Shown here: piece by piece, positions 1 to 64,000 of the stretch
Layout: each line of letters begins with the position of its first letter
Position numbering within the stretch: position 1 is the first letter of the stretch
From: Cyanidium caldarium
Lineage: Eukaryota > Rhodophyta > Bangiophyceae > Cyanidiales > Cyanidiaceae
Reading direction: 5' to 3'
DNA length: 64,000 nt
Assembly (NCBI GenBank): GCA_026184775.1
Contig: JANCYW010000007.1
Location: 62,001 to 126,000, forward strand
Made by a program: the position numbers and the translations under genes
The notes under the pieces: model-generated
What the model saw: only the letters and a program-made list of their open reading frames with translations
Databases searched by the model: none
Told to the model about the DNA's origin: nothing

Positions 1-423
1 AAAGCTGCCACACACATCCACCTCGGCGTGCCCGCCGGCCGCCGCGCCGCCCCATCGCCTGGTCCATCGCACCGTGCCCAGTAACGTGCCGATAACTCGT
101 TCTTGTCCCGGTGATCGCCGCGTATAGTGATCCAGCACCTCTGCCACCACCGTCGGTGATATGCGCGCCCACGCCAACCCCGGTTTGGACGGCAACACAC
201 TCACACAATCCATGGGCGCAGGGTCGGTGTGTCGGGAGAGCGCCGGACGCCGAAACGTCGCGCCGATGGCGGCGGCACACGGCGTGCGTTTCGGTGGGAG
301 GGCCACCGCGGCATCCACGGCGACCCCGGTCGCGCCTGCTGCGGTGAAGAGCAACGTGTGTGTGTGTGTGAGGGGCGGGCGGGAGAGAGCGCGTCAGGGG
401 ACGGCGCGGACAAGGCCATAGCC
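1..423. other. upstream region without a convincing gene
   Basis: I see no supported gene here. A forward frame is open from 229 into the HEAT-repeat gene, but its first 65 codons are low-complexity and rich in Arg and Gly, so I read them as 5' untranslated sequence. A GT dinucleotide run of about eight units lies near 355-370, just before the preferred start at 424. Confidence 0.5.
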
Positions 424-2379
424 ATGCAAGACGCACTCCGGGGATTGGAGAGTGCACAACGGGTGGAGCAGGAGCGGGCACTGCAGGCGGTGCGGGCGGT
501 GTTGCCGGCGGCGGCCGCGGAGCTGGAGGCGGCGCGAGGGTGGTGCGAGCGAGTGCTCGACGCAGAGTCGCCGTGCTGGGCGAGTGTGTGTGGGGTGTTT
601 CGCCTGGGCCAGTTGGTGCTGGAGCAGCAGTTTGGGCGCGGAGCTGCCGTCGAGGACGATGCACTGGCGAAGCGGCAGTGGCAGAGCTTGATGGAGCGCG
701 GCGCGCTGTTGTATATGGAACACACCGAGGCGCGAGTGCGACAAGCAGCGATGGCCGCTCTGGCGGCGGTGGTGCGTTGTGACGGTGACGATCAGGTGTT
801 GCGACGGGCGCTGCCGCTGCTGCTGAGCAGCGTCGAGCGGAACCTACCGCGGAAGGTATCCAACGGCAGCGCCGAAGGCGAGGGAGACGCATCGTCGGGG
901 GTGCGGTCCGCCACCGAAAGTGCCGACACCGGCTGGCACGCTCTGGAGACCAGCTTAAACGGAGCGGCCGAGTGCGTGGTGGCGTTGTCGGCCGCCGGTG
1001 TGGTGCGTCTGGCGCCCGATCTGGAGCGGCTGTTTGCGGGCGAGGCGTTGCAGCACTGTCGGCGGCATCCCAATCGATTCGTGCGCGAAGCCGACTTGCG
1101 CCTGGTGGAGAGCGTGCTGCGGGCACTGACGCAACTGCCTGATGATGCCGCGGCCCGTCGTACGGTTACGCACGTAGCCGATTCCAGCTTGGCGATCATC
1201 GCCGCCGGCCTGGCGGACAATTGGAGCCAGGTGCGTTACATGGCCAGCAAGGCGGCCCGAGCGCTGTATCAGGTGCAGCGGCAATCGGGTGCGCAACACG
1301 GTGATCGGATCGATCGGGTGCTGGTGCCGCGGATGTGCCTGAATCGACACTACGTGGCCGAGGGCGTGCGGCAGTACTCGCAGGAGAACTGGGTGCATAT
1401 CTTCGGGCACAGCGGGCGCGAGCTGTTGGCGGTGCACATCCGCGACGTGATGGAGTATTTCGAGGCGGAGAGCGAGGCCGACAATCACGCGGTGCGTGAG
1501 GCCGCCTGCCAGTCGATTGCCGAGGTGTTCACCAAGCTGGACGCGCCGATTGTGGCACCGTACGTGTCGCGCATGCTGCGCGTGCTGATGGAGTGTTTCC
1601 GCGACGACAGCTGGCCGGTGCGCGATTGCGCTTGTACCGCTTGCGCCTCGATGGTGCGACAGTTTGGAGTGGGCGACCTGGAGGCGGCGCAGGTGGACGC
1701 GCTGTACGAGCTGTGGTTTGCCCACTGCGCCGACAACATCCCGTCGGTGCGGCAGCATGCCGCCGAGGCGGTTGTGAGCGTGGCGGTCGCTCTGGGCGAA
1801 GCGCACGTACAGCGGGTGTTGTCGTATTTGGGTCCGGCACTGCGGCGCGCGCTGCAGCAATCGTCGGACGCCTATTATAGCGAGTCAGACGCCACACCTT
1901 TCGATGCGCAACGCAAGCTGGCGCGCGACAACGACCCGCATCTGCACACCGGTCAGACCATGTACAGTTGTGGCTCGTTGGCGCCGAAGATGCGTCCGGC
2001 GCGACTGCGCGTCGGCTGCATGAATTGCGCATTTTCTCGGCCGCCCGAGCCGTGGGAAGAGACCGACGGCGCCCTGATGGTATGGGGGCAGCTGGTGGGC
2101 CACGGCTATGCGCAGCGCTGCGTGGCCGACGGCTCGTGGGCCTGCGTCGTGCGAGAGCTAGCGTTGCTGGCCGGTTTTGCGCAAGTGACCAGTATGTTGA
2201 CGACATTGTGGACGCAAGTGGCGCTGGCTGTCCCGCATTTGCCGCTGAACGCGTTGCAAGAGCACCAGGAGGCGTTGGTGGCGGCATTGCGTCGTGCCCG
2301 CCGCTGCGGCCACGCCCGCACCGAGAGCGCCGCCACCGATGCCGCACGAGCGTTGCGAGCTCGCCTGGGAGTGCTGTAA
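424..2379 (+). CDS. HEAT/ARM-repeat protein of unknown role
   Basis: The product is about 651 residues and almost entirely alpha-helical. Repeated units of the type VRQAAMAALAAVV and VREAACQSIAEVF show HEAT/ARM repeats from about residue 100 to 500. A conserved-looking block follows near 1950-2080, containing GQTMYSCGSLAP and then a PWEETDGAL segment; I associate such blocks with uncharacterised eukaryotic ARM-repeat proteins. The frame is open from 229, but codons before 424 are Arg/Gly-rich, so I place the start at the second Met, MQDALRGL. HEAT solenoids usually serve as scaffolds or transport factors. No importin-beta N-domain, kinase or catalytic motif is visible. The function is not assigned; the repeat fold is well supported. 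Confidence 0.72.
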   Translation: MQDALRGLESAQRVEQERALQAVRAVLPAAAAELEAARGWCERVLDAESPCWASVCGVFRLGQLVLEQQFGRGAAVEDDALAKRQWQSLMERGALLYMEHTEARVRQAAMAALAAVVRCDGDDQVLRRALPLLLSSVERNLPRKVSNGSAEGEGDASSGVRSATESADTGWHALETSLNGAAECVVALSAAGVVRLAPDLERLFAGEALQHCRRHPNRFVREADLRLVESVLRALTQLPDDAAARRTVTHVADSSLAIIAAGLADNWSQVRYMASKAARALYQVQRQSGAQHGDRIDRVLVPRMCLNRHYVAEGVRQYSQENWVHIFGHSGRELLAVHIRDVMEYFEAESEADNHAVREAACQSIAEVFTKLDAPIVAPYVSRMLRVLMECFRDDSWPVRDCACTACASMVRQFGVGDLEAAQVDALYELWFAHCADNIPSVRQHAAEAVVSVAVALGEAHVQRVLSYLGPALRRALQQSSDAYYSESDATPFDAQRKLARDNDPHLHTGQTMYSCGSLAPKMRPARLRVGCMNCAFSRPPEPWEETDGALMVWGQLVGHGYAQRCVADGSWACVVRELALLAGFAQVTSMLTTLWTQVALAVPHLPLNALQEHQEALVAALRRARRCGHARTESAATDAARALRARLGVL

Positions 2380-2823
2380 AGTATGCTTGGAAAGAGAGAG
2401 AGAGAGAGAAGTGGCGTCTGCATCGCTGGGGTCACGTTCTATCGGTTTCGGGAGGTGATCTCGTGAGGGAATTCACAAGGGGACCCTCAAGTTAGCGCCT
2501 AGACTGACCATGGAATCCTCTGGAATTCCATGGAAGTTTTTTTGCGAACCGAAACCCAACCCTCGCCAGATCCGATCGCACGCGGGGCCAAAATTCGTCG
2601 GTTGCGGTCACGACGGCCTGACGCGCTTTGAGGCACGTCACCCAAAAAACCGTCGCGTTGGCCACTCCACACCGGGAACGCCGCCGCCGTTAAGTACTCC
2701 CTTCGCGTCAGCACGAGTATCTATCCAAGTGCGATAATTCATCAATCCTGGTGCGTAACTCGCCTGCTGCTATCGTCGTCAACACCCCTCCTACCTGTCT
2801 CGTCGGGAGGCGCGACCGGGGAG
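2380..2823. other. intergenic region with an AG microsatellite
   Basis: No gene is seen. An (AG)8 run lies at about 2393-2408, just after the stop of the HEAT gene. The remainder is the presumed promoter and leader of the coiled-coil gene that starts at 2824. Confidence 0.45.
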
Positions 2824-3537
2824 ATGAAGCGGCAGTTGGGCGAGCACGGCGACACGGCGGCCACCGCCGAGTCGAGAGAGGACCTTGAAGACAGGGCGGC
2901 ATCGGAATTGGCGGACGAGTTCGACGTAGAGCAGTTGATGGCCGAGCTGAGCGGCCGCGCACCATCGCCCACGCCGCCGCCGCCACTGCTAACCGCCAAC
3001 GAACTGTTCAGTGGTGCTCGCGATGACTCCTTTCTGGGCGCGACCGCTACCGATGCCGCGCTGCACTTGCATCCGCCTGCTTTCCGCCACGGCACCGTGT
3101 CCCCGTTGCCCGGCAGTGGCAGCGGTAGCGGTAGCGTACCTCCTGGGCGTACACACACCGCCCTAGCCGCCCCGCCGCAAATCCTGTTACAAACCAACGG
3201 CCTCGGACGATGGAGTGCTCGTTCGGTGAACAGTCCGTCGTCGCGGCCGGCCAACTCGGTGCCCTCGACCCCGGTGCCCACCGAGCACCACCTCTACACC
3301 GACGAACGATTGCGAAAAGTCGAGAGCGACTACGTCGACCTGTGTAAGCTGGTGCGGGACGTGCAGGCCAGCGCCGCCTTGGAGCGATATACTGAACTGC
3401 ACAAATTGCAACAGGACAACGCCGAGTTGGCGAACTTGAACCGAAGACTGGCGGAGCAAGTGGCGCAACTGCAAAAGCGGTTACAGGAGTTGCAGTCAGG
3501 TCAGAGTCAGAGCGAACGAGTGGACGAGCATGTATGA
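2824..3537 (+). CDS. hypothetical protein with a C-terminal coiled coil
   Basis: A 237-residue protein that I do not recognise. Residues 1-150 are mostly disordered, with acidic, Pro-rich (PTPPPP) and Ser/Gly-rich (GSGSGSGS) stretches. From about residue 155 to 228 there is a strong heptad pattern (YTELHKLQQDNAELANLNR, then QVAQLQKRLQEL), predicting a parallel coiled coil and so a dimer or a partner in a larger assembly. There is no signal peptide, membrane segment or DNA-binding basic region, so bZIP is unlikely. The ATG at 2824 follows a short leader and is the natural start. Codon use matches the neighbours, so it is probably a real gene. Confidence 0.6.
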   Translation: MKRQLGEHGDTAATAESREDLEDRAASELADEFDVEQLMAELSGRAPSPTPPPPLLTANELFSGARDDSFLGATATDAALHLHPPAFRHGTVSPLPGSGSGSGSVPPGRTHTALAAPPQILLQTNGLGRWSARSVNSPSSRPANSVPSTPVPTEHHLYTDERLRKVESDYVDLCKLVRDVQASAALERYTELHKLQQDNAELANLNRRLAEQVAQLQKRLQELQSGQSQSERVDEHV

Positions 3538-3693
3538 CGCTGTGTCACACACGTCGCGATACAAGTTCGTGCGGCGGATGTTTCCTCGCGACGGGTTTTT
3601 TCGGCACGAGATTCGCCGCGGCAGCTCGAAACGGCGCGTTCGCTCCCAGGCAAACCGTGAGGTACACGTTTCGCAACGTCGCCGGCTAGACAG

Positions 3694-4587
3694 ATGTTTC
3701 TCGTGCCACAACTGGAGTGGCCGACGCTGGGGACAGCACCTCACAGTACCCGATCACGAAAATCCTCGTCACCGCCTCGCGTCCTCAGTGAAAATGGCGG
3801 CGTGTCGTGTTTGCGCGGCGCTATCGGCCGACGACAGTTCCTGCGCGACACCGCCCTCGTCGCCACCGCTCCGCTGTTGCTCCCGCTCGCTGTGCCACTA
3901 GCCCACTGTGCGGCCGCTGCCGTCTGCATCGACGCGGGGATAGCGAAAGCCCGGGTGACGGATCGGGTATTCCTGGACCTGAGCGTGGCCGGAGTGTCCA
4001 GCGCGACGCCGCTGCGCCTGGTCATCGGTCTGTACGGCGAGGCAGCACCGCAAGCAGTGTCCGTGGTGCGCCAGCTGTCCCAGAACGCACTGCGCATAGA
4101 GGGCAAGCGGTTGGGGTATCGATATGCTGCCGCCGGCCGCGTCATCCGCGATCAGCGCGTCGAGCTCGGGCGGGTGTCTCAGGCGGACGAGCGCACGCAG
4201 GCCCTGGGGGTGGCCTCGCGCGCCATCAAGGCCGTCTGGCCGGGCACCGTGGACACCAACCCGCTGCGGCATCGCTGCGCAGGCACGGTTTCAGTGCCGC
4301 GACAACCCGGCGGCGACTTTGAGCTGGGCATTCTGCCGCGGGACGTGGCCGACGTCAGCGCACCCTACGTGCGAGCACTCGACGACGAACACCTGGTTAT
4401 CGGCCGCGTGCTCGACGGCATGGACGTGGTGGAGCGCTTGAATCAACTGCCGGTGAATTTGCCTACCCGACGCGACGGCCTGCGCGAGGTTGGCAAGATG
4501 TTGGGCGACCCGAGGGCGCGACAGAGCACCACCTGGCGACCGTTGCGCAAAGTGCGCATCGTCGATTGCGGGGTGTTGAACGAATAA
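3694..4587 (+). CDS. thylakoid-lumen cyclophilin-type PPIase, CYP28/CYP26-2-like
   Basis: A 297-residue divergent cyclophilin. The N-terminus has a likely plastid transit peptide (MFLVPQ), then a twin-arginine lumen signal: GRRQFLRD at residues 45-52, a hydrophobic Ala/Leu core and an AHCAA-like cleavage region near 75. This indicates Tat import into the thylakoid lumen. The domain begins with DRVFLDLSVAG and LRLVIGLYGEAAPQAV, recognisable as the first strands of cyclophilin, and continues to GRVLDGMDVVERLNQLP. The tail (MLGDPRAR, WRPLRKVRIVDCG) matches, from memory, the plant lumenal CYP28/CYP26-2 group. The usual catalytic FHRVI and QGGD segments are not recognisable, so isomerase activity is doubtful and a scaffold role in photosystem assembly is possible (inference). 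Confidence 0.75.
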   Translation: MFLVPQLEWPTLGTAPHSTRSRKSSSPPRVLSENGGVSCLRGAIGRRQFLRDTALVATAPLLLPLAVPLAHCAAAAVCIDAGIAKARVTDRVFLDLSVAGVSSATPLRLVIGLYGEAAPQAVSVVRQLSQNALRIEGKRLGYRYAAAGRVIRDQRVELGRVSQADERTQALGVASRAIKAVWPGTVDTNPLRHRCAGTVSVPRQPGGDFELGILPRDVADVSAPYVRALDDEHLVIGRVLDGMDVVERLNQLPVNLPTRRDGLREVGKMLGDPRARQSTTWRPLRKVRIVDCGVLNE

Positions 4588-5112
4588 CGGAACGAAAGGC
4601 CGGAAAGGAGGCACCTCGGTAGGTAGCGCCATCGGGGAGCGGCCTCTTCGCGCGCTTCTACTCCAAATCGTGATCCGGCACCTCCGCAGACGACTCTCGA
4701 GCGATGCCGCACGAATGGTCACCGCCCGTCATCGAGTGCCTTTGTGCGGCACGCCGCGGTCCGCTTGACCGCACACGCGGTACCTCGGCGCTAAACGGCC
4801 ACGTCGTGATCGAGTCGAACTGGACCAGCGCAGATAGGGTCGCGCAAAGCCCAACGAGGGGCTAGCAACGGTAACGGCAATACATTGGTCCACTGCAACC
4901 TCTTCCTCTTCATACGCACACTCTATTCCCCACTCTCCCCTACCCTATCCACTCTCCAACTGGCGGCTCATCACATCCGGGTGTGCACCACACCTCGCAT
5001 TCCAACGCAAGTGCGCCACAGACAAGCGCCTCGGCCACCGAGAGTCGGGCCCTGCAAGTCGCTACCCAGCCGAGTGGCTCGAGGACCGAATCCCAGACTA
5101 TAACCAGAAAAA
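4588..5112. other. intergenic, pyrimidine-rich promoter region
   Basis: No gene is seen in these 525 bases. The part from about 4890 to 4965 is a pyrimidine-rich stretch (repeated ctct and ccc), which is a plausible promoter or leader element for the large nucleoporin gene beginning at 5113. Confidence 0.4.
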
Positions 5113-8100
5113 ATGGAGGTGACTGTGCGGGACGGAGAAGATGCGGTGGATGTCGACGGGTGTTACTTTGTACAGAGCGGTCGAGTGTGTGTGAAACCGG
5201 CGCGGGAGGGCGCGGGCGCTCTGCCGCGGGCGCCCGAATGGCCCGGTGCCCGAACGCGGCTGGTCATGGTGCCGCGGTACGGGCTGGTGGTGCTGGCCGA
5301 TGACCGCGAGTTGCACGTCGTGCCGGTGGAGGCGTTGCGTCGAGTGGCCGACGAGCACCGTTCCGCCGAGGCGCTGCGTTCGCAGCCGTACCCCGAGGTG
5401 GATACCTCCTCCAGCGGCGCGCGTTCCGTGCGAGTCGCGTTGCAGCACCCCGAGGAGCGCATAGGCAGTGTGGCGGTGAATAGCGATGCGCGCTGTGTGG
5501 CGGTATCGACGACACGGTCGCGGGTGCTGTTCTATTCGCTGGCGAGCCTGCAGTGGGTGTACACGCTGCCGCGCGAGTACGCCTGGCTGGTGCAGTGGTC
5601 ACCGACAGCGCCGGAGGTGGCGGTGGTGATGGCGCGAGAGACCCGGTGTGCATACCTGTTGGGCCACGCTCTCCGTGGTGACGCGCCGAAACTGGCGATG
5701 CGGTTAAGCGATGAACCGGTCACCGCGGCGGCCTTCTCGGACGACGGAGGGTATTGTGCGGTGGCCAGCGGCCGCCAACATTCCGCGCAACTGACCATAT
5801 GGCAGGTCGCTGACGATGCAGCGGGTCGGCCCGAGACCCGACAGCGGGTGCGAGTGGCGCTGCCGGCGGACTGGCACGGGCGCTATGTCTGCGCATTGCG
5901 CTTCGTGCGGGATGACACGCTCGTCATCGCCTACACGGCGCGTGCCGAGGCGGCGTCCGATGAGGAGAGCGAGGATGTGCTGCAGTTTGCCACCTTGCAG
6001 CTGGTCGGATTCGAGCAGTCGGCGAATGCGGCGGTGACCCGGGCGGTGTTCACCACACTGGGCGAAGTGTGTGCCACCTTTGCCGCCCCGGACGACTGGA
6101 CGCGTCTGCTGCCGTTCGTGGCCGCGGTACCTGGCGGCGCGCTGGCGCTGTGCGCGGCGGCCACCAGTGACGAAGTGGAGCTGGTGGGCATCGCCGACGG
6201 CGACCAGCAAGGAGCGTGGCGGCCGTTGCGACCGCCGGATCACGGCCGCGCTCAGCTGCCCGAACTGGAGGAGGACGAACCGACGCGTATCGTGGGCATG
6301 GAGATGTTGTATGTGTCGGCTCTGGAAAATGGTGCCGGTGCGCCTCCCGATCAGCGCCGTTCCGTCCCGTACGCGTTGGTACTCACCAGCAACGGTCTGT
6401 TGCACTTTTTTGAGCTGCATACCGGGTGGCGAGCGGCGGACGGCGAATGGCCGGCGCCGTCGTCACCGAGTGACCTGCCCGAGTTGGACGATGGTCGATT
6501 CCGTGTCACATTGGAGGAGCCATCGGCGGCGACCGTGCAACCGCCGCCACCAGTGAACATGTCGGTGTTCGAGGCGCCGCCCAGTTTGGAGCGGAGCACG
6601 GTGCGGCCCGATACATCGTCGAGCGCACAGCGACCCGGAGTTGCGCACACGTTTGGAGACCGACCGCTGGAACACATCCCATATTCGGATGCAGCACCCG
6701 CCCCGGCAACCATCACAACTGCGTCGCCGCCATTCCACACGTTCGGAGACCGACCGGTGGATCAGATCCCACATTCGGATGCAGCACCCGCCCCGGCAAC
6801 CACCACAACTGCGTCGCCGCCGTCCAGCACTGCCATCGAGGCGCTGGTGCGGGCAGCGTCCACCTCTGTCGAGAGACCGACACCGGCGTCCGCGGCGTCG
6901 TTGCAACAACGGCTCCTCGACGAATTCCACGCCATCTACAACGATGTGGCGTCACTGCAACACCAGCTGGAAGTACTTTACGAGGATGCCACCGTCGCTT
7001 GGCGAGAGACGCGCTGTGAGCAGCGCCTGGATGCGGACGCGGTGAATCGCAGTGTCTCCGAGGCGTTGCAAGCGCTGAAACGAGTGGAGACGCACCATGC
7101 GGCCGTGCGCGACGCGTGTCAACGATGTGCGGATGCGCTGGCCATCATGAAGATGCGTCAGCTGGCGCTGGAGCAGGATGTGGTCGCGCTGTCGGCGCGG
7201 CGGGACGGTCGCGCGGCCGTGCGGCACCGCCGTTTCGATGACGAGGGGGAAGAATCACTGTCACCCACCGCCGAGCACTTTATCCGACAGGTGCGCACGA
7301 TCGGTCGCATGGAGGCCGAAGTGCAGCAGGCCCTCGAACGCATCCAGCTCACTCTGCAGGAGCGGACGCAGACGCATGCCACCAGTGCAGCGTTGGCTGG
7401 CGGGTTCGAGTCGCGATGGCAAGCGTGGTTGCGCGGCGGTGAGCAGTTGCGCAGCATATACCAGATCCTGTTCCGCTGTTCGTTCGCCGCGTATCGATTG
7501 ACGCATCAGTGGGAACAGTTGGAACGGCGCCAACAGCAGATGAGGCGCGTGTTGGCGGAGCGACACACGCCGGCGGCACGACTGTCGTTGCGGCGGCTGC
7601 GCCTGACGAGTTCGTCGGGGGACACCGCCCAGATGACCAACAGCGACTCGCTCGCCTCGACGAGCGTTGTTGCCGGTTCGGCGTCGAGTGCGGACGCATC
7701 CCGACGGGCGATCATCACGTCGCGGCTGCGGCATTCGTTGCGCAAGTTGGCCATGGCGGACGGCCGGGCAGCCATCCGCCCAGCGCGCCATCGCGCGGGT
7801 GTGTCGGAAGCGACAGCCGGTGAAAGGAGGAAAGCGGAAACGCAGGAGGAGGATATGCTATCGACGGCCGCGATGCCTGCGGCTCGCGCCGTACCGACGG
7901 AGGCACCTCGCGCACAGCAAAAGACGCCATCAGGAAAGTTGGTGGTGGGGGTGCCGAGCGAACCGCGAGCATTACCGCAGGAAACGCGTCGGGATATCGC
8001 GTCGAAAACGCTGGAGACGCGCACCGAGTTTGGTGAGGCGGCGGCGTCGACCGCGTCGAAAGCGGAGGCACCTCCGGCGAACGACTCGATGGCTGCCAAG

Positions 8101-9348
8101 GGAGAGGGCACGGCGAAGCAGACGCCGGCAATGGAGAGGCGGGCCGCCAGCGCGGCCACGGCAACGACTGCGGTGGTGACTGTCCGATCCGAGGCATCCG
8201 CGCGCAGCGATGGTGAACGGCCGCAGCCGGCACCTGTTGCCAAATCCGTCCACTTTGCAGATCCGCTGACCCGGGCTACACCGGCTGCAGCACATCGGGC
8301 GCCGATGCCCGGCGAGCCGGAACCGCCGCCATGGAGAGCTTCTGCAATGCCACCGACGAAACCGGTGGCGACCGCCGCGAAGCCGAAAACAACCACCGCG
8401 CCGATGCCCGGCGAGCCGGAACCGCCGCCATGGAGAGCATCGGCGGTGCTGTCATCGGTGCGGCAGACAGAGCCGACGCAAACAGCTACAGCCGACAGGC
8501 CGCTCTTCTCCCTCACCCCGGCGGCATCGGAGAAGCGAGAAGAGGCGACGACATACACGACATCCACGCCAAAGAGGGCAGAACCGACCCCATCTCAAGA
8601 GGGCGGTGAGGCGCCCCCTCCGTCCGCCGCCCAGCCGCCGGCTATTCCGCGGGCGCCAATGCCGGACGAATCCGACTCGCCACCGCCACCGCCGCGGGTG
8701 GTCATGAGCGAAGCGCTCGGCGACAGAGCGCGAGCCGCCATGATGCCGCATGAGGCGACGCGAGGAGAGACGACGAAAAGCGCCGAAGCGTGTGGCCAGA
8801 CGCACGGCGTCACCGATACGGAACACGCTGCAGATAGGGAGAGTCAGGTCGGCCCGATGGATTCCCGTTTCGCGCCGGACCACACATCGGCGCCAAGCTT
8901 TGGACAGCCGACGCCGTTCGGTGCCATGGCGGCGCCGGCATTCGGCGCGCCGTCCGCCATCGGCAACGCCTGTTTCGGCTCGTCAACGCCGTTCGGGTCC
9001 GGAAATGCCACCGCGTTCGGTGCGCCGTCGCCCATCGGATTCGGCACGTCAGCCTCGTCACCATCGTCGTCGTTCGGTCAACAGCCGTGCGCCTTTGGAG
9101 GATTCGCCGCCGCGGGCGGTTTTGGTCAGGTGCGGCCGTCGGGCGATTCCGGCTTCGCCGCGGCGCTCTCCCAGCAGGCATCCAGCGGTGGTGCGGCTGT
9201 CGGCGGTTTCGGCGCTCTGGCTAGCGGACCACCCGCCCGCCCGACGCCGTTCGGCGTCCCTGCCGCGCCGTCCTCGTCGGCATTCCCACCTCCGCCATCC
9301 ACCACCAACAAATTCTCCTCGCCGGCCTTCACCCAGCGACGCGCGTAA
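5113..9348 (+). CDS. Nup214/Nup159-like FG nucleoporin
   Basis: A 1411-residue protein with the three-part layout of the cytoplasmic-face nucleoporin Nup214/Nup159. Residues 1-450 resemble a beta-propeller: short strands with repeated V-x-V and W-S-P motifs such as YAWLVQWSPTAPEV and AAAFSDDGGYCAVASG. Residues about 590-830 are helical coiled coil. Residues about 880-1180 are disordered, with PMPGEPEPPPWRAS repeats. The C-terminus from about 1255 is dense in FG motifs (PTPFG, PAFGAP, SSFGQQ, GGFGQ), the diagnostic feature of pore barrier nucleoporins. In other eukaryotes this protein docks the mRNA export helicase Dbp5 through the propeller. It lies tail to tail with the SET gene, 12 bases apart. 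The FG tail is certain; the Nup214 assignment rests on domain order. Confidence 0.82.
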   Translation: MEVTVRDGEDAVDVDGCYFVQSGRVCVKPAREGAGALPRAPEWPGARTRLVMVPRYGLVVLADDRELHVVPVEALRRVADEHRSAEALRSQPYPEVDTSSSGARSVRVALQHPEERIGSVAVNSDARCVAVSTTRSRVLFYSLASLQWVYTLPREYAWLVQWSPTAPEVAVVMARETRCAYLLGHALRGDAPKLAMRLSDEPVTAAAFSDDGGYCAVASGRQHSAQLTIWQVADDAAGRPETRQRVRVALPADWHGRYVCALRFVRDDTLVIAYTARAEAASDEESEDVLQFATLQLVGFEQSANAAVTRAVFTTLGEVCATFAAPDDWTRLLPFVAAVPGGALALCAAATSDEVELVGIADGDQQGAWRPLRPPDHGRAQLPELEEDEPTRIVGMEMLYVSALENGAGAPPDQRRSVPYALVLTSNGLLHFFELHTGWRAADGEWPAPSSPSDLPELDDGRFRVTLEEPSAATVQPPPPVNMSVFEAPPSLERSTVRPDTSSSAQRPGVAHTFGDRPLEHIPYSDAAPAPATITTASPPFHTFGDRPVDQIPHSDAAPAPATTTTASPPSSTAIEALVRAASTSVERPTPASAASLQQRLLDEFHAIYNDVASLQHQLEVLYEDATVAWRETRCEQRLDADAVNRSVSEALQALKRVETHHAAVRDACQRCADALAIMKMRQLALEQDVVALSARRDGRAAVRHRRFDDEGEESLSPTAEHFIRQVRTIGRMEAEVQQALERIQLTLQERTQTHATSAALAGGFESRWQAWLRGGEQLRSIYQILFRCSFAAYRLTHQWEQLERRQQQMRRVLAERHTPAARLSLRRLRLTSSSGDTAQMTNSDSLASTSVVAGSASSADASRRAIITSRLRHSLRKLAMADGRAAIRPARHRAGVSEATAGERRKAETQEEDMLSTAAMPAARAVPTEAPRAQQKTPSGKLVVGVPSEPRALPQETRRDIASKTLETRTEFGEAAASTASKAEAPPANDSMAAKGEGTAKQTPAMERRAASAATATTAVVTVRSEASARSDGERPQPAPVAKSVHFADPLTRATPAAAHRAPMPGEPEPPPWRASAMPPTKPVATAAKPKTTTAPMPGEPEPPPWRASAVLSSVRQTEPTQTATADRPLFSLTPAASEKREEATTYTTSTPKRAEPTPSQEGGEAPPPSAAQPPAIPRAPMPDESDSPPPPPRVVMSEALGDRARAAMMPHEATRGETTKSAEACGQTHGVTDTEHAADRESQVGPMDSRFAPDHTSAPSFGQPTPFGAMAAPAFGAPSAIGNACFGSSTPFGSGNATAFGAPSPIGFGTSASSPSSSFGQQPCAFGGFAAAGGFGQVRPSGDSGFAAALSQQASSGGAAVGGFGALASGPPARPTPFGVPAAPSSSAFPPPPSTTNKFSSPAFTQRRA
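6647..6826 (+). repeat. two tandem 90-bp repeats inside the nucleoporin gene
   Basis: Two in-frame 90-base units, 6647-6736 and 6737-6826, differ at only a few positions. Each encodes a 30-residue block starting HTFGDRP and running through SDAAPAPAT to TASPP. Each block holds one FG dipeptide, so the duplication adds an FG unit between the propeller and the coiled coil. The close match suggests a recent duplication. Confidence 0.9.
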
Positions 9349-9360
9349 ACGCCATGCCGT

Positions 9361-10503
9361 CTACCCACCGGCCCACCGCCGCCGCGATGCCGCCTCGTCG
9401 GGATCCCAGTACCAGTCGGGCAGGAGGCCCCGCTCGCGCGCCGCCGGGTTGTATCGATAATTGAGGAACAGCTCCTCGTCGTGCACGGCGCGCGTGGCCA
9501 CCAGCACCAGCGCCCGAATGCACGAGGCGTCGGCGTCTGAGGACGACTCCCACGCCGCCGCCCACCGGCGCCGCCACATCTGCCAGGGCGTCAGCTCGTC
9601 GGGGTCGGCCGCCTGCTGGTGTGGCCGGTAATTGCGGTTGGGGATGACGCGCCACAGCGCCACCTCAATGCGTTGTACATCGTAATCGAACGCGCACGGC
9701 ATGACATTCGGTGATGTGCCACGCGGCGGGTGATTCACCCGGTGTCCCAGCGCGTAGGGATGCAGGTGCGCCCAGACGTCCTCGCCCGGAGCGGGCGCCG
9801 CAGGCATCGCGTCGGCGTCAAGTGCAGAGGGAGGTGCCGGCTGCGGCGAACGCTCCACGCCGCTGCTGGGCAGTTGCGGCAGCGACGCGGGCAACGGTCG
9901 CATCTGCGACGCGGCGCTCGGCTTGGCGTCCAGGATCACATCGTCGTAGCGCGACATGAGGAAGGGGTTGTCGGCGGATATCGCCGGGTATCCCTCCATG
10001 TGCTGCACGGTTTGGGTATCGTAGGCGATGCCCGGGTAGAGCGCCACCACGCTGCCCGGCGAGGCGATGCCATGCAACATCACGCCCATGCCAGAGCCGG
10101 CGCCGGCGCTGCTGCCCTGCAGGGAGAGGCGGAAGGGCGGCCGCGGCACTGTCGGTAGCCAGGGCGTCGATGGGTGCGTATCGCTGGCGGCATGGGCGTA
10201 TCGCAGTAGATCGACGACTTGGGCGTGCACCCATCCCTGTACGGCTTCGTGCAAGTGTTCTGTCGGTGGCCACTGCGCACGTTTACCGGCGGGGTCGTGG
10301 GCGGTGCCGGCCTTGCCGCGGATCGCGTCAGGAGGCGCGGCGGTCGACGGCTCCGGCAGTTGGGCGGCCCAGTGTTCGCCATGGACACGCGCACCCACCA
10401 GGCGATACAATTGGCGCACGTCCAGCACTCGCTGCGTGTCGCGAGCCGCGTCTCGCGGCAACGGCATTCGCGCAGCCATCCGCCGCAACCAGGCGGTGAA
10501 CAT
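9361..10503 (-). CDS. SET-domain protein, SETD9-like
   Basis: A 380-residue protein with an atypical SET domain. From about residue 130 it shows GVMLHGIASPGSVVALYPG, matching the opening SET strands; then NPFLMSRYDDVILDAK, a histidine-containing segment LGHRVNHPPRGTSPNVM that matches the SAM- and substrate-pocket N-H motif; and near the C-terminus DEELFLNYRYN, matching the D-E-L-x-x-x-Y motif. This order and spacing, with a long insertion between, resembles SETD9, a poorly studied SET family best known from animals. There is no pre-SET or post-SET cysteine cluster. It may methylate a protein lysine, but the substrate is unknown. The start at 10503 is the first Met of the frame. It shares a strand with the sterol methyltransferase upstream. 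Confidence 0.7.
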   Translation of the reverse strand: MFTAWLRRMAARMPLPRDAARDTQRVLDVRQLYRLVGARVHGEHWAAQLPEPSTAAPPDAIRGKAGTAHDPAGKRAQWPPTEHLHEAVQGWVHAQVVDLLRYAHAASDTHPSTPWLPTVPRPPFRLSLQGSSAGAGSGMGVMLHGIASPGSVVALYPGIAYDTQTVQHMEGYPAISADNPFLMSRYDDVILDAKPSAASQMRPLPASLPQLPSSGVERSPQPAPPSALDADAMPAAPAPGEDVWAHLHPYALGHRVNHPPRGTSPNVMPCAFDYDVQRIEVALWRVIPNRNYRPHQQAADPDELTPWQMWRRRWAAAWESSSDADASCIRALVLVATRAVHDEELFLNYRYNPAARERGLLPDWYWDPDEAASRRRWAGG

Positions 10504-10933
10504 GCCGGGCGGGCGACGGCCTCAGGAGGGGGCACGACGGCGTGTCTGCTGCTGTCGCCTTTGTGAGACATTCTGAAAGGGCATGACGCCGAAAGGAAGT
10601 GTCCGCCGCACCTTTGGGACACTCGGACGAGGGTAAGACAAGCAGCGGCACTGCGGAGGGGACGAGATGCTGCCGCCAAGACGTCTCCGGATCACGGCAT
10701 GTCGGATCGAGGAGCGACTCCATGAGACGATACACCAAGGCATACCGCAACACACTGGCTGCAGCGGGCAGCGCCAAGAATCCAGCAGTGTCCTGCATTC
10801 TGTGCCTCGCACTCCACGCTGCCGCCCCACCGACATTCTGCAGAGCCGCTTTACCGCGTCGAGCCTCGCCGCCCCGCTCCTCATTCCACCGTGGCCCGTC
10901 ACATCTCCTCACGCTCTTCGAACGCTCACCTCC
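10504..10933. other. intergenic region between two minus-strand genes
   Basis: No gene is seen. It must hold the 3' end of the sterol methyltransferase transcript and the promoter of the SETD9-like gene. Short open frames here have no recognisable product. Confidence 0.4.
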
Positions 10934-12163
10934 TCATGCACGACTCGACGCTTCCGGTTTGCGAGCCACGAAGAAAAAGGAGGGCGTATAGATACCCAGC
11001 TTGCCGCCGGCCACCAGGTCCCTCGCGCCGTCCATGAGCGTCTTGCTCATGGTGGCACTGCCTTTGGGCGCGATGCGCGCCATCTCCAACGCACTGACCA
11101 GCGCGTGGGTGACGTAGTGCCCGAGTCGTGAATGCCGAAAGCCACTGAGCTGGAACGAGCCCTCGCTGGTCAGCGGCGAGTACCACGGCCTCTCGCTCAA
11201 CAGCGTGGCATCGTACGCGTCTTCCACCACAAAGCCTACCTCTTGCAGCGTTTGCACGATCTCGTCGGTGGTCATGGTGTCCGGCAGACCGTTGCCGATC
11301 TCGATGCCGTACCGGATGCGCCGGTGCTCGGCGTTGGCGGGGTCGTAGCGCGGGGTGCACGCCCATTCGTAGCCAACAAAGCGCGCGCCCGGTTTGAGGA
11401 CGCGAAACGCCTCGGCGTACGTCTTGCGCTTGTCGGGGCTGTGGCAAGTGGCCTCGATTTCGTACACGCCGTCTTTGGAGTGGTCGGCAAACGGCAGGTC
11501 CATAAAGTCCGCTTTGATGATCGAGCACTGGCCCATCAAGCCCTCGTCCTCGATGTACCGCAAGCCGCGCAGTACCTGATAGTCGCAGATGTTCACGCCC
11601 ACCACGCGACAGCGAGCGAAGCGGGCGATGTTGCGCATCGGGCCGCCCACTCCGCAGCCCAGGTCGACCACCTCGTCGCCGGGCTGCAGCTGGAGACGCA
11701 GCGCCAGCGTGTACTCGTAGCGCCGCATCGCCTCGCGAAACGTCTCATCTCCAGAATAAATGGCGAAATGGAATGAAGGCCCCCAACCCCACTCGTAAAA
11801 GTCGGTGGCTATGTCGTACATGCCGTTGCTCAGCTCGACGTACCGCTGTTTGCGCAGCGCCACGTCCTCCGCCGACTCCGATCCGCGCGCGAACAGCTCC
11901 AGGTACTCTTTCATCTCCGTGGCGGTGGCCTTGCCGGCGGCCTGTTGATGGCCGCGCCGTCCCACCACCGGCAGCACCGCGAAAAGCGCATCCCAGAAGC
12001 GGCGTGTCAACGCTGCCGCCCGCTGCTGTGCCTGCCGCGTCGATTTGGAGACCACCCGCAGCGACCGACCCGGCGCGCTGCGCAACGAGCGCCCGGTGGA
12101 GGAGTGGCTGGATCGCGACGCGCGGCGAGGACTGCTGCCCGTAGAGTCCCGTCCGGAGGGCAT
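10934..12163 (-). CDS. SMT1: sterol C24-methyltransferase
   Basis: A 409-residue SAM-dependent methyltransferase that adds a methyl group to C24 of the sterol side chain. After a basic, Ser/Arg-rich N-terminus and a hydrophobic stretch (DALFAVLPVV, near residue 60) come the family blocks: YDIATDFYEWGWGPSFHF, the sterol-binding region; EVVDLGCGVGGPMRNIA near residue 165, SAM motif I; VGVNICDYQV; YEIEATCHSPDK; and VGYEWACTPRYDP. The C-terminal sterol MT domain follows (SGFRHSRLGHY, then FFVARKP). The length is somewhat above the usual 340-380 residues because of the N-terminal extension, which may anchor it in the ER (inference). It indicates that the organism makes alkylated sterols. Confidence 0.93.
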   Translation of the reverse strand: MPSGRDSTGSSPRRASRSSHSSTGRSLRSAPGRSLRVVSKSTRQAQQRAAALTRRFWDALFAVLPVVGRRGHQQAAGKATATEMKEYLELFARGSESAEDVALRKQRYVELSNGMYDIATDFYEWGWGPSFHFAIYSGDETFREAMRRYEYTLALRLQLQPGDEVVDLGCGVGGPMRNIARFARCRVVGVNICDYQVLRGLRYIEDEGLMGQCSIIKADFMDLPFADHSKDGVYEIEATCHSPDKRKTYAEAFRVLKPGARFVGYEWACTPRYDPANAEHRRIRYGIEIGNGLPDTMTTDEIVQTLQEVGFVVEDAYDATLLSERPWYSPLTSEGSFQLSGFRHSRLGHYVTHALVSALEMARIAPKGSATMSKTLMDGARDLVAGGKLGIYTPSFFFVARKPEASSRA

Positions 12164-12560
12164 TTCCAGGGTGGAAGAGGATGGCGGTCGAACGAACGCG
12201 CGGTGAAGGGGAGAAAGACGTGGCCAGAGGATGAGGGAACGACTGGCGCGTTCGAACGCGAAGACGGGACGAGCGGGTACGAAAAGATGCAGGAACGGCA
12301 GGTGAAAGGATGGAGGAGAGGGTAGCAGTGCCAGAGATATCCAATGGAGCAGTCAGGTTATGTGGAGTGTCGCAGGCTTGCTCTATCGGGGTCAGGTGGA
12401 CAGAACTGCGATAGTCCGCATCCGACTTGTATGTATCATTTTGTCCTATCTTGGCACGGCGCCCCTTTCTTGGCGGCCCCGCCGCGTCTGCGGCGCGCTC
12501 TCGTCTCCGACGTGTCGCTTCGCCCACCGTTCTCCCTCTCCCCCGTCTCATTCCCCCAGA
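12164..12560. other. divergent promoter region, SMT1 / eL42
   Basis: No gene is seen. The last 35 bases before the eL42 start are strongly pyrimidine-rich and end in cccccag directly before the ATG. This looks like a 3' splice site or a pyrimidine-type ribosomal-protein promoter. Confidence 0.4.
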
Positions 12561-12875
12561 ATGGTCATCTGCCCCAAGACGAGGCGCACATTCTGCCCGG
12601 GCAAGTGCAAGAAGCACACCATGCACAAGGTGACGCAGTACAAGAAGGGCAAGGACTCGCTGGCGGCGCAGGGCAAGCGGCGATACGATCGGAAACAGAG
12701 CGGGTACGGCGGGCAGACCAAGCCGGTGTTCAAGAAAAAGGCCAAGACCACCAAGAAGATCGTGCTCAAAATGCAGTGTAACGAGTGCAAACGGATTGTG
12801 CAGCACGTCATCAAGCGATGCAAGCACTTTGAGCTGAGCGACGCGCAAAAGACCAAGGGCGGCGCGGTGTACTGA
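12561..12875 (+). CDS. RPL44: 60S ribosomal protein eL42 (L44/L36a)
   Basis: A 104-residue protein, the normal size for eL42, a large-subunit protein at the E site. It starts [12 protein letters not shown] and carries the near-invariant blocks [32 protein letters not shown] and [11 protein letters not shown], and ends near IKRCKHFEL. The Cys pairs CPGKC and CNEC plus later Cys residues form the zinc site. The frame is open upstream to 12360, but the conserved N-terminus fixes the start at 12561. The proline in GGQTKP is the residue linked in yeasts to cycloheximide sensitivity (its change to Gln gives resistance), so this ribosome is predicted to be sensitive. Confidence 0.97.
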
Positions 12876-13273
12876 GCGCGGGAAGAGTGGTCGGAGAGCG
12901 GCGATCTCGGCGACGGACGACGCGGGACGCACGGTACATCTGGAGGCCCGAAAATAATCGTGAGTGCCTCGCGCACTCGACGCAAGCTGCGCGCCGCCGC
13001 CGTGGGGTGCGTTGCGCTGGTGGCTCTTCGTCGACTCGGGCAGCACCCGTAAACACCGTCTTTGGTTCTGTTTTTCCACGGTGCCGCGACTGCTAGCGGT
13101 GACGCTTGCGTGCTCTTGGCCACATTCTCAGACTTTTTCTCCAGCCGCGGTTGGCATTGAAGCGGTGCGCGACGCGCCAGGACCGCCTTTCGCCAGCGCG
13201 AAGAGCGCGGCGCAATTGTTCAGGGAGTCGGCACACCGCGGGCTTGTCGGAGGGCACTCGCTAAAAGGCGACC
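12876..13273. other. intergenic region, eL42 to uL2m
   Basis: No gene is seen in about 400 bases. It presumably contains the eL42 3' end and the promoter of the mitochondrial uL2 gene. Confidence 0.4.
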
Positions 13274-14692
13274 ATGCCGACGTTGGCCGCTTTGCGCTCT
13301 GCGTGGCGTCGTCTCACTGCCAACGGCGGCGCCCTCGGTGCCCTGGGCAAAGCAGGCGCGACGGCAACCGCCGAGCGGCACTGGCTCCGCCGACTGGCCC
13401 GCCACCCCGCGCAAACAACGCGATGGCAGTCGACGGCCATGAACGCGCCTCCGCCCCCACCGACGACAACGATCTCGCCGATCGATTTACACTCCCTGTC
13501 TGCCCGGCCGGCGGCACGCGATCCCACGCGCCCGCGGGTGATACAACGAAAACCGACTACGCCCTCCAACCGACACACCGCACTTATCGACTACTCGGTG
13601 CTGCACCGTGGACGCCCGGTGAAGCGACTGACGGCGGGCCGGCGGCGGCAGACCGGCGGCCGCAACAACCAGGGGCGCATCACCGCATGGCATCGGGGCA
13701 GCGGACACAAACGACTCTATCGGATCATTGACTTTGCGCGACGGAACTATGCGGGCTTACCGGGCACGGTGGAGCGCGTTGAATACGACCCCAACCGCAG
13801 CGGACTGATCGCACTCTTGCGATACCCGGTTCCGGCGGACCGTGAAGGCCTGTCCATGGCGGGCGAGAAGCGACAGCGACGCAAGCATCGGCGCGCCCGG
13901 GCCGCGGATGCCGCCGCGGCCGCGGACCCGACGCCAGCGGCCGCCACGCTGGCATCTGAAGCGCGCATCGTGTACATCACTGCCCCGCCGGGCGAGTTGC
14001 ATGCGCAATCGTGGTTGTCCAGTCAGACGAGCACCGCCGCCGGCAGCGGCAGCAGAGCATCCGCCCGCCCTGCCGCGACGCCGCCACTGGGGAACAGTTT
14101 GCTGGTGCTGCAGAAACGCAACATCACCTCGAAACGCTCCCCGACGCACTTGTCGTACATTCTCTGCCCACAAGGCATCCAGATTGGGCAGCAGCTGTTG
14201 TCGCGCCTCGATGGCGCGGTGGACCCGACGCCGGGCAACGCCTGCCCGCTGCGGTTCTTGCCCATCGGCACGCGGGTGCACAACATCGAAATGCGGCCCG
14301 GCAACGGCGGACAGCTGTGCCGCTCCGCCGGCACCAGCGCCCAGCTGTTGGAGAAGGATGAGCGACGCAGTCTGGCACTGCTCCGCCTGCAGAGCAAAGA
14401 AGTGCGTTATGTGCATTGGAACTGCATGGCCACCGTGGGCGCCGTGAGCAATCCGGAGCACCAGAATCAGTCGCTGGGCAAGGCCGGCCGCAATCGCTGG
14501 CGCCACCGGCGTCCGCACACCCGCGGCGTGGCCATGAATCCGGTGGACCATCCGCACGGCGGCGGCGAGGGCAAGACCAGCGGCGGCCGGCCGTCGGTCA
14601 CGCCGTGGGGCAAGCCCACCAAGGGCTACCGCACCGTGCGCAAGCCGCGCGGCGCGCGCTTCATCCTCCGACGGCGCTTCAAGATCAAGTGA
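13274..14692 (+). CDS. mitochondrial ribosomal protein uL2m
   Basis: A 472-residue bacterial-type L2 protein. The N-terminus (MPTLAALRSAWRRL, later RRLARHPAQTTRWQS) is basic and lacks acidic residues, as expected of a mitochondrial presequence. The RNA-binding half has VKRLTAGRRRQTGGRNNQGR and GSGHKRLYRIIDF. The peptidyl-transferase-facing half has GAVSNPEHQNQSLGKAG and MNPVDHPHGGGEGKTSGG with the conserved histidine, then KPTKGYRTVRKP. The two halves are separated by a basic and Ala-rich insertion of roughly 80-90 residues (about 13840-14090) that bacterial L2 of about 275 residues lacks. A plastid-encoded L2 is usual in red algae, so mitochondrial targeting is the natural reading; plastid targeting is less likely. 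Confidence 0.9.
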   Translation: MPTLAALRSAWRRLTANGGALGALGKAGATATAERHWLRRLARHPAQTTRWQSTAMNAPPPPPTTTISPIDLHSLSARPAARDPTRPRVIQRKPTTPSNRHTALIDYSVLHRGRPVKRLTAGRRRQTGGRNNQGRITAWHRGSGHKRLYRIIDFARRNYAGLPGTVERVEYDPNRSGLIALLRYPVPADREGLSMAGEKRQRRKHRRARAADAAAAADPTPAAATLASEARIVYITAPPGELHAQSWLSSQTSTAAGSGSRASARPAATPPLGNSLLVLQKRNITSKRSPTHLSYILCPQGIQIGQQLLSRLDGAVDPTPGNACPLRFLPIGTRVHNIEMRPGNGGQLCRSAGTSAQLLEKDERRSLALLRLQSKEVRYVHWNCMATVGAVSNPEHQNQSLGKAGRNRWRHRRPHTRGVAMNPVDHPHGGGEGKTSGGRPSVTPWGKPTKGYRTVRKPRGARFILRRRFKIK

Positions 14693-14778
14693 ACAGGAGG
14701 GCGGAGGCAGGGCTTGGAAAATGCACCTATTCTAAACTGCGCTCCCCGCAGTTTATCTTGTGGTCGCACCGGCCGGTT

Positions 14779-15063
14779 CTAAGACCCGCTCACCTCCGAC
14801 TGGAATGAGGTGCCGGCCAGCTGATCCACCTTGCTGATATACTCACGCATCGCGTCGTCAGCGCTCTTTCCTTTCAGCGCGTTCCACGAGTCCCACTTGG
14901 CGCGCTCGCGAGGATTGAGCAAGCCGGGGCGGCTTGAATTGCAGTCGCCGACATTGGCCTGCTTGAAGCGAGCGTAGAGGTACTTCTGGTCGTCTTGGCC
15001 GGTAGAGGAGACGCTCTTCACGTGCTCCGCCGCGCGATCGAACACTTCGCGAAGCGACGGCAT
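14779..15063 (-). CDS. ACBP: acyl-CoA-binding protein
   Basis: A 94-residue protein, the normal size of a free ACBP. It carries the family features in order: an N-terminal helix (LREVFDRAAEHVKSV), QKYLYARFKQANVGDCN matching the acyl-CoA-binding helix with its Tyr and Lys, KWDSWNALKGKS matching the conserved K-W-x-A-W block, and a final helix AMREYISKVDQL. It binds long-chain acyl-CoA in the cytosol and buffers or transports it for lipid synthesis. There is no targeting sequence. It lies tail to tail with the uL2m gene, 86 bases apart. Confidence 0.93.
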   Translation of the reverse strand: MPSLREVFDRAAEHVKSVSSTGQDDQKYLYARFKQANVGDCNSSRPGLLNPRERAKWDSWNALKGKSADDAMREYISKVDQLAGTSFQSEVSGS

Positions 15064-15434
15064 GCTCCAAAGAATAGAAGAAGGGAATAAAACCGGGCGG
15101 TGAGAAGGCGACGCGTTGCAGCAAAGGTGCCGCTATCCCGTGAACACCGATCGTTGGGGAAAAAAGGGAACGCCACAACGGAGGGCCCGCCCGCGACCGC
15201 CGAAGCCACGACGGGCGCGCCTCTCGTTTTGCGTCCGCCCGCAGTCGCCTCCGCCGCGAGAATCGGTTCGAGGCAACGCGTTCGGCATTCCGGGCTCCGG
15301 CACGAAAGTGGATGACAAGAAAACATACAGGTCATAGAACAGCGTCTATGCGCTACCTTCGCTGCCACTCGTTTACACAGAGCGCCGCCAGACCCGCCGG
15401 CGCTCACAAGTTTGCTCGCCATTTCCTCCCCCTC
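15064..15434. other. intergenic region, ACBP promoter
   Basis: No gene is seen. This is the presumed promoter of the ACBP gene and the 3' flank of the DUF2301 gene, both read on the minus strand. Confidence 0.4.
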
Positions 15435-16337
15435 TCACGACGACCGCCGCAGATACTCGAACACCGACTTGTCGCCCAGGTCATCCAGCGCCGCCTGCTC
15501 GAACTTGTGCACGGCGAACACGCCAAACAACAGCGCCGCCACGACAGCAACCGTTGCCGCTGCTGGCTCGCCGGCGGTGCGCCACAGGCCCGCGAAATGC
15601 CCGCCCACCAGCAGTGGCGTCAGAATGGTCAATCCCAACGCTTCCGCGCGCCCGAAACAAAACGCCTCCTTGAAAAAGATACCGGTCAGCGCCACAAAGC
15701 ACCAACCGGCACCGGCCAACCAGCCGATGGGATGCTGCGCCAACCACTCCGCCAAACTCACCAGCCCGTGCCCACCGGCCACCGACTGCGCGTTCAGCAC
15801 CAGCGTCACTGCTGCCGAACCGCCCACACCCACCACATATAGCGCCTTCAGGAATCGATGTATCGGCGCCAGGTAGATGTGGATATTCTGCAGCGCGCGC
15901 CCCAAACCCACCACCCCCATCCAGAAGGCCGCATCCCACACCACGCCACTCGCTGGACTGCCAGCCACGTCCGCCAGCAGTGCTACAGCCGCCACCGCTG
16001 CAGCCGCGGCCGTCACCGCCATGCCCCGGCGGTACGCCTGCACCTCGTCCACGTCGGCGCGCGTCAGGTACCACTCCCCGAACCGACCCTCGTACGGACC
16101 CGACAGCACGTCGTTGCCCGACACGCCCGTCTTCATGTTCACGCGCTCCTCTCCCGCCCGCGAAACCAGTGGGGTGAACGGACGGGCAGCGCGCCTCTGG
16201 GGGCGACGGGAGATGTGCGCTAGCGCTGGCCGTCGCCTGCCTCTCCCCAAATCATCCACCCACACCGCTGCCGAGTAAGAGCCACGGAGGACACCCGCAT
16301 CTTTGCCCACCGCAGCCGACGGCACAACGAAAGCCAT
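15435..16337 (-). CDS. plastid DUF2301 integral membrane protein
   Basis: About 300 residues. It is recognised as DUF2301, a family shared by cyanobacteria and plastids, from YEGRFGEWYLTRADVDEVQ, NIHIYLAPIHRFLKALY, WCFVALTGIFFKEAFCF and DDLGDKSVFEYLR. Five to seven hydrophobic segments follow residue 105, so it is polytopic, probably in the plastid envelope or thylakoid membrane. I choose the Met at 16337, which gives MAFVVPSAAVGKDAG, a red-algal-type transit peptide with an early Phe. The frame continues upstream to 16607, but that would run into the divergent Sec7 gene and encodes low-complexity Arg/Pro sequence. The biochemical function of the family is unknown. Confidence 0.8.
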   Translation of the reverse strand: MAFVVPSAAVGKDAGVLRGSYSAAVWVDDLGRGRRRPALAHISRRPQRRAARPFTPLVSRAGEERVNMKTGVSGNDVLSGPYEGRFGEWYLTRADVDEVQAYRRGMAVTAAAAAVAAVALLADVAGSPASGVVWDAAFWMGVVGLGRALQNIHIYLAPIHRFLKALYVVGVGGSAAVTLVLNAQSVAGGHGLVSLAEWLAQHPIGWLAGAGWCFVALTGIFFKEAFCFGRAEALGLTILTPLLVGGHFAGLWRTAGEPAAATVAVVAALLFGVFAVHKFEQAALDDLGDKSVFEYLRRSS

Positions 16338-16605
16338 GACACGGTGTCGTCGCGTCTTTGTAAGCACTCCACGCTTGCTCCCGACGACAACGACGACCGG
16401 ATTCAACGCGGGTGACGCGGGGTCGCGCGATGACACTGGCGGCCAACGCGTTCCGGGCGGTCTTGGGCGGCAGCGGCTCATCCGGGAGCGGGTCGGCTCG
16501 GGAGGACGCTGAGCCTCAGGGACAAGTCTGTGGGTGCGCACGAGACGACGGAGAGGTGGAGACGTGAGGACGACCAGAAAACGGCGTGCGGTGGCGGCGA
16601 GGGCC

Positions 16606-19600
16606 ATGGATTGGGCGCGGGTGGGTCGGCCCGTAGAGGGCGCCCCGATCGACGTGCGGTACTACCGCGGGCTGTGGGAGGTGGTAGAGGCAGCACGCGG
16701 TGGCGGAGATGCTGAGCAGGCCAGTTCGGAGGTATCGGAGGAGGAGCCGCGGACAGAGGGTCGGTCGCCTCCAGTGGAGGGCGCCGAGCACTTGATGACC
16801 GTCGCCGCGGCGAGACAGTGGCTGCGGTGGGCGAGCATCGCGTACGGAGCGGGAACGCTGCCTTCTGCACTCTCTAACGGCGACGACGATAGGGCATTTT
16901 GGCAGCGCCAGGTGTTTTACAAACTGCGACCGGTGTCGACGGCGGCGGAACGACGATGGCGACGGGCCATGGCGGCAGACGTCGTGCACGCGGCGGCCGC
17001 CATCGATGCGGACCCCAGCGTGATGCCCAGCAATTACGGGCTGTGTCCGTTGAGCGCCTGTCTGGCCGAGTACCGATCGCTGCTCATATGTCTGCGAAAG
17101 AGCGTGCGTTTCGCCAGCGCGAGCGCACATCATCGAGAGCACCCGCTGGTGCAGCGACTGCGCGCCGACATGCACGACCTCTGCGCGTGGGTGGAATCGG
17201 CGGCTCGCCAGTCGCCAGCGCTGCTGCTGCTGCCAGCCGATAACACCGAGCGCGACGGGGATGTCCCGATCGCCGCGCCGGCCAATGTGGCCGGTGGCGT
17301 GGTGTATGTGCCCGGTGAGGTGGCGCTCGATCCGCTGCTGGAGGTGGTGCGATCTCCAGAGGTGACCGGCATCGGCACCGGGGTGGCCCTGGGCGCCATC
17401 GAGCGATTGCTGCACCTGGGCGTGGCGCGCGGCGTCACTCACGACGACGACGTCGATGCGTTGGTGGCGCCGTTGGCAGCAGCCAGCGCTGGCGACGGCG
17501 AGCACCGGCGCCAATGGCTGGTGACGCCAGCACAGCTGGGGCGGTGCCTTCTGACGCGTCGCGCCAACGCGTTGGTCATCCCGCGCATCGTGGCTTCCAT
17601 CTCGCGGTGTCGTTTCGAGGCATCCGACGCGGCCACCGACGAGGTGGTGTTGTCGCGTATTCTGAAGACGCTCAACGCCACCGTGCGATGGGCATTCGCC
17701 GAGGGCGCCGACGATAAGTTGCCCAGGGCAATGGATACCGTTGAGGACTCAACCCCCGCTCGGCAGGTCGTCGACCACGTGGGCAGTTTCTGCTCGAACG
17801 TGAAGGTGCCGGCGGTGGCTCTCATAGACGCAGTGGAGACTTGTCTGCGCATCGCCGTCGGCCGCGGGCGGCAGCGCTCCTACCTGTTGACCAAGGTGGC
17901 CGAGGACGCGGTTTTAGAGATGACGCGGCGGTTCTTCCAGGCGCCAGCACCCGAATCGACGCTCAGCTGGTTGCTGAGCATGGCGGCGGCCATGGCCGAT
18001 CCCGAGCTGGCGCGCCACCTACACGGCAGCGGAGCGGACGGGCGTTCCGCGGCGGCTATCTCCTGGCTGGGTATCAAGAGCGCCGCCCAGCAGCCGAACG
18101 TGCAATTGCTGGGCCTGCGCGTACTGCGCACGGCCATGGACGCCAGCACGGGGTGCCTGCTGGAGCAGTGCGCCGCCGTACGCGATGCGACGCTGCGGGA
18201 GGTGTGCGTGGCAGTGCTGCGCTGCTGCGGCGCGGTCGACGACGCCAGCTCCACCGAGGTGCTATCGTTGGCGCTGAACGTGACGCTCGCGCTGGTGGAC
18301 GCGCTGGGCGCCTACGCCAAACCGCTTCTGGGCGCACTGCTGACGCAGGCGTTTCCGATGTATTTGGCGCCAGAACAGCCGCACGCCGCCTCGTCGACCC
18401 GGCGCGCTCTGGTGCAGGAGGTGGCACTGGAGGCGCTACTGGCGCTGGCCACCCGTTGCGACCTCCTTACAGCAGCGTTTGCCATGTTCGATTGCGATCC
18501 GGCGGCGCCCGATGCGCTGGAGCCGTTGCTGGCGACGCTGTCCGTGCTGCCGGATCCGCTGGCGATGCGGGTGCTGGCCAGTGCGGTGAGCGCGCTGGGC
18601 GAGCGTGCTCAGCAGCAGCGACTCGCACCCGAGGTCGAACCGGAGGCAGCGCTCTGGCAGGCCACCCGTCGTCGCCTGCAATTCAAGCGACAACAGACGC
18701 GCGCCGCGCGTCGATTGAATCGAATGGCCCCGCCCGCCAACACGGGCGGTGCCTCATCGCTCACCGCCGAACAACTGGCCGCACATCTGCAGGCTGTGGG
18801 CGTGTTCGGCGCGCAGCCGTCCGCCGCCGAGCTGGCGCGCTTTTTGCGCTACACACCCGAACTCAGCAAGTCGCTCATCGGGTATGTGATCGGGGAGCCC
18901 GATACCCTCAGCCGAGCGGTGCTGCGCGAGTACGCCTCTTGCTTTCGGTTCGAGGGCCGCACGCCCGACGCCGCGTTGCGCGTGTTTCTGGAGTCGTTCC
19001 GACTGCCAGGCGAGGGACAGAAGATCGACCGCATTATGCAGGCGTTTGCCGAACGCTATTACGCGCAGAACCGCGGGCGCGGACCGTTGGCCTCGGCGGA
19101 CGCGGCGCATGTGCTCAGCTTCGCCATTGTCATGCTCAACACCGATCAGCACAACGAGAGCGTGAAGCGGCGCATGACCGTCGACGACTTTGTCCGCAAC
19201 AACCGCGGCATCAACGACGGCGGCGACCTGCCGCCGGAGTTTCTGCGGGACATTTTCGAGCGCATTCAGAGCAGTGAGATACGGTTGAGCGAAGAGCACG
19301 GCCTGGCGCGTTTGGACGAAGTGCACTGGGATCAGATTCTGCGGGAGGATCGTCAAGAGGGTGTGGACGGGGAGACGGCCGCAGTGGCGAACGGCGATGA
19401 GGCGTTGCGCACGGTATCGCCGGCCGAGCGGCAACAGCTGGCCGGTCATCTGCTGTCGCCGCGATCGCGGAGGTCATCAGGCGGCGCCGCGGATGCAGAC
19501 GGTAGTCAGGTGATGAGGGGCAGCCAGGGGTGTCTGATCGGGGCGCCGGTGGGCAGCGCCCTGGGCGCCGACATCTTGGCGATGCTGTGGCCGCACGTGG

Positions 19601-22299
19601 TGCTGGCCGGTCGCACGCGGCTGTTGGAGGCGGTGAAGCGGAATGCGCTGTCCGACGGCCGTGACGACGAACAAGACGGCCGCCGCGACGATCCGGCACG
19701 TCTAGCGTTGGACACCTTGCGGCAGGTGGCGGCGGCGGCAGCGGCCTTGCAGGTGCCGCTCGCGGCGGATGTGGTGCTGGAGACGCTGGTGCTGGCCACC
19801 GGACTGGTGTCGCCGGAGGTGTTGGCGGACAGGCGTCTGCGAACAGGTGCCACGGCGGCGGAGACGTTCGGCGTGGAGGAACGCGTATGGCAGCGACTGC
19901 AGGCGGTGGCAGTGCCGCCGACCGCATCATCAGCGGTGGATTTCGGCCGCAACCGCTGGGCGCAGGCGGCAGCGCGCACCGCATTCGCCGTAGCCGTGCA
20001 AAGCGCGAGCGCCCTGCATTCCCGCGGTTGGCTGGCGCTGATACAGCTCGCCCGGCGCTTCTGTGCGCTGCGACTGCTGTCGGTGCTGGGCGTCACCGAC
20101 GACGCCGAGGATTTGATGCTGCCCGACGGTCGCGCGTTGCCGCTGTCGCCGCGGGTGCCGCGATGGGCGCGACGACAATATGGGCGAATGCGAGCCGCCG
20201 CCCAGCGCGGGGAGCCGCTATCACCGCGCCCGCACGATGCCGACGCGGTGAACGGCGATGAGGAATCGGGTTCGACCAGCGACGGCCCCGGCGGCGGTCT
20301 ATTGTCGGCGCTGCTCACCGGTTTCGGGTTGGGCGGCCGAGGTGGTGGCGGTGGTGGTGACGATGAGACGCCAGTGGACTCGGATGAATGGCTCAGCAGC
20401 ACCGACGACGACGACGACGAGGAGGAGGAGGAGGAGGAGGAAGAGGAAGAGGAGGAGGACGCGGGCGCCGAAACGACGGTCGATAAGGTAACGCAAGAGT
20501 CGGCGGGCGAATCGGTCGCGGACGCCTCTCCCTCCGCGGCCGCCGCGCCCTCCGGCGCCGAGGCCTTCATCGCCGCGGCGGTGAATGGCGAGGGTGGCGG
20601 CCGTCGTCGCGGCCTGGACGAGCCGTGGCAAGTGGTCAAAGCGGTCATTCCGCGTTATCTGCGAGTGTCCGCCGAGGAACGCGCCGCGGTGCACGCCGCC
20701 CGCGAATGCGTCGCCGCCTGTTCGGTGCATCGGGTGTGGGCGTCGGCGAGCGATGCGGCGGCGGTGGACGAGCTGGCGGCGGTGTTGGCGGTGGTGCTCC
20801 TGCCCGAAAGGCGACGCGGCCTGTCTCCAGGGCGACGCGTGCGGCCGCGCTCTCCGCGCCAAGACGCGGCCGCCGCCTATCTGGTGGACGTGCTGCTGCA
20901 GCTGACATTGTCGCACGAGCAGCGCCTCGGTGCGCTGTGGCCGCGGCTACACCAGCTGGTGTTGCACGAGCTGACGACGGCGGTGCCGACCATGCGGCCA
21001 ACGCCCTACGCCCTCGAACGCACGGTGGTGGCGTTGCTGCGCGTCAGCGTCCGGTATTTGACGCGGTGCGATGTCCGCGGCCAACGGATGCTGTACGACG
21101 AGGCGCTACAGGACCTCAGTCTGCTGCTCAAGTTGCCGCCGCCGGTGTTTGTGGAGCTCGGCGACGTCATCGCCTGTGGGGTGTATCAGCTGCTGCACCG
21201 ATATGCCGATCAAATACGCGGTACCAGTCGATGGCACACGCTCTTGTCGCTGGTGGAAGGCGGGGCGCGCCGGCCGCCACCCGCCTGCCGAGCCAGCCTG
21301 CAGGCGATGCAGTATCTGTTGGATGGCAATACCGACAAGGCGGCTGCGCACGAGGCGTCGACGGTGGAGGTGCGTGTGCCGACGATTTTGGAGGCGGAGA
21401 CGTTTTCGGCTTGTTTGGACGCGGTGGTGGCGCTGTTGCAAGCGCCGGATGCCGCGGTATCGGCGGGAGCGGTGTTGCTCTTGCCGCCGCTATTGCAGCG
21501 GTTGCTGCAGGCCTCCAGCGCCGCGCCGGATACCCCCTGCTCGTCATCCGATCCGTCGATGGCGTTATGGCATGACGAGTCCTGGTTGCCGCTGCTGCAA
21601 GCATTGCAGCGCGCCTGTGCGGACGAGCGCACCGCCGTACGCGATGCTGCGCTGCCGGTGCTGGAGCGGACGCTGGCGGATCCGGCCACGGCGTGCTTGC
21701 GCGCGCCGCAGCGCGTCCAACTGTTTACCGCGCTGTTGTTCCCGCTGAGCGAGGCGCTGCCGCGGCCGTACCCGTGCGACGGGGACCGTGGCGACGCCTC
21801 CACCGTGTCCGCCTCGGAGCGGGCGCATCTGCGGGTGTGTATGCTGTTGGCGAAGGCGTGGCTGCAGCACCAGGTGCCGCTGGCCGAGGTGCCCGAATTC
21901 GCGGTGCTGTGGTTGCGTACGGTGCGGTTGTTGCGCGCGTTTTACGATACCGCCTGTCAGCCGGCGGCGAGTCCGGCGGGCGGGCGCCGATATCGCGCCA
22001 CCGCTGCCGCGCGCACGCCGCCGTGGACGGCGTTGGCCGAGCACGTGCCGGAAACGCTGAAGAATGCGCTGTTGGTGATGGTGTCCAACGGGTTGTTGCG
22101 GCCGCCGTTTCCGTCGGACAATGAGGACGATGACAACAAAGCGGCGGCGGCGGCGGCCGACGCGCCGGCGAGCCGACTGTGGGCGGACACGTTTGTGGAG
22201 TTGGCGCCGCGGTTTCCGAGTTTGGAAGAGGAGCTGTTGGCGCTGCCCACCATGGCGAACGTATCGATGCGGGACGGGGAGGACCATTCGGTGGTGTAA
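16606..22299 (+). CDS. Sec7-domain ARF guanine-nucleotide exchange factor, GBF/GNOM type
   Basis: About 1897 residues, a large ARF-GEF that loads GTP onto ARF for COPI coat formation and Golgi traffic. The Sec7 domain lies at about residues 715-910. Motif 1, FRLPGEGQKIDRIMQAFAER, holds the catalytic glutamate in PGEGQ. Motif 2, VMLNTDQHNESVKRRMT, is followed by DFVRNNRGINDGGDLPPEFL, a sequence closer to GBF1/Gea/GNOM than to BIG. Long helical flanks match the DCB, HUS and HDS regions. Between the HDS regions, at about 20400-20470, there is an acidic run of Asp and Glu. The frame begins at 16534, but the Met at 16606 (MDWARVGRPV) avoids a basic low-complexity stretch. It lies 13 bases tail to tail from the ZIP gene. 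Confidence 0.9.
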   Translation: MDWARVGRPVEGAPIDVRYYRGLWEVVEAARGGGDAEQASSEVSEEEPRTEGRSPPVEGAEHLMTVAAARQWLRWASIAYGAGTLPSALSNGDDDRAFWQRQVFYKLRPVSTAAERRWRRAMAADVVHAAAAIDADPSVMPSNYGLCPLSACLAEYRSLLICLRKSVRFASASAHHREHPLVQRLRADMHDLCAWVESAARQSPALLLLPADNTERDGDVPIAAPANVAGGVVYVPGEVALDPLLEVVRSPEVTGIGTGVALGAIERLLHLGVARGVTHDDDVDALVAPLAAASAGDGEHRRQWLVTPAQLGRCLLTRRANALVIPRIVASISRCRFEASDAATDEVVLSRILKTLNATVRWAFAEGADDKLPRAMDTVEDSTPARQVVDHVGSFCSNVKVPAVALIDAVETCLRIAVGRGRQRSYLLTKVAEDAVLEMTRRFFQAPAPESTLSWLLSMAAAMADPELARHLHGSGADGRSAAAISWLGIKSAAQQPNVQLLGLRVLRTAMDASTGCLLEQCAAVRDATLREVCVAVLRCCGAVDDASSTEVLSLALNVTLALVDALGAYAKPLLGALLTQAFPMYLAPEQPHAASSTRRALVQEVALEALLALATRCDLLTAAFAMFDCDPAAPDALEPLLATLSVLPDPLAMRVLASAVSALGERAQQQRLAPEVEPEAALWQATRRRLQFKRQQTRAARRLNRMAPPANTGGASSLTAEQLAAHLQAVGVFGAQPSAAELARFLRYTPELSKSLIGYVIGEPDTLSRAVLREYASCFRFEGRTPDAALRVFLESFRLPGEGQKIDRIMQAFAERYYAQNRGRGPLASADAAHVLSFAIVMLNTDQHNESVKRRMTVDDFVRNNRGINDGGDLPPEFLRDIFERIQSSEIRLSEEHGLARLDEVHWDQILREDRQEGVDGETAAVANGDEALRTVSPAERQQLAGHLLSPRSRRSSGGAADADGSQVMRGSQGCLIGAPVGSALGADILAMLWPHVVLAGRTRLLEAVKRNALSDGRDDEQDGRRDDPARLALDTLRQVAAAAAALQVPLAADVVLETLVLATGLVSPEVLADRRLRTGATAAETFGVEERVWQRLQAVAVPPTASSAVDFGRNRWAQAAARTAFAVAVQSASALHSRGWLALIQLARRFCALRLLSVLGVTDDAEDLMLPDGRALPLSPRVPRWARRQYGRMRAAAQRGEPLSPRPHDADAVNGDEESGSTSDGPGGGLLSALLTGFGLGGRGGGGGGDDETPVDSDEWLSSTDDDDDEEEEEEEEEEEEEDAGAETTVDKVTQESAGESVADASPSAAAAPSGAEAFIAAAVNGEGGGRRRGLDEPWQVVKAVIPRYLRVSAEERAAVHAARECVAACSVHRVWASASDAAAVDELAAVLAVVLLPERRRGLSPGRRVRPRSPRQDAAAAYLVDVLLQLTLSHEQRLGALWPRLHQLVLHELTTAVPTMRPTPYALERTVVALLRVSVRYLTRCDVRGQRMLYDEALQDLSLLLKLPPPVFVELGDVIACGVYQLLHRYADQIRGTSRWHTLLSLVEGGARRPPPACRASLQAMQYLLDGNTDKAAAHEASTVEVRVPTILEAETFSACLDAVVALLQAPDAAVSAGAVLLLPPLLQRLLQASSAAPDTPCSSSDPSMALWHDESWLPLLQALQRACADERTAVRDAALPVLERTLADPATACLRAPQRVQLFTALLFPLSEALPRPYPCDGDRGDASTVSASERAHLRVCMLLAKAWLQHQVPLAEVPEFAVLWLRTVRLLRAFYDTACQPAASPAGGRRYRATAAARTPPWTALAEHVPETLKNALLVMVSNGLLRPPFPSDNEDDDNKAAAAAADAPASRLWADTFVELAPRFPSLEEELLALPTMANVSMRDGEDHSVV

Positions 22300-22312
22300 A
22301 GGCGCGACCGAT

Positions 22313-23317
22313 CTAGTGCGAGTGCTCCCACACGCCGACGCTGGTCACTGCCAAAGCGCCGACGACGAGTCCCAGCAGCGCGACGCCCAGCCGCCGCCCC
22401 CACGCAGCACGAAAAGAGGTGCGCGAGGTAATGGCCGGGGATTGTTGCAGCTGCGGCAGCAGACTGGACAGGGCCATATATAGCAGGCCGCCGGCGGCGA
22501 ACGAAAGCACCCGACGTTGCGTGCGATCCAGTGCTACGGATTCGACCGCCGCAACATTACTGCTACTACTACGGCTGCCGCTACTGTAATGCACCAGTGC
22601 GAACACCAACGCGTTGCCCAAGAGGGAGCTGCACGCGCAGCCGGCATTGAGGAGCAGCGCGCGCCATGGCTCCAGTCCGGCACGCAGCAGTACCCCGTAA
22701 TCGCCCATCTCCTGCGGGATCTCGTGCATGCACACCGCCACGCTGGTGGCCACACCGGCACGCGCCCCCGCCAGAAACGAGGCGCTGACCGCCACGCCGT
22801 CCGCCAGATTGTGCACGGCGTCGGCAGCCAAGTTTAACCACGCCGACTCGTGCACGGTGTGGGTGGCGCAGCGCTTGGCCGCCGACGGAGTGGCGGCGGC
22901 AGATTCCCAAAGACTGATGAAGCTCTCCAGAATAAAAAACGCGGCGATGCCCGTCAGCACGCCGACGCCGGCCTCGCCACCGCTGTGCGTATGGTGATGG
23001 GGGTGATGGTGCGAATGAGGCGGAGTATACAGCTCTGGCAGAATGTGCCCGGTCACGTCGGCCAGCAGCGCGCCGGCCGAGAACGCGATCACGAACTGGC
23101 TCCACCCGTGGCTGGGCGGGGTGTGGAGGTGGACAGTTCGTCGACGCGCTTTGGCAGCAGCGGCTGGTGGTGAGCGCGCGGCGCGTGGGATGATCCAGGC
23201 CAGAGAGCAACATATGGCCACCAGCACCGAACACAGCGTGCTGAGGACGGATCCGATCAGCGCCGCGCCGTTGGTGCCGTACCGCGCGACCAGGTACTGT
23301 TGCCATATAGATTCCAT
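22313..23317 (-). CDS. ZIP-family metal (zinc) transporter, LIV-1/KE4-like
   Basis: About 334 residues with around eight hydrophobic segments. Metal-binding motifs of the ZIP family are clear: HNLADGVAVSASF in TM4 and HEIPQEMGDYGVLLRAG in TM5. The His-rich loop between TM3 and TM4 (HSHHHPHHHTHSG, about residue 130) is the usual cytosolic metal sensor. The proline after the first TM5 residues and the E-x-G-D pattern place it in the LIV-1 (ZIP7/ZIP13/IAR1) branch. The usual second TM5 histidine is Gln here, as in some bacterial and algal members. I use the Met at 23317 (MESIWQQYLV); the upstream part of the frame is Arg/Ser-rich. It probably moves zinc out of the ER or Golgi into the cytosol (inference). 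Confidence 0.85.
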   Translation of the reverse strand: MESIWQQYLVARYGTNGAALIGSVLSTLCSVLVAICCSLAWIIPRAARSPPAAAAKARRRTVHLHTPPSHGWSQFVIAFSAGALLADVTGHILPELYTPPHSHHHPHHHTHSGGEAGVGVLTGIAAFFILESFISLWESAAATPSAAKRCATHTVHESAWLNLAADAVHNLADGVAVSASFLAGARAGVATSVAVCMHEIPQEMGDYGVLLRAGLEPWRALLLNAGCACSSLLGNALVFALVHYSSGSRSSSSNVAAVESVALDRTQRRVLSFAAGGLLYMALSSLLPQLQQSPAITSRTSFRAAWGRRLGVALLGLVVGALAVTSVGVWEHSH

Positions 23318-24399
23318 GTGAGAAGGAAGTGTGAGGAATGACGGGGAGACGTTTTTCGCAGAGCCGCTCCGCGATATGGATGAGGGACGAGCCGGCACGG
23401 GCACGTCAGCGTCGTGGTGTCGGTCGGCTCTCGCCCATGGAGAGCGTCGGTTCCCTCCCACGCGTCAGAGCAATCAGAAACCTGACGCTCAGCAAGAAGA
23501 GGCGTCGGGAAGACCGATCGAGTCTATGAGGAGTCGACCGCCACAAACCCACTTCGGCGGTGCGCTAGCCGTCGTCACGATCGCCGAACAGGGCGAACGG
23601 AGTCGCTCGACCACGCGTTGCCATGCGAATGCGCGCAACGTCATGTGCTGGACACGTGTGGAACACGACAAGGTCAGCAGGGCGCAGGCGTGCCAGGGCC
23701 GATGGTGTTGCTGCAGTGCATGCTTCGGATGGTATCCGAAGCAAATTCTCTCCATCCGACCCTCCTTTCTCGATATTCGCGTCACAGAAGACGCCGCCTG
23801 TCTGAGAATCGGAGTCGGATCGTGTCGGGCTACTCCACCCGCAACTCGAGGGAGACTCCCGTTACCACCCTCTCCCCATCGACGTATTGTGCGCACGCTT
23901 CCCTTCCATAGGTCTCTCTCTCACGAATAGCCACGTCGATCCCGCCTCTCCCCACTTTTGTCAAGGAATCTCGACGGCTGCAGCCACGCTGCTCCCCACC
24001 CACCTCACCCAAAACCACGCACTCCCCTCTCCACCCCTTCAACCGACTCTCTCCTCCTCCCCACGATCCCCAACTCCATTTCTCCGTTGGTCATCGTTGT
24101 CTCGACACGTTGTCATGACGTTGTCGTTTTCGAGACCAACGCTGTCCGTCCATTCGATCTCGCGTCCGTGGCGGCAATTGAGGGTCGTTTCGATACAATT
24201 TTCGCCGGAGAAATGACGGCGCGAAATCCCCGATTCGCCCATCACGCAGTCGGCTCGAGGGACGCGTGTCGATTCGTCGCTCGGAGCGCGTGCTTTCGGA
24301 ATACACCCTTCAGCTTGTAGGTGCGCGTTTCTGCTGCTATTTGCGCACGTGTCCAGTTCGCCGTCGCCCATTTTCTTCGCCTCATTCAACCATCAAACG
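23318..24399. other. long intergenic region
   Basis: About 1.1 kb without a supported gene, between the divergent ZIP and zinc-finger genes. Two open frames here (about 200 and 135 codons) show no family signal or coding bias that I trust. The part from 23940 to 24100 is rich in C and T runs. It probably carries both promoters and long leaders, and could hide a small RNA that I cannot recognise. Confidence 0.4.
23721..23743. repeat. perfect 10-bp inverted repeat with a 3-base loop
   Basis: The sequence tgcttcggat is followed by a 3-base spacer and then by its exact reverse complement. It could be a palindromic protein-binding site in the ZIP/zinc-finger intergenic region or a hairpin in a transcript. 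No U-run follows, so it is not a bacterial-type terminator. Confidence 0.8.
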
Positions 24400-25167
24400 A
24401 TGGGCTCGGCGGCGCTGGCTCCGGGAGCATCCCGCTGCCTGCTGAAACCGGGCACCTGCTCGTGTGCGGGGGCCGGTGGGGGCCGCTGCGGGACCGAGTC
24501 CGGCTACGTCGGTGCGGCGAGCCCGAGCCTCTCCAGCGGCACCTCCACAGTGACCGCGCCGCAAGCGCCCAGAGATCCGTGCGGCAAGGCGAAGATGGTC
24601 AGTGCGCTGCCGGCGTCCGCAGAAAGTAGCTGTGTGTGTCCGACGTGCCGTCGAGTGCTGGCCACCCGAGCCAGCCTCTACAAGCACGTGCGCGTGGTGC
24701 ACCTGAACATTCGCGAATTCCAGTGTCCGGAGTGCGGCCTGCAGTTCGGGGAGCGTAGCGGTATGCGCAAACACGTTCGCGCTGTGCATGAACGCCGCTA
24801 CGAGTATGTATGTCCCGAGTGCGATGCCAAATACCGCACCGCCAAGGGTCTCAAACTGCACTGGCGCAGCGTGCACCGTGGTGACCGCCCGTACGCCTGC
24901 TCGTTCTGTCCGCGCACGTTCGCGTCCGGTTATCAGTGTCGCGAGCACGAAAAAGGCGTGCATATCCGAGTGCGTTGCCACATGTGTGAGCAGTGCGGTC
25001 ACGCCACCACCACGCAAAGCTCGCTGTTGGAGCACGTGCGGCGAATGCACCGCGGTGACGAGATGCTGGCATGCCCCGAGTGCGAGTCCGACTGGCGAGA
25101 TGCGCTGGCGCTGCGTCGCCATTTGGTGGCCGTGCACGATTGGACGGAGGAGGATTTCTGTATGTGA
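24400..25167 (+). CDS. six-finger C2H2 zinc-finger protein
   Basis: About 255 residues. After a Gly/Ala/Ser-rich N-terminus come six C2H2 fingers in tandem, filling residues about 75-250. They start at CVCPTCRRV, FQCPECGLQF, YVCPECDAKY, YACSFCPRTF, HMCEQCGHAT and LACPECESDW, each ending in H-x3-H. Linkers are short but not the canonical TGEKP, and finger 4 has the GYQC variation before its histidines. Several fingers have the hydrophobic core F/Y and L/M. The protein probably binds DNA (transcription factor) or RNA. The frame opens at 24349; the Met at 24400 (MGSAALAPG) is equally good and avoids an extra hydrophobic lead. Confidence 0.85.
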   Translation: MGSAALAPGASRCLLKPGTCSCAGAGGGRCGTESGYVGAASPSLSSGTSTVTAPQAPRDPCGKAKMVSALPASAESSCVCPTCRRVLATRASLYKHVRVVHLNIREFQCPECGLQFGERSGMRKHVRAVHERRYEYVCPECDAKYRTAKGLKLHWRSVHRGDRPYACSFCPRTFASGYQCREHEKGVHIRVRCHMCEQCGHATTTQSSLLEHVRRMHRGDEMLACPECESDWRDALALRRHLVAVHDWTEEDFCM

Positions 25168-25633
25168 GGGGCGTTGGGGAACACGCGCGCCTCCAATGAA
25201 CCGACGAGACCAACGACGATCGATGTTCACCGCGCTCGAGTAGGTGCCGATACCGAGCGCGGCATGCCTCCAACGAAAACGGGCGACGGAATGGCGCTGT
25301 GGCCGGTAGATTTCTGTGAGTCGCGCGCACGCGCACGCTTGACGATGCCGTGCAGGGATGCCGAGTGCTTCCCGCCCGGCGGTGGGGATGCGCGCGCCAA
25401 GATGTCCGGCAACGACAAAGGTGGCCACGGCGCCGCAGATTTATGGACATGATCAGCGCCAACTCGGCTGGGAGTGTACCGGAGAGGTAGCCGCGAATAT
25501 TGAACAGTTTTCCGGCATAAACGAAACATGGTGCCGACATGCGCGGGAAATACATGCAACAGCACTCGGATGGCACGTTCACCCAGCGTCTCTCATGGAA
25601 ACGGCTCCTGCGGTGCGCCCACTCGTCCCTCTC
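25168..25633. other. intergenic region between convergent genes
   Basis: No gene is seen in 466 bases between the zinc-finger gene and the Toc34-like gene, both of which end here. It is a larger 3' spacer than most in this window. Confidence 0.4.
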
Positions 25634-27145
25634 CTATTTGCTGGTCCGTTCGTTTGTCGGTGGGGAGGGGTTGCGCTTGGTGTCTGGCGGCGACGGCAGC
25701 GGCGCCTCCGGCTCTAGCACCTCGATGTGATACTCGCGCATCATCTCCGGGTTGTCCTTGTCCAAATACATGGTCCGCACCACCCGACCATCCTCGCTGA
25801 TCTCCCGTTCCACCAGACACTCGTGGAGGTCGTAGTCATCCGGGTCCCGTTGCAATCGGCCCGTCTTCTGGTCGACGGCAAACTCCCTCTCCGTCGCCTC
25901 TTCTAGTCGCGCCCTCGGCGACGGATCGGCAGCCAACTTGGCGGCCGCGGCCGCTTTGGCCGCCTCCTCCGCCTCCATCGCCTCGCGTTCGTGCTTGGGG
26001 ATGACGCTGATGTCGTCCACCTCGTACTGTTTCGGATTGTCCAGCTCGTATTCCTTGCGGGCGGCGTGTGCGGTGAACATTTGTAGCGCCAGCAGCTGAG
26101 CGCCCATGATAAACCAAGCGTTGCCCACCAGGCGACGCAGCCACGACTGTGGCCGCCCGTCCCCCATACCGGTCACCCGCCGGTCGAAGGTGTACGCGCG
26201 CACCGCCGGCACTTGCTCGGTGGGCAACGCCAGCGTCTCGTTTTCGTGCGGGAATATCTCCAGCCGCAGTCCGTCATACAGCTGCGTCAACCAGGGTGTG
26301 CCATCGGGCAGTTTGCGCTCACCAGTGGCCTCGATCACTGGGCACTTGGGCGAGTTCTCTGCAATATACACCGGCACCCGGGGGGCGCGCTGCGGACCCA
26401 CCACCTCCGCGATATACGACTGGGCGAGGTCGTAACGCCCGCGCAAGTAATCCAAGTAACCCAGTTGCGCGGGTGGCAGCGACTGCCCGTGCGTATACAC
26501 AAAAACCAGGTTTTCGAGAATGCGCTCGCCGAACATCACCACCAGCAGCTTGAGGTTGAGGTAGTCGGTGAAATCGGGCCGCGTCTCATCCAGCCTCATC
26601 ACGTAGAGCACCACATGAATGGACCGCAAGTGCTTGTCGTCGCCGGTGCAGTTGCCGACGGCCTTGCGCACGCGCATCAACGTCCGCTTGGCCGGCACCA
26701 TGCCGCGCTCCGCCTCGGACACCAGGCCGGGCGTGTCCACAAACTCCAACACCACCGAGTCCACTTCGCGAGCGTGCACGGAAGGCACGCGGGTGCCGCG
26801 CTCGAACGCCGACACGGCACATACTTTCTCGTTGAGCAGCGAGTTGATGAGCGAGGACTTGCCCACACCCGGCGCCCCGATCAGCAAGAATCGCAGGCGA
26901 GACACTTGGCAGCTGCGCGCAGCGGCCGCCAAGCGGATCACCGCTTGGTAAGTCGCGTCAGGCACATCCTCTAGCGCCAGCACCTGACCCCCGTAGGCGT
27001 CAGGCTCCTCGAACGAGTCGGAGAGCATGCCGGGCACGCCGAACGAGGTCGGGTACGACGACTCGCCGCTCGTCGGCGTGGGCACACCGCCGTCGCTGGA
27101 GTTTTGAGAAGAGGGCAAGCTCAGCGGGGTGAGTCGTCCTTCCAT
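25634..27145 (-). CDS. TOC34: Toc34-like plastid outer-envelope import GTPase
   Basis: A 503-residue septin/AIG1-class GTPase of the Toc family, the receptor that recognises transit peptides at the plastid surface. G1 is [17 protein letters not shown] (near residue 92). A G2-like Thr follows in [10 protein letters not shown]3 is EFVDTPGLV (near 135). The Toc-specific helix [19 protein letters not shown] and the G4 region [10 protein letters not shown] follow. A hydrophobic segment, [14 protein letters not shown], near residue 345 is the expected tail anchor. Unlike plant Toc34, which ends soon after the anchor, this protein continues for about 140 residues, with an Ala/Glu-rich stretch and conserved-looking blocks. 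There is no transit peptide, as expected for an outer-envelope protein. It diverges from the GSA aminotransferase gene. Confidence 0.88.
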
Positions 27146-27499
27146 AATGGAATGGGAACGCTGGGAGAAAAAAATCCTCGTCGACGAACCTCAGTGGGGA
27201 AAGGAGCTCATGGTGGGAGCACCCAACGCGTGCGAGGCTGTGGGCAGCGCACGAGCGAGTCGCTCCCGTTTACACCGCCCCGCAATCACGGATGTCCAGG
27301 ATTGGCTCAGATTGTCGCTCGCATGGCGGCCGATCTCGTCGGCGTCGCGAGCTCCGTCGCCGCCGCGATCCGTACAGGGCCTCTGCGCGAGGGCCGGCAG
27401 CAGGATACCCCAGGGTCTACCGTGGCCACTGCCTTTGCTTTCGTCCGGTTGATGCGCACGAATCCCCAGATGCAGAACACCGCTTCTCGTATCTCGGGC
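27146..27499. other. divergent promoter region, Toc34 / GSA aminotransferase
   Basis: The forward frame is open through this region from 27104, with Met codons at 27323 and 27452, but the encoded sequence is not conserved-looking. I read it as a shared promoter for two plastid genes, with an uncertain boundary to the GSA aminotransferase transit peptide. Confidence 0.45.
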
Positions 27500-28981
27500 A
27501 TGCCGGCGTTTGTGCCGCAGGCTGCGGGGCATTTCACTGCCCACCGGCAGCGGAACGCGGTGAGCGCCTGCGACTGGACACCTGGGCGGGGGCGTCGTCA
27601 GGACAACGCAGTCTACGATGGGCCGCGCCGCGCCGTGGTGCACACCATGCAAGCCGTATCACCATCATCATCGTCCACTTCGACGCAGAAACTCAAGACC
27701 GACCGCTCGGACGCCCTCATGCGTGACGCGGCCACCGTCATGCCGGGCGGGGTGTCCTCGCCGGTGCGCGCGTTCCGCTCGGTGGGCGGCAGCCCGATCG
27801 TGTTCGAGTCCACCAAGGGCAGCAAAATCGTTGACGTGGACGGCAACACCTACATCGACTATGTGCTGTCGTTTGGGCCGTCGGTGGTGGGCAGTGCCAA
27901 CGACGAGGTCATCGAGGCGGTGACCGCACAGGCGCGCAAGGGACTCACTTTTGGCGCGCCGTGCGAGTTGGAGAATCAGCTGGCGCACGCCATCATCGAC
28001 GCGGTGCCATCGGTGGAGATGGTGCGCTTTGTGAACAGCGGCACCGAGGCGTGTTTCTCGGCGGCGCGCCTGATGCGCGCCTACACCCGGCGCGAGAAGA
28101 TCGTCAAGATGACCGGGTGCTACCACGGACACGGCGACAGCTTTCTGGTGTCGGCCGGCTCGGGCGTGGCCACGCTCGGACTGTCTGACTCGCCCGGTGT
28201 GCTGTCGTCGGTGGCCGCCAAGACGCTCACGGTGCCGTACAACAACATCGACGCCATCCGGGAGGTGTTTCGGCAGCACGGCTCCGAGATCGCCGGCGTG
28301 TTCCTGGAGCCGGTGGTGGGCAACGCGGGCCTTATTCCGCCCACGCGCGAGTATTTACAGGAACTGCGCCAGATCACCCGGCAGCACGGCGCGCTGCTGC
28401 TGTTCGATGAGGTGATGACCGGCTTTCGGATCGGCTACAGCTGTGCACAGGGCTACTTTGACGTGATGCCCGATCTGACCACCCTGGGCAAAGTGATCGG
28501 CGGCGGCTATCCGGTGGGCGCCTACGCCGGGCCGCGCGAGATCATGGAGATGGTGGCACCGGCCGGCCCGGTGTACCAAGCGGGCACTCTGAGTGGCTCG
28601 CCGGTGGGCATGGCCGCCGGCCTCAAGACGCTGGAGATTCTGCGGCGGCCAGGCACCTACGAGTACCTCGACCGCATCACCAAACGGCTGGCGGAGGGAC
28701 TGCTGCAGGCGGCGCGCGAGAACGGCCACGCCGTCTGCGGCGGCTCGCTCTACTCCATGTGGGGCATGTTCTTCACCGAGGGGCCGGTGAACAACTTTGA
28801 AGATGCTAAGAAATCGGACACGGCCAAGTTTCAAAAGTTCCACCGCGGAATGTTGGAGCGGGGGGTGTATCTGGCGCCGTCTCAGTTCGAGGCCGGCTTC
28901 ACGTCGCTCGCGCACAGCGAGGACGATGTCGAGCGGACCGTGGAGGCGGCGCGGGAGGTGTTGCGGGGGATCGCACCCTAA
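27500..28981 (+). CDS. GSA: glutamate-1-semialdehyde 2,1-aminomutase (plastid)
   Basis: A PLP-dependent class III aminomutase that converts glutamate-1-semialdehyde to 5-aminolevulinate, the committed precursor of haem, chlorophyll and bilins. From about residue 80 the sequence is textbook: [81 protein letters not shown], and [18 protein letters not shown] with the PLP lysine near residue 330. It ends with [19 protein letters not shown] place the start at 27500, giving [12 protein letters not shown], a Phe-containing plastid transit peptide; the frame is open further upstream. It is nuclear-encoded for the plastid. Confidence 0.96.
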
Positions 28982-29465
28982 AAAATGTGGACAACGGCAG
29001 CCGCCAAGGCGCCATGTGTGTCTCTCTGCAACGTCGCCTGCCTACGGGCGTCGTCACTGGGGCGTCGTGTGCGCTGCTGCAGCTCGCTTGGCCATTCTCG
29101 CGCTACTGCATGTGGCAAAGGGCATCCGTATCCCTTCTGTTCTTCTTCCGCCTGGATTCGCCCTGGGAGTGCACTTGCGCAGGCGGATATCCCGGTTTGT
29201 CACTACCACGATCACCTTCGCGCCCGAGTCCGTCGCGGCGTCGCTCCTGTCTGTCAAAGATTGCCCGAAAATGATCTCTTCGTCGCATTTCATCTCGTCG
29301 CCATCTCGGGCATTGCGTGCAGCGTTGGCGAGCTACCGCGCTCCCTTCTCATCCGATGTTTTTCTCCACGGACTTGTGCAACGCCAAGCACATCGTTGGC
29401 GACGCCTTGGCACCCGCCAGGCGATCACTTCGTACGTCATCGTGAGCACTGTACGGAAAGCATGA
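28982..29465. other. intergenic region
   Basis: No gene is seen between the GSA aminotransferase stop and the broken coding remnant downstream. Short frames here have no recognisable product. Confidence 0.4.
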
Positions 29466-31522
29466 ATGCCGCCTGGTCTACCACACTCGATAGCTCCCAA
29501 GACCAGAAGCGGGTTCCTCACCCGCAGCAACGACATGTGGGAGCGGTACCGCGGAACCCCCGAGGAGCAGCAGCTGTGGGACCTGCTGACCGAGTCGGAA
29601 CGCAATGAGTGTCCCAGTAGGTTCTTGATGGGACACCTAGAGCACCTGAATATGTTCAGTCCGCTGGAGGAGTTGGAGACGACGCCGCGCTCGTACATTA
29701 TCCGCACGTGATTCCCGGACCGCTTCCTGCCGAGGCAGTTCCGGTGTGCCAAGGTGCTCTAGGCCATCAAGTCGGTGGTGACTATGGTGAGCGTGCCGTT
29801 CCACACTTTGTCGGTCACTGTGAACTGTCTGGCTGTGTGGAAGTTGGGCGGCATGACGTGGCAACCGTCTCCGCCGTTCTTGCTGGAGGCGCTGGAGCAG
29901 ATGTGCGGTCGGGTTGTGAACTTTTTACGCGCCGACGGGGATCCAACCGCCTCAGAGGGCAAACAAGCGGTGCTACTGGCATTGTGGCCCACGCGGAACA
30001 AGACGTCCCTTTCACCGTGGATCGGCGAGCTGTTGAACGCCAGCAGGCTCTGGTCGGTGCTGCCGCCGTTGCCCACGGCGCGCCAGTTTGGGGCGTCTAT
30101 TCGGCACGACCATCACGTGGCGCGCTCTCATGCCGAGGGTTGGACGGCACCAGGTGGTCAACTTTCCTCTACTTCGACTACATCGGAGACCTCAGTGCCA
30201 TGGTCATCAACCGCCTGCAGGAAGGCCTCTACGACTGGCTGCAACGCAACCCGCACAGTACCAAAGCGCAGTGCGCGGCCTTGATTGCCGCCATGTGTGC
30301 CGACATCCGCGACGCCGGCATTCTGGGGGTGTTGAGTGAGCCGCGGCGGTAGATGCTACTGGGCGCTCGCCGCATTCTGCATGGCGGTGAACCGAATGCC
30401 GCCCACAGCACGGCACTGGAGTGCCCCACCGGCTTTCGCATTCCGTTTTTGCGCGCCGTGCTTCTGCTCCACCTCTTCCTGACCTCGGAGCCGCTGTGGG
30501 AGACGGCGGAGGAGACGCAGGAAGAGCCGGAGCGGCAGTGCCCGACGGAACGGCTGCAGAAGCGTCCGCGTCGCGCCAAGAAGCAGCAGAAAGGAATGGA
30601 CGAGGCCGAGCCGCCGCAAGAGGTGGGCGCGACTGCCAGAGCAAGTACGGTCGCGGATCGTACCTGCCGTTTGTGGAGCGCAACCGCGAGTTTGTGATGA
30701 TCGACACGGTCATCGGATGCGCACTGACGGAGATTTGCAGTATGGTGGTGTCGGTGACCGAGGACGCCCTGCAGCCTGCCGGCCGCGCGCCGATGCTAAG
30801 CAGCTATATGCGCTACACGCTGCAGCTGTGAAACGAGCGCCAGAGGCAGTCGTGGCGCACCCGCCTGCAGTAGTTGCTGCAGCGCATCTGGAGAGACCGC
30901 CGCCGCGAGCAGTCGCGTCGCCGGGCAAAGTCGATGCGGTGTCACGGGCCGGTGCGCTCCAAAGACATCCTGGGCCAATTCATGTTTCAGTCGTTTATAG
31001 CCGACGGCTTCGCGGTGTGCCTGAGGTTGTTCCAGCCGCACGACCTCACGCGATACGTGTGCGGGGACCGCCAACCACCCGCGCGCAGGTGGACACCCTC
31101 TTCTTCCTCCGCGGGAGACGCCACCTCATCAGGGCCGTGCGCCGCGCTCAGAGGGAACGTCAGACGGCACGTGAGCGGGCGGGAGACGTCAGAGGCGTAC
31201 GTTCGCAAGGTGAACCGCAAGATCGTGGAGGTGGGCAAGCGTCAGAGTGTGCCTATACGCGTACGTCCCGGCTACTCTACGGAGTTTGCAGGACCGGACT
31301 GTTGTGATGGGCTGGTGGACAGAGAGGCGGACGCATCTCGGAAGTTGGCCGATCTCGGTATGCATGGTTGCTTTGACGGGACGTACACACGTGCAGTGGC
31401 AGCGTCGTGAGGTGCAGGAGGACGCTGTCGATGCGGATGCTGGACAGCGGAGAGTGTGCTCGGTGGAGGTGACGCGGCTGCGACTGCACCTGACGCTACG
31501 GTACCCACTGCTACCAATGTGA
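29466..31522 (+). pseudogene. broken coding remnant of unknown family
   Basis: About 2 kb that looks like one old coding sequence in forward orientation, now interrupted several times and spread over all three forward frames. Pieces with good protein character include TPEEQQLWDLLTESERN near 29550, FLLEALEQMCGRVVNFL near 29880, GDLSAMVINRLQEGLYDWL near 30190, VIGCALTEICSMVVSVTED near 30710 and ILGQFMFQSFIADGFAVCL near 30970. I do not recognise the family. Its size, position between intact host genes, and broken state suggest a dead mobile element or a dead host gene. A link to the Fanzor remnant at 48.6 kb is possible but I could not show it. Confidence 0.5.
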
Positions 31523-31915
31523 GGCGCAGTGCTCGGCTGCGGAATGCTCGTCATGCGTCGCGCATGCGCAGCGATGCGGCGCGGTCGACGACTCGCTGCT
31601 CGAGTGCGTGCGTGCGCGATTTTGCCGCAACGCCGTTCTGCGGATCAGTTTGGAAAATGTCGTACAGACGCGCGCGCGAGGCCGTCGGCAAGTGACGGCG
31701 GACCGGTCGTGATGCGAAAGCGATGCCTTCGCCCGCGCAAGTGTACTCCTCGGGCAAGCTGGGAGTGGGGAAGAGGATGGGAGGTGGAGGAATATGGATA
31801 CAAGGGAGTGCAGTGCACGCACACGGCGTCTTCGGACAACGCCCGACAACGTAAGATGTAGCTGCGGTAACACATACGGCGCCCTCATAACAACGTCTGT
31901 AGACTCGTGAGATTC
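31523..31915. other. intergenic region
   Basis: No gene is seen. This lies between the broken remnant and the stop codon of the plastid SDR gene on the other strand. Confidence 0.4.
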
Positions 31916-32872
31916 TCACAACGCTCGTAACATTTCGAAAATGTCCCGCGGCGCGCCACCTTCTTCGCTAACCAATTCGACGACTTTGTTCCGCGACTCG
32001 TCGGGATGCAGCATCGCGGCCACACAAACCTGAGCCACTTGCAACCGCGGCACCGCACCGCTAAACTGCGTGTCCGGCGGGTACAACCGCACTGCCCAGG
32101 AACGCGCGTCGGCATCCTGCAACCTTTCCAATCCGGCTGGCCGCACGATGGTGTACTGCCGCAGGCCGCCCTCTTTCTTGGCAGCGTCCCGGCGCTGCTG
32201 ATCGATGAGGAACTGCTCCGCCCGCCCTTTCCAGAACAGAATGCCCCAGAACAGGTTGAGCGCGCCCGCCGGCCACCCCCAACGGCGCGTGCCCAACGAC
32301 GTCACCAGGATAAAGTGTCTGATGCCCTGTTTGGCAGAGGCGGCGCGGATCAGCTCGGCCCGGGCCTGATACTCGGTCGAGTACACGGTCCACGGCCTAA
32401 ATTGGGTGGTGCCCATGGCGTCGATCACCACGTCCACTTGAACGTCGCGAAAAAGCTTTTCATACTGCACCGAAGCCGGCTCGGTGGCGTCGTACGGCAG
32501 GTAGACGACGCGGGAGGCGTCCCCGTCTTTTCTCGAGTCGACGCCCGCCTCCCGCAGGTACTCTTGCACGTCGCGCTCCGCCTTGGCCGGGTCGCGAGCC
32601 GCCACTCGCACGATGGCGTTTTGCTGCAGCAGCTCGCGGACGATGCGCCGTCCCAGACGCCCACCGCCGCCGGTCACCAGCACCGTGGGCGTGGGCGACA
32701 CCGACGGCGTCGGCCGCGCCTGCGGCTGCTGCTCGGCGGCAGTCGCCTGCATCCACCGCACCGGTTGACGGGTTGCCCTGCGAATCGGTCGCGATGAAGC
32801 ACGGCGTGTGGTGCGGGAATGTGCAGGTGCTGCCCTGACGAAAGGGAGGATAAAGGCGGATGCAACGGCCAT
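31916..32872 (-). CDS. plastid atypical short-chain dehydrogenase (NAD(P)-binding, Tic62/HCF173-like)
   Basis: About 318 residues. The Rossmann dinucleotide-binding motif VLVTGGGGRLGRRIVREL lies near residue 65, followed by VRVAARDPAKAE, VVIDAMGTT, HFILVTSLGT and YTIVRPAGLERL. These are typical of atypical SDRs related to NmrA, Tic62 and HCF173, which often bind NADP and act as regulators or RNA-associated factors rather than as plain enzymes. The classical YxxxK catalytic pair is not evident. I choose the Met at 32872, MAVASAFILPFVRAAP, because it looks like a Phe-type transit peptide; a Met at 32965 would add 31 residues. The gene follows the CDP-DAG synthase gene on the same strand with a gap of about 107 bases. 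Confidence 0.78.
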   Translation of the reverse strand: MAVASAFILPFVRAAPAHSRTTRRASSRPIRRATRQPVRWMQATAAEQQPQARPTPSVSPTPTVLVTGGGGRLGRRIVRELLQQNAIVRVAARDPAKAERDVQEYLREAGVDSRKDGDASRVVYLPYDATEPASVQYEKLFRDVQVDVVIDAMGTTQFRPWTVYSTEYQARAELIRAASAKQGIRHFILVTSLGTRRWGWPAGALNLFWGILFWKGRAEQFLIDQQRRDAAKKEGGLRQYTIVRPAGLERLQDADARSWAVRLYPPDTQFSGAVPRLQVAQVCVAAMLHPDESRNKVVELVSEEGGAPRDIFEMLRAL

Positions 32873-32979
32873 GTACCGGGAGGGCAGAGCCTTTTCAGGG
32901 CGAAGGACGAGGCGGCCGAGACACCGGACGGCGACTGATGGGAACGCGAGCGGCCGAAGCAACATCGTCGCCTACCCTC

Positions 32980-34197
32980 TCACAACCTCATGAGCGCCAC
33001 GCGCAGTGCCGGCAGTACGATAGTCACGTAATAATACACCAGTGGAGCCGTAAACACGAAGCTATCGGTCCTGTCGAGGATACCGCCGTGGCCGGGCAGC
33101 GTCCAGCGGAAACGGCCGCCGAACGCCACCGCCGGCGAGTCCTTCAGGCCGGCATCGCGCTTGAACAGCGACGCCGTCAGATCGCCCAGTAGCCCCACCA
33201 CGCCCACCAGGATGCCGTAGAACGAGCCGGTCAGCCACCACAGCGGCCACTTGAGCAGGTAGGCGCCCAGCGTGGCCACCGCCGCCGAGCACACGAACCC
33301 GCCCAACGCGCCCTCTACGGTCTTCTTGGGCGACACATCGCTCAGTTTGTGTCGACCGAATGCCCGCCCGATGAAAAGCGCACCCACATCGCTGCTCACG
33401 ATCGACAGCCACGTCCACCAGGTGAGCGCCGCCCCGAAGGTCCAGCTGTCCGGCGGCGGTAACCATCCCGGCCACAGCAGGCGCGGCAGCCGCTGAATGA
33501 CCGCCGGAAACAGCGTCGGCTCCACGCCACCCAGTGCGCGCATGCGCACCCAGTACGTCGGCAGGTAGCCGGCGTAGAACATGCCCATGAATGTGGTGCT
33601 GATGTCGGCGATGCTGGCGAACGGTTTCTGTCGCTTCAGCAGCATGTAGGTGCAGATGAGCGTGGCCGACACCGGAAACACCGCCTCGGCCAGTGCCGGA
33701 GTGGCCGCCGCCGTCACCATGGCCAAAATGGTGGCGGCGATGCTGGCCTTGCGCGCCGGACGCATGCCCTTGGCGCGCACCAGATTGTAGTACTCCAGCT
33801 GACCCAGCGTGATGACAATACACAGCCCGAACATGAACAACCACGTACCCGAGAAGATCCACGTCGTCGCCACCACACCCATGGATATGCCGGATATGAA
33901 CCGCACCATCAGCTCGCCGCCGGGCAACCGTCGGATGAGCGCTCGCGCCCGCATACTGCCGTCGGCGATGGCCGGCCGTCCAGCCACGCCCCGACCGTCG
34001 CCCTCACCGACAGGTTCCGCACGGGAGAAGGTGGATGACGATGAGGGCCCATCAGCCGATGAGGGTGTGTCCGCCTGACACCGAAACGAGCGAGCGAAGC
34101 TGAGTCGGTGTCGTTGCCAGCGGGCGCGGTGGACGCGACCGCTTCCCGTCCGCCACCGTGAAACGGGCAGCGACCGCAACGCCCAGCCAAACGCCAT
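32980..34197 (-). CDS. CDS: plastid phosphatidate cytidylyltransferase (CDP-DAG synthase)
   Basis: A 405-residue polytopic membrane enzyme that makes CDP-diacylglycerol from phosphatidate and CTP, the precursor of phosphatidylglycerol needed in thylakoids. The CTP-transferase signature is complete: DVSPKKTVEGALGGF near residue 290, then LLGDLTASLFKRDAGLKDS and PGHGGILDRTDS near 330-375. About eight hydrophobic segments run from residue 95. The N-terminus MAFGWALRSLPVSRW is a Phe-type transit peptide. This fits the bacterial-type plastid isoforms (plant CDS4/CDS5) rather than the ER form. Confidence 0.93.
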   Translation of the reverse strand: MAFGWALRSLPVSRWRTGSGRVHRARWQRHRLSFARSFRCQADTPSSADGPSSSSTFSRAEPVGEGDGRGVAGRPAIADGSMRARALIRRLPGGELMVRFISGISMGVVATTWIFSGTWLFMFGLCIVITLGQLEYYNLVRAKGMRPARKASIAATILAMVTAAATPALAEAVFPVSATLICTYMLLKRQKPFASIADISTTFMGMFYAGYLPTYWVRMRALGGVEPTLFPAVIQRLPRLLWPGWLPPPDSWTFGAALTWWTWLSIVSSDVGALFIGRAFGRHKLSDVSPKKTVEGALGGFVCSAAVATLGAYLLKWPLWWLTGSFYGILVGVVGLLGDLTASLFKRDAGLKDSPAVAFGGRFRWTLPGHGGILDRTDSFVFTAPLVYYYVTIVLPALRVALMRL

Positions 34198-34541
34198 GGC
34201 GTCTAATGGAACAGGCTACCACGAGCGTCAGGCTGCATGCTCCATTATATCCGGATCTACAGACCGTGTCTGGTTGAGGCGCTGAACCGTCTTGTGATAG
34301 CCGACGCCACCCGCGCTCTACCGGGTCGGCCACCGCGGTCGCACGGCCGCGTCTGATGGTTGGCGTTTGGCCGTCACCGCCTCGACCGCGCTGCCCAGCG
34401 CGGGTGCAGGCGTACTTATCGGGTAACTTGAAGGTTTCGCGATCCGATTCACTCACATTCTCACCTGAACAGCTCGCTATAGAAGTGGCGGGTAACGGTC
34501 GTACTTTTTCCCGCCCCTCTCGCCCTCGACTCTTCTCGAGG
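34198..34541. other. divergent promoter region, CDS / AlaRS
   Basis: This is the shared upstream region of two divergent genes. The forward frame from 34356 is open into the alanyl-tRNA synthetase and could encode an alternative N-terminal extension. No other gene is seen. Confidence 0.45.
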
Positions 34542-34846
34542 ATGGCATCCGCGGCGGCCGATGGGCACACCGCCCGCACTTGGCCCAGTGATCGGGTGCG
34601 GCAGGTGTTTATGGACTTTTTCCGGGAGCGCGGCCACGTCTTCGTGCCGTCGTCGCCTGTCGTACCGCATGAAGACCCCACGCTGCTGTTCACCAACGCG
34701 GGCATGAACCAGTTCAAGCCGCAGTTTCTGGGGCGGGTGGACCCGCGGTCGCCGCTCTACTCGGTGAAGCGGGCGTACAACTCGCAAAAGTGCATACGGG
34801 CGGGCGGCAAGCACAACGACCTGGACGACGTGGGGCGCGACACATA

Positions 34847-34878
<32 letters not shown>

Positions 34879-37451
34879 GGTCATTCGGCGACTACTTCAA
34901 AGCGGAGGCGATCGCCTGGGCGTGGCAGCTGCTGACCGAGGTGTACGGCATACCGGGCGAGCGCCTGTATGCCACGTATTTCGGTGGCGACGACGCATTG
35001 CAGCTGCCGGCCGACGAGGAGACGCGCGCGCTATGGCTGCGGCATCTGCCGCCCGGGCGGGTGCTGCCGTTCGGCGTGAAGGACAACTTTTGGGAGATGG
35101 GCGAGACCGGGCCCTGCGGGCCGTGCACCGAAATTCACTACGACCGAGTGGACGGGCGCGACAGTGCGGCGGGCGCTCCGCTGGTGAATGCGGGCGATCC
35201 GTCTCTGATGGAGGTCTGGAACGTGGTGCTCATCCAGTACAACCGCGAACCGGACGGCTCTTTACGGCGGCTGCCCGCGCGCCATGTGGACACCGGCATG
35301 GGCTTTGAGCGGCTGTGTTCGGTGCTGCAGGGCACCGACTCCAATTACGACACCGACGTGTTCGCGCCACTATTTGCTGCCATCCAGTGCGAGACCGGCT
35401 GCAGTGCACCGTACGGCGGGCGCGTCGGCCGCGACGACGCCGAGGGCGTCGACATGGCCTATCGCGTGGTGGCCGACCACATCCGCACCCTGTCGTTTGC
35501 CATCGCCGATGGCGCGGTGCCCTCCAACGAAGGACGCGGCTACGTGCTGCGGCGTATTCTACGGCGGGCGGTGCGGTACGGCCAGCAGTTCCTGCAGGCG
35601 CCCCAGGGCTTCTTTCACCGGCTGGTGCCGGTGTTGGTGCAGCGGCTGCAGCATGTGTTCCCCGAGCTGGCGGCCAAGCAGGACATGATCATGACGGTGC
35701 TGGCCGACGAGGAGTCGTCGTTTGGACTGACGCTGAAACGCGGCCTGGAGCGGTTCCGCGTCACCGCCAATGCGCTACAGGCTGCAGGGCAGACGGTGCT
35801 GCCCGGCCACGAGGCGTTCTTCCTGTACGACTCGATGGGCTTCCCGCTCGATTTGACGCAGATCCTGGCCGAGGAGCGTGGCATGACGGTGGACGCGGCC
35901 GGTTACCAGGAGGAGATGGCGCGACAGAAGGCGCAGTCGGCGGCCGCGCACCGCGCCAAAATGGGCAACGCCGGCCAACTGGTGCTGGGCGCCGAGCAGC
36001 TTGCGGCACTGGGGCAACGCGGCGTGCCGCTCACCGACGATTCGTCCAAATACGTGTGGTACGAGAATCCGGACGCGAAAGTGTGCGCCGTGTACACCGT
36101 CGAGCACGGCTGGGTGGAGCGAGTGGGCGGCGATGGAGAGGCGCTCGCGGGCGTCGTCCTGGATCGCACCCCGTTTTACGCCGAGTCCGGCGGGCAGGTG
36201 GCCGACCGCGGCCGCCTCGGCGACCACTTTCGGGTGCTGCAGGTGCAGGCGTACGGTGGGTACGTGTTGCACATCGGCACCGGCAGTTTGGCGGTGGGCG
36301 ATGTAATCAGCGCGCAGGTAGACTACGATTACCGCGCACTGGTGGCGCCCAACCACACTGCCACGCACCTGCTCAACTGGGCGCTGCGGCAGGTGCTGGG
36401 CGACGTGTGCGACCAGAGGGGATCGCTGGTAGACGAGCAGAAACTACGGTTCGATTTCTCGTTCACCCGCGCGCTCACCACCGAGGAGGTGCAGCGGGTG
36501 GAGGCGGAGTGTCGACGACTGGTGGAACGCGATCTGCCGGTGTACACCGCGGTGACCAGCTTGCAGCAGGCGCGCTCGGTGCGTGGGCTGCGGGCGGTGT
36601 TCGGCGAGACGTATCCAGATCCGGTGCGGGTGGTGTCGGTGGGCGTGCCGGTGGAGCACTTACTGGAGCGGCCACAGGATGAGAGCTGGATGCAGTATTC
36701 GGTGGAACTGTGCGGTGGTACGCACTTGCGACGCACCGGGGAGGCGCGGGCGTTTTGTCTGGTGGAGGAGGGCGCCATCGCCAAGGGCATTCGGCGGGTA
36801 GCGGCGTTGACCGGCCGGTCGGCGGCCGAGTCTATCATCGCGGCGCGCGCGTTGTCGTGCCGAGTGCTGTCGGCGATGGACGGCCCGGCGGGCGATGGGC
36901 TATCGGCGTTGACCGAGGCGCTGAATGCTGCATCGATATCGGCCGCGGAGAAGGATGCACTGCGGCAGCGGCTGGCGCAGCTGGAGAAGGAACGTAAGCG
37001 GCAATCGAAGGCGCTGGCGACGGAACGCGAAAAGGCCTGGAAGGAGGCGGTGCGCCAGCAGTGCGCCGATATAGGGAGCGGTGGCGGTGACCAGCGGTAT
37101 GTGGTGTTACGGGTGGACACCGAGGGCGACAAACGGGCGATGCAGAATCTGCTGCGCGAGGCCGTGCGGCGATGCCCGACGGCCGCGCAGGTGATGCTGA
37201 TATCGGCGGATGCCGCGAACGATGCGGTGGACGTGGTGGTCATGGCCGGCGAGGCGTCACCGCCGAACGGGAACGCTGACGCGCGCAGACAAGACACGCT
37301 GACCAGTGAGCAATGGCTGCAAGCCACGTTGCGCGCATGGAGTGGACGCGGTGGCGGACGGGAGCGTCTGGCGCGCGGTTCCGTGTCGGATGCCTCTCAG
37401 GCGGAACGGGTCGTGGAGCGAGCGCGGAAAGTAGCCCAAGGCGAAGCATAA
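34542..37451 (+). CDS. ALAS: alanyl-tRNA synthetase
   Basis: About 969 residues, eukaryotic-type class II AlaRS, charging tRNA-Ala. The catalytic domain shows VRQVFMDFFRERGHVFVPSS, DPTLLFTNAGMNQFKP, SQKCIRAGGKHNDLDDVG and FFEMLGNWSFGDYFK. The editing domain has the zinc motif HTATHLLN near residue 605 and the downstream CGGTHLRRTGEARAF near 724. The C-terminal part has a coiled-coil helix (RQRLAQLEKERKRQSKAL) and a C-Ala domain that is Gly-rich (GRGGGRERL). The Met at 34542 begins the conserved protein, but an in-frame Met at 34356 would add 62 residues poor in acid and rich in Arg, a possible mitochondrial or plastid leader. Plants make dual-targeted AlaRS this way. Confidence 0.95.
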
Positions 37452-37746
37452 GGAGATAGAAGATTGTGGCGTGTAAAGCGGGCTTTGCGAGAACAGAGAG
37501 GGAGGGGTAAAAGAGTGAGACGTGCCCAGTTCCCGTCCCCCGTTCGCCGCGATGCGTGTTCACCAATCGAACGCGAGGGCGCGATGTTTCGGTGCGCCGC
37601 GAGCCGTTGGTGACAACGTCGCGGGCCAACGCGCACGCGGTGGGGATGCGGATGGACGGCGACAATTCTTACATGGAACTGTCGAGGTGCATGATCTAGG
37701 GACATGACGGGATTGGCGAGCGTACGAAACGCAATTCAAGTGGAGG

Positions 37747-38652
37747 ATGCGCGGTAGCACGCTGACACTCCGAGCGACACCTCTCCCATCCGCCGACTCG
37801 ACGCGATCGGTGACCCGACGCTTGCTGTGGGCACCGCCGCCGTTAGGAAAGTGGCTGAACGTCACAGACGCAGCCTCTTCCCATCCGGCACTCGAATCTT
37901 CCTTTTCATCGCTGCAACCAGGCACTGTGCACGTGTGGCGACTGCCTATCGACCGACTGCCCGTCCACGAGTCGTGGCTGGCGCCCGCGGAACGAGAGCG
38001 CGGCCATAGCATGCAAGCCGCTCGACGGCGAGAATACCTCGCGTGCCGCACGGCGTTGCGATGGATCCTCTCCCGTTGGTACGCTGCCTACATCACGGTC
38101 GCCGGTGTTGTGGCTCCCGATCAATTGCGCATCGAGACTGGCGCCCGCGGCAAACCGTATCTGGTGGCCGCGCTCGACCCGATGACCGCGCCGCCGTTGC
38201 AGTGGAGCCTGTCACACACTCGAGACTGGGCATTGCTGGCCATCGCCCCGGCACTCCATCACGTCGGCTGCGACTTGGAGTGTCTGGATCGCCGGCTGCG
38301 GCATCGAACGGCGGTGGTGCAGCGGTACTTTACCGCTGGCGAGCAGGCGCGCCTCTGCTCCGATGCGGATCTGCTGCGTTTGTGGAGTCGCAAGGAGGCG
38401 GTGGCCAAGGCGACCGGTGTGGGATTATCTCAAGCGCTGCGCACCGTGGACTGCGGCGATCCGACCGCGCTCACCCACCACACCACGGATGTCGCGGGCA
38501 CGCCTTGGTACCTCCTCTCGATGGACGATGTGGCCGCGCAACTTTACGGCACGGTGGCGCTGACTGGCGACGCCCCGGTGTGCACCCTGCAGCGCTTTGA
38601 ATGGGGCGGAGAGATGCCGGCGACTACGAGTAGCCGGACAGCCGCAGTTTGA
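37747..38652 (+). CDS. 4'-phosphopantetheinyl transferase, Sfp type
   Basis: A 301-residue enzyme that moves the 4'-phosphopantetheine arm from CoA to acyl carrier proteins. It has the Sfp-family motifs: RGKPYL (near 135), LQWSLSHTRDWALLAIA (near 155-170), VGCDLECLDRR with the metal-binding acids, and LLRLWSRKEAVAKATGVGL (near 210). The size fits eukaryotic Sfp/AASDHPPT proteins, with an N-terminal lead of about 55 residues that may be a targeting peptide. It could serve plastid and/or mitochondrial ACP. Its last 29 bases overlap the 3' end of the Snf2 gene on the opposite strand. Confidence 0.92.
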   Translation: MRGSTLTLRATPLPSADSTRSVTRRLLWAPPPLGKWLNVTDAASSHPALESSFSSLQPGTVHVWRLPIDRLPVHESWLAPAERERGHSMQAARRREYLACRTALRWILSRWYAAYITVAGVVAPDQLRIETGARGKPYLVAALDPMTAPPLQWSLSHTRDWALLAIAPALHHVGCDLECLDRRLRHRTAVVQRYFTAGEQARLCSDADLLRLWSRKEAVAKATGVGLSQALRTVDCGDPTALTHHTTDVAGTPWYLLSMDDVAAQLYGTVALTGDAPVCTLQRFEWGGEMPATTSSRTAAV

Positions 38653-41600
38653 TCGGTCGGCCGGCATCGTCGTCGTCGTCCTCTTCGTCGTCGTCATCGC
38701 TGACGACGTCGCTGGAGGCGTCTTCCTCCCCGGCTGCCGATGACGACGCATCCTCCTCCTCCTCCTCTTCCTCCTCCTCCTCCACCCGTCGCCGCACGCG
38801 CCGCCGCCCTTCCTCTCCTTCTTCCTCCTCCTCCTCCTCCTCCCAATCGCCATTCTCCCGCGCGTCTACCTCGCGCTTGTCGGCGGCGCGGTGCGACTCG
38901 GACGCCGCCCGCTTCCCGCCCTTCAACAACGCCGTATTGCCCAGTATGGACATGGCGCCGGCGGCGGCCATGCGCATCATCTTCTTCTTAGCGAGCGTGC
39001 GCCGCTGCCGCTCGCGTTTCAACTCCTTCCGCCGCAGCTTCTCCCGGATGGCGTTCTCCAGATCGTCGCCCATCTGCCCGATCTCCAACACCCGCAGCCA
39101 CTCGCGCTCGGTGAGGCCGTCACCGTACTGCAGCCGGCCGGACGGGTCGCGCTCGCGGCGTCGCCGGCCACGCCCGTAATTCGAAGTGAAATCCGCCGCA
39201 GCGATCATCTCCCGCTTGGCTGACGCCTCCGCGTCCACCTCCGGCTGGCGCACCCACGACGGCAACTCCGCCTCGTCCGTCATCAGCGGCGGATACGTCT
39301 CGGGGTCGGCGGCGCGCTCGGCATCCATCCGCTCGAACAGCTCCACCTCCTGCTCACTGCGCGCCAGTATCTCGTTCAGCGTCTCGTCGTCGGGCACATC
39401 GCCGGCGGCCTCGTTGCTCTCCTGCTGTCGCAACAGATCCTCCAGCATCTCTTGCCGCTCCTCGTCGGTGGCTTTCTGGTTGAACTTGCCGGCCTGGATC
39501 ACCTGCCGGTCCATGTTCAGCTTGCGGTTGGCCTCGGCCAGGATGCGCTCCTCCACGGTGTCGGAGCACAGCAGCCGGAACACCCGCACCTCCTTCTTCT
39601 GGCCGATGCGGTGTGCGCGGTCCTGCGCCTGCAAGTCCGCCTGCGGGTTCCAGTCCGAGTCGAACAGGATCACGGTGTCGGCCGCCTGCAGGTTCAGGCC
39701 CAGGCCGCCGGCGCGCGTCGACAACATGAACAGGAAGATGTCGCTGTCGGGCTCGTTGAAGCGTTCCAGCATCTCCTGCCGTTCCTCGGCCTTGGTGGTG
39801 CCATCCAGACGTAGGTATTTGAAGTGGCGCAGCTGACACAGGTCCTCCAGAACGTCCATGGCGATGGTCATCTGGCTGAACAGCAACACGCGATGCCCGC
39901 TGCGCAGCAGCTTGGGCAGGATGCGGTCCAGCAGCTCGAATTTGCCGGACGCGCGTACCACCCACTGTGGATCCAGCGCCGCCAGCTCCTCCCAGTCGTA
40001 AAAGAGGTACGGGTGGTTACACACCTTCTTCAACTGCATGACGATGTTGTTGAAGAGGCGCGACTTGCCGCCGGCGTTGAGCGCCACCCCGATGTTGTTC
40101 TTGGTCTGGCGGTAGAGGATCTTCTGCCAGATGGAGAGGTCGCACCGGACCATGGTCTCGCGCTTCTCCGGCAGCTGATTCTCCACGTCGGTCTTGAGGC
40201 GCCGCAGCAGGAACGGTCGCAGCACGCTGTGCAGTCGGTTGATCACCAGCAGAATCTCCTCATCCTTCAGCTCTGGCTGGTCGCCGGCGCCGAAGCTCTG
40301 GAACGGCGCACTGAACCACGACTCGAACGTCTCGCAGCTGCTGAAGATGGTCGGCAGCAGGAAGTTGAGCAGCGCCCACAGCTCCGTCAGGGAGTTTTGC
40401 AGCGGCGTTCCAGTCAGCAGCAGCCGATTCCGCGAGCGATACTTGACGCCCAGCGTCATCGCCAGACGGCAGTGGGTGTTCTTCATGCGGTGGCCCTCGT
40501 CCACGATGATGTACTTCCAGAAGATGCGGCTGAGCGCCCGCTGGTCGCGCACGCAATACTCGTACGTGGTGAGCAGCACGTTGTAGCTGCCGGGCGCCAT
40601 CTCGTACTGTTGGATGGCGCGGCGGGCGCTGCGGTCACCGCGATACACCACCATTTTGAAGTGCGGCGCCCAGATGCCAAACTCGCGCACCCAGTTGCTC
40701 AGCGTGCTGAGCGGCACCACGATCAAGTGCGGTCCGCGCACATCCTTGTGCTCTGCCAGGTACACCAATAGCGCGATGGTCTGGATGGTCTTGCCCAGGC
40801 CCATCTCATCGGCCAAAATGCCGTTCAAATTGTTGTTGTACAACGACACCATCCATTGCAGGCCCTCGACTTGGTACGGCTTGAGCGTGCCGCCCGACAG
40901 CGTGGACGGCTGCTTATCGACCACCTCACTGATAGAGTGGGTCAGTTGGTAGTACTCCTCGCGGCGGCGGCGCATATCGTCCAGGCTCTGGCCGTCGGCC
41001 GTCGGCGCGTCGGTCGCCTCGGTGGGGGCGGCAGCGGCGGTCGGCGGGCCCTGCGTCGCGTGTTCGCGCTTCTCGCGCTCCGCGCGTCGCGCCGCCAGCC
41101 GCGCCCGCTCTCCCACCAGGCCCTGCGCCTCGACAGCCTCGTTCAGGCTCACCACGTCCTTCTGCGCTTGCACTTTGGTGCCGATCTGCATCAGGTAGCG
41201 GTCGGTCTGCTGCAGCACCTCCATGATGCGCGAGCTCTTCGCCGTATTCAACAACTGCATGTACGCCTCTTCGTCGTTGGCGCGCAGGGCGCGGATGCGC
41301 TCCTGCTCTTCGCGGCGGGCACGTCGCTCCTCCTCGCGCACCCGGTCGCGGAACCACTTGTGCACTGCGCGGTTGAGGCTCTGGCGCTCGCCGTTGATCT
41401 GTGCGCGCACGTCTCGGCAGACCTTGAAGTGGGCGATGAGGTTCTCCAGGTAGCGCAGCTGACGCGCTCGCCGCCGATTCTCCTGCTCCCGACGCTGCAG
41501 TGCACTTTCGCCCCGTTCGTGCTCGCGGGCGCGCACCGCTCGGCGTGCGGTGTTCCACCACGATGCCGTCTCCGCCTGCGGCTCGGTGACGCCCAGCCTC

Positions 41601-42496
41601 TCCAACACGTCGTACGGTCGTCGGTACCGCTGCAGCATCGCATCTGTCGGCGCCGGTGCGAAGAGTTGGTGAGCGCGGTCGAGCGCCTCGCGGCGCAGCG
41701 TTCGCTGACGCTCCAGCAGCCGCAGCTGTTTGGCCTCGATGCGGGCGCGCAAACCAATGTCTGCAGGGGTGTCGGCAGAGAGGTCGCGTAAAACTGTCAT
41801 GCGCTCACAGGCGCGCTGGGCAATACGCGCCTCCCGCTCGGCCAGCAGTCGATACAGGTCGCATAGGTCGGGCCACGCCACGGCGCGGCCAGATTGATTG
41901 TCCGCCGGGGTAGCCGCCCACCGCCAGCACGCTTCCAACGCCCAGCCCGGCATCCACAGCGTATCCGTTCCGGTGGCATGATTGTTGTACCTGCTCTCGC
42001 TCCCGCCCATGTGCAGCAGGTCCGCCAGTTCGGCGTCCACGGCAGTACCGCGCGCCGCTTTCCGCATCGCCGTCACGCCCGCCCGCAGCAGACGCACGCG
42101 ATCCGCCTCCGTTGGTGGTGAGCACGCGCCCCATGACGTTTCTGCAGCGGTCCCCCCGCTCGTGGGCCCCCTCCGCAAACCGGTCAGCTCGGCCAGTCGG
42201 ACAATGTACGGCCACAGCCGATCGTCTTGTGCACCACAACCGCTGTCCAGCAACAGCTGCAGCGACGCCGCCACCGCCAGCGGATTATGCAGCGCGCCCG
42301 CGTCTCGCACACTCACATTGGGCACAGTGGCATCCAGGGGTACGGCCGCCCCGGTCTCACCGTCGTGGGCGTCGAGAGCGTTCGCGTCCGGCGGGGTCAC
42401 GGCCGCCGCCGCAGCCTCGAACGGTCCGTCGCCCATGGCGCTCGTCGACTGGTCTTCCGTCCCGAAGTCGATGAACACTCTTGGTGGTAGCGACAA
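38624..42496 (-). CDS. Snf2-subfamily chromatin-remodelling ATPase (BRM/STH1-like)
   Basis: A 1290-residue SWI/SNF-type motor. An HSA/post-HSA region (RQLRYLENLIAHFKVCRDV to AEAQ-rich helices, about 330-450) binds actin-related proteins. The ATPase follows: LKPYQVEGLQWMVSLYNNN, ADEMGLGKTIQTIALL (near 562), the DEGH box in YIIVDEGHRMKN (near 665), LLLTGTPLQNSL, and the helicase C lobe with VLLFSQMT, LSTRAGGLGLNLQAADTV and DRAHRIGQKKEVRVFRL (near 960). A SnAC-like segment with RKLNMDRQVIQAGKFNQK follows, which is specific to the Snf2 subfamily. The C-terminus is Arg/Lys- and acid-rich and ends with long Glu and Asp runs. I see no bromodomain, unlike fungal and animal members. Confidence 0.93.
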   Translation of the reverse strand: MSLPPRVFIDFGTEDQSTSAMGDGPFEAAAAAVTPPDANALDAHDGETGAAVPLDATVPNVSVRDAGALHNPLAVAASLQLLLDSGCGAQDDRLWPYIVRLAELTGLRRGPTSGGTAAETSWGACSPPTEADRVRLLRAGVTAMRKAARGTAVDAELADLLHMGGSESRYNNHATGTDTLWMPGWALEACWRWAATPADNQSGRAVAWPDLCDLYRLLAEREARIAQRACERMTVLRDLSADTPADIGLRARIEAKQLRLLERQRTLRREALDRAHQLFAPAPTDAMLQRYRRPYDVLERLGVTEPQAETASWWNTARRAVRAREHERGESALQRREQENRRRARQLRYLENLIAHFKVCRDVRAQINGERQSLNRAVHKWFRDRVREEERRARREEQERIRALRANDEEAYMQLLNTAKSSRIMEVLQQTDRYLMQIGTKVQAQKDVVSLNEAVEAQGLVGERARLAARRAEREKREHATQGPPTAAAAPTEATDAPTADGQSLDDMRRRREEYYQLTHSISEVVDKQPSTLSGGTLKPYQVEGLQWMVSLYNNNLNGILADEMGLGKTIQTIALLVYLAEHKDVRGPHLIVVPLSTLSNWVREFGIWAPHFKMVVYRGDRSARRAIQQYEMAPGSYNVLLTTYEYCVRDQRALSRIFWKYIIVDEGHRMKNTHCRLAMTLGVKYRSRNRLLLTGTPLQNSLTELWALLNFLLPTIFSSCETFESWFSAPFQSFGAGDQPELKDEEILLVINRLHSVLRPFLLRRLKTDVENQLPEKRETMVRCDLSIWQKILYRQTKNNIGVALNAGGKSRLFNNIVMQLKKVCNHPYLFYDWEELAALDPQWVVRASGKFELLDRILPKLLRSGHRVLLFSQMTIAMDVLEDLCQLRHFKYLRLDGTTKAEERQEMLERFNEPDSDIFLFMLSTRAGGLGLNLQAADTVILFDSDWNPQADLQAQDRAHRIGQKKEVRVFRLLCSDTVEERILAEANRKLNMDRQVIQAGKFNQKATDEERQEMLEDLLRQQESNEAAGDVPDDETLNEILARSEQEVELFERMDAERAADPETYPPLMTDEAELPSWVRQPEVDAEASAKREMIAAADFTSNYGRGRRRRERDPSGRLQYGDGLTEREWLRVLEIGQMGDDLENAIREKLRRKELKRERQRRTLAKKKMMRMAAAGAMSILGNTALLKGGKRAASESHRAADKREVDARENGDWEEEEEEEEGEEGRRRVRRRVEEEEEEEEEEDASSSAAGEEDASSDVVSDDDDEEDDDDDAGRPIKLRLSGYS

Positions 42497-43353
42497 TAGT
42501 GCTCACCGACCTCCCCTCAGCAGACGCCTCTCGCTGGAACGACTCCGATGCGATACGCTCGTCCTAACCGCGCGAATAGAAGTCGCGCAACGCGAAGAGC
42601 TCTGGCGCCGAGCCGAGTCGATTCGGCGGCGGGAACAATGACGCGCACGCAGAGAGAATCGTGCCCGTGCGCGAGTCTGCACGGCTGGGGCGGTTGGTGA
42701 GCAGCGGGTCGAGCAAGCAGGGTGACTCAGGCAGGATGAGGATAGGGAAGAGCTTCAGAGGCACTGCGGCACGAGCGCAGGCGCTTTTCATTACGTAAAC
42801 AGAACCTTGAGTTGATTCTCTACAAGACGCCCGACGCTCACTGGACTTTGCGGAGGCACGTCTGGGAGTCTGTCAACAGGGTTGTGGCACCGTCTAGAGC
42901 GCCGCACAACCTTTGCTGGACTTTCTGCAAGACCGCCACCCGGTGAGTCTCCTCTCGCTCTCTCCACCTCCACTTTGTTTGCTAAAGCACCCCACTCGCC
43001 TCCCTCTCTTTCCTGCACTCTGCACTCGATCGACACAGTTTCATACCGTATTTCCGCTGCCTACCTCACCGATTCCCCACTGCTCTGCCGCGCCCGTCAC
43101 TCCCCGCATCGACGGGCGTATTTTCGAGCGCTCAGCGCCAGTCGTTGGCGACGAGGCCGGTTCGTGGCCAACGCACCTTCGTGCGCAACTGGAGACTCGG
43201 GAGCATCACCACCTCGCCGTGTAGCGCCAGCGAGGGGTGTTCGATCGGGCTCGAGGGATAACCGGACGTTCGGTGTCTACTCCTGTCGGGCTATTGGGAT
43301 GGGAAACTGAAAGTCATCTGTACTGCATTGCGGGCGAACACGCGGCAGCACCC
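42497..43353. other. divergent promoter region, Snf2 / starch synthase
   Basis: No gene is seen in about 850 bases between two divergent large genes. The part from 42940 to 43080 is pyrimidine-rich. The frame of the starch synthase is open from 43237, so its exact start is uncertain within 120 bases. Confidence 0.4.
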
Positions 43354-46300
43354 ATGAACGCGCACACTCCCTCCGGTTGGGCACAGGTGGGCACACTGCT
43401 GGACGCTCGCTTGTTTCAGCGCTGGTTGCCGGGCTTGGCCAGTGTGGATGACGATCAAGAGGTGCACGACGTGTTGGATGAAGTGCAAGCGCTGTTGCTA
43501 CGGCGCACCTACCCCGTCGTGGGCAACAACAGCCGCGCAGCCGCCGACGCCTCCGCTCAAGCCACCGCCCCATCGAATGTGGTCGCCTTAGGCGACGGGC
43601 TGGCGGTGCGCCTGGGTGAGCTGCTGGCGGCCGAGCGAGCGTTGGTGGCAGCGGTTGGCCATAGCAGCGACGACGTGCGCGATCGCGCCGTGGTGCTGTT
43701 GAACGTGTTGTACGACGGACACCCGCTGCAACTGGCGGGCGACCCGCTGCCGCCGGTGGTGCAGACGGTTGGGCACGCACCGACCGTCTGCATTCCGTTC
43801 AACTCGGAAGAGGACTGTGAGGCGTTCGATGTGGACAGCGCTCTGGTGTACGTTTTCATGCCGGCCGCAGACGATGGACCGGGGACGGCCGACGAGTCAC
43901 CGGCACCGACCCCGGCAGACGGACCGGCCAGCAGTCGCAGCGACCGCCACGGTCTCGTGAATGGCCCGCCATCGAGCGCCCGTGCCAAGAGCACCTGGTC
44001 TGCACAGGATGCCAGCGAACGCGGCGCCTCTGCGGCGGCGGCCTCGTCGCCACCACCATCGACCAGAGCGGAGCGCGGCGTCCCGTCGGGGTGCCGCGCG
44101 ATGTGGCGAGCCTCTCACGGCCACTGGCAGTGCCATCGCATCACCGTGTACGACCAATGCCTGATGGTGCATCTGCCTCCATTTGCGCAGCCCGGCTTTT
44201 ATGACTGGTTCGTGGGCCCGCCGCACACCGATAGCAATGCGGACGCGCGGCTGACCTACCCACTGACGTACGCGGACGTGCCAGGCATGGATTTCCGACG
44301 GCTGCGCGGCCGCTTCATCGTGCAACCCCAAGACTGCCGCTCGCACCGCCTGTACGAGCTGCCGGTGGACCAGGTGAGCGCCGAATGGGATCCCGAGACC
44401 GGCGCGTTGCTGTCACGCGGCAGTTTCGACCACGTGCGCGAGCTGCTGCCGCAGCTGGCCGCCGCCGGCATCACCGGAGTCTATCTGAGCGGCTGCCTGG
44501 AGCGGCGTCTCGACGAGAAGGAGCCCACACCGCACACCGTGGTGGATCGGGCGGCGCCAGCCACCATTCTGGGTGGAGCGGCGCGCTTCCGGCGTCTCTG
44601 CGCCGAGGCCCGCCAACACCACCTGGCGGTGATCGTGGACTCGATGGACCGGGTGTCGCTGGCGCGCTCGCACCGCCGTTACGCCCGCAGCGGCTACGTG
44701 CGCCTGGTGGACGCCAAGCGGCAAGTGCCGGCGTTACCGCATCCGGGCACCGACTGTCACGAGGTGCAGTGGGAGGACACCGCCCTGCCCAATTACCGCC
44801 GCGTGGAGACATGGTACTCGCTCGTCGACGACGTGACCGCCATGGCGGTGCAGTACGGGGCGCGCGGCGTGCGGCTGGACAATGCCCAGTGTGCCCCGTG
44901 CATTCTGCAGCCGGACGTGGAGGAGCTGAACCGCATGGACAACGACAACCAGCCGCACTACTCGCCGGAGGAACGCGCGTTTGGGGATGTGGTGCGGCCC
45001 AACGCCGAAGGCGGCTATTGGAACACCGATGCGGCCGCCGACGGGTACGCCAACCCGCTGCTGGCCAAGCTGGCGCGCGAGCTGTGGGCGACCGATGCGG
45101 CGTTCGTGCTGATCGGCGAGTCGCACTTTCACCGCGAGCGCAGCCTGATCGTCAGCGGCTTTCTGCCGCACACCATGCGCACCGCGGCGCTGCTGGCGGG
45201 CATATCGGGCAAGTCGCTGCGGCGGGACGGCTCGGTGCGCGCGCTGGGGCAGGGACGGTACCTGACGGCGGATGTGCTGGCGCGCCTGTACCGCAACGAC
45301 CTGCACGCCATACCGAGCGGCGCCATCATGGTGAGCGGCACCTGCACCGACACCTCGCCCTATCCCAGTGTATTGTACGGACGGCGCGCCTGGCTCGCCG
45401 TCGACCTGCTCTTCTTCTTGCCGGAGCTGCCGATGCTGCTGTTGGGCGAGGAGGACGGCCGGGCGATGCGCATCAATATGGCCACGGTGTCCGGCGAGGT
45501 GGACGTCGAAACCAATCTGGATCTGGAGCTGCCCAAGTCGCCGCGGCTGCGCACGTCGGGCATGCACCGCGGTGCGAGCGTCGCCACCGGCATGAGTTTG
45601 TTGTCGTTGCAGCAGAGCCACACGGCGGACGTGAAGAAGCTGAAGCGGGCGGGATCGCGCGAGGCCGGCCTCTCCAAGCTCTCCGAGGTGGGCCTGCTGG
45701 CGACGCGGCACGCCGCGCTGAAACCGCCGACGGGGGCGGCAGCGGGCACGGCGGCCGGCACCGCTATGATGCGCTCGCGCTCCACGGACGACATGCTGAA
45801 AGTGTCGATCCGGTCGGTGTCCGCCGAAGATCTGCGCCAACTGGTTCAGGCCGAGGAGGACACGCGTCGGTCGCTCGGGCCCGACCAGGGCTACGACATT
45901 CACCTCATCCGCGGGCACTACGACCATCGACGGCGGCTGCGCAACCAGTATGTGGCGCTGCGCGAGGGCTCCATGGTGGTGCTGACGGTGAAAGGACACG
46001 CCAAGTGGCAGGCGTTTGCGTTTGCGCGTTTCACCGCCGAGCAGGTGCTGCTGGTGTTTATGAACGTGCGCGGCGCGGCGGATGGAGGGGCTTTTGGTGC
46101 GCCGCTGTCGCTGCAGGTGGATTTGCGCCCGCTGGCGGAGGCGCTGGCGCTGTCCGATCGGCGTGACGGCCGCACCGGCTTCGGAGCGTGGGACCGGCTG
46201 GTGCGCATCCGCAACGTCTTCAGCGGCGAGGCGGCGCCCGAGGTGTTCGCCCTGGAGGAGCTGCTGTTTCGGCCGTTCTCCCTGGTGCTGCAGCCGCTGG

Positions 46301-48582
46301 AGACGTGCCTGCTGGAGGTGGTGCCGGAACCGTTGCCGCCGCCGGCGGGGGGTGATTCGCTGTTTCAGACGCACCGGCGCATGTCGGCATCACGGCTGGT
46401 GGCCGACGACGAGACGCTGCAGGATCCGCGCGCCAACTGGTACGCCGGCCGCCTGGCGCGCCACTGTTCCACGCTGACCGACTTTGCACCGGCGCTGCTG
46501 CAGCTGTACGAGGATCTGGTGTCGAGGGCGGGGGTGGCCTCGGCCGCGGCGCGCTACCTGACGCGGCTGTGTCTGCAGCGCTCCTCGATGCTGGATGGCG
46601 AGAACGAGTACCCGCCTCAGGGTTTTGCAGCAGTGTGCGGCGAGCGCCTCATCGCTTACCTGATGTACATGTCCACTGCGGGCGCGCCTGCGGTGCGGGA
46701 CCTGGCGCGTGCCGCCCTCTCCGGCAACCGCATGGGCCCGATCGTATTGTTCAGCCCGGAGCTGGGACGTTTCTCGACGGCCGGCGGCCTGGGTACCATG
46801 ATCGACGAGCTGTCCAAAGGACTGGCGGACCTCGGGCTGGAGGTGTACGTGATCACGCCGTACTACACCTTCAACCGCAAGGGCGAGATGCGCTACCTGG
46901 AGCGCGATGGCATCCGCTGGAGCCGCAACGTGGACGTGCGCATCGGGAACGTGGGCGTGGCGACGCTGGGCGTGTTCGAGGGCCGCGAGAACGGCGTCAA
47001 CCTGATCTTTTTCGAGAATCACACCTACTTTCCCCGCGTGTACCAGGATCTGGGCTCGCAAGCGCGCGCCACGGAGATGTTGGTGGTGGCCGACCGCGGT
47101 GTGCTGGAGATCTGTTGCCATAAGCAGCTGCGACCGAGCCTGCTGGTGACCAACGATTGGATGGGCGGGCTGGTGCCGGCCTACGGGCGGCTGGGCTATT
47201 TCGGCGGCTACTTTGACGACACCTGCTTCTTTCACATCGTGCACAATTTGGGCGACTCGGCGTACGAGGGGCGCCTCTACCCGGGGCCGCACGAGGGTGC
47301 CTTCGAGTACATCCACCACCTGCCGCGGGATGTGCTGGTGGACCCGATGTGGAACCGGGTGGTGGTGAACCCGAGTCGCGCCGCCTTCAAGTGCGCGCAC
47401 AGCTGGGGCACCGTCTCCCGGAGCTACCTGGAAGAGCTGCTGTCGCTGCATCCGCTGCGCGACGTGATGCAGATCTGCCGGGCGCCGTTCGGCACCTCCA
47501 ACGGCATCCGCGTCGCCGACCGCCTGGCGCTGCTGCAGCGGGTGGCCGGCTCGCACGACGAAGCCAAGGCGGCGCTGCAATCGCGCTACTTTGGGCTGGT
47601 GGATGCGTCGATCCCGGTGTTCGCTTTTGTGGGTCGGCTGACCAGTCAGAAGGGCGTGCATCTGATTCTGTCGGCGGTGCCGACGCTGATGAATCTGCCC
47701 AGCGGTGGTAAGTGCCAAGTGCTCATCGGCGGCATGGCCAACCGCGCCGACCCGTACGGCGCCGACTGCGCGCGCCGCTGCGACGAGTTTCGGGCGCGCT
47801 ACGCCGGCCACTTTTACGCCGAGCCAGACGCGTTTTTCACCAACGGGCCGCTGGCCAATCTGGGCGCCGACTTTTGCCTGATGCCGTCGGTGTTCGAGCC
47901 CGGCGGCATCGTGCAGCAGGAGTTTTTCGTGGCCGGCACGCCGGTGGTCGCCTTTCGCACCGGCGGCCTGCGCGACACCGTCATCGAGTGGGACCCGGTG
48001 GAGCTGACCGGCTCCGGTTTCGTGTTCAGCGAGTACAATCTGGACGATTTCCTGGCGGCCTGTAAGCGGGCGCTACGGGTGTATGCCAAGAGCGACGAGT
48101 ACCACCTGCTGCGGGAGTCGGCGCGCGCGTGCACCGTCGATGTGGCGCAGGTGGCGTTTGCGTGGTCGCGGGAGTTTCACCGGGTGAAGAATATCGTGCC
48201 GGCCAAGGACGAGCTGCTGGCCGCGGAGTGGGAGCAGCTACGCGCGCAGGCGTCCACGACGGCGGCGGCGACGGCGGCGACGGCGGATCTGTTCGAGCGC
48301 ACCCGGGCAGTGCGGGTGTCGTGGCCGGATGCCAGCGCCAAGGCTGTGTCGGTGAAGGGATCGTTCGATGGGTGGAACAGGGAATGGCTGCTGCAGAAAG
48401 AGGATGAGGGACCTGGTGTGGAGCGTTGGGGTGTTACGCTGCAGCTGCCGGCAGGCACGTATCATCTCAAGTTCAAGGTGGACGGCGAGTGGCTGGTAGG
48501 CAAGCATATGTCCACCAGCAACGACGGCGGCATCGTGAATAATATCGTGCGGGTGGATGCATGGGAGAGGGAGGAGGAGTAA
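43354..48582 (+). CDS. multidomain starch synthase: GH13-like + GT5 + CBM48
   Basis: About 1742 residues, counting from the Met at 43354 (MNAHTPSGWAQ; an upstream Met at 43237 adds 39). A GH13/alpha-amylase-like barrel with beta domain lies at about residues 350-990: LPQLAAAGITGVYLSG, ARGVRLDNAQ with the nucleophile-position Asp, VLIGESHF with the acid Glu, and a NHD-like site replaced by SGTCTDT. A GT5 starch synthase follows at about 1125-1610: GRFSTAGGLGTMIDELSKG, VTNDWMGGLVPAYG, FVGRLTSQKGVHLIL, SVFEPGGIVQQEFF. A CBM48-like module (VKGSFDGWNREW to YHLKFKVDGEW) ends it. There is no transit peptide, so it is probably cytosolic, as expected for floridean starch, likely using UDP-glucose. The amylase-GT5 order recalls fungal alpha-glucan synthases, but no membrane segments are present. 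Confidence 0.9.
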   Translation: MNAHTPSGWAQVGTLLDARLFQRWLPGLASVDDDQEVHDVLDEVQALLLRRTYPVVGNNSRAAADASAQATAPSNVVALGDGLAVRLGELLAAERALVAAVGHSSDDVRDRAVVLLNVLYDGHPLQLAGDPLPPVVQTVGHAPTVCIPFNSEEDCEAFDVDSALVYVFMPAADDGPGTADESPAPTPADGPASSRSDRHGLVNGPPSSARAKSTWSAQDASERGASAAAASSPPPSTRAERGVPSGCRAMWRASHGHWQCHRITVYDQCLMVHLPPFAQPGFYDWFVGPPHTDSNADARLTYPLTYADVPGMDFRRLRGRFIVQPQDCRSHRLYELPVDQVSAEWDPETGALLSRGSFDHVRELLPQLAAAGITGVYLSGCLERRLDEKEPTPHTVVDRAAPATILGGAARFRRLCAEARQHHLAVIVDSMDRVSLARSHRRYARSGYVRLVDAKRQVPALPHPGTDCHEVQWEDTALPNYRRVETWYSLVDDVTAMAVQYGARGVRLDNAQCAPCILQPDVEELNRMDNDNQPHYSPEERAFGDVVRPNAEGGYWNTDAAADGYANPLLAKLARELWATDAAFVLIGESHFHRERSLIVSGFLPHTMRTAALLAGISGKSLRRDGSVRALGQGRYLTADVLARLYRNDLHAIPSGAIMVSGTCTDTSPYPSVLYGRRAWLAVDLLFFLPELPMLLLGEEDGRAMRINMATVSGEVDVETNLDLELPKSPRLRTSGMHRGASVATGMSLLSLQQSHTADVKKLKRAGSREAGLSKLSEVGLLATRHAALKPPTGAAAGTAAGTAMMRSRSTDDMLKVSIRSVSAEDLRQLVQAEEDTRRSLGPDQGYDIHLIRGHYDHRRRLRNQYVALREGSMVVLTVKGHAKWQAFAFARFTAEQVLLVFMNVRGAADGGAFGAPLSLQVDLRPLAEALALSDRRDGRTGFGAWDRLVRIRNVFSGEAAPEVFALEELLFRPFSLVLQPLETCLLEVVPEPLPPPAGGDSLFQTHRRMSASRLVADDETLQDPRANWYAGRLARHCSTLTDFAPALLQLYEDLVSRAGVASAAARYLTRLCLQRSSMLDGENEYPPQGFAAVCGERLIAYLMYMSTAGAPAVRDLARAALSGNRMGPIVLFSPELGRFSTAGGLGTMIDELSKGLADLGLEVYVITPYYTFNRKGEMRYLERDGIRWSRNVDVRIGNVGVATLGVFEGRENGVNLIFFENHTYFPRVYQDLGSQARATEMLVVADRGVLEICCHKQLRPSLLVTNDWMGGLVPAYGRLGYFGGYFDDTCFFHIVHNLGDSAYEGRLYPGPHEGAFEYIHHLPRDVLVDPMWNRVVVNPSRAAFKCAHSWGTVSRSYLEELLSLHPLRDVMQICRAPFGTSNGIRVADRLALLQRVAGSHDEAKAALQSRYFGLVDASIPVFAFVGRLTSQKGVHLILSAVPTLMNLPSGGKCQVLIGGMANRADPYGADCARRCDEFRARYAGHFYAEPDAFFTNGPLANLGADFCLMPSVFEPGGIVQQEFFVAGTPVVAFRTGGLRDTVIEWDPVELTGSGFVFSEYNLDDFLAACKRALRVYAKSDEYHLLRESARACTVDVAQVAFAWSREFHRVKNIVPAKDELLAAEWEQLRAQASTTAAATAATADLFERTRAVRVSWPDASAKAVSVKGSFDGWNREWLLQKEDEGPGVERWGVTLQLPAGTYHLKFKVDGEWLVGKHMSTSNDGGIVNNIVRVDAWEREEE

Positions 48583-48628
48583 AGTCAACGTTTCGGTCGG
48601 TTGTGGAGGACGGTTCTCGGAGAGTCGT

Positions 48629-49258
48629 ATGGCCAACCCGCTGGATCACACCATGTGCGACTACCATCCGCAGCATCCGTATCGCCGGTTGAGCCACCAG
48701 CACCGCCGCAACGAGCAGCGCTCGCACGACTGGATGCGGAGTTGTTTCCAGACACGGTACGGCAAGCCGAGCAAGTCGCTGGTGCTGTTCGGGGACTGGG
48801 ATACGCGCGACCACCACCGGAAGGGTAGCTCGCCGACCAAGGGCATGCGTATCTGGGAGTTGCTTGAGAAATGTGGTTACGATATGCCCCTCGTTGATGA
48901 GGTGTACACCAACAAGCGGTGTCCGGTGTGCAGTTGTGGGGAGACGAAGACGCGTAGGCAGCACACCGATACGCGCAAGGGGAGGGAGAGGAAGGAGCGC
49001 ACAGTATGGCGTTGGGTGCCGTTTCAGAACACGGAGTGCGAGTGGACACACAACCGGAACAGCAATGCCATACTCAACCCACTGCGGGTAATGTTGGTCG
49101 TTTTGCGTGGCCTTCCACGCCCGGCCTATGTAGGTTGTCCTCCTCGAGGTGGTGATTCGAAGAGGCATTCCCTGCATCCTCCCGTCGTCCGTCCCGCAAC
49201 ACGCGCCCGATCGATGCAATCGGCGCGCGGATCGGATCGCGCGTCGTGTGTCTCGTGA
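48629..49258 (+). pseudogene. C-terminal remnant of a Fanzor (eukaryotic TnpB-like) nuclease
   Basis: The frame from 48629 encodes a piece closely resembling the C-terminal RuvC part of Fanzor proteins of eukaryotic mobile elements. In order: YRRLSHQHRRNEQRSHDWM and the RYGKP helix; VLFGDWDTRDHHRKG followed by SPTKGMRIWELLEKCGYDM, the family's G-D-W and P-T-K-G signature; LVDEVYTNKRCPVC, the RuvC glutamate and first zinc-ribbon cysteines; and NTECEWTHNRNSNAILN. The last has Asn where the third RuvC acid (NRD) is expected, and one cysteine of the second zinc pair is absent. No N-terminal half or WED/REC region is present, since the intact starch synthase ends at 48582. This is a dead fragment of about 155 residues ending near 49095; the rest of the frame is not homologous. 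Confidence 0.85.
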
Positions 49259-49313
49259 CGAGCACGCAGGGAGACGCTGGGCACCGCGCCGAGCGCGCTC
49301 CTCACGCTACATA

Positions 49314-50492
49314 ATGCGGGTGGTCAACGCCCACTTGGGCTTATTATCGGATGCGGAAATGTGCTGGATGATCCGTTCAGCACACGACGAACAGCAACGA
49401 CGCGTCGACGCTGCCTTGGAGGAGGCCCGAGTGCGCGCCCGAGTCTACCGGGAGCTCGTGCAAGCAGACGATCTCCCAGCGTCAGGGAAGCCGGGTGCCC
49501 CCGATGCCTCTTGCGAACCTTCTACCGGACTCGACTCCGAGCACTGCCCCTATTCCGCCCACCACTGGACTCGACGAGTGCAGGAGACGGAGCGCCGACT
49601 CTCTCAGCGGCTGCCGCACTGGCGAACACCCGACGGACGTCTGGCATACCCGCCGCGAGCGTGTGATAGCGAGATCATCCTCCTATCCAATTTCGGCTCT
49701 GGTCTGCAGTTCATGTCGGCGGCGCGACAACAGCGCCAGCACTTGCTGGCGCTCCAGGCGCGACTAGGACGCTATCTCGCGGCGAGCAAGTTGAGCGCGA
49801 CGGCGGTGCTACAAATATGCAACCAACGACCGGAGACGCCCGAAGTGCTGCACTGCTGTCTCGCCATCGACGCTCACTCGCCGCACTTTACAGAAGCGTG
49901 GACTCCAGTGGAGGAACAGGACGTGCTCGCCGCCGTGGCCGAATGCTTGCCGCCGCACACCGACTTTACCACCGTCGACGAGCACGGCCGCCACGAGGCG
50001 CTGGATCCGCGTCTCTCACAGCCGCTGCCATACGCTTCCGTCTTGGGCGAGGCACGTACGCGACTGGATGCGGAGATGGACCGACTGGAGCGCAAGTACC
50101 GCGGGATAGCGTCGCCGCCACCGCCGACCGACGGACGATTGCCGCCCGGGGAGCAGCCGCCCGATGCGCAGGAGATGCAGCTGGTGAAGGAATGGGCGGC
50201 GCAGACGAGTGCGGCGGAACGGGCAGAACGGGCGACTCAGCATGGCGGCAGTGGCGGCGGCGTACTCGGAGAGGCGATGACACCGGAGGTGAGGAAGCGG
50301 CGACCGCGTTGCGCGCCACGTCATCGATCCGCAACGTCGACCGGCCATTCATCGCCGACGCCGACCGAATGGCCGACGATGAGCACCGCTTTTCGCGACC
50401 CCCACAGCGCCGAGGACGAGCAGGAGTGGGTGGCTGAGCACGCGCCCGCTTACCGTCGCACCGCCGCCGCGGATGACGATGCCGAGGCGTGA
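49314..50492 (+). CDS. RPC9: RNA polymerase III subunit RPC9 (Rpc17/CRCP)
   Basis: About 392 residues. The N-terminus MRVVNAHLGLLSDAEMCWMI matches the Rpb4-family start of RPC9. A core near residues 155-225, with ASKLSATAVLQICNQRPET and then TPVEEQDVLAAVAECLP, matches the HRDC-like helices of CRCP/Rpc17, which pair with RPC8 to form the Pol III stalk. The family is normally 120-160 residues. Here there is an insertion after the first helix (about residues 45-145) and a disordered, charged C-terminal tail of about 150 residues. The frame opens at 49149, but the conserved block fixes the start at 49314, 220 bases after the Fanzor remnant. Confidence 0.78.
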   Translation: MRVVNAHLGLLSDAEMCWMIRSAHDEQQRRVDAALEEARVRARVYRELVQADDLPASGKPGAPDASCEPSTGLDSEHCPYSAHHWTRRVQETERRLSQRLPHWRTPDGRLAYPPRACDSEIILLSNFGSGLQFMSAARQQRQHLLALQARLGRYLAASKLSATAVLQICNQRPETPEVLHCCLAIDAHSPHFTEAWTPVEEQDVLAAVAECLPPHTDFTTVDEHGRHEALDPRLSQPLPYASVLGEARTRLDAEMDRLERKYRGIASPPPPTDGRLPPGEQPPDAQEMQLVKEWAAQTSAAERAERATQHGGSGGGVLGEAMTPEVRKRRPRCAPRHRSATSTGHSSPTPTEWPTMSTAFRDPHSAEDEQEWVAEHAPAYRRTAAADDDAEA

Positions 50493-50548
50493 AGCGGTAA
50501 ACGTGGCACAACGTACACGTCGTCTCTCCTCTCTCTCTCTGCCTCGCC

Positions 50549-52855
50549 CTAATCACAGGCCAGCTCGTGCAACACGTTGGCAAACGTGTCGGAGGCGGCG
50601 TGGCTGGTCATGGCACACAACACAAACTGCTCCTCGAACGGCAGCAGCGCTCGTCGATTGTGCGGGTTCTCCGCCAGATTCAACAACACCAGTCCGGCGC
50701 GGGTGGCCAGCGCCTGGGCGCTCGCCGGCGCCGCGACCGACTCTGCACGGCCGGCCGCCTCGTCAGGTGCACTCAGGATCATATCGGCAGCGACACCTGG
50801 AATGGCCGCGGTGGCCAATCGCAACAGGTGGCGCAGCAGACGCGGCGTGCGGGCGATGCGTTCGCGCACCGCCCAGTCGAACGAGGAGAGGTTGTTGAGG
50901 GCGTCCAGCCCGGTGACCGTCAGCCGCCAATCGTCGCGCTGCGACGGCTCTTCCACCGCTGCCGCTCCACCGCCTAACATATCCACCAGCCGCGAGAGCA
51001 GCACGTCCAAACGCGACACCAACGCTTCCTCATTCTCCAGCCTGACCGCGTACTGCGCAATCACCTCGGCCGCCTTGCACAGCAGCGACACGCGCGCATA
51101 CGGCAGCGTCGGGTCCAACAGTTCCACCATGGCGTCCAGCGCCTGCAGATTGTTTTGCATCAGCGGCGGCGGCGGCGGCGGCGGCGATTCCGACAACGCC
51201 TTCCCACCCGACGCCGCGTGCAGGTCCATTCCCTCCCCGGCCGATGCCCGCTCGCCGTTCATAGCCGGCTCCCTCGTCGCCTGCTCTGATTCGGCGGCAA
51301 TCGGTCTGGGCAACTGCACCGCCGGCGATACGTTCAACCACGCATCCATCAGGTCTTCGCGCATCGCCGCCGGCACCGACGGGGTGCGCAACAGCCCCAA
51401 CAGCTGTGTGGTCAGTGCCTCGTGACCGGCTATCGCCGCCTCGTTGCCCGTGGTGAAACTCAAGTTGCGCAGTGCGCTGCACGCCAGGCGCGCGTGCTCC
51501 CGCCGTCGTTCCGTCAGCGCATCGCGGTCGTTCAGCAGGCCCGGCGGATACTGCTGCAAGCTGGGCGCCGGCGACTCCGCATCGGCAGCCGAGCCATCCG
51601 CCAGCGTCGGCAACTCCAACAGTCGCATCTCGGTCAGGCGCGCTCCCGCGGCCAACTCACACTCCTCCGCTAACGGCAAGCCGCGCCGCCGCTGCCGCCG
51701 CACGTCCTCGTGATATTCGTACAATAGTTGGTGCAGCGCGTCCAACAGGCCCGGATACGACGCCACATGCACTTCCAGGCGGGTGAGGCTGCGTGGTCCG
51801 GCACCCGCCGGCGCCGGCGTGACCGGCAGACCGCCGATGCTGCCACTGGAGAGCGCATTCAGAGTGATCAGCGCCCAGCGCACCTCGTCGGGTATACCGC
51901 ACTGCAGCGACAGCACCAGACGCTCGCGCTCCTGCGTATGATGCGCTGCAAAGAACGGCAACGGAGGCAATGATGGTGACGCCCCCTCCTCGCCTTCCCA
52001 CCACGCCTCCCCTTGCACCCGCTTGGCATACGCCGCGGTGGCGCCATTCCACGGCAACAGCGCGCCAGCGGCAGGCGCAACGGCCGCGGCCATCGGCGCT
52101 ACCGTATCGCGCCAAGCACGCTTGGCGGGACGCCCGGCGCCGGCGGTCCCGTCGTGCACCCCGCGCACCGCCGTAGCCGCAGCGGCCGAACTGGTGGTAC
52201 TGGGTTCCGCACCACCGCCGCCAACGCCAACGCTGCCACGCCGACCGCCGCCGTGGCCGGTCACATGATCCGGCAGCTGCCCCGGCCGCGGCACATACGT
52301 CAGACTGGTGCGCACCGTCTGCCGCACCGGCGCCACCTCCAACGGCGCCCGGTCAAACACCATTTTCTGCTCATACACATACACAAATCGCTCGTACGCC
52401 TGCCGCAACACGAACGCCGCCGACGTGCACGACTCGGGAATGTGCAGCTCGCGCGCCACCTGCTTGAACTCGCGCGCGTCGATCACACGCTGCAGCCCGC
52501 CACGCCGCAACACCAGGATGAACAGCGAGTACAGATCCACCGGCGATCGTCCCAGCACCGGAATCTTGTTCTTCGGCAGATCGTGCTCGTCAAAGTACGC
52601 CCAGAGGTCCTCGTACCACAACTGCTCGCGGTCGGTCTGCGCGTCCACCCCGCCGGTGGCCTGCTTGCGTTGCATGTGCTGCGAGATGAACCGCTCTCCC
52701 AGCAACGGTATGCACGCCTCAAACGGTGTACGCGACGCTGCATCGTGCTCCCTCACCAGGTGTGCCATGGTGAGGAGAGGCGCTGCGACGAGATGAGGAG
52801 GCAGAGCGGTCGCGGAGGAGCGGGCGGTGCGGGCGTCGGCCGTCGATGGGCGCAT
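50549..52855 (-). CDS. ARID-domain protein, SWI1/BAF250-like SWI/SNF subunit
   Basis: About 768 residues from the Met at 52855; Met codons at 52990 and 52768 are alternatives. The ARID DNA-binding domain lies at about residues 75-170: LWYEDLWAYFDEHDLPKNKI, then DLYSLFILVLRRGGLQRV and an AYERFVYVYE helix. The middle is low-complexity Gly/Ala. From residue 330 on, helical ARM-like repeats with LRNLSFTTGNEAAI and LVLLNLAENPHNRRALLPFEEQF match the conserved C-terminal domain of BAF250/Osa/Swi1. With the Snf2 ATPase 8 kb away, this gives two likely subunits of one BAF-type remodeller. It lies tail to tail with RPC9, 56 bases apart. Confidence 0.83.
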   Translation of the reverse strand: MRPSTADARTARSSATALPPHLVAAPLLTMAHLVREHDAASRTPFEACIPLLGERFISQHMQRKQATGGVDAQTDREQLWYEDLWAYFDEHDLPKNKIPVLGRSPVDLYSLFILVLRRGGLQRVIDAREFKQVARELHIPESCTSAAFVLRQAYERFVYVYEQKMVFDRAPLEVAPVRQTVRTSLTYVPRPGQLPDHVTGHGGGRRGSVGVGGGGAEPSTTSSAAAATAVRGVHDGTAGAGRPAKRAWRDTVAPMAAAVAPAAGALLPWNGATAAYAKRVQGEAWWEGEEGASPSLPPLPFFAAHHTQERERLVLSLQCGIPDEVRWALITLNALSSGSIGGLPVTPAPAGAGPRSLTRLEVHVASYPGLLDALHQLLYEYHEDVRRQRRRGLPLAEECELAAGARLTEMRLLELPTLADGSAADAESPAPSLQQYPPGLLNDRDALTERRREHARLACSALRNLSFTTGNEAAIAGHEALTTQLLGLLRTPSVPAAMREDLMDAWLNVSPAVQLPRPIAAESEQATREPAMNGERASAGEGMDLHAASGGKALSESPPPPPPPLMQNNLQALDAMVELLDPTLPYARVSLLCKAAEVIAQYAVRLENEEALVSRLDVLLSRLVDMLGGGAAAVEEPSQRDDWRLTVTGLDALNNLSSFDWAVRERIARTPRLLRHLLRLATAAIPGVAADMILSAPDEAAGRAESVAAPASAQALATRAGLVLLNLAENPHNRRALLPFEEQFVLCAMTSHAASDTFANVLHELACD

Positions 52856-53022
52856 GGCGCGCGGATCGGGAATGGCGCGTGCGTGCGCGCATGGTCGCAC
52901 AGCTCGCAGGCCGGTTGCACGGATATCTTGCTTCTGTACGACGTACGCCCACCCGTTCGGGTTCGAACACACGAAGGCACTCCTCCGCATCGCCTCTTTT
53001 ACGCTTCCTTTTGTCGTGACCC

Positions 53023-54141
53023 CTATTCGTGTTCAAATTCCCGGAGGAAATCGGTCCAGTCCACCAGGACGAACTTGTGTCCGTCGGGGTCGCGCGCAGA
53101 CACGATCTTGGTGCCGATACCGGGAAGCGGTCCGGGTTCGCGGGTGATGTTGGCGCCGGCGTTGCGCAAGCGCTCAGCGGCCGCATACACGTCGTCGGTG
53201 CTGAGCGCCACCTGTGCGTACGCGTCGCCGTGGTCGTATTCGCTGACGCCGTCGTTCTCGGTCAGTTCCAACACCATGCCGTCCTGCTCGCTCTCACCGT
53301 AACCGACAAAGCCGAGCGTGTAATGGTGCGCTTCGTTGCGGTGGGTGCGGAACGCGCGCATGCCCAGCGCCCGTTCGTAAAACTGCATGGCGCGCTGCAG
53401 GTCGCCCACGCGCAACATCACCTGGCAGAACGGGTCGCGCGCTCTTCGTTGCGGCCGCTCCAGTATCTCGAACAGAAAGCCGTCCGGATCCCGGATGAAC
53501 GCCATCACCGTCCGGCCACCCTGGACCGGCCCCGGCTCGCGGGTCACCTCGGCGCCGGCGGCGCGCGCCCGTTCCACCAGCTCGTGTACGTTCGGTGTGG
53601 CCAGTCCAAAGTGCCCGAACGCGTCGCCCAGGTGGTACGACTTGACGCCGTAGTTCTCGGTCAGTTCCAGCGAAAAGTAGCCCTCGCGCTCGTCACCGTA
53701 CCCCACAAAAGCGTTCTTGAAGCGATCCTGCGGCATGTCGCGCTCCCGCAACAACCGCATACCGAGCGCCCGCACATAGTAGTCGACGCTGCGCTGCACG
53801 TCAGCCACCCGGTACACGGCGTGCAGAAACCGCGGTTGATGTTTCTCGGCGGCGGCGGCGGCGGCGGCGGTGGTGGTCATGCGCAAGCTGGTCGCAGTGC
53901 GGCGTCGGTGCGCCGGTGCGAGACGCCCGAACGAACGAGGAACGCGGCGGGGCGACGGCCGTCCCGACGGTGCGCGCGAGGCAGGGTGCGCACCCTGTCC
54001 TGTTCCCAACGACCAAGACGGCTGTTGAGATGGGGAGAGAAGGTGACGGTGTGCCAGAACGCTGACGGAGGTTGTCCAGCCCGTCAAGATCCTCCCCTGG
54101 CGAGCTGGTTTGCAGCTGCACCACTGCCCTACAAAGGCCAT
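53023..54141 (-). CDS. GLX1: plastid lactoylglutathione lyase (glyoxalase I), two-domain
   Basis: A 372-residue protein with two glyoxalase folds in tandem (about 105-225 and 238-365). Each has the metal-site pattern: FLHAVYRVADVQRSVDYY with a first His, LELTENYGV with a Glu, FGHFGLATPNVHEL with a His; and in the second half LELTENDGV and YAQVALSTDD. The first half also has IRDPDGFLFEILE, with the final Glu; in the second half this becomes RDPDGHKFVLVD, so one site is probably degenerate. It turns the methylglyoxal-glutathione hemithioacetal into S-lactoylglutathione. The N-terminus MAFVGQWCSCKPARQG begins with an early Phe, so plastid import is likely. Confidence 0.92.
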   Translation of the reverse strand: MAFVGQWCSCKPARQGRILTGWTTSVSVLAHRHLLSPSQQPSWSLGTGQGAHPASRAPSGRPSPRRVPRSFGRLAPAHRRRTATSLRMTTTAAAAAAAEKHQPRFLHAVYRVADVQRSVDYYVRALGMRLLRERDMPQDRFKNAFVGYGDEREGYFSLELTENYGVKSYHLGDAFGHFGLATPNVHELVERARAAGAEVTREPGPVQGGRTVMAFIRDPDGFLFEILERPQRRARDPFCQVMLRVGDLQRAMQFYERALGMRAFRTHRNEAHHYTLGFVGYGESEQDGMVLELTENDGVSEYDHGDAYAQVALSTDDVYAAAERLRNAGANITREPGPLPGIGTKIVSARDPDGHKFVLVDWTDFLREFEHE

Positions 54142-54672
54142 GCCGGAGGGTCGGCAACCAGGAGCGTGCCGCGAGAGACGCCACCAAAGAGGGATTCTGG
54201 ATGTGGTCAGCGTTGATCAAGACGGGATATCGTTATGCGGGTGCAAATTCGGCGTCCTTATGTGCTTGATGCTATCTGAAATTCCTCCGCACCTGCCACC
54301 TCTTTTGGCACCCGAGGTGGAGGCCGCGCACCGCAATTCGCTGCGTGCGCGCCACGTTCGTCGCTGGGCGCCGTGCACGTTCGACGCCACAAAGTGTTGG
54401 TGAAAGCGGACGACCGCTGCGGGGTAGTGGAGGAGTGGATGGCTGTGCAGCACTTTTCCTCAGTGCCGGAAGGGCAACGGCAGCACCACAGGACGTTCTT
54501 TTCGGTCTCTAGGCGTTGCCGCGGCTTGTCGTTCACACCGCCGTTCTCGGGACGATGGCGCCCGCTACAGCCGCGTGCGGAGCGCGTGAGAAGACGTCCG
54601 CCGGCTCACCGCTACACGCAACCACCCTCTTTTCGCCACGCTGGTCGAGTAACCCATAACGTTCCGTTGACG
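54142..54672. other. divergent promoter region, GLX1 / CCB1-like
   Basis: A forward frame is open from 54373 into the downstream gene, but its first 100 codons are Arg-rich and show no conserved block. No other gene is seen here. Confidence 0.4.
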
Positions 54673-55323
54673 ATGCACCTCCACCATCTGACGGGTGCAT
54701 TCTCTCCCGCTCCTCTCCTGTTCCCGCTTCCCGCTGCCGAAATCACTTGCTCGCTGCGGCTCGCCGACAGCACCGACGACGTGACTATGGCGGCCAAGGT
54801 CATGGGCGGCATCGCCTTCGCGTTCACCCTGTTCGGGTTCGCTCGCTTTATCCTGGCCAGCACCTCGGCGCGCATCACCCAGGCCAATTACACGCTGGAG
54901 CTTCCGGGCGGAGCGGCGGCGGTGGAGACGCGGATGGACGGGTATCTCACGTCGCGTCGCTACAGCCGCCAACAAAAAGATGCCGGCCGGGTGGTGACGT
55001 ACGTGGGGCGCATTCAGCCGAGCCGCGCCATCGCCGCTTTTCTGGTGTTCTGCGCGGCGTGCGGCACGTTGGCGGTGGCGGCGGTAGGCAAGCTGGCACT
55101 GCACAGCGACAGCAATGCGTGGTATGCGCTGGCGCTTTTGTCGCCCGGCGCGTGGTTCTATTACATGCGCGGCGCGCCACGGCTGGGAGAGTTTCGGTAC
55201 CGCGTCGACCCGCTGCCGGACGGTGAGGGCGAGATCCTGTACGTCAAGGGCAGTCGCGACGAGATCGAACTGATGGAGGAGCAACTGGGCCTGCGACGCA
55301 ACCCGCCACCGAGTGCCGCCTAA
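54673..55323 (+). CDS. CCB1: cofactor assembly of complex C, CCB1-like (DUF3529) thylakoid protein
   Basis: About 216 residues with two to three membrane segments: IAFAFTLFGFARFILAS near the start, AIAAFLVFCAACGTLAVAAV in the middle, and YALALLSPGAWFYYMRGA. Soluble parts carry VETRMDGYLTSRRYSRQQK and, after the last segment, LGEFRYRVDPLPDG and a conserved-looking C-terminus. This resembles the cyanobacterial and plastid DUF3529/CCB1 family, which helps attach haem c-i to cytochrome b6 in thylakoids. The match is from memory of the pattern, so confidence is moderate. The Met at 54673 (MHLHHLTGAFSPAP) gives a transit peptide with an early Phe; a Met at 54787 (MAAKVMGG) begins the membrane protein proper. 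Confidence 0.62.
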   Translation: MHLHHLTGAFSPAPLLFPLPAAEITCSLRLADSTDDVTMAAKVMGGIAFAFTLFGFARFILASTSARITQANYTLELPGGAAAVETRMDGYLTSRRYSRQQKDAGRVVTYVGRIQPSRAIAAFLVFCAACGTLAVAAVGKLALHSDSNAWYALALLSPGAWFYYMRGAPRLGEFRYRVDPLPDGEGEILYVKGSRDEIELMEEQLGLRRNPPPSAA

Positions 55324-55337
55324 ACGAGAATAGGGCG

Positions 55338-55919
55338 TTACCGTTCCTCCTCGTCGACCGCCTCCTGTGCCAGTTGTTGCAGCATGTTCTCGATCTCGGG
55401 TCGCAGGCTCGGATCGCGTCGGACAATGGCCTGCGCGAAGCGTATCATCTCGTCGCTCAGTACACCACCGTACACGTCCACAATCTGCTCCATACAGCAC
55501 TCGCGAGCAAATTCGTCAAAATCCTCCTCGCCGACACCGTACAGATCCCGAAACACGGCCGGCTCCGCCCGACAGAATCGCGGCCGCCGCTCGAATATGG
55601 TGCACGTGCGAGCGTCCTGGTCAAAGTGCCGGCACCAGCCGTCCGGCAGCACCATCGAATGGTATTGCTCCAACTCGTCAGTAGAGAGCCACTCCTCCAG
55701 GCCGGGTCGTTCCACAGGCGCCAGCCGACAACACGCACCGCAGCCCTGCACGCAGACCCACCGCGCCGTGCTCCGGTGCACGGGCGGGAAGTAACTCGGT
55801 GGCGTCGGGAGTGCTGGCGAGTTTTCAAATGATTTATCGGAGAGCACAAGCACTCTCCGACAGACTGGGTGTGTCGAGGCTAAATGAGTCCGCCTGTACA
55901 GTGCCGAGTGGATGAACAT
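55338..55919 (-). CDS. YkgJ-type cysteine-cluster (zinc/iron-chelating) protein
   Basis: About 193 residues from the Met at 55919 (MFIHSALYRRTH). The YkgJ-like pattern is clear: VQGCGACCRL near residue 75, then DGWCRHFDQDARTCTIFERR and PRFCR, and a late ECCMEQIVDVYGG. These cysteines are thought to hold zinc or an iron-sulfur cluster. The version with GWCRHFD and a C-terminal CC-x-x-Q-I is common to cyanobacteria and plastids; the function is unknown. The frame runs upstream to 56342 antisense to the Cdc25 gene, which is unlikely to be coding. It lies tail to tail with the CCB1-like gene, 14 bases apart. Confidence 0.75.
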   Translation of the reverse strand: MFIHSALYRRTHLASTHPVCRRVLVLSDKSFENSPALPTPPSYFPPVHRSTARWVCVQGCGACCRLAPVERPGLEEWLSTDELEQYHSMVLPDGWCRHFDQDARTCTIFERRPRFCRAEPAVFRDLYGVGEEDFDEFARECCMEQIVDVYGGVLSDEMIRFAQAIVRRDPSLRPEIENMLQQLAQEAVDEEER

Positions 55920-56160
55920 GCGAGGGTGACCCACGCGCGCGCCTGCCCGAAACCTCACCGTCGGCTGCGCGCGCCCATCCACCAGCGGGAGGAAATCTTG
56001 GCGCGCCCCGTTTGGATTTTCGTTGCGGCGCGCTGTCGGGCACGCGGTTTCAACGCAAGACACCGCACTCCCCACCGGTTTCATTCTGACTCGCAAGCTG
56101 TCTTGCACATTCTCGGGTATTTTTGTAGTGTCGCGCGCTTCGACTTCCCTCTCCGACTCG

Positions 56161-57072
56161 ATGTCTACGTTGGGTTCGGCGTTTCCCGATGCGAAAAAGG
56201 CCCGCGCACCTCCCACCGCCCGACACTTGTCGCACGGCTGGAGCAGCGACGAGGAGGACGAGGAAGATGAATCGCAGCGCGTCCTCTCCATCTCGTTCTG
56301 TTCCAGCAATGGCGAGGCTGTCGATGACGCCGTTGACGACACGCCGGCGCGGAAACCGGGGGCGCGACCCTACGCCCGACCCTCTCCGGTGCGCACCAGC
56401 GCTGGCGTTGTCGAGCGGGTGACGCCCGCGCAAGTGTTGCAGTGGATGAGCGGACCATTCCCTCATTCCCGACGACGACTGCTGCTGGTCGATTGTCGCT
56501 ATCCTTACGAGTACGAAGCCGGGCACGTGCGCGGCGCGATCAACGCGTACACCCCCGAGCAGGCGTACGCCCACCTGTTTCCCGATATGACTGCCGCGGC
56601 AGCGGACACCGACGCACCCCCATCACCTTGCGACACCGTGATCTTCTATTGCGAATACAGTTCGCAGCGCGCCCCCAAAATGTATCAGGCAGTGCGCAGC
56701 CTGGACCGCGAATTGCACCTGCACCGCTATCCCTACCTGCAATACCCGCGGTTGCTGGTCATGGAGGGCGGATATCGCGCCGCCTATCGACAGTTTGGCA
56801 CGGCGTTGTGCGACGGACAGTATCGCCGCATGTGCGAGGACACGGCCATGCGTGATGGCGCCAGGCTGTGGGGTCGGGCGCGGCGCTCGAGCTCGTTCGC
56901 TCGCAGCGGTCGGTTGGCCTGGTTGGGACGACTGCCAGAACCACATACACCGCGCTCATTGTCGGCTCCGGGCGGCCTTGCCCTACCACAGCGGCGACGA
57001 TTGGATCTGGAGTCGCTGACAGATGCTCCCGCAGGCGCCAAACGTCTTTTATTCGACCCGCCCGGCGAATGA
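56161..57072 (+). CDS. CDC25: Cdc25-type dual-specificity phosphatase
   Basis: About 303 residues. A rhodanese-fold catalytic domain lies at about 85-215: LLLVDCRYPYEYEAGHVRGA, AINAYTPEQAY, and the active loop FYCEYSSQRAPKMYQAV, a C-x5-R P-loop very close to the Cdc25 consensus, followed by YPYLQYPRLLVMEGGYRAAY, which matches the Cdc25-specific Y-P-x-L-Y-V-L-x-G-G-Y block. It would remove inhibitory phosphates from CDK and promote mitosis. The N-terminus is acidic and Ser-rich (SSDEEDEEDE) and probably regulated. The frame opens at 56023; the Met at 56161 (MSTLGSAFPD) is preferred. Land plants lack a full Cdc25 of this type. Confidence 0.88.
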   Translation: MSTLGSAFPDAKKARAPPTARHLSHGWSSDEEDEEDESQRVLSISFCSSNGEAVDDAVDDTPARKPGARPYARPSPVRTSAGVVERVTPAQVLQWMSGPFPHSRRRLLLVDCRYPYEYEAGHVRGAINAYTPEQAYAHLFPDMTAAAADTDAPPSPCDTVIFYCEYSSQRAPKMYQAVRSLDRELHLHRYPYLQYPRLLVMEGGYRAAYRQFGTALCDGQYRRMCEDTAMRDGARLWGRARRSSSFARSGRLAWLGRLPEPHTPRSLSAPGGLALPQRRRLDLESLTDAPAGAKRLLFDPPGE

Positions 57073-57158
57073 TTCGGTCAGATGGATGGGGTGCGGTAAA
57101 CGATTGCCGCTGTCGCCGCAACGCTCTCTCAGAGCGCCCGATACTGCGCGAGCGTGTC

Positions 57159-59604
57159 CTATCGCACAGTCGTCGCCGACGATGCGGCAGGAGCGCGCGT
57201 GCCGGCGCCGTTCGTCGCCGCACCCACCTTGCCCTCGCCCTCGGCACCGGTGGCCCACGCGGAGACCGCCTCCAACACCGCCGGGCCCACAATCGGCAGC
57301 GTGCGCACGGTGCCGCTGACGACATCCACTTGTCGTATACAGTGGTTATACGTGTCCGCCACGTACGCCACCTTCACCACCGAATTGTAGGTGATACCCT
57401 GCGGTGCCCAGAAGCAGGCGTGCTGGCCGGTGCCGTCCTTCAGGCCGTACTCGCCGGAACCGGCCAGGGTGTACACCTCGTTCTCGGCCGGGTTGACCAC
57501 CTTGATCTTGTGGTTCAGCGTATCGGTCACCAGCACGCGCCCGTCGCGCATGGAACAGCAGGCGGAGGGGAACTGAAAGCGCGCAGTGCTGCCCAGTCCG
57601 TCCCGGTCGCCGTAACACGACAAGTTGTCCAGGAAGAGTGGATCCCCGCCGACCACGGTGCGCGTCACCGACTGGCGCAGATTCACCTCGCGCAGCGTCG
57701 ACGAGTCGGTGTCGGCCACGTACAGCGACGCGCCCGCCGAACAAATACCCCGCGGCGCCGCGAACGACACCACGTTCGGGCGGCCGTCGGTGTCGTCCAC
57801 ATGGCCCGCCCGTCCGCTGCCGCAAAATTCGCGCAGGATGCCCGACGGATCCAGCCGCCATATCTGATGCGAGCCGGCCGCCGCCACATACGCTGAGCCG
57901 GCGTGGAGGGTGACGTGACAGGGCGCCTGCAGTCGCGATAGTGGTGGCGACGACGACGACGACGTCTTCGCCTCGGTGACCGCTGTCGGGGCGGTCGCCG
58001 GCGGCAGCGACGACTCCCGTTTCGGGGCATCGCCGGCAGTCTTGGCCGATGGCGGCAGCGTTGCGGCCATCTCCGGTCCCTTGTAGGGTAGCGGACCGGC
58101 ATCGGGTGGCGATACCGTTGCCGCCGCCTCCTCGCCGGGCGTCAGCGGCGGCGCCACCGGCACGGTGGTCACGCGGCGATCCACCAAATTCACGATGCGG
58201 ATGGCCTCGTTGCCGCCGTCGGCCACCACCAACCGATTGTTGTTCGGGTCGAACGCCAGCCCCTGCGGATACTGAAACCGCGCCTGTTCGAATGGGCCGT
58301 CCACGTATCCGGCGCCATCGCGCCCGCCGATCTGTTCCACAAACTCGCCCGCCAGCGTGGTCACCAGAACGCGATGGTGGCCGCTGTCAGCGATGAACAG
58401 CCGGTCGGATTCGGCGTGTGCCACCACATCGCCCGGGAAGCGCAGCGTCAGCGCCGCTTTCGCGGAGCGCAGGCGCGCCGCCAGCTCGCGGCCGAGCGCC
58501 TCGGCCTCGGCAACGGCGGCGGAGCGCTGCGTGGCACTGCCGCTCGTGGCGTCGCGCTTGGCCGATGTCGACGGTGACACGCGGCTGCCACCGCCACGTT
58601 TGCGCGGTTTCTCCATCTCATACTGCTGCACTTGTTCCAGCGTCCGCCGCCGCCGCTCCGTCATCTCCTCTACTGCCGCGGCGTTGATGGCGAAGGCGTT
58701 GCGCTGCGCCCGCAACCGGCGCACCGGCAGCGGAGCGGCTCTGTCTCGAGCGGTCGTCGTCGTCGTCGTCGTGGCCGTCGCCGCGTTCGCCTCGAACATC
58801 TTCGGAAAGTAAAACCTGGCCGCCGCCTGCAAACACTCCGGCAGGCGACGCATTTCATCGCGGCCGCAAAAGGCGAACAGCACGCGCTTGGAGCGCGGCG
58901 ACAACACCACCGTGGTGGGCCAGTGCACGACGCCCAGCGCGCGCCACAGATGCAGCGACACATCGGCCGCGTAGGGAAAGTTCATCTCGTGATACTTGGC
59001 CGACTGCTGCACGTACTTGCCCACGTATTCGCCATCGTACTTGGGCGCGTGAATGCACACCGTGTCTGCGCAGTCGCCCCACGGACGCGCCGCCTCCAGC
59101 AGATCGAGCGCCTGCCCGGTGTGCACGTCGGTGCTCCGCCAGAAATGCATCACCAGCAGCTTGCGATCGGCACAGTGACCGGGCGCTGCCGCCTCCGCCG
59201 TGGCCGCCCCGCCCAGCCACTGCAGAAAGTGGCAGTTTTGCAGCGCGGGTGCCACCGGACCCGACCCCGCTTCGCACTGGATGAAAAAGTCGCGCAACGC
59301 AGATGTTTCGCGCGGTGGATGCTGTCGCTGCAGCCCGCCCATCAGTGCTGCGACGGACCAGCGGCGAATGGCGCTCCATCGCTGCCAGGCGATGGAGCCG
59401 ACGGTCAGGCCGAGCACCCCCACCATGGCGTAGAGGATCTCGCGCCGCGACACGGATATGGGATCGCTAGGCGATGATGACGACGATGAGCCGGCAGTCG
59501 GAGGGGCACCGGCCGCTCTAGCAGCAGCAGACGTGGACGCGGCCGCCGCTTGCCGCTGCGCATTCAAATAATACGAGTTGCGCTCGGTATCGTGCTGGTC
59601 CGCA

Positions 59605-59636
<32 letters not shown>

Positions 59637-60032
59637 GCCCGGACGATCGCGGCGCGTACCGCCGGGCAGCGCGTCCGCATCGCGGTCCTCATCGGCCGAC
59701 TCCATCCCATCCCCGCCCAATTTGTGGTAGTCGTCGTCGTCGCGAAAGTATCGCCGCTCGTCGGGCCGCCCCCGCACGCGCGCCTCCAGCCGGTAACCTG
59801 CCCGTCGCCTCCGCCAACGCCCGCGCTGACCCCATACCCCGCACCGAGCGCCGCCTCCTCCTCCTCCTCCTCGCACCGACCACCGCCGAGCGACCACCGG
59901 CACCCCCGCCACCCAACCGCAACCGGCGCCGCCCCGCCCATCGGACCCAGTGCGCCGAGCGACGGACGCCCCGTCGTCCATATCGAGCGACAACGCGGTG
60001 TTGCCCGCACGCTCAGCCACCGCCACCGCCAC
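57159..60032 (-). CDS. membrane-anchored thioredoxin-like/NHL-repeat protein (SOQ1/NHLRC2-like)
   Basis: A 957-residue protein. The N-terminal 190 residues are Gly/Arg- and Asp-rich and disordered. One hydrophobic segment, ILYAMVGVLGLTVGSIAW, lies near residue 200. A thioredoxin-like domain follows at about 265-410: KLLVMHFWRSTDVHT, CIHAPKYDGEYVGKYV, then FPYAADVSLHLWRALGVVHWPTTVVL in two stretches. The usual CxxC (CCINC in SOQ1) is replaced by RSTDVH, so disulfide activity is unlikely. Residues about 530-920 form an NHL beta-propeller, with RLFIADSGHHRVLV, ARFQYPQGLAFDPNNNRLVV and RVLVTDTLNHKIKVV. TM, then Trx, then NHL is the order of plant SOQ1, a thylakoid protein that controls slow photoprotective quenching, but the HAD phosphatase domain is missing. 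Confidence 0.8.
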
Positions 60033-60282
60033 GGCGTATCGCCCACAGTGTGCGCACCCCGCCCGTCCCCCTCAACCCTCACTCCACAGACACCCTGCCA
60101 CTAGCTCGCAGCCACCGGCGCGCGACGCCCTGCCGAGGCGGAGGGCACGCGGCGCTCCCATCCGAAACGCGCGCCGCCGCCTCTCCCTCCCGATCGGCGC
60201 GCGTGCGTGCAGCGGACGACTTTCGGCTGGGCACGACGCCGCACGAGGGTGAAAGAGCGTCGGACGGGCAGGTAAACGGGCT
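60033..60282. other. divergent promoter region
   Basis: Short shared upstream region of the SOQ1-like gene (minus) and the START-like gene (plus). No gene is seen. Confidence 0.4.
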
Positions 60283-61227
60283 GTGGATCGGCTGAGGGTT
60301 GTCGGAGGGGACAGCGTGGGTGTGCTGACGAGTGTCGATCTGGTGGATCGAGTTGTTGGCGGACAAGCGCGGTGTTTGACTGGAATGGAGGGCGCGATGT
60401 CGGGCGGCGGAAGCGGTGACGACCGCTCGCGGCGGTGTCGGGGTGTTTGTCCGGCGTTTTCGAGTGTTCGAGCACCGCCATTTTGGCCGGCGTCTATGGG
60501 GCGACACCGAGTATGGGCCAGGAAGGGTGTGTCGCGCATTGGGCGGGCACGGTGGTGCAGCTGGCGCGCCGGGAGGCGGTTTGGCGGCGGGGCACCGATT
60601 TTGCCGCTGGCGCGACCTGCGCGGGCCACGTGGCGATCGTGTTCGAGAAATGAGGACGGCGACAATACGGACGGGCGGTTGCTGGTGGAGTTGTCCACCC
60701 CGCCGCCTGAGAGGATGCAAGTCACGCTGCGATCGCTGGGCGGCCGGCGGCGGCAGATCGCCGGCTCGCTGCGGGTGGCCGCGCCGATGGAGCCCGTGTG
60801 GCGCTCACTGACCTCGTTTGCGGAGATGCACACGTTCGTGCCGCATATCCTCGAGTCGCGATACGACACGGAACAGCAGCTGCTGGAACAGGTGGCGGTG
60901 GTGAGTCGGCGGCTGCGGCTGCGCTCGCGCATGGTGATGCACGTGCACATGGACCGGGCGCACGGCGTCATCGTGTTCACGCGGCATGAGAGTCGCGACT
61001 TTAGCGAATGGCGCGGTATGTATCGGGTCACGCCGGAAGACAACCGCTGGACGCTGCTGGAATACGAGCTGAACGTGGTGCCGATGCTGCTGTTTCCGGT
61101 GGCGCTGGTGGAGCGCAAGATCCTCAAAGAGGTGCCGCGGGTGCTGCGGGCGTTTTGTGACCGGGCGCTCGAGCTGCACGGGCAGCGGCAACAGCTCGGC
61201 CGGCGACCCGACTCGTACGAGGCATGA
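60283..61227 (+). CDS. START-like/SRPBCC (polyketide cyclase-type) protein
   Basis: 314 residues in the open frame; the true start may be any of several Met codons (60283, 60379, 60397, 60496). The C-terminal 175 residues form a START-like fold: QIAGSLRVAAPMEPVWRSL, FAEMHTFVPHILESRYD, SRMVMHVHMDRAHGVIVFT, WTLLEYELNVVPMLLFPVA, and a long C-terminal helix with VLRAFCDRALELHG. This matches the coenzyme Q-binding/cyclase family that binds hydrophobic ligands in cyanobacteria and plastids. The N-terminal part is basic with little acid and may be a transit peptide. A tandem duplication covers its last residues and stop. Confidence 0.7.
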   Translation: MDRLRVVGGDSVGVLTSVDLVDRVVGGQARCLTGMEGAMSGGGSGDDRSRRCRGVCPAFSSVRAPPFWPASMGRHRVWARKGVSRIGRARWCSWRAGRRFGGGAPILPLARPARATWRSCSRNEDGDNTDGRLLVELSTPPPERMQVTLRSLGGRRRQIAGSLRVAAPMEPVWRSLTSFAEMHTFVPHILESRYDTEQQLLEQVAVVSRRLRLRSRMVMHVHMDRAHGVIVFTRHESRDFSEWRGMYRVTPEDNRWTLLEYELNVVPMLLFPVALVERKILKEVPRVLRAFCDRALELHGQRQQLGRRPDSYEA

Positions 61228-61326
61228 TGAATACGTCACAAAGGTCGCTCGAGCTGCACAGGCAGCGGCAACAGCTCGGCCGGTGACCCGACTCGTACGA
61301 GGTATGAGGAATACGTCACAAAGGTC
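61167..61326 (+). repeat. two tandem 80-bp copies over a gene end
   Basis: Copy 1 is 61167-61246 and copy 2 is 61247-61326. They differ at a handful of sites. Copy 1 contains the last 20 codons and the stop codon of the START-like gene, so copy 2 lies in the 3' flank and repeats the tail sequence without being part of the protein. The high identity suggests a recent duplication. Confidence 0.92.
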
Positions 61327-61390
61327 GCCCCGGGCGCAGCATCCGTCGCCGCCACCCTCTCCTCCCCGCGCTCACCGCCGCGATATGCCT

Positions 61391-62974
61391 CTAGATATGA
61401 ATCGGCTTGTCGAACGTGGCCAGGGCGGCCTCGCGCAGCGCCTCGCTCAGCGTCGGGTGGGCGTGCGTCGTGCGGGCAATGTCCTCGCTGGACGCGCCGT
61501 ACTCCATGGCCAGCACGCCCTCGGCGATCATCTCGCCCGCATTGGGGCCGATGACGTGCATGCCCAGCAACCGATCGGTGTGCTTGTCGGCGAGCAGCTT
61601 CACGAAGCCCTCGGTGTAATCGCCGCCGGCGTCATTGGTGCGGGCGCGGCTGTTCGCCAGAAACGGGAACACGCCCTTGTTGTAGGCGACACCGGCCTCT
61701 TTGAGTTGCTCTTCGGTCTTGCCGACGGTGGCCACTTCCGGATGCGTGTACACCACGCCGGGGATGCAGTCGTAATTGAGGTGGCCTTCGTGGCCGGCGA
61801 TCCGCTCGGCACAGAGCGAGCCCTCGTCGGACGCCTTGTGCGCCAGCATGGCGCCGCGCACCACGTCACCGATGGCGTAAATGTTGGGCACGCTGGTCTG
61901 CAGACGCTCGTTGATGGTGATAAAGCCGCGCGCATCCGTCTGGACGCCAACGGCCTCCAGACCGAGGTGGTCGGTGTACGGTCGCCGGCCGGTGGCCACC
62001 AACACCACATCCGCCTCGATGGTGTCCTTCTTGCCGCCGGCGCCGCCGGCCGGTTCCACCTCCAACCGCACCTTGCCCTTGGCGCCCCGGGGCGGGATCT
62101 GCGCGCCGGTCACTTTGGTGCCGAGCATAAACTTCATCTTCTGCTTCTTCAGGATGCGCAGCAGACGGTCGCCCAGCTCGTGATCCATGGCGGGCACGAT
62201 GCGGTCGGCAAACTCCACCACGGTCACGTCGCTGCCCAGGCGCCGCCACACCGAGCCCATCTCCAGCCCAATATAACCGCCACCGACCACCGCCATGGTG
62301 GGCGGCACCGACGCGAGCGCCAGCGCGCCCGTCGACGACACCACCCGCTGCTCGTCGAACGGCAGCGTGGGCATCTCGGTGGGCGCCGAGCCGGTGGCCA
62401 GGATGATGTGCTTGGCAGACAGCTGCATCGTGCTACCGTCGGTCACTTGCACGCTGTTCTTGCCGGTCAGGGTGCCGCAGCCCCGCACATAGTCCACCTT
62501 GTTCTTCTTGAACAGCGACTCCACGCCCTTGGTCAGCATGGCCACCGACTGCTCCTTCTGCTTCATCATACCCGCCAGATCCACCCTCACCACACCGTCG
62601 ATCTTCACGCCGTGCGCCGGCAGCACGTGTTGCGCCTCCTCATAGAGGTACGAAGAGTGCAACAGCGCCTTGGACGGGATGCAACCCACGTTGAGACAAG
62701 TCCCACCGAGCGCCCCGCGCTTCTCCACGCACGCCGTCCGCAAGCCCAGTTGCGCCGATTTGATGGCTGCTACGTACCCACCCGGCCCCCCGCCCACGAC
62801 CACCACATCGTACTCGCCGCCGCTGTTGGCGGAGGCAGAGGCGATGCCGCGCACCGGGAAACGGCCATGTCGGGGGGTGCAGGTGGGTGGCGATGGGCGC
62901 GCGGTCTGCAACCGCCACCACCGGCTGACGACACCACCAACAGCACGATATGTGCGTGGTGTTACCCGGGACAT
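61391..62974 (-). CDS. LPD1: mitochondrial dihydrolipoyl dehydrogenase (E3)
   Basis: About 527 residues, FAD disulfide oxidoreductase that reoxidises dihydrolipoamide in pyruvate, 2-oxoglutarate and glycine decarboxylase complexes. FAD site: EYDVVVVGGGPGGYVAAIKS. Redox cysteines: GGTCLNVGCIPSKALLHSS (near 91-96). NAD site: MAVVGGGYIGLEMGSVW. FAD second motif: VPNIYAIGDVVRGAMLAHKA. Catalytic His-Glu: HAHPTLSEALREAAL near 505. The Met at 62974 (MSRVTPRTYRAVGG) starts a basic presequence ending near GIASASA, so it is mitochondrial; the frame runs upstream to 63181 without further homology. A plastid E3 would normally be more divergent. Confidence 0.96.
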   Translation of the reverse strand: MSRVTPRTYRAVGGVVSRWWRLQTARPSPPTCTPRHGRFPVRGIASASANSGGEYDVVVVGGGPGGYVAAIKSAQLGLRTACVEKRGALGGTCLNVGCIPSKALLHSSYLYEEAQHVLPAHGVKIDGVVRVDLAGMMKQKEQSVAMLTKGVESLFKKNKVDYVRGCGTLTGKNSVQVTDGSTMQLSAKHIILATGSAPTEMPTLPFDEQRVVSSTGALALASVPPTMAVVGGGYIGLEMGSVWRRLGSDVTVVEFADRIVPAMDHELGDRLLRILKKQKMKFMLGTKVTGAQIPPRGAKGKVRLEVEPAGGAGGKKDTIEADVVLVATGRRPYTDHLGLEAVGVQTDARGFITINERLQTSVPNIYAIGDVVRGAMLAHKASDEGSLCAERIAGHEGHLNYDCIPGVVYTHPEVATVGKTEEQLKEAGVAYNKGVFPFLANSRARTNDAGGDYTEGFVKLLADKHTDRLLGMHVIGPNAGEMIAEGVLAMEYGASSEDIARTTHAHPTLSEALREAALATFDKPIHI

Positions 62975-63193
62975 GAATTCAAGTGTGATAGAGTCGCTGA
63001 TGCCTGCCTGCCTGCCTGCTCGATCCGATAAAAGCGTGGTGCAGCGCAGACCGCGCGCCAAGCCTCCGACAGCCTTCGTGTCCCGTCCCCGGCACACACC
63101 GATCGACGACACCGTCTCGCGGTGAGATGCCGGCGGCGGATGCTCTGCAGTGGCCGTTGCGCAGGCCCGCCCGAGCACCACGTCATGGAGGTC

Positions 63194-64000
63194 ATGTTCT
63201 TACCGTGTGGGGCGCCAAAATTGAACTGGGGTCGGAGGGAATGCTGCGCGGGACATCCCCAAGGCGTTGTCAGCTCTTTCCGCCAAGGCACTGCCTTCGC
63301 TCCCGCAGTGCACGTCCACCGCGGGGGGAGACGGCAGCGGCGGCCGACATGCGGTCTCGCACCGCAGCGCCGCTCCGCGAAGCTGCAAATGGCTACTGCG
63401 CACCCGCATCACGCACCCAGTGGATGCGTCGTCATTATCGGTGGGGGCATTATTGGCTTGTCCACGGCTCTGGAGGTGAAGCGGCGGCAGCCGTCGGCTT
63501 CGGTCGCGGTGATATCGCGCAGTGGCGATGAATCGGCGTCCATGGCTGCGGGCGGTATGTTGGCACCGCAAGCGGAACGTCTGGCGGAAGGCGCTCTGCT
63601 CGATTTGTGTCTGGCGTCGCGCAGCATGTATCCGGAGTTTGTGCAGCGGGTAGAGGCGGGTAGCGGTTGGATGGGCGCCTGCGGGTACGACGGTGCCGGG
63701 GTGTTGGCGCCGGCCTGGTCCGGCGATGCCGTGCATCGGTGGCGACCGCCGCCACTCGCTGGCCCGGCGCATTTTCTCACCGCTGCCGAGGCGCGCCTGT
63801 ACGAGCCCGGCCTCACCGCCGAGACCGAATTGGCGGGCGCGTGGTACTTCCCGTGGGACGCGCAGGTGGACAACCGCGCGCTGATGCCCGCATTGCGCGC
63901 CGCCTGTCAACAGCACGGCGTGCTTTTGCTGGATGGACAGGAGGTGGTGTCGTGGTGCACCGAGCGCGTGCCCAGCGGGTATCGTCTGCGGGCGGTGCAG
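63194..64000 (+). CDS. FAD-dependent oxidase, ThiO/glycine-oxidase-like (partial, cut by window end)
   Basis: The frame is open to the end of the window. From the Met at 63194 (MFLPCGAPKLNW) there are 65 residues of transit-peptide character (Phe at position 2, then TAFAPAVHVHRGG and many Arg) before an internal Met (MATAHPHHAPSG). The FAD motif CVVIIGGGIIGLSTALEVKR follows, with SMAAGGMLAPQAE, YPEFVQRVEAGSG and WDAQVDNRALMPALRAACQQ. This is the DAO family and the ThiO branch, which makes the glycine imine for thiamine thiazole synthesis; cyanobacterial ThiO is often fused to ThiG. The C-terminal FAD half lies outside. Plastid location is likely. Confidence 0.8.
   Translation, partial: MFLPCGAPKLNWGRRECCAGHPQGVVSSFRQGTAFAPAVHVHRGGRRQRRPTCGLAPQRRSAKLQMATAHPHHAPSGCVVIIGGGIIGLSTALEVKRRQPSASVAVISRSGDESASMAAGGMLAPQAERLAEGALLDLCLASRSMYPEFVQRVEAGSGWMGACGYDGAGVLAPAWSGDAVHRWRPPPLAGPAHFLTAAEARLYEPGLTAETELAGAWYFPWDAQVDNRALMPALRAACQQHGVLLLDGQEVVSWCTERVPSGYRLRAVQ

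Follow-up and report, generated by a model that had tools for sequence, protein, structure and literature searches.

An open frame directly behind a starch synthase gene of the red alga Cyanidium caldarium is, with high probability, best explained as the tail of a Fanzor1 gene that was cut mid-gene, likely a defunct mobile-element copy. Fanzors are eukaryotic relatives of CRISPR nucleases. The frame lies in a stretch of 64,000 nucleotides, here called the window, and had been proposed from the letters alone to be the C-terminal remnant of a Fanzor nuclease; comparison of the sequences confirms that the observation of a Fanzor frame is real and beyond chance. The remnant by itself is a fossil; the parts worth following are an intact copy elsewhere in the genome and a conserved module at the 3' ends of other copies.

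By BLASTP, the remnant aligns with residues 838-1009 of P0001, the 1,087-residue product of the intact copy, at 61% identity (106 of 173 columns, E 1e-68), and since it aligns with these residues only, RuvC-I and everything N-terminal are gone. It covers about 16% of P0001, about a sixth of the protein and not the last third estimated from the window alone. The GDW, PTKG, and VDE motifs and the partial zinc ribbon named in the original prediction are all present in the frame (PTKG at residues 69-72 and VDE at residues 89-91, read from the translation), and its start, placed less than 50 bases behind the starch synthase, lies 46 bases after that stop codon. The first RuvC acid is absent through the truncation, the RuvC-II glutamate is kept, and the RuvC-III aspartate has become asparagine, leaving the set of three incomplete. 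Likewise, the zinc ribbon keeps three of its four cysteines (C98, C101, and C137), the fourth position being F132, equivalent to C970 of P0001. The last 37 residues of the remnant have no alignment with P0001; a copy on contig C2 matches up to residue 205. Pfam finds a TNB domain (Cas12f/TnpB group) alone in the frame, with E 1.3e-4 and 22.5 bits against a curated cut-off of 26.3, which taken by itself is suggestive only.

Table 1. Features of the Fanzor1 remnant and its neighbors in the window.
Feature	Position	Strand	Description	Basis
Upstream starch/glycogen synthase frame	43237..48582	+	1,781 aa as listed from GTG; stop 48580-48582	
Open frame with predicted Fanzor1 C-terminal remnant	48629..49258	+	209 aa; stop 49256-49258	Sequence, P0001 alignment
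DNA homology to the other Fanzor copies of the genome	48630..49242	+	80% to L010, 619 columns	
GDW motif	48791..48799	+	Remnant residues 55-57	Aligned with GDW of SpuFz1
RuvC-II glutamate, kept	48899..48901	+	E91	Aligned with P0001 E928, via P0001 with SpuFz1 E541 (numbering as in PMC11423790)
Zinc ligand, lost	49022..49024	+	Phe132 in remnant, Cys970 in P0001	
RuvC-III aspartate, lost	49058..49060	+	Asn144 in remnant, Asp982 in P0001 (SpuFz1 D606)	
Downstream open frame	49314..50492	+	Listed frame starts at 49149, overlapping the remnant; probable start ATG at 49314	No Pfam match at E<=1

Comparison with the sequences of solved structures specifies the family. At E<=10, the window frame matches only SpuFz1 (E 0.0015) and PpFz1 (E 0.016), which, with the identity to P0001, upholds the proposed Fanzor tail and places it in Fanzor1. 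P0001 matches PpFz1 (E 2.9e-11), SpuFz1 (E 2.6e-9), and, weakly, GtFz1 (E 0.26); the five solved sequences found at E<=1 are these three Fanzor1 proteins and two unrelated ones. On P0001, PpFz1 aligns at residues 212-465 (i-Evalue 0.008), 672-799 (34), and 873-977 (0.0013), and SpuFz1 at residues 308-469 (0.45) and 697-1005 (1.6e-5); P0001 is a large protein, and the N-terminal matches to both are weak. The catalytic residues described for SpuFz1, D383, E541, and D606 (PMC11423790), align with D759, E928, and D982 of P0001 (constant offset 394, counted by hand), and the translation of P0001 contains all three acids together with four zinc cysteines (C935, C938, C970, and C975). A TDG motif has been described for the Fanzor1 WED domain (PMC10711439); P0001 has TNR at residues 702-704, and the copies on C1, C2, and C14 (L010-L012) have TNG, a departure in a soft, non-catalytic feature. 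Together, the alignments support a Fanzor1 C-terminal remnant in the window.

Two profile matches could point instead to a prokaryotic TnpB of the IS605/IS607 type acquired by horizontal transfer: P0001 matches the NCBIfam model guided_TnpB at residues 915-991 (E 1.8e-9) and a PHROG family annotated as transposase (E 2.3e-9). Both matches arise because the zinc-ribbon region is common to the two groups, and the NCBIfam scores, 37.4 bits for P0001 and 16.4 bits for the window frame, fall far under the cut-off of 100 bits. Moreover, P0001 has 1,087 residues against the 389 positions of the TnpB model, its N-terminal part retains the weak matches to PpFz1 (212-465) and SpuFz1 (308-469), and no TnpB or Cas12f structure is among its solved-sequence matches at E<=1. 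A search for resolvase-type TnpA gave no match in the genome at E<=1e-3, whereas the same search was positive in 10 of 14 control genomes. We therefore regard a TnpB origin as exceedingly improbable and retain the assignment to Fanzor1. A comparison of P0001 with a large set of genome and metagenome proteins (7,997 candidates scored) gave no match at E<=1e-3, a result of little weight given the uncertain eukaryote share of the set.

We searched the genome (8,787,356 bases in 20 contigs) for further copies, examining as sequence 20 regions and 7 short ones among the match sites. The tail in the window has 43 matches at E<=1e-3, which are matches and not elements, as some share one element; at least 21 of them are no more than 15 kb from a contig end (the far ends of C4, C5, C17, and C18 not counted). 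The suggestion that intact copies exist elsewhere holds for one locus: among the matches listed (42 of 70 candidates scored), a single stop-free full-length copy is found, the uninterrupted P0001 gene at C3:486071-489331 (L013:3571-6834), which encodes 1,087 residues counted from its first ATG. The gene is intact in frame, and a working enzyme is predicted from it. A copy on C13 is near-complete (residues 1-1060, 89%) and has three stops. The copies on C1, C2, and C14 have 97-99% in common over about 4 kb and contain stops, with the catalytic glutamate changed to glycine and the third aspartate to asparagine. N-terminal parts (before residue 500) occur at six loci, on C1, C2, C3, C12, C13, and C14, in the same 42 of 70 candidates. 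The 280 bases at the 5' end of the intact element are present three times, and the C1/C2/C14 group has a different 5' end of its own. At the remaining examined loci there are either just tails or fragments of other kinds, several beginning at residues 870-922; most sister copies in the examined loci are partial, with the 3' parts kept. In the three long copies L013, L014, and L010, no inverted repeats join the two ends. Between L013 and L014, dN/dS is 0.18 over 133 tail codons and 0.48 over 958 codons, and between the N-termini of the intact and C12 copies it is 0.72.

Several further observations concern these loci. The contig ends with tail matches include L020, L022, L023, and L024; many tail matches (L020-L028) lie inside a common subtelomeric repeat, which in L020 is tandem with a period of 1,789 bases. 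Inverted Fanzor tail pieces are found just upstream of the element 5' end at L034:736-1044 (C12) and L013:3026-3166, and may belong either to the element or to an older copy. At L019:4022-5025 there is a more diverged Fanzor copy, with 39-50% identity to P0001, that carries DPG at the RuvC-I site and may represent a second lineage. Among the three families searched as transposase candidates (Helitron_like_N, RVT_1, and resolvase), RVT_1 has a single listed match in the genome (G000:C3:360323-360664), inside a 947-residue frame that might be telomerase.

Alignment of the other Fanzor copies identified a module of about 155 nt common to them at and after the end of the frame. In the intact copy it occupies L013:6740-6901, overlapping the last 31 or so codons of P0001 (frame end 6834); in L012, L017, L028, and the window, the alignment does not contain it. 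A model with six helices was built from 10 of the 15 alignment rows, leaving out L013, L014, L015:2895-3059, L026, and L024. In the examined loci it has 28 matches at E<1e-4, 10 of which are its own rows: 19, the training rows included, in the 20 loci and window, and 9 in new loci, two of these lying across palindromes on the opposite strand. Held-out copies were recovered with 85 bits (L015:6700), 60 (L026), 54 (L014), 49 (L013), and 31 (L015:2884).

The evidence for a structured RNA is of uneven strength. In an alignment of 18 matches, drawn from 13 of the 20 loci and itself fitted to the structure, the share of paired cells is 81%, compared with 33-39% when partners are slid, and 16 pairs are changed on both sides, compared with 7.4 in shuffles; for all five measures, 0 of 500 shuffles reach the observed value. 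In the unfitted 10-row alignment that was the source of the stems, 4 to 130 of 500 shuffles reach the observed values. For two sequences folded singly, stability does not clearly exceed that of shuffles (z -0.96 and -0.65), and over the five held-out copies a sequence-only model totals 273 bits against 280 for the structure model, so that structure adds little to their recognition. RNAalifold on a first MAFFT alignment gave weak structure (-3.88 kcal/mol), which was replaced by the stems from the 10-row alignment, and Rfam gave no match at the gathering score for L013, L018, and L009. Because the covariation is seen on the fitted alignment, with a weaker unfitted test, folds close to shuffles, and a sequence-only model that does nearly as well, we designate the module a candidate omega RNA, with firm sequence conservation and moderate support for structure. 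Of the omega-like RNAs anticipated by the original prediction, what stands is accordingly a conserved 3' module; its identity as such an RNA is a candidate one.

Directly downstream of the module in the intact copy there is a second, partial copy of its last part (L013:6906-6947; sequence-only model, E 0.02), and something similar is seen by eye in L010 and L014. The module also occurs in outward-facing inverted pairs, at L029:563-993 (C2:183163-183593), L030:602-785, L032:391-628, and L015:6056-6847. The pair in L029 is a palindrome of about 430 bases with 90-nt arms that are 89% complementary, and contains no Fanzor match at E<=1. Such pairs may be non-autonomous derivatives with RNA modules for both ends. 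It is conceivable, though we think it unlikely, that they belong to a living Fanzor1 system, in which the intact gene on C3 would supply the nuclease, the module overlapping its last codons would supply the guide RNA, and the gene-free modules spread in small palindromes, both ends of which are RNA, would provide dispersed guides acting in trans for the one nuclease.

The copy in the window shows several signs of decay. Its homology starts at the same base (48629/48630) against all five longer copies (L010-L014), abruptly and in mid-frame (residue 838), and the 5' break therefore belongs to the window copy, as the longer ones continue through the same point. The conserved 3' module was not found between window positions 48500 and 50500 in a model search with filters off, the best score being 5.2 bits, antisense; on the plus strand near the tail the model gives 0.9 and 0.4 bits, compared with 49 in L013, 54 in L014, and 130-164 in the training copies. 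Against its nearest relative, L010, differences are spread over the codon positions as 36/29/27, with a dN/dS of 0.84; values for the other three nearest are 0.79 (L011), 0.84 (L012), and 0.89 (the piece at L015:6381-6734). Part of this evenness may stem from the relatives, since L010-L012 are themselves pseudogenes with stops. Toward more distant copies dN/dS is lower, at 0.67 (L015:3157-3453), 0.69 (L016), 0.56 (L018), 0.44 (P0001), and 0.41 (L014); this is most simply read as constraint acting in the active lineage, but pairwise values do not assign change to a branch. The window copy is thus very likely dead, to judge from its sequence, and has probably drifted under little or no selection since its truncation.

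An alternative is that a host gene recruited the Fanzor tail as a domain binding target nucleic acid, expressed as a small protein. The frame is free of stops over the 177 codons compared, a possible sign of retained function, and the VDE and GDW motifs are still there. Stop-free frames are, however, common in simulated neutral drift, where 29% of runs still lack a stop after 46 substitutions, making the open frame unremarkable and weak as evidence. Since a zinc cysteine and the RuvC-III aspartate are lost, and changes are even over the codon positions, with dN/dS of 0.79-0.84 to L010-L012, we hold recruitment by the host to be very improbable. As a dead element copy, the remnant most likely does nothing today.

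The C-terminal AMPK1_CBM domain of the starch synthase is matched by Pfam over positions 3-81 of 85 and followed by the stop, so the synthase seems undamaged. The frame of this enzyme is very long (1,781 aa), with its AMPK-type glycogen-binding module at the C-terminus, and Pfam finds nothing in the part that precedes residue 1169. Between its stop and the probable downstream start codon lie 731 bases, 613 of them Fanzor-derived; a mean intergenic length of 319.7 bp has been given for CDCA (PMC9812998), which we take as C. caldarium. The 2-kb GC values across the window range from 0.63 to 0.69.

How the remnant came to be in this place is a question within the reading as a dead Fanzor1 tail. 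No convincing target-site duplication is found at the window junctions, where shared words of 7-9 bases lie at a distance from the breakpoints or within the remnant, so that the arrival of an already short copy and the later trimming of a longer one are not separable. Loss of most of an originally complete element at the site would account for the absence of the 3' module as well, by which both element ends are lost here, and L010 and L014 are long elements with internal damage. Sister copies are, however, 5'-truncated at varied points (residues 870 and 922 in L015, 871 in L016, 877 in L017, and 903 in L018); for the Fanzor1 elements of Chlamydomonas, Bao and Jurka explain this pattern by the process of copying (PMC3627910). 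We judge deletion of a complete element to fall a little short of an even chance.

These data are best explained as follows. The parent element is about 3.6 kb long (the span common to two copies) and has one long gene, whose product of about 1,087 residues is predicted, by its homology to SpuFz1 and PpFz1, to be an RNA-guided nuclease. The last codons of this gene overlap the 3' module of about 155 nt, the likely scaffold of an omega RNA, whose guide would be read from the DNA flanking the module. A copy of the element likely landed behind the starch synthase gene, or was shortened there, keeping the frame from residue 838 to about 1010 and no 3' module, and has probably drifted since with little or no selection.

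Fanzor1 in red algae has already been published, and the remnant is ordinary in that respect. From the related alga Cyanidioschyzon merolae, some 150 old Fanzor1 copies, named CMe-1A, were described by Bao and Jurka (2013; PMC3627910), and the remnant and the intact gene are therefore a further case of a known family; a search of the open-access literature found no paper joining Fanzor and Cyanidium. The value of the remnant is as a pointer to an 8.8-Mb genome in 20 contigs that contains one stop-free Fanzor1, one near-complete copy with stops, many mapped fragments, and a conserved RNA-like 3' module. Haploid clones and transformation have been described for C. caldarium (PMC13353863), so the native role of a Fanzor, for the element or for its host, could be directly testable in this alga.

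As described in PMC3627910, CMe-1A resembles the element here in being a Fanzor1 of a cyanidiophycean red alga, about 3 kb long and present in many diverged copies, and it has no terminal inverted repeats and a transposon class given as unknown. It differs, in a comparison by description only, in its roughly 150 copies, against 43 tail matches here, and no guide RNA is named in the account of it. The Fanzor1 elements CRe-1, CRe-2, and CRe-3 of Chlamydomonas reinhardtii are similar in their frequent 5' truncation and over-abundant 3' ends, but are treated among the Helitrons in the same paper; a Helitron_like_N search here gave no match in the genome and was silent in all 14 controls, and is thus uninformative. 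PpFz1 of Parasitella parasitica (9cf0) is the best solved-sequence match of P0001, through three stretches of which the middle one is insignificant alone, but it is distant, as the E-value of the window remnant indicates. SpuFz1 of Spizellomyces punctatus (8gkh and others), which aligns with P0001 in its three RuvC acids and zinc ribbon, is smaller, with about 640 residues (the chain of 1032 includes a fusion partner) against 1,087. In the descriptions of SpuFz1 (PMC10432273, PMC11423790), the gene is followed on its 3' side by a conserved non-coding RNA, in the same place as the candidate here, with a scaffold of about 75 nt that spans a short inverted repeat, compared with about 155 nt in the C. 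caldarium module.
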